Shown here: positions 1 through 12,284 of the stretch, one piece after another
How the letters are laid out: the number at the start of each line of letters is the position of its first letter
Position numbering within the stretch: the first letter of the stretch is position 1
DNA from: an uncultured Propioniciclava sp.
Lineage (GTDB): Bacteria; Actinomycetota; Actinomycetes; Propionibacteriales; Propionibacteriaceae
Assembly: GCA_937872005.1 (NCBI GenBank)
Contig: CALMPQ010000472.1
Coordinates: 1-12,284, forward strand
DNA length: 12,284 nt
Direction of reading: 5' to 3'
Notes under the pieces: generated by a model
What the model was told of the DNA's origin: nothing
The model's database searches: none
Seen by the model: only the letters and a program-made list of their open reading frames with translations
Program-made: the position numbers and the translations under genes

Positions 1-10
1 GGCGCGGCAG

Positions 11-1201
11 GTGGCCGCGCCCGCGACGTCGGGACGCCCCGGGTTCGAGTACCTGCACGACGAGTCGGTGTACCTGGACTCGGCCTGCCAGACGCTGCGC
101 CCGCAGCCGGTCATCGACGCCCTGACCGACTACTACACCACCCACAACGCCTGCGGTGACCGCGTGCGCTACGCCTGGGGCAAGCAGGTCGACGAGCAGG
201 TCGAGGCGACCCGGGATGCCGTCCTGGCGGCCCTCGGCCTGCCGGCCCGCCGCTACGCGACGAGCTTCACGCTGAACACGACCTACGGCATCAACCTGCT
301 GCTGAACCAGCTGCCGACTGGTCGGTTCCGGCGCGTGGTGACCACGCACACCGAGCACAACTCGGTGTTCCTGTCGACGATGGCGTACGCGCGCCGGGCG
401 GGGGTCGAGCGGGTGCTGCTCGACCGGACGCCCGACGGCACCTTGGTCCTCACCGACGCCGACGTGGCCGACGCGGTGGTCGTGGTGTCGGCGATGAACA
501 ACGTGGACGGCGCAACGACCGACCTGGCCGACCTCATCACCCGCACCCAGCGCGGCGGCGGCATCGTGATCGTGGACGCCGCCCAGGCGTTCGGCCACGC
601 CCCCGGTTTGTTGCGCGGGCTCACCCCCGATGCGGTGTGCTTCTCGGCGCACAAGGCGTACGGGGCCTCGTTGGGTGTTGTCGCGGCGACGCGCGAGTTG
701 CTGCTGGGCCTCGACGTCTCGTTCATCGGTGGCGGCCAGGTCACCGCCGTGCACGAGGGCGACTATGAGCTCTACGACGAGCCGCACTCCCGCCTGGAAC
801 CCGGCCTGCAGGCCTGGGGAGAGATCATCGCCCTCGGCGCGGCACTGGAGTGGCTGGGGCTGGGCGGTCGGCGTCCGGACGAGGGCCGCGAGGCACGCGA
901 GCGCGAGCTGGCGGGCGCGCTGCACGAGGGGCTCAGCGCCCTGCCGAACCTGCGCGTACTCAGCAGGCACGGCTCGCCGCTGGTCACCGTGCTGCCCGAG
1001 CGGGTCGACGGGCACCGGCTGGCGACGTTCCTGTCGAAGGCCGGGGTGATGGTGCGCAGCGGGCACTTCTGCGCGCACCACTGGCTGGTCGAGCGCGAGG
1101 GGTACGCGCCCCTGGTGCGGTTCAGCCTGGGCGCGCACAACACGGCCGCCGACATCGAGAAGGCCCTTGCGACGATGTCGCCCCTCATGAAGGGGCTCTG
1201 A
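11..1201 (+). CDS. Class V aminotransferase fold, cysteine-desulfurase-like PLP enzyme
   Basis: A 396-residue fold-type I PLP enzyme resembling the SufS/CsdA branch of cysteine desulfurases. Visible landmarks: a substrate/PLP loop TTHTEHNS (111-118), the PLP-ring aspartate in VDAAQAFGH (Asp189), the Schiff-base lysine in SAHK (Lys215), and a C-terminal VRSGHFCAHH (348-357) whose Cys354 sits where SufS-type enzymes carry the persulfide cysteine. From family knowledge it would remove sulfur (or selenium) from a cysteine-like substrate; the actual substrate cannot be read from sequence. The N-terminus (YLDSACQTLRP) is divergent from SufS. No SufB/C/D/U neighbours are present, so it is not in a standard Fe-S operon. 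The GTG at 11 lacks a clear ribosome-binding site and the frame is open to the window edge, so the true start may lie upstream. It ends directly against the next gene with no gap. Confidence 0.85.
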   Translation: MAAPATSGRPGFEYLHDESVYLDSACQTLRPQPVIDALTDYYTTHNACGDRVRYAWGKQVDEQVEATRDAVLAALGLPARRYATSFTLNTTYGINLLLNQLPTGRFRRVVTTHTEHNSVFLSTMAYARRAGVERVLLDRTPDGTLVLTDADVADAVVVVSAMNNVDGATTDLADLITRTQRGGGIVIVDAAQAFGHAPGLLRGLTPDAVCFSAHKAYGASLGVVAATRELLLGLDVSFIGGGQVTAVHEGDYELYDEPHSRLEPGLQAWGEIIALGAALEWLGLGGRRPDEGREARERELAGALHEGLSALPNLRVLSRHGSPLVTVLPERVDGHRLATFLSKAGVMVRSGHFCAHHWLVEREGYAPLVRFSLGAHNTAADIEKALATMSPLMKGL

Positions 1202-2287
1202 ATGCTCTGCATCGTCGCCTTCTTCGTGGTGCTGGTGCTGTCGGCCGTGTCGGCGAAGTACCGCAAGCTGCTCGGTCGCGCATGGGGGTGCTTCTCGCGG
1301 CGGGTGACGTTCCGCCCGTGTGACAGCGCCTTCCGGGAGGAGATCAAGGACTCCCTCCTCGCCCCCGTCGCCCTGCGCTCGCCCCGGCTGGTGGGGCCGG
1401 CATCGGTCGGCATCGAGGTGGTCGCGTGGGTCATGATGGCCTCGCTGGTCATCAGCCTGTACATCGTGGCGCGCAGCATGCTCTACCTCGGCGTCTACGG
1501 CACCTGCGACAAGGTCGACCCGGTGGCCTGCTCGCTGTCGTCGACGCAGGGCTGCGGCATCGGTGCGGCCCAGCCGACGTTCACCCAGTCGCTGTTGCGC
1601 GGCGACGTCGTGGCCGCCTTCGGCAACGAGGCCACCGACATCGCGGACGCCGTCGCCGCCATCCCCGGCGCCTTCCGCACGTGGGACGCCACCGACTACG
1701 TCATCCCGGCCGCCAGCTACGACGGCGGGTTCCGCGAGGGCCTGCCCACCGCGCTGGAAGTCATCGACCCGGGCTGCCAGTTCTGCGCGAAGCTCGTCGG
1801 CGCGGTCGAGGGCTCGCAGTTCGCCGAGAAGCACAACATCACCTACATCGTCTACCCGATCGGCAAGGGCCTGGTGCCGCGCTTCCAGCACTCCCCGCTG
1901 GTGGCGCAGTACCTGACGGCCGTGCGGCTGCTCGAGACCGAGCGCGGGGTGAACGCCGCCAACCCGACCGACTGGTTCATCCTGAAGCAGATGTTCACCG
2001 GCGTCCGCCCGGATGGGACCGGCTGGCAGGTCTGGTTCAACGAGACCGCGTCGGAACCTGAGGCCGAGGCCCAACTGCACGCCTGGTTGGCCGAGGCCGG
2101 CTACGAAGCCGCTGCGGTGGCCGAGGTGGCCGAGTTCGCGGCGTCCGATGAGGTGGACGAGGCGATCGTCGCGGGCATGCGCGTGGTGGACGACGAGATC
2201 CGCACCGTCACGATCCCGTCGCTGGTCGCGGGCGGAAAGCTGTACAAGGGGGCGATCGAGGCGGACGCACTGGACCGGATCGGCTGA
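1202..2287 (+). CDS. Membrane-anchored thioredoxin-fold (DsbA-like) thiol oxidoreductase
   Basis: A 361-residue protein with two hydrophobic segments (about residues 2-18 and 71-95) followed by a large domain with a thioredoxin-type active site, PGCQFC (Cys192 and Cys195), and a cis-proline loop TVTIPS (Pro339). The insert between these, rich in alpha-helix, is typical of DsbA/DsbG-like folds. A further cysteine cluster (Cys102, Cys110, Cys118) lies just after the second membrane segment. The inference is an extracytoplasmic thiol-disulfide oxidoreductase tethered to the membrane, with unknown substrate. The start is well supported: AAGGGG at 1190-1195 lies 6 nt before the ATG, inside the end of the upstream PLP-enzyme gene, whose stop codon immediately precedes this ATG. 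The two are therefore very probably co-transcribed and translationally coupled. A redox partner such as DsbB or VKOR is not visible nearby. Confidence 0.8.
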   Translation: MLCIVAFFVVLVLSAVSAKYRKLLGRAWGCFSRRVTFRPCDSAFREEIKDSLLAPVALRSPRLVGPASVGIEVVAWVMMASLVISLYIVARSMLYLGVYGTCDKVDPVACSLSSTQGCGIGAAQPTFTQSLLRGDVVAAFGNEATDIADAVAAIPGAFRTWDATDYVIPAASYDGGFREGLPTALEVIDPGCQFCAKLVGAVEGSQFAEKHNITYIVYPIGKGLVPRFQHSPLVAQYLTAVRLLETERGVNAANPTDWFILKQMFTGVRPDGTGWQVWFNETASEPEAEAQLHAWLAEAGYEAAAVAEVAEFAASDEVDEAIVAGMRVVDDEIRTVTIPSLVAGGKLYKGAIEADALDRIG

Positions 2288-2289
2288 GC

Positions 2290-2295
2290 TAACGT
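2290..2295 (+). promoter_or_regulatory. Candidate leaderless -10 box of the alpha/beta hydrolase gene
   Basis: TAACGT fits the TANNNT -10 pattern and ends 6 nt before the ATG at 2302, which would put the transcription start at or next to the start codon. No Shine-Dalgarno sequence precedes that ATG, which agrees with a leaderless message. The -35 side lies in the upstream coding region and is weak (CTGGAC at 2270-2275, spacer only 14). The hydrolase could also be expressed from the upstream operon. Confidence 0.4.
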
Positions 2296-2301
2296 CGGGG
2301 C

Positions 2302-3189
2302 ATGCGCAGACTCGCCACCGCCGTGGGCACACTCGCCGCGGGCGCCGGGTTGGGCGCGCTGGGCGTGGCCGGGTTCACGGCGTGGAGCCTCAACGGCCCC
2401 CGCCGACCGTGGCCCGCCTACGCCTTCACCCCCTTCGAGGTGCGCGCCGACGCCGAGGATGTCACGTTCACCTCCGGCGACGGGGTCGGTCTGGCGGGCT
2501 GGTGGCTGGACGCCCCCGGCTCGGAGTGGGTGGTCGTGTGCGCCCACGGCCACCGGGGTACGAAGTCCGACATGCTCGGCATCGGGTCGGGCCTGTGGCG
2601 GGCGGGGCACACGGTGCTGCTGTTCGACTTCCGTGGCAATGGTGACTCCGACGACGGACCACAGTCCCTGTCGCACCACGAGCAGGGCGACCTGCGGGCG
2701 GCCATCGACCTCGCGGTCGGGCGGCGTCCGAGCGCGAAGGTGGCCGTGGTGGCGTTCTCGATGGGGGCGTCCACCGCGATCCTGGCGGGGGCGGGCGACG
2801 CGCGCGTGGATGCCTTCGTGCTCGACTCGCCGTTCGCGACGATGGGCGACGTGGTCGCCGCGAACTATCGCCGCCACCGGCTGCCGTCGCGGCCGATCCT
2901 GCCGCTGGCCGACCTCGTCAACCGTCTGCGCTACGGGTACTCCTACGCCCAGGTGCGTCCGTTGGACGCCATCGCACGGCTCGCCCCGCGGCCGGTGCTG
3001 TTGCTGCACGGGGACCGCGACCGGGTGATCCCGTACGCACACGCCGAGCAACTCGCGGACGCCGCCGGCCCCGGTTGCACCTTCGTCACCTTCCCGGGCG
3101 CCGACCACTGCGGCGGCTACTTCGAGGACCGACCCGGCTACATCGCGCGGGTGAACTCCTTCCTGAGAGGTCGTGGTGCGCATGCCTGA
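2302..3189 (+). CDS. Alpha/beta hydrolase, membrane-anchored or exported
   Basis: A 295-residue serine hydrolase of the alpha/beta fold. The N-terminus has Arg-Arg followed by a hydrophobic Ala/Gly-rich stretch (about 8-28), a membrane anchor or uncleaved signal, so the catalytic domain probably faces outside. Catalytic residues: nucleophile Ser153 in AFSMGAS (the usual first Gly of GxSxG is Ala here), acid Asp240 in HGDRDRVIP, and base His269 in GADHCGGY; the oxyanion-hole region is AHGHRG (81-86). The spacing matches the prolyl oligopeptidase/Bem46-like group of peptidases and esterases. The substrate is unknown. The gene starts 14 nt after the thioredoxin-fold gene with no Shine-Dalgarno but with a leaderless-type -10 box. 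Its last codons overlap the start of the next gene, suggesting co-translation. Confidence 0.85.
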   Translation: MRRLATAVGTLAAGAGLGALGVAGFTAWSLNGPRRPWPAYAFTPFEVRADAEDVTFTSGDGVGLAGWWLDAPGSEWVVVCAHGHRGTKSDMLGIGSGLWRAGHTVLLFDFRGNGDSDDGPQSLSHHEQGDLRAAIDLAVGRRPSAKVAVVAFSMGASTAILAGAGDARVDAFVLDSPFATMGDVVAANYRRHRLPSRPILPLADLVNRLRYGYSYAQVRPLDAIARLAPRPVLLLHGDRDRVIPYAHAEQLADAAGPGCTFVTFPGADHCGGYFEDRPGYIARVNSFLRGRGAHA

Positions 3190-3622
3190 CGGGCCCACCG
3201 GTGGATCACGGTGGAGCGTGATCGCCCTAGTGGCGACGCTGGCGGTCCTGGCAGTCGCTGGAACCGTCCACCTGACCACGACCCTGCTGTCAGACGCGTG
3301 GAGTCGCGGCCAGATCGACTTGGTGGACCGATTCACGCGCGAGCCGCCCAACCCCGACTGGCCCTATCTCGATGCCGCAGACCGCACCGCACGGGTGTGC
3401 GTGCCGCCCGTCACCTGCGTGCAGGCGGTCGGCAACGAGTACCTCACCGTGATGAAGTTCGCCACGGTTGACGAGGCGCGCCGCCACGCCGAGACCCTCG
3501 GCCCCGACGGACGCCAGATCGACCAGCTGGTGCTGCACTTCAACGGCACGCCGTTGCCCCCTGGCACGCGTGAGGAGATCGTCGCCGGCGTCAGCGGCAT
3601 CAACGCGAGCAGCCCCGAGTAG
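3176..3622 (+). CDS. Small membrane-anchored protein of unknown function
   Basis: About 145-149 residues depending on the start. A single hydrophobic helix near the N-terminus (roughly residues 12-32 from the first GTG) is followed by a mostly polar domain containing a CVPPVTC cysteine pair and an alpha/beta pattern (NEYLTVMKFATVDEARRHAETLG, in outline). I do not recognise a family; the pattern suggests an exported, membrane-tethered domain with one disulfide. The start is ambiguous: GAGAGG at 3165-3170 is 5 nt from GTG 3176 (chosen), 2 nt from GTG 3173 and 11 nt from ATG 3182. All three overlap the hydrolase stop codon at 3187-3189, so the two genes are likely co-translated, and this protein may act with the hydrolase or the upstream thiol oxidoreductase at the cell surface. 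Confidence 0.6.
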   Translation: MRMPDGPTGGSRWSVIALVATLAVLAVAGTVHLTTTLLSDAWSRGQIDLVDRFTREPPNPDWPYLDAADRTARVCVPPVTCVQAVGNEYLTVMKFATVDEARRHAETLGPDGRQIDQLVLHFNGTPLPPGTREEIVAGVSGINASSPE

Positions 3623-3649
3623 CTCACCGCACGGTTCCGCATCCAACCC

Positions 3650-3678
3650 TTGAAACCGGCGTTCGGGCTTGTCAGGCT
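3650..3678 (+). promoter_or_regulatory. Leaderless promoter of the DUF5709-like gene
   Basis: TTGAAA (3650-3655) and CAGGCT (3673-3678) are separated by exactly 17 nt, close to a housekeeping sigma-70-type promoter. The -10 box ends 6 nt before the ATG at 3685, so transcription should begin at the start codon. No Shine-Dalgarno is present in this gap. This is the best-formed promoter in the window and likely drives the downstream acetyltransferase too. Confidence 0.6.
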
Positions 3679-3684
3679 GGGCGC

Positions 3685-3978
3685 ATGAGCATCGACGCGA
3701 ACGACGGCAGCCTGGACGGCCTCGAGGACCCCGACGCGGTGGCGGCCGCCGACGCCAACCGCCCCTACGGCGAGGTGACGGCCGAGGACCTCGACACCTC
3801 CGAGATGGTCTACGACGGCGCGGACGCCGCGACCATGGTCCCCGACGACCCGGCCATGCCGGTCGATGCGGCCCTGCACACCGACGAGCCCGGCGTCGAG
3901 GAGACGATCGACGAGCGACTGGCGCAGGAGCAGGCCGACCCGGCCGCCGAGGTGGCCTACGGGGACGACGAGGCCTGA
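3685..3978 (+). CDS. Small acidic DUF5709-like protein
   Basis: A 97-residue, strongly acidic, probably disordered protein rich in Asp, Glu and Ala with almost no basic residues. The C-terminal segment ETIDERLAQE (73-82) resembles the conserved core I remember for actinobacterial DUF5709 proteins; this is a recollection, not a search result. No hydrophobic segment or signal peptide is seen, so it should be cytoplasmic. Function is unknown for the family. The ATG is directly downstream of a well-spaced promoter with no Shine-Dalgarno, indicating a leaderless mRNA. The acetyltransferase gene starts 3 nt after its stop, so the two form a transcription unit. Confidence 0.65.
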   Translation: MSIDANDGSLDGLEDPDAVAAADANRPYGEVTAEDLDTSEMVYDGADAATMVPDDPAMPVDAALHTDEPGVEETIDERLAQEQADPAAEVAYGDDEA

Positions 3979-3981
3979 CGC

Positions 3982-4497
3982 GTGGGCGTCCTGCTGCGCC
4001 CGCTCGAACCCCTGGATGCCGAGGTGATCGCGGCCTGGGGCGATGACCTGCTGTTCTGCGACGAGGCCGGCTGGTCGCGCGACCTCGACCCGGCCGAGCG
4101 ACGGGTGCGCTGGGTCGAGTTGGTGCGCGACCTGCCGGCGGACCTCATCCGGCTGGCGGGGGTGCTGGACGGCGAGCTGATCGGCTATGTCGACCTGCAC
4201 GGCTCCGAACCCGGCCGCCGCGAGCTGGGCTACCTCGTCGGCGGGCGCGAGCGCTGGGGGCGCGGGTTGGGCACGGCGTTGGCGCTGGCCGGGTTGGCCC
4301 ACGGGTTCGACGTGCTGGGGCTCGACGAGATCTGGGCCGAGGCGGCCGATGCGAACGAGGCCTCCGTGCGCATCCTGCAACGCATCGGCTTGACCGAGAC
4401 CGGCCGCGGCGAGGACGCGTGGTACCTCGACCGCCGCACCTTCTACCGGCAGTTCGCGATGCCCCGCAGCGACTGGGGACGGGCCGGTCCCGGGTGA
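3982..4497 (+). CDS. GNAT-family N-acetyltransferase (RimJ/RimL-like)
   Basis: A 171-residue acetyltransferase of the GCN5-related fold. The N-terminal LLRPLEPLDAE is the typical first strand and helix; ELGYLVG (81-87) is strand 4; WGRGLGT (92-98) is the acetyl-CoA pyrophosphate-binding loop; and EAADANEASVRILQRIGL (120-137, key residues Asn125, Ser128, Arg134) is the conserved C-terminal motif of RimJ/RimL-type enzymes, ending with an FYRQFAM strand. The substrate (N-terminal amine, antibiotic or small molecule) cannot be predicted. The start is GTG at 3982, with GAGG at 3970-3973 spaced 8 nt, inside the tail of the upstream acidic-protein gene, so expression probably depends on that gene's promoter. 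Confidence 0.85.
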   Translation: MGVLLRPLEPLDAEVIAAWGDDLLFCDEAGWSRDLDPAERRVRWVELVRDLPADLIRLAGVLDGELIGYVDLHGSEPGRRELGYLVGGRERWGRGLGTALALAGLAHGFDVLGLDEIWAEAADANEASVRILQRIGLTETGRGEDAWYLDRRTFYRQFAMPRSDWGRAGPG

Positions 4498-4546
4498 CGG
4501 GGAGTGCTCCCCTGTGGATAACCCTCAACCACTGAACCCCAGCCGT

Positions 4547-4552
4547 TAGCCT
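4547..4552 (+). promoter_or_regulatory. Candidate -10 box for the toxin gene
   Basis: TAGCCT matches the TANNNT -10 pattern. It would start transcription near 4559, giving a leader of about 50 nt before the ATG at 4611, which has GGAGG (4599-4603) 7 nt upstream. The -35 region is poor. The gap between the acetyltransferase stop (4497) and the ATG (113 nt) otherwise holds nothing recognisable. Confidence 0.4.
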
Positions 4553-4610
4553 GAGGGTGGCCCGCCGCGGAACCCCGCGACCCACCCCCACCGGGCCCGG
4601 AGGTTCGACC

Positions 4611-6287
4611 ATGGCTGACGTGATGCAGGGCATCGCCGAGGATGTCCGCTTCAACCACGGCGCCGCCTCGCTGCTCGCCAGCCGGTGCCGCGCCGCCGCC
4701 AACGCCATCGACAACCAGGCCCCCGGCCGTGCTGCCTGGGTGCAGCACGGTCTGGAGGACTTCCAGGGCTACTACTCCCAGCTCTTCGCGCAGAACGGGC
4801 AGGTCCAGGCGTCCGACGCCTCGCTGCTCGCGGCGCGCCTGCGTGAGGTGGCCAGCGGCGCCGAGCAGCTCTCCCGTGAGGCCCGCAGCGAGCAGCAGCG
4901 CCGCCAGACGGCTCGCGAGTGGAAGCAGCGGCAGGACGACCGCAACCGGCTCGAACAGGGGCGCGATTTGATCTTCGGCGGAGAGGATCCGCCCGTCGGT
5001 CCGCCCGCCCAGCCGATCACGCTGACCTACGCGCAGGCCTCCACCACCCCGCGTCAGCCGCTCGAGGGCCAGAGCGGGAGCGGCACGTCATCCGCCCGCC
5101 CCGCCAACCTACGGTCGTTCGCCACGAACTCGGCCGGCGCCTACGAGGGCCTCGCCCCACACCCCGGCCTGCTGCGGGACGCCTATTCCTCCTTCACCAG
5201 CGGCTGCGGTTGGGGATCCCTGTCCGCCGACGGCGTCTGGGCCGGCTTCGACGCGTACCTGACGGCCAACGGCAACGACGTCACGTGGGCGAACGCCGTC
5301 GCGGCCGGCGTCCACGCCGAGCGCCAGGACCTGCAGATCGACCCGCCCCAGGCCTACGGCGCCCCGCCGACCACCGGCTACGCCAACGACCCGGTCAACA
5401 CCGCCACCGGCAACTTCCTCGAGCCCGAGAGCCCCGACAACGCACGCTTGGGCATCGATGGGTCGGGGAACGTCGCCGTCCAGGGGGACAATGTCCTCTT
5501 CCCGAACTTCGGGGATCGTCCGAGGGCCGACGCCTTCCTCGAGCAGCGGCTGGCCCAAGGATTCGACGGGACAGAGATCAAGGCCTTCGACGTGCCGGAC
5601 TCCTACGCCGACTCGATCCGGAATCGCGCAGCGCCAGAAGCGCAAGCCAGGGGCAATCCCGTGTTCCAGGTGGACACCACCAGGACCGACAGCTCGTTCG
5701 GCCTGCGCTCCAGCGAGTTCCCCGGGTTGGTCGACGCCGCGATCCCTGGCAGTGGACGGTGGTGGCTCCATGACAATGGCTTCCATGAACGACGAACGGG
5801 TGCGCCTCCTCCAGGGCCCGGCACCAGGTCAGCGACCGGGACGATCGGGTCTTGTGACGGTGCATGTGCATGCTCCTTCCGGGGTGGCCGACGTGCTGGT
5901 CCGGGCCAGGGAGGTGCTGGCCCACGTCCTGGTCCCAAAGCAGGGGGCTTCAGGCGAGAGCCCGAAGCACACGTGCCGGCGTGGTTTGTCCAGGCGTGCG
6001 CGCCCGAACCCACGGCAGCGGAGCGAGAACGGTGGCTGGCGTGGTGGCGGACGCTCGACCACGCGGGCAAGGTCGTTGCAGAACGAGAACGGGGGTGGAC
6101 GCTCCAGGAGTGGCTGTCCTGGATGGAGCCTCAGGAACGCACGTGGTGGTGGGATGCGCAGCCAACCTCGGAGTTCGACGCCACGATCGCTGTCGAGGTG
6201 GAGGGCTGGCCGACCGCTCTCGGTGCCCTTGAATGGCTCCTCACGGCATCAGGCGCGAGCACCATCTCAGAACCGCAACACGGTTGA
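4611..6287 (+). CDS. Polymorphic toxin: WXG-like N-terminus, PVNTATGNF motif, C-terminal toxin; frame runs on into the immunity gene
   Basis: The ORF is 558 residues from the ATG. Residues 1-120 form a helical, WXG100/LXG-like region (Trp43, a long charged coiled coil with REWKQRQ), which in actinobacteria marks ESX/type VII secretion. A linker follows, then a second helical segment (165-240), then DPVNTATGNF (260-269), the signature preceding RHS barrels in exported polymorphic toxins. No RHS/YD repeats follow: within about 25 residues a C-terminal domain begins (about 295-385; landmarks FDVPDSY, PVFQVD, FGLRSSEFPGLVDAAIPGSG) resembling toxin tips of RHS proteins. I cannot name its activity. 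After GSG-Arg383 the sequence turns into low-complexity Gly/Pro/Arg/Cys, the mark of an out-of-frame read, and from about residue 446 it is the tail of the immunity gene. The natural toxin end is probably near 5773. ATG 4611 is chosen over GTG 4557 because of GGAGG at 4599-4603 and because the extra 18 residues are low-complexity. Confidence 0.75.
   Translation: MADVMQGIAEDVRFNHGAASLLASRCRAAANAIDNQAPGRAAWVQHGLEDFQGYYSQLFAQNGQVQASDASLLAARLREVASGAEQLSREARSEQQRRQTAREWKQRQDDRNRLEQGRDLIFGGEDPPVGPPAQPITLTYAQASTTPRQPLEGQSGSGTSSARPANLRSFATNSAGAYEGLAPHPGLLRDAYSSFTSGCGWGSLSADGVWAGFDAYLTANGNDVTWANAVAAGVHAERQDLQIDPPQAYGAPPTTGYANDPVNTATGNFLEPESPDNARLGIDGSGNVAVQGDNVLFPNFGDRPRADAFLEQRLAQGFDGTEIKAFDVPDSYADSIRNRAAPEAQARGNPVFQVDTTRTDSSFGLRSSEFPGLVDAAIPGSGRWWLHDNGFHERRTGAPPPGPGTRSATGTIGSCDGACACSFRGGRRAGPGQGGAGPRPGPKAGGFRREPEAHVPAWFVQACAPEPTAAERERWLAWWRTLDHAGKVVAERERGWTLQEWLSWMEPQERTWWWDAQPTSEFDATIAVEVEGWPTALGALEWLLTASGASTISEPQHG
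5770..6287 (+). pseudogene. Immunity-protein gene, frameshifted in a G run
   Basis: Two frames share one protein. The first half starts at ATG 5770 (in-frame ATGs also at 5776 and 5785) and reads sensibly to VLAHVLVPKQG at 5946. In that frame the continuation becomes Arg/Gly/Ser-rich nonsense, while the frame one base back continues sensibly: GFRREPEAHVPAWFVQACA, a long amphipathic Glu/Arg/Trp helix, WTLQEWLSWMEP, VEVEGWPTALGALEWLL, to the stop at 6285-6287. The junction is the five-G run 5943-5947; one extra G restores a single 172-residue, Trp-rich, cytoplasmic-looking protein. Its place directly after a toxin tip, with its ATG overlapping the TGA that would end the toxin in the adjacent frame (5770-5773), fits a cognate immunity gene. 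Alternatives to loss of function: a base-calling error, or -1 slippage on the G run. The immunity role is inferred from position and composition. Confidence 0.7.
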
Positions 6288-6308
6288 CGCCAGCTCCCGC
6301 GAAGTGGC

Positions 6309-6906
6309 TCATCCTAGCCCCGTGGGTGCACCCATCCCCAGACGCGCAGCAACCGCCGCGGACACCGGATAGGGCCGTTCCACCGGCACCGCGCTGAGGT
6401 CTCCCGCCTCCGCACGGCGTGCCACATCGGTGACATTGTCGATGCGCAGGATCCATTCGTCCACGTAGGCGTCGACCACCCGGGGGCCGAGTCCAATCTG
6501 GATGGCGCGCCACGACAGCGGCTGCAGGTCGGCATCCCGCTCGGGATCCCACTGGACACACACCGGACTGGCCTCCTTGGCGCGCCGCCACGCCTCATGC
6601 GTGCCGTGTACGTCCGCCTCAAAGTGGCTCAGGGATGCCAGCTCCAGCGCCCGGTCGAACCCCACGCGACTCATCCGCACTGCCAGGACGCGCTCCTGAC
6701 CGAGCTTGGTGGCCCACCCGGAGCGGTACATCATCCAGAAGAAGGACGGCTTGATCCACGTCATCCGGTCGCGTTTGAACGGCGCCACGAAAGTGCCGAC
6801 CGCCACCGCGGCGTCCCGCGATCGCAGGTGAGTAGGCCTGGTAGACGGTGATCGTGGCGTCATCGAAGTGCGCGCGGACCTCCCGAAAGGGATGCGCAGG
6901 CATCAC
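6309..6906 (-). pseudogene. DUF4291 protein gene, broken by a one-base insertion
   Basis: The family's N-terminal pattern (FREVRAHFDDATITVYQAYS, then PAIA) is read from GTG 6906 (or ATG 6903). The conserved core TFVAPFKRDRMTWIKPSFFW (then MMYRSGWATK), LSHFEADVH, VQWDPERD, and YVDEWI lies in another frame that runs to the stop at 6309-6311. The frames meet at a three-C run on the + strand (6815-6817); removing one base joins PAIA directly to DAAVAVGTFVAPF and gives a protein of about 198 residues, the usual DUF4291 length as I recall it. DUF4291 has no established function. The start overlaps the stop of the upstream ATPase gene (GTGATG), so both belong to one operon. The gene converges on the toxin/immunity locus with 21 nt between stops. 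It is either inactivated or carries a sequence error. Confidence 0.85.
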
Positions 6907-8156
6907 GGCCCCAGCGTGGCGAGGGGGATGACATGGACCCCTGAGGGAAGAGTGCGCGCGAATTGGCCAGCCGTCACCACCGCCAAGAAGGCGGGTTCAC
7001 CGACGAGCGCCGTGTCCACCCTCTCCCGAGCGAGTTTCAGCAAGCTGGCTTCAGCGTCGGCCAGCCGTTGCTCACCCAGCTTCACCTCGACCGCACCCCA
7101 CCCACCACCAGGAAACTCGATCACCACGTCGACCTCCAGCCCCGTGTTGTCCCGGTAGTGGAACACCTCGCCGCGATCCAGCGACGCGTACACGCGCAGG
7201 TCACGCACCACCATGGACTCGAACACACACCCGAAATAGTCCACGTCACGGGCCAGACGATCAGCTCCCACACGCAGGGCCGCACACGCGAGGGAAGGAT
7301 CGACGAAGTGCACCTTCGCCGTCGTCCTCAGTCTTGATCTCGACCGCAGGGCGACGTTCCACGCCGGTTGCGGCTCCACGGCGAAGACTCGCTCGAGCGC
7401 GTCCAGGTAGACACGGAGTGTTGTGGCGTGTGTGTCACCACCATCAGCATTCACATCCGCAGCCAGGCTCACGATCTTCGCCTCGGTGGCCACGTTGCGC
7501 GCCAGCGATTCGACGAGACGCCGCACGCGGATCGGGTCGTGGCGCACGTCGGCCGCGGTCGGCAGCTCGATCCTGATCAAGTCGTCCAGGTAGGACGCGT
7601 TCGCCAGCGCAGCAGCGTCATCGGGCACGCCCAGCAAGCCGGGCCACCCCCCACGGACGGCATGAACCGCCATGTCGCGGTAGCTCAGCCCACTCGCCGC
7701 GCCAACACGCCCGGCGCCCGCCACGAGTTCCGCAAGGGAGACCGCACCGGAGGAGGCGCCCACCTCGTAAAGGCTCATGGGACGCAGCCGCAGGCGACCG
7801 AACCGCCCGGCCCCGGTATGGCGCGTCACGTCGTCCTCGGGGGTGGCCGACCCGGACAGGATGAATTGACCCTTGGCCTGGCGGAAGTCCACCTCATGGC
7901 GAATCACGTTCCACAGAGAGGGGGCCAGCTGCCATTCGTCAACCAGACGAGGGACGTCCCCCTCCAGGATCAGCTCGGGGCTGAGGTCGGCCACCTCGAG
8001 CAAGGAAGGGGAGGCATCCAGTCGCACCGAACTACGGCTGTGCTGGAGAGCCGTGGCCGTCTTCCCAGCGGCGCGGGCACCCTCGAGGACGACCGCCCCG
8101 AAGGCCGCTAGGTAGCCGGGCAGGAGACGATCCACAACCCGTTGACGATAAGCCAT
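6903..8156 (-). CDS. AAA-family ATPase with C-terminal DUF4143 / nuclease-like domain
   Basis: A complete 417-residue protein of the AAA_14-DUF4143 type. Walker A is GARAAGKT (26-33), Walker B LVDEW (71-75, with Asp73 and Glu74), and the sensor-like strand is ILSGSA (99-104). The lid region RFGRLRLRPMSLYEV (118-132) is typical. The C-terminal part (about 195-415) is DUF4143, ending in a PD-(D/E)XK-like arrangement: EVDVV (341-345) and EVKLG (357-361). These ATPases are widespread accessory genes of poorly defined role, sometimes suggested to act on DNA or in defence; nothing here narrows that down. The ATG at 8156 lies 7 nt after a leaderless-type -10 box, and the stop overlaps the DUF4291 start. 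No damage is visible, unlike its downstream partner. Confidence 0.9.
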   Translation of the reverse strand: MAYRQRVVDRLLPGYLAAFGAVVLEGARAAGKTATALQHSRSSVRLDASPSLLEVADLSPELILEGDVPRLVDEWQLAPSLWNVIRHEVDFRQAKGQFILSGSATPEDDVTRHTGAGRFGRLRLRPMSLYEVGASSGAVSLAELVAGAGRVGAASGLSYRDMAVHAVRGGWPGLLGVPDDAAALANASYLDDLIRIELPTAADVRHDPIRVRRLVESLARNVATEAKIVSLAADVNADGGDTHATTLRVYLDALERVFAVEPQPAWNVALRSRSRLRTTAKVHFVDPSLACAALRVGADRLARDVDYFGCVFESMVVRDLRVYASLDRGEVFHYRDNTGLEVDVVIEFPGGGWGAVEVKLGEQRLADAEASLLKLARERVDTALVGEPAFLAVVTAGQFARTLPSGVHVIPLATLGP

Positions 8157-8163
8157 GACGCAG

Positions 8164-8191
8164 ACGATACTTGATTCCGCAAGAGTTTCAC
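8164..8191 (-). promoter_or_regulatory. Leaderless promoter of the ATPase-DUF4291 operon
   Basis: On the - strand TATCGT (8164-8169 as ACGATA on +) ends 7 nt before the ATG at 8156; a weak -35, GTGAAA (8186-8191), sits 16 nt further upstream. There is no Shine-Dalgarno. This stretch (8157-8230) is visibly richer in A and T than the rest of the window, which suits a promoter and a horizontally acquired segment. The remaining part of this 135-nt gap shows no clear fumarase terminator. Confidence 0.5.
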
Positions 8192-8291
8192 ACGAAGATT
8201 CACAATGACTTCATCTCAGCTTCCGCAACAGACCTAGATGAACGTCTGCAATCTCTCGGTGCTCATGGCCCGCAGGCAGGGAGGCGATGCG

Positions 8292-9986
<1,695 letters not shown>

Positions 9987-10091
9987 TTCCACTCCTTCGT
10001 CGCAGGCCCTCCCATCCTTCCATGAATGCCCACCGTGTCGCCTGCCCCGATGGACGGCCAGCCCGACCCGCGAAACAGCCATCGACCCACG

Positions 10092-10097
10092 TAGACT
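10092..10097 (+). promoter_or_regulatory. Candidate -10 box for the GDPD operon, inside an inverted repeat
   Basis: TAGACT fits TANNNT. It lies within the 8-nt spacer of an inverted repeat, ACCCAC (10085-10090) and GTGGGT (10099-10104), a possible operator over the -10 region. The predicted start near 10104 gives a leader of about 47 nt carrying the palindrome at 10117-10135. No good -35 is visible (GCGAAA at 10070-10075, spacer 16, is the nearest). Confidence 0.4.
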
Positions 10098-10116
10098 GGT
10101 GGGTGCTCACACGATC

Positions 10117-10135
10117 CACGGGCTAGTAGCCCGTG
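10117..10135 (+). promoter_or_regulatory. Perfect 9-bp palindrome in the GDPD leader (operator or hairpin)
   Basis: CACGGGCTA and its exact reverse complement TAGCCCGTG are separated by a single G. As RNA it folds into an 8-bp GC-rich stem with a 3-nt loop, ending 2 nt before the AAGGAG at 10138-10143. As DNA it is a symmetric 19-bp site, the size of a dimeric repressor operator. No U run follows, so it is not a standard terminator. Either reading implies control of the GDPD operon, or of the divergent fumarase. Confidence 0.55.
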
Positions 10136-10137
10136 AC

Positions 10138-10143
10138 AAGGAG
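10138..10143 (+). promoter_or_regulatory. Ribosome-binding site deciding a TTG start
   Basis: AAGGAG lies 7 nt before TTG 10151. The in-frame GTG at 10133 has no such site before it and is buried in the right arm of the palindrome, so TTG is the better start. Confidence 0.6.
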
Positions 10144-10150
10144 TGTCGCT

Positions 10151-11017
10151 TTGTTCGGAGCCGAGAACCACGCCGAGACCAATGGTTTGCTCAACCGCCT
10201 CACCGAGGCGCATCACCCCCTGGTGGTCTCCCACGGAGGCGTCAGCGTCGGCAGCATCCCCTCGAACACCACCCTGGCGGTGCGCGCGGCCCTGCTCTCG
10301 GGCGCCGACATCGTCAAGATCGACGTCTCCAGCAGCGTCGACCACGTCTTCTTCGCCTTCCACGACGGGTTCGAGGCCGAGTACCTGGGCGTCGACCGCA
10401 ACATCCAGACCATGACCGCCGGGGAGATCGGTGAACTGTCCTACCACTGGAAGGACCGTCCGGGCCGCCGCCAGCCCGTGGAGCGCCTCACCAACCTGCT
10501 GGTCCAGTTCAAGGACCGCCCGGTCGTCTTCGCGCTCGACCGCTCGTGGTGGCGGTGGCCGACCCTGCTGCGCGTCCTCGACGGCATCGGCATGGCCGAC
10601 CAGATCCTGCTGAAGGTCCCCGCCTGGGAGTCCCAGGCCCTCGACCGGCTCCGGCAGCACCGCACCAAGTTCCCGGTCCTGGCGATCTGCTACACCCTCG
10701 ACGAGGTGCGCAGCCTGCCGATCCTCGACCCCGAGATCAACCTCGTCGGCGTCGAGATCATCGCCCACGACGACGACGCCCCCTGGTTCTCCCGCGACGT
10801 CATGGACCAGCTGCGCCGCGACCACCTCCTCACCTGGGTGAACTCCGAGACCCTCACCACCGGCATCCCCCTGTTCGCCGGCTACGACGACGAGAAGGCC
10901 ATCGCCGAGAGCCCGTCCTCGGCCTGGTCGCGCCTGTTGGACCTCGGGGTGGACGCCGTGCAGACCGAGCTTCCCTGGCTGCTGTACCACCTCCGCTCCC
11001 GCCGCGAGTCACCCTGA
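10151..11017 (+). CDS. Glycerophosphodiester phosphodiesterase (GDPD) family protein
   Basis: A 288-residue TIM-barrel GDPD-like protein. The two catalytic-type histidines are present: His28 in VVSHGGVSVGS and His71 in FFAFHDG. PSNTTLAVRAALLSGADIVKIDV (37-59; key residues Asn39, Asp59) replaces the classical ENT and ExD motifs: Ser38 and Lys57 stand where glutamates are usual. C-terminal landmarks are LDRSWWRWP (129-137), LLKVPAWE (153-160), LFAGYDDEKA (241-250) and VDAVQTELPWLL (267-278). From memory, these match a GDPD subfamily shared by Firmicutes and actinobacteria, in which the Lys is normal; hydrolysis of a glycerophosphodiester is therefore plausible but not certain. No signal peptide is seen, so it is cytoplasmic. 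Its TGA shares an A with the ATG of the next gene, and two tiny membrane-protein genes follow. Confidence 0.85.
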   Translation: MFGAENHAETNGLLNRLTEAHHPLVVSHGGVSVGSIPSNTTLAVRAALLSGADIVKIDVSSSVDHVFFAFHDGFEAEYLGVDRNIQTMTAGEIGELSYHWKDRPGRRQPVERLTNLLVQFKDRPVVFALDRSWWRWPTLLRVLDGIGMADQILLKVPAWESQALDRLRQHRTKFPVLAICYTLDEVRSLPILDPEINLVGVEIIAHDDDAPWFSRDVMDQLRRDHLLTWVNSETLTTGIPLFAGYDDEKAIAESPSSAWSRLLDLGVDAVQTELPWLLYHLRSRRESP

Positions 11018-11142
11018 TGGCGGACCGGGGCGGGCCGGACTGGTTCAAGATCGTGGCGATCACCCTCGGTGTGCTCGCCGCGCTGGCGATCGGCGGCGGC
11101 GTCTTCCTGATGGCCGCGGCGTTCCTCTGGGTGGGCATGTGA
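11017..11142 (+). CDS. 41-residue single-span membrane protein
   Basis: A short ORF with a polar start (MADRGGPDWFK) and one hydrophobic helix (about residues 12-40) rich in Ala, Gly, Ile and Leu. The ATG overlaps the GDPD stop (TGATG) and the stop overlaps the next GTG (GTGA), strong signs of translational coupling although no Shine-Dalgarno is obvious. No family is recognised. Its job could be to anchor or modulate a membrane partner; this is inference from size and position only. Confidence 0.6.
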   Translation: MADRGGPDWFKIVAITLGVLAALAIGGGVFLMAAAFLWVGM

Positions 11143-11318
11143 GCCACGACCACCTCGACCTGCCCGAGGAACTCCGCGAGCATCCCGATGACCACGCCGG
11201 ACGCCCCCGTCACGGCCTGGCCACGCGGCTGGTCGTCGTGCTCGTCGTCATCGCCATGCTGCTGACGACCTTCGGCGTGTGGATCGTGACGTCGGGGATG
11301 CTCAACTTCCCCCTGTGA
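11139..11318 (+). CDS. 59-residue single-span membrane protein
   Basis: The N-terminal half is polar and rich in His and Asp (MSHDHLDLPEELREHPDDHA), followed by a basic patch (GRPRHGLATR) and one transmembrane helix (about 31-51), ending TSGMLNFPL. The basic residues before the helix predict an N-terminus in the cytoplasm. The GTG start overlaps the previous stop by 4 nt. The four histidines among acidic residues could bind metal, but this is speculation. No family is recognised. It is the last gene of the GDPD unit and converges on the regulator gene with only 2 nt between stops. Confidence 0.6.
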   Translation: MSHDHLDLPEELREHPDDHAGRPRHGLATRLVVVLVVIAMLLTTFGVWIVTSGMLNFPL

Positions 11319-11320
11319 CC

Positions 11321-12284
11321 TCAGGCCCGCGCGCGCAGCCGTCCCTCGAGCACTTCCTGGCACAGGTCGACGGTCTCGGGGAGCAGGTCGACCGCCAGGG
11401 CCCGCGCCGTCCGCGTGACCCGCGTGACGAGGCGCTGCACCTCGTCGGCCCGCCCCGCCGCATGCTCGGTCCGAATCCGCTCACCCAGCAGCAACTCGTC
11501 GTCGGGGGCCGCAGCCAGCGCACGGTTGGTGGCCCAGCGCGCGGTGTCGAGGTCACCCCGCTCGCGGGCGAGCCGCGCGGCCACCACCCCGACGTCGCGG
11601 ATCAACGCGGAGGCGTCGCTGCGGAACTCCTCCGCCCACCCCCACTGGCCCGGGGCGGCGTCGGCCAACGGCGCTCCGCGCACGAGTTCGAGCGCGGCGA
11701 GGAGCCGGTCGAGGGTGAGCCGGTTGACGCCGCCCGCCGTGAGCAGGAGGAGCTCCTCCCAGTCGGAGGTGACCTGCTCGTGCAGCTCGATGCGCCCCGA
11801 GTAGGCGTCGGGCAGGTACAGGGCACCTGACGCGTCGGCGCCGAGCCAGGTGCGCAGGCGGCTCATGTTGGAGCGCCGCGTCCCGTCCGCCACGACGAGG
11901 GCCTGCGTCATCGCCACGGGCGAGGAGCCGGGGTGCAGCAGCAGCCACGCGCAGTACTCGACGCACTGGCGCACCGCGCGGGTAGGTACCTCCCCTGCAC
12001 AGTCGACCAGTTCGACGGGGCCGAGCAGGTTGAGACGCGGGCCGGTTGGCCTGGGCGGCACCGGCGCGGGGCGCAGGGTGATGATGTTCACGTCGTCCTC
12101 CGGCGGGGACTGCCACCACGGGGCGGGGGTGGTCGCGGTGGAGTTGGCGAGGTTGTACAGGTCGGCGAGCGCCTGCCGTGTGTCGGCCGGCACCGCCTGC
12201 GGGGTGACCTCGGCCGCGGCGTCGGTCAGGCGACGGACGCCCGCGGCGTCCGTCGAGAGCACCCAGTCGACCGAGGACGCCCGG
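11321..12284 (-). CDS. BTAD-domain regulator, C-terminal part (5' end outside the window)
   Basis: About 320 codons are visible; the frame stays open to the window edge (residues RASSVDW precede GTG 12262), so that GTG is probably internal. After a Pro/Ala-rich linker, RLNLLGPVELVD begins a small winged-helix/beta unit, followed by ACTIVATOR-type BTAD features: SRLRTWLG, GALYLPDAYSG, SDWEELLLL, helical repeats with GDLDTARWATNRALAAAPDDELL and a final LCQEVLEGRLRARA. From family knowledge, such C-terminal BTAD modules occur in large actinobacterial proteins, often with membrane segments and a LysM domain at the N-terminus, near pilus or secretion genes; the N-terminal part is not visible here. 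The stop is at 11321-11323. Confidence 0.8.
   Translation of the reverse strand, partial: RASSVDWVLSTDAAGVRRLTDAAAEVTPQAVPADTRQALADLYNLANSTATTPAPWWQSPPEDDVNIITLRPAPVPPRPTGPRLNLLGPVELVDCAGEVPTRAVRQCVEYCAWLLLHPGSSPVAMTQALVVADGTRRSNMSRLRTWLGADASGALYLPDAYSGRIELHEQVTSDWEELLLLTAGGVNRLTLDRLLAALELVRGAPLADAAPGQWGWAEEFRSDASALIRDVGVVAARLARERGDLDTARWATNRALAAAPDDELLLGERIRTEHAAGRADEVQRLVTRVTRTARALAVDLLPETVDLCQEVLEGRLRARA

What the first reader, a model, noticed from the sequence alone, without database searches (positions are those of the whole stretch)
5770..6287. Immunity gene split across two frames at a five-G run
The frame from ATG 5770 makes sense up to KQG, then turns into nonsense, while the frame one base back makes sense from GFRREPEAHVP onward. 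Adding one G to the run at 5943-5947 produces one coherent 172-residue protein. If real, a toxin carrier has lost its immunity gene, which should be tolerated only if the toxin is also inactive or if -1 slippage on the G run rescues some product.
Basis: partly seen in the sequence, partly recalled or inferred. Interest (0 to 1): 0.7.

Follow-up and report, generated by a model that had tools for sequence, protein, structure and literature searches.

The report
Decayed Rhs toxin module, broken immunity gene
A bacterial toxin gene that has lost its shell and part of its active domain sits beside a protective gene that is broken in two, so the two-frame immunity gene looks like ordinary decay of a disarmed weapon rather than a live toxin without its antidote.

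Summary
The two frames in 5770-6287 match one 176-aa protein that is a single gene in Propioniciclava sinopodophylli (N piece 29/57, C piece 73/109 identical). The 8 homologues aligned are each one open frame across the junction. The break lies at about 5934-5956; the five-G run is inside it but is not singled out by the alignment.

The 'toxin carrier' is itself a remnant. Against P. sinopodophylli, 4068 nt (1356 codons) are missing at a 4-bp microhomology, 5426-5429: the whole Rhs shell and the first strand of the toxin domain with its conserved [YF]R. The toxin frame misses its stop and runs to 6287. The neighbouring DUF4291 gene is frame-broken too. The other genes tested on the contig show no break, and a small sample of the genome shows no excess of breaks over a control. 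Best reading: real decay of one inserted module. Errors confined to this stretch cannot be excluded without reads. Slippage rescue has no support.

By-product: DUF4291, for which two paper searches found nothing, is predicted to have an ADP-ribosyltransferase fold and often lies beside this toxin-immunity pair.

The parts
4611..5429 (+). N-terminal region of an Rhs carrier protein, up to the DPVNTATGNF(LEPE) motif
   Evidence: 73.8% identical over 294 aligned positions to the N-terminal region of the 1769-aa Rhs protein of G009; 4 of 13 genomes of the genus have matches
5426..5429 (+). deletion junction with 4-bp microhomology; 4068 nt (1356 codons) fewer than in G009
   Evidence: blastn: left side pairs with L004:12321, right side with L004:8253, overlapping in the window by 4 bp (sequences shown)
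5430..5759 (+). remnant of an ADP-ribosyltransferase-like Rhs toxin tip, lacking the first strand and its conserved [YF]R
   Evidence: 78% identical to the tip of G009; [YF]R present in 6 of 6 other tips aligned, absent here
5740..5773 (+). end of the toxin frame: the TGA at 5771-5773 exists but is out of the toxin's frame, which reads on to 6287
   Evidence: in the 6 relatives examined the gene ends GSG plus 3-5 residues and TGA
5770..5946 (+). immunity gene, N-terminal piece (P0001)
   Evidence: 29/57 identical to P0004 residues 1-54
5934..5956 (+). interval of the frame break; contains the five-G run 5943-5947
   Evidence: end of the N match and start of the C match to one protein
5946..6287 (+). 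immunity gene, C-terminal piece (P0002) with stop
   Evidence: 73/109 identical to P0004 residues 60-168
6312..6902 (-). DUF4291 gene, split across two frames at about 6811-6818
   Evidence: pieces 6327-6818 (E 8e-85) and 6811-6894 (E 2.3e-8) match residues 28-191 and 3-30 of one G009 protein; break also flagged; PF14124 178.9 bits
4611..6287 (+). 558-codon open frame that an annotator would call as one gene: carrier N-terminus, toxin remnant, out-of-frame stretch, immunity C piece
   Evidence: frame 4557-6287

Best explanation
This is the decaying remnant of an inserted Rhs toxin module (Rhs carrier with an ADP-ribosyltransferase-like toxin tip, its immunity gene and a DUF4291 gene) in a Propioniciclava species. 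Shown by comparison: the module lies between a GNAT gene and a fumarase gene that are adjacent in relative G001, and P. sinopodophylli carries the module with full-length genes beside the same fumarase gene. Shown: here a 4.07-kb stretch present in that copy is missing, in frame, which joins the carrier's N-terminal region to the toxin tip and takes the shell and the first strand of the toxin domain; the toxin's stop is out of frame; the immunity gene and DUF4291 each have one frame break. Inferred: the toxin is inactive; the deletion came first, the need for immunity ended, and immunity and DUF4291 then began to decay; the breaks are recent because each piece is otherwise open.
For: Two frames, one homologous protein; 8 aligned homologues each one frame; deletion with 4-bp microhomology; loss of the strand with [YF]R kept in 6 of 6 other tips; toxin stop out of frame; DUF4291 split; G001 has fumarase and GNAT side by side; open frames of 8 other genes (7.6 kb) match relatives in one stretch over nearly their length, and relatives' frames laid on the window (9.0 kb covered) flag only DUF4291; break clusters 6.2 per 100 kb covered in the sample against 8.1 in the control.
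Against: No reads or second strain of the species are held, so the three small breaks could be local indel errors. The genome sample is small: 20 of 482 contigs plus the window, 48.4 of 148.3 kb covered by reference frames. An earlier, cruder run flagged three more positions on contig C370. The genome holds a core-only Rhs piece (C224) that starts at a contig end; a longer variant of this locus in the population is not excluded. The order of events is inferred only.
Confidence: 0.72

Rival explanations
1. The deletion is real, but the small frame breaks (toxin end, immunity, DUF4291) are sequencing or assembly errors confined to this stretch; the organism has whole immunity and DUF4291 genes beside a disarmed toxin, that is, orphan immunity.
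For: Draft genome of 482 contigs; each piece is otherwise open; no reads to check; orphan Rhs immunity genes are a known thing (PMC10539506, search listing only).
Against: Three breaks in about 1.47 kb of the module and none detected in 7.6 kb of other genes of the contig: about 0.004 if breaks fell at random (own arithmetic, made after the fact). No excess of breaks in the sampled contigs over the control.
Confidence: 0.21
2. The immunity protein is made whole by -1 slippage on the G run.
For: The five-G run lies inside the interval of the break and the C piece follows in the -1 frame.
Against: None of the 8 homologues aligned is split; runs of five or more G or C are frequent in the window (35) and mark nothing; the toxin is predicted dead, so there is nothing to neutralise; DUF4291 is broken as well.
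Confidence: 0.02
3. The 558-codon frame 4611-6287 is a working fusion of carrier, crippled toxin tip and immunity C piece, kept for some new role.
For: The large deletion and the two small shifts leave one uninterrupted frame.
Against: About 60 codons in the middle are the immunity gene's N part read out of frame; long chance-open frames are common here (one search lists 84 frames of 60 codons or more); within the 57 related genomes searched the tip occurs only here and in G009, where the genes are separate.
Confidence: 0.03

Closest known systems
Rhs module of Propioniciclava sinopodophylli KCTC 33808 (NZ_SDMQ01000013.1, G009:C4)
   Same: Same place beside fumarase, same gene order: Rhs toxin, immunity, DUF4291; tip 78% identical
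   Different: There the Rhs protein is 1769 aa, and immunity and DUF4291 are each one frame; no DUF4143 gene and no GNAT gene found at the locus
RhsP2 of Pseudomonas aeruginosa (C-terminal ADP-ribosyltransferase toxin acting on RNA, PDB 7rt7) with immunity RhsI2
   Different: No sequence relative found in the PDB set for the tip or the immunity family; Foldseek itself gave no match to the tip at E <= 0.001; the copy in the window is crippled
Orphan Rhs toxin and immunity genes
   Same: Rhs loci that lack delivery parts or a cognate partner (PMC7043789, PMC3967940, PMC10539506; search listing and start of abstracts only)
   Different: Here the carrier's N-terminal part is kept, the shell is lost and the immunity gene is broken
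DUF4291 (PF14124)
   Same: The gene at 6312-6902 scores 178.9 bits against a cut-off of 27
   Different: Here split across two frames and next to a toxin-immunity pair; no stated function, and no paper with the term was found

Membership tests
Rhs polymorphic toxin locus | Rhs/YD-repeat shell between N-terminal region and variable tip | tested here: not met
   Present in the G009 copy (RHS_repeat, DUF6531, Rhs_assc_core); missing in the window. The window holds a remnant of such a locus.
Rhs polymorphic toxin locus | Immunity gene directly downstream of the toxin tip | tested here: met
   Order tip then immunity in the window, G009, G171, G106, G299 and, with a weak immunity match, G437; in the window the gene is broken. 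That it neutralises the toxin was not tested.
ADP-ribosyltransferase toxin (RhsP2-like) | ART fold of the tip | tested here: met
ADP-ribosyltransferase toxin (RhsP2-like) | First-strand arginine (R of the R-Y-E triad, R1490 in RhsP2) | tested here: not met
   [YF]R in 6 of 6 other tips, absent in the window because of the deletion. Equivalence to R1490 is inferred from the aligned ranges and PMC12340436 (passages).
ADP-ribosyltransferase toxin (RhsP2-like) | ADP-ribose transfer to RNA | not testable with these tools
   needs an assay
Immunity pseudogene | Frame broken where homologues are one frame | tested here: met
   8 aligned homologues are one frame; window in two frames
Immunity pseudogene | Break present in the organism, not only in the assembly | not testable with these tools
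   no reads held; indirect evidence
Programmed -1 frameshift gene | Split frame conserved among homologues | tested here: not met
   8 of 8 aligned homologues are one frame
ADP-ribosyltransferase superfamily (for DUF4291) | ART fold | tested here: met

The most novel reading that the evidence does not exclude
DUF4291 is an ADP-ribosyltransferase-fold enzyme that belongs to this Rhs toxin-immunity module as a third component (a second effector, or a protein that protects its own cell from the toxin); when the toxin was disarmed, immunity and DUF4291 lost their use and broke together.
Probability: 0.3. Interest if true: 0.55.

Novelty: new member of a known kind. Interest (0 to 1): 0.3.

Why it matters
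It turns an apparent paradox (toxin kept, antidote lost) into a simple, testable order of events: disarm first, then lose protection. It warns that automatic annotation of this stretch gives a 558-aa chimera of carrier, toxin remnant and immunity piece. The side result gives a predicted fold and a recurrent genomic setting to DUF4291, a curated family without assigned function.

Tried and rejected
General indel noise in the genome: 20 of 482 contigs (two chosen because they carry Rhs genes) plus the window, 48.4 of 148.3 kb covered by reference frames, gave 3 break clusters (DUF4291 in the window, a decayed Rhs gene on C68, one on C90); the control, 20 stretches of G009 against G001, gave 13 in 161 kb. 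An earlier run with a cruder reference set also flagged three positions on C370, which did not recur when reference frames were chosen by third-position G+C. The immunity and toxin-end breaks are not in these automatic lists; I take it that the overlap and identity filters left them out. They rest.

Assembly collapse of Rhs repeats as cause of the deletion: the junction shares 4 bp, too short to assemble on (general knowledge), and the flanks are syntenic with G009 and G001. A core-only Rhs piece on C224 starts at a contig end and might be thought the missing core; its tip differs, it has no blastn match to the window and shares no 20-mer with it. That it belongs to a longer variant of this locus is not excluded.

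Second copy of the tip or of the immunity C piece in the same genome: none found. Viral contigs: no relative of the C piece. Pfam and NCBIfam: no family match of weight for the toxin tip or immunity protein. PDB by sequence: nothing convincing for the tip, and no match for DUF4291 or immunity. Immunity protein in 394 genomes of the class: 15 with a match, own included, many weak; profile in 396 genomes of the phylum: 3, own included, only the best 9 first-look candidates per genome being scored. The immunity protein's fold was not predicted (both jobs used). A restart inside the C piece was considered and not pursued: it would lack the first third of the protein.

Full report
WHAT WAS CHECKED. 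The window is one whole contig, C472, of a draft genome of 2.49 Mb in 482 contigs, 72% complete. The two frames were translated and compared apart. Both match one protein, P0004, 176 aa, read in a single frame in G009. G009 is Propioniciclava sinopodophylli KCTC 33808 by an identical match on a contig of equal length, and the window's genome is in the same genus. A profile of seven homologues gives two hits in the window in two frames. The 8 homologues aligned each cross the junction in one open frame; 8 weaker hits were not aligned, and one of them has stops inside its match. The G run cannot be singled out as the place of the indel: gaps against G009 are spread over about 5890-5970 and such runs are frequent (35 of five or more G or C).

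THE MODULE. In G001 of the same genus GNAT and fumarase are adjacent (L072). In the window the Rhs remnant, immunity gene, DUF4291 and a DUF4143 gene lie between them; in G009 the Rhs gene, immunity gene and DUF4291 lie beside fumarase. DUF4291 is found in 2 of 13 genomes of the genus, the same two that carry the tip, and in 6 of the 57 related genomes searched. Of 12 loci brought in by the tip or the immunity protein and read at length, 5 hold DUF4291: window, G009, G171, G106, G201. Seven do not: G148, G299, G437, G152, G288, G289, G229. Five weak immunity hits were not read at length. Of four loci brought in by DUF4291 alone, one (G047) has the immunity gene beside it. The link is frequent, not general. 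In the window DUF4291 too is split across two frames (6327-6818 and 6811-6894).

IS IT ERROR? The open frames of eight other genes of the contig (7602 bp) match a relative in one stretch over nearly their whole length; the frame at 3173-3622 had no relative in the set and DUF4143 only one of 34% identity. In the reverse test, relatives' frames laid on the window (9.0 kb covered), only DUF4291 was flagged. Three small breaks in about 1.47 kb of module against none seen in 7.6 kb has p about 0.004 if breaks fell at random (own arithmetic, after the fact). The sample of the genome shows 6.2 break clusters per 100 kb covered against 8.1 in the control, but it is small. Of 12 loci with the Rhs N-terminal region in four genomes of the genus, nine lie in open frames of 1757-2032 aa and three are damaged: this one, C68 of the same genome, and one at G009:C4, 52-53 kb. 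Decay of Rhs loci is not rare here. Error confined to this stretch stays possible.

MECHANISM. Most likely the deletion disarmed the toxin, after which immunity and DUF4291 were free to decay. The lesions are shown by comparison; inactivity and order are inferred. Slippage rescue is unsupported: no aligned homologue is split, and a dead toxin leaves nothing to neutralise.

VERDICT. This is an ordinary fate of a polymorphic toxin locus, with an interesting neighbour.

Noticed in passing
6312-6902; L004:6676-7257, L175, L176, L182, L188: DUF4291 lies beside the immunity gene in five genomes besides the window (one of them, G047, found through DUF4291 itself), and its model matches the RhsP2 ADP-ribosyltransferase tip better than any other fold found.
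   Followed up: partly
L072 (G001:C1), about 7041-7112: Empty site: fumarase and GNAT genes are adjacent in G001, where the window has the Rhs remnant, immunity, DUF4291 and DUF4143 between them.
   Followed up: yes
6903-8156: An AAA/DUF4143 gene lies between DUF4291 and fumarase here and not in G009, where DUF4291 abuts fumarase.
   Followed up: no
L004 about 13277-13511 (G009): The GNAT gene that lies next to the Rhs locus in the window and G001 was not found in the G009 stretch, and the small gene beside it matches only in part.
   Followed up: no
L213 (G000:C224): An Rhs core of 1341 codons that starts at a contig end, without an N-terminal region, with a different tip.
   Followed up: partly
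L026 (G000:C68) and G009:C4, 52-53 kb: Two further Rhs genes of the genus are frame-broken or stopped in or just after the N-terminal region.
   Followed up: no
L188 (G047), 5963-7317: Immunity gene and DUF4291 side by side without a detectable tip; a short frame upstream ends in IIPGSGC, like a toxin end. Possibly another decayed module.
   Followed up: no
L177 (G148), 6436-7755: A relative of the tip ends an open frame of only 440 codons, with no match to the immunity family or DUF4291 in the stretch read.
   Followed up: no
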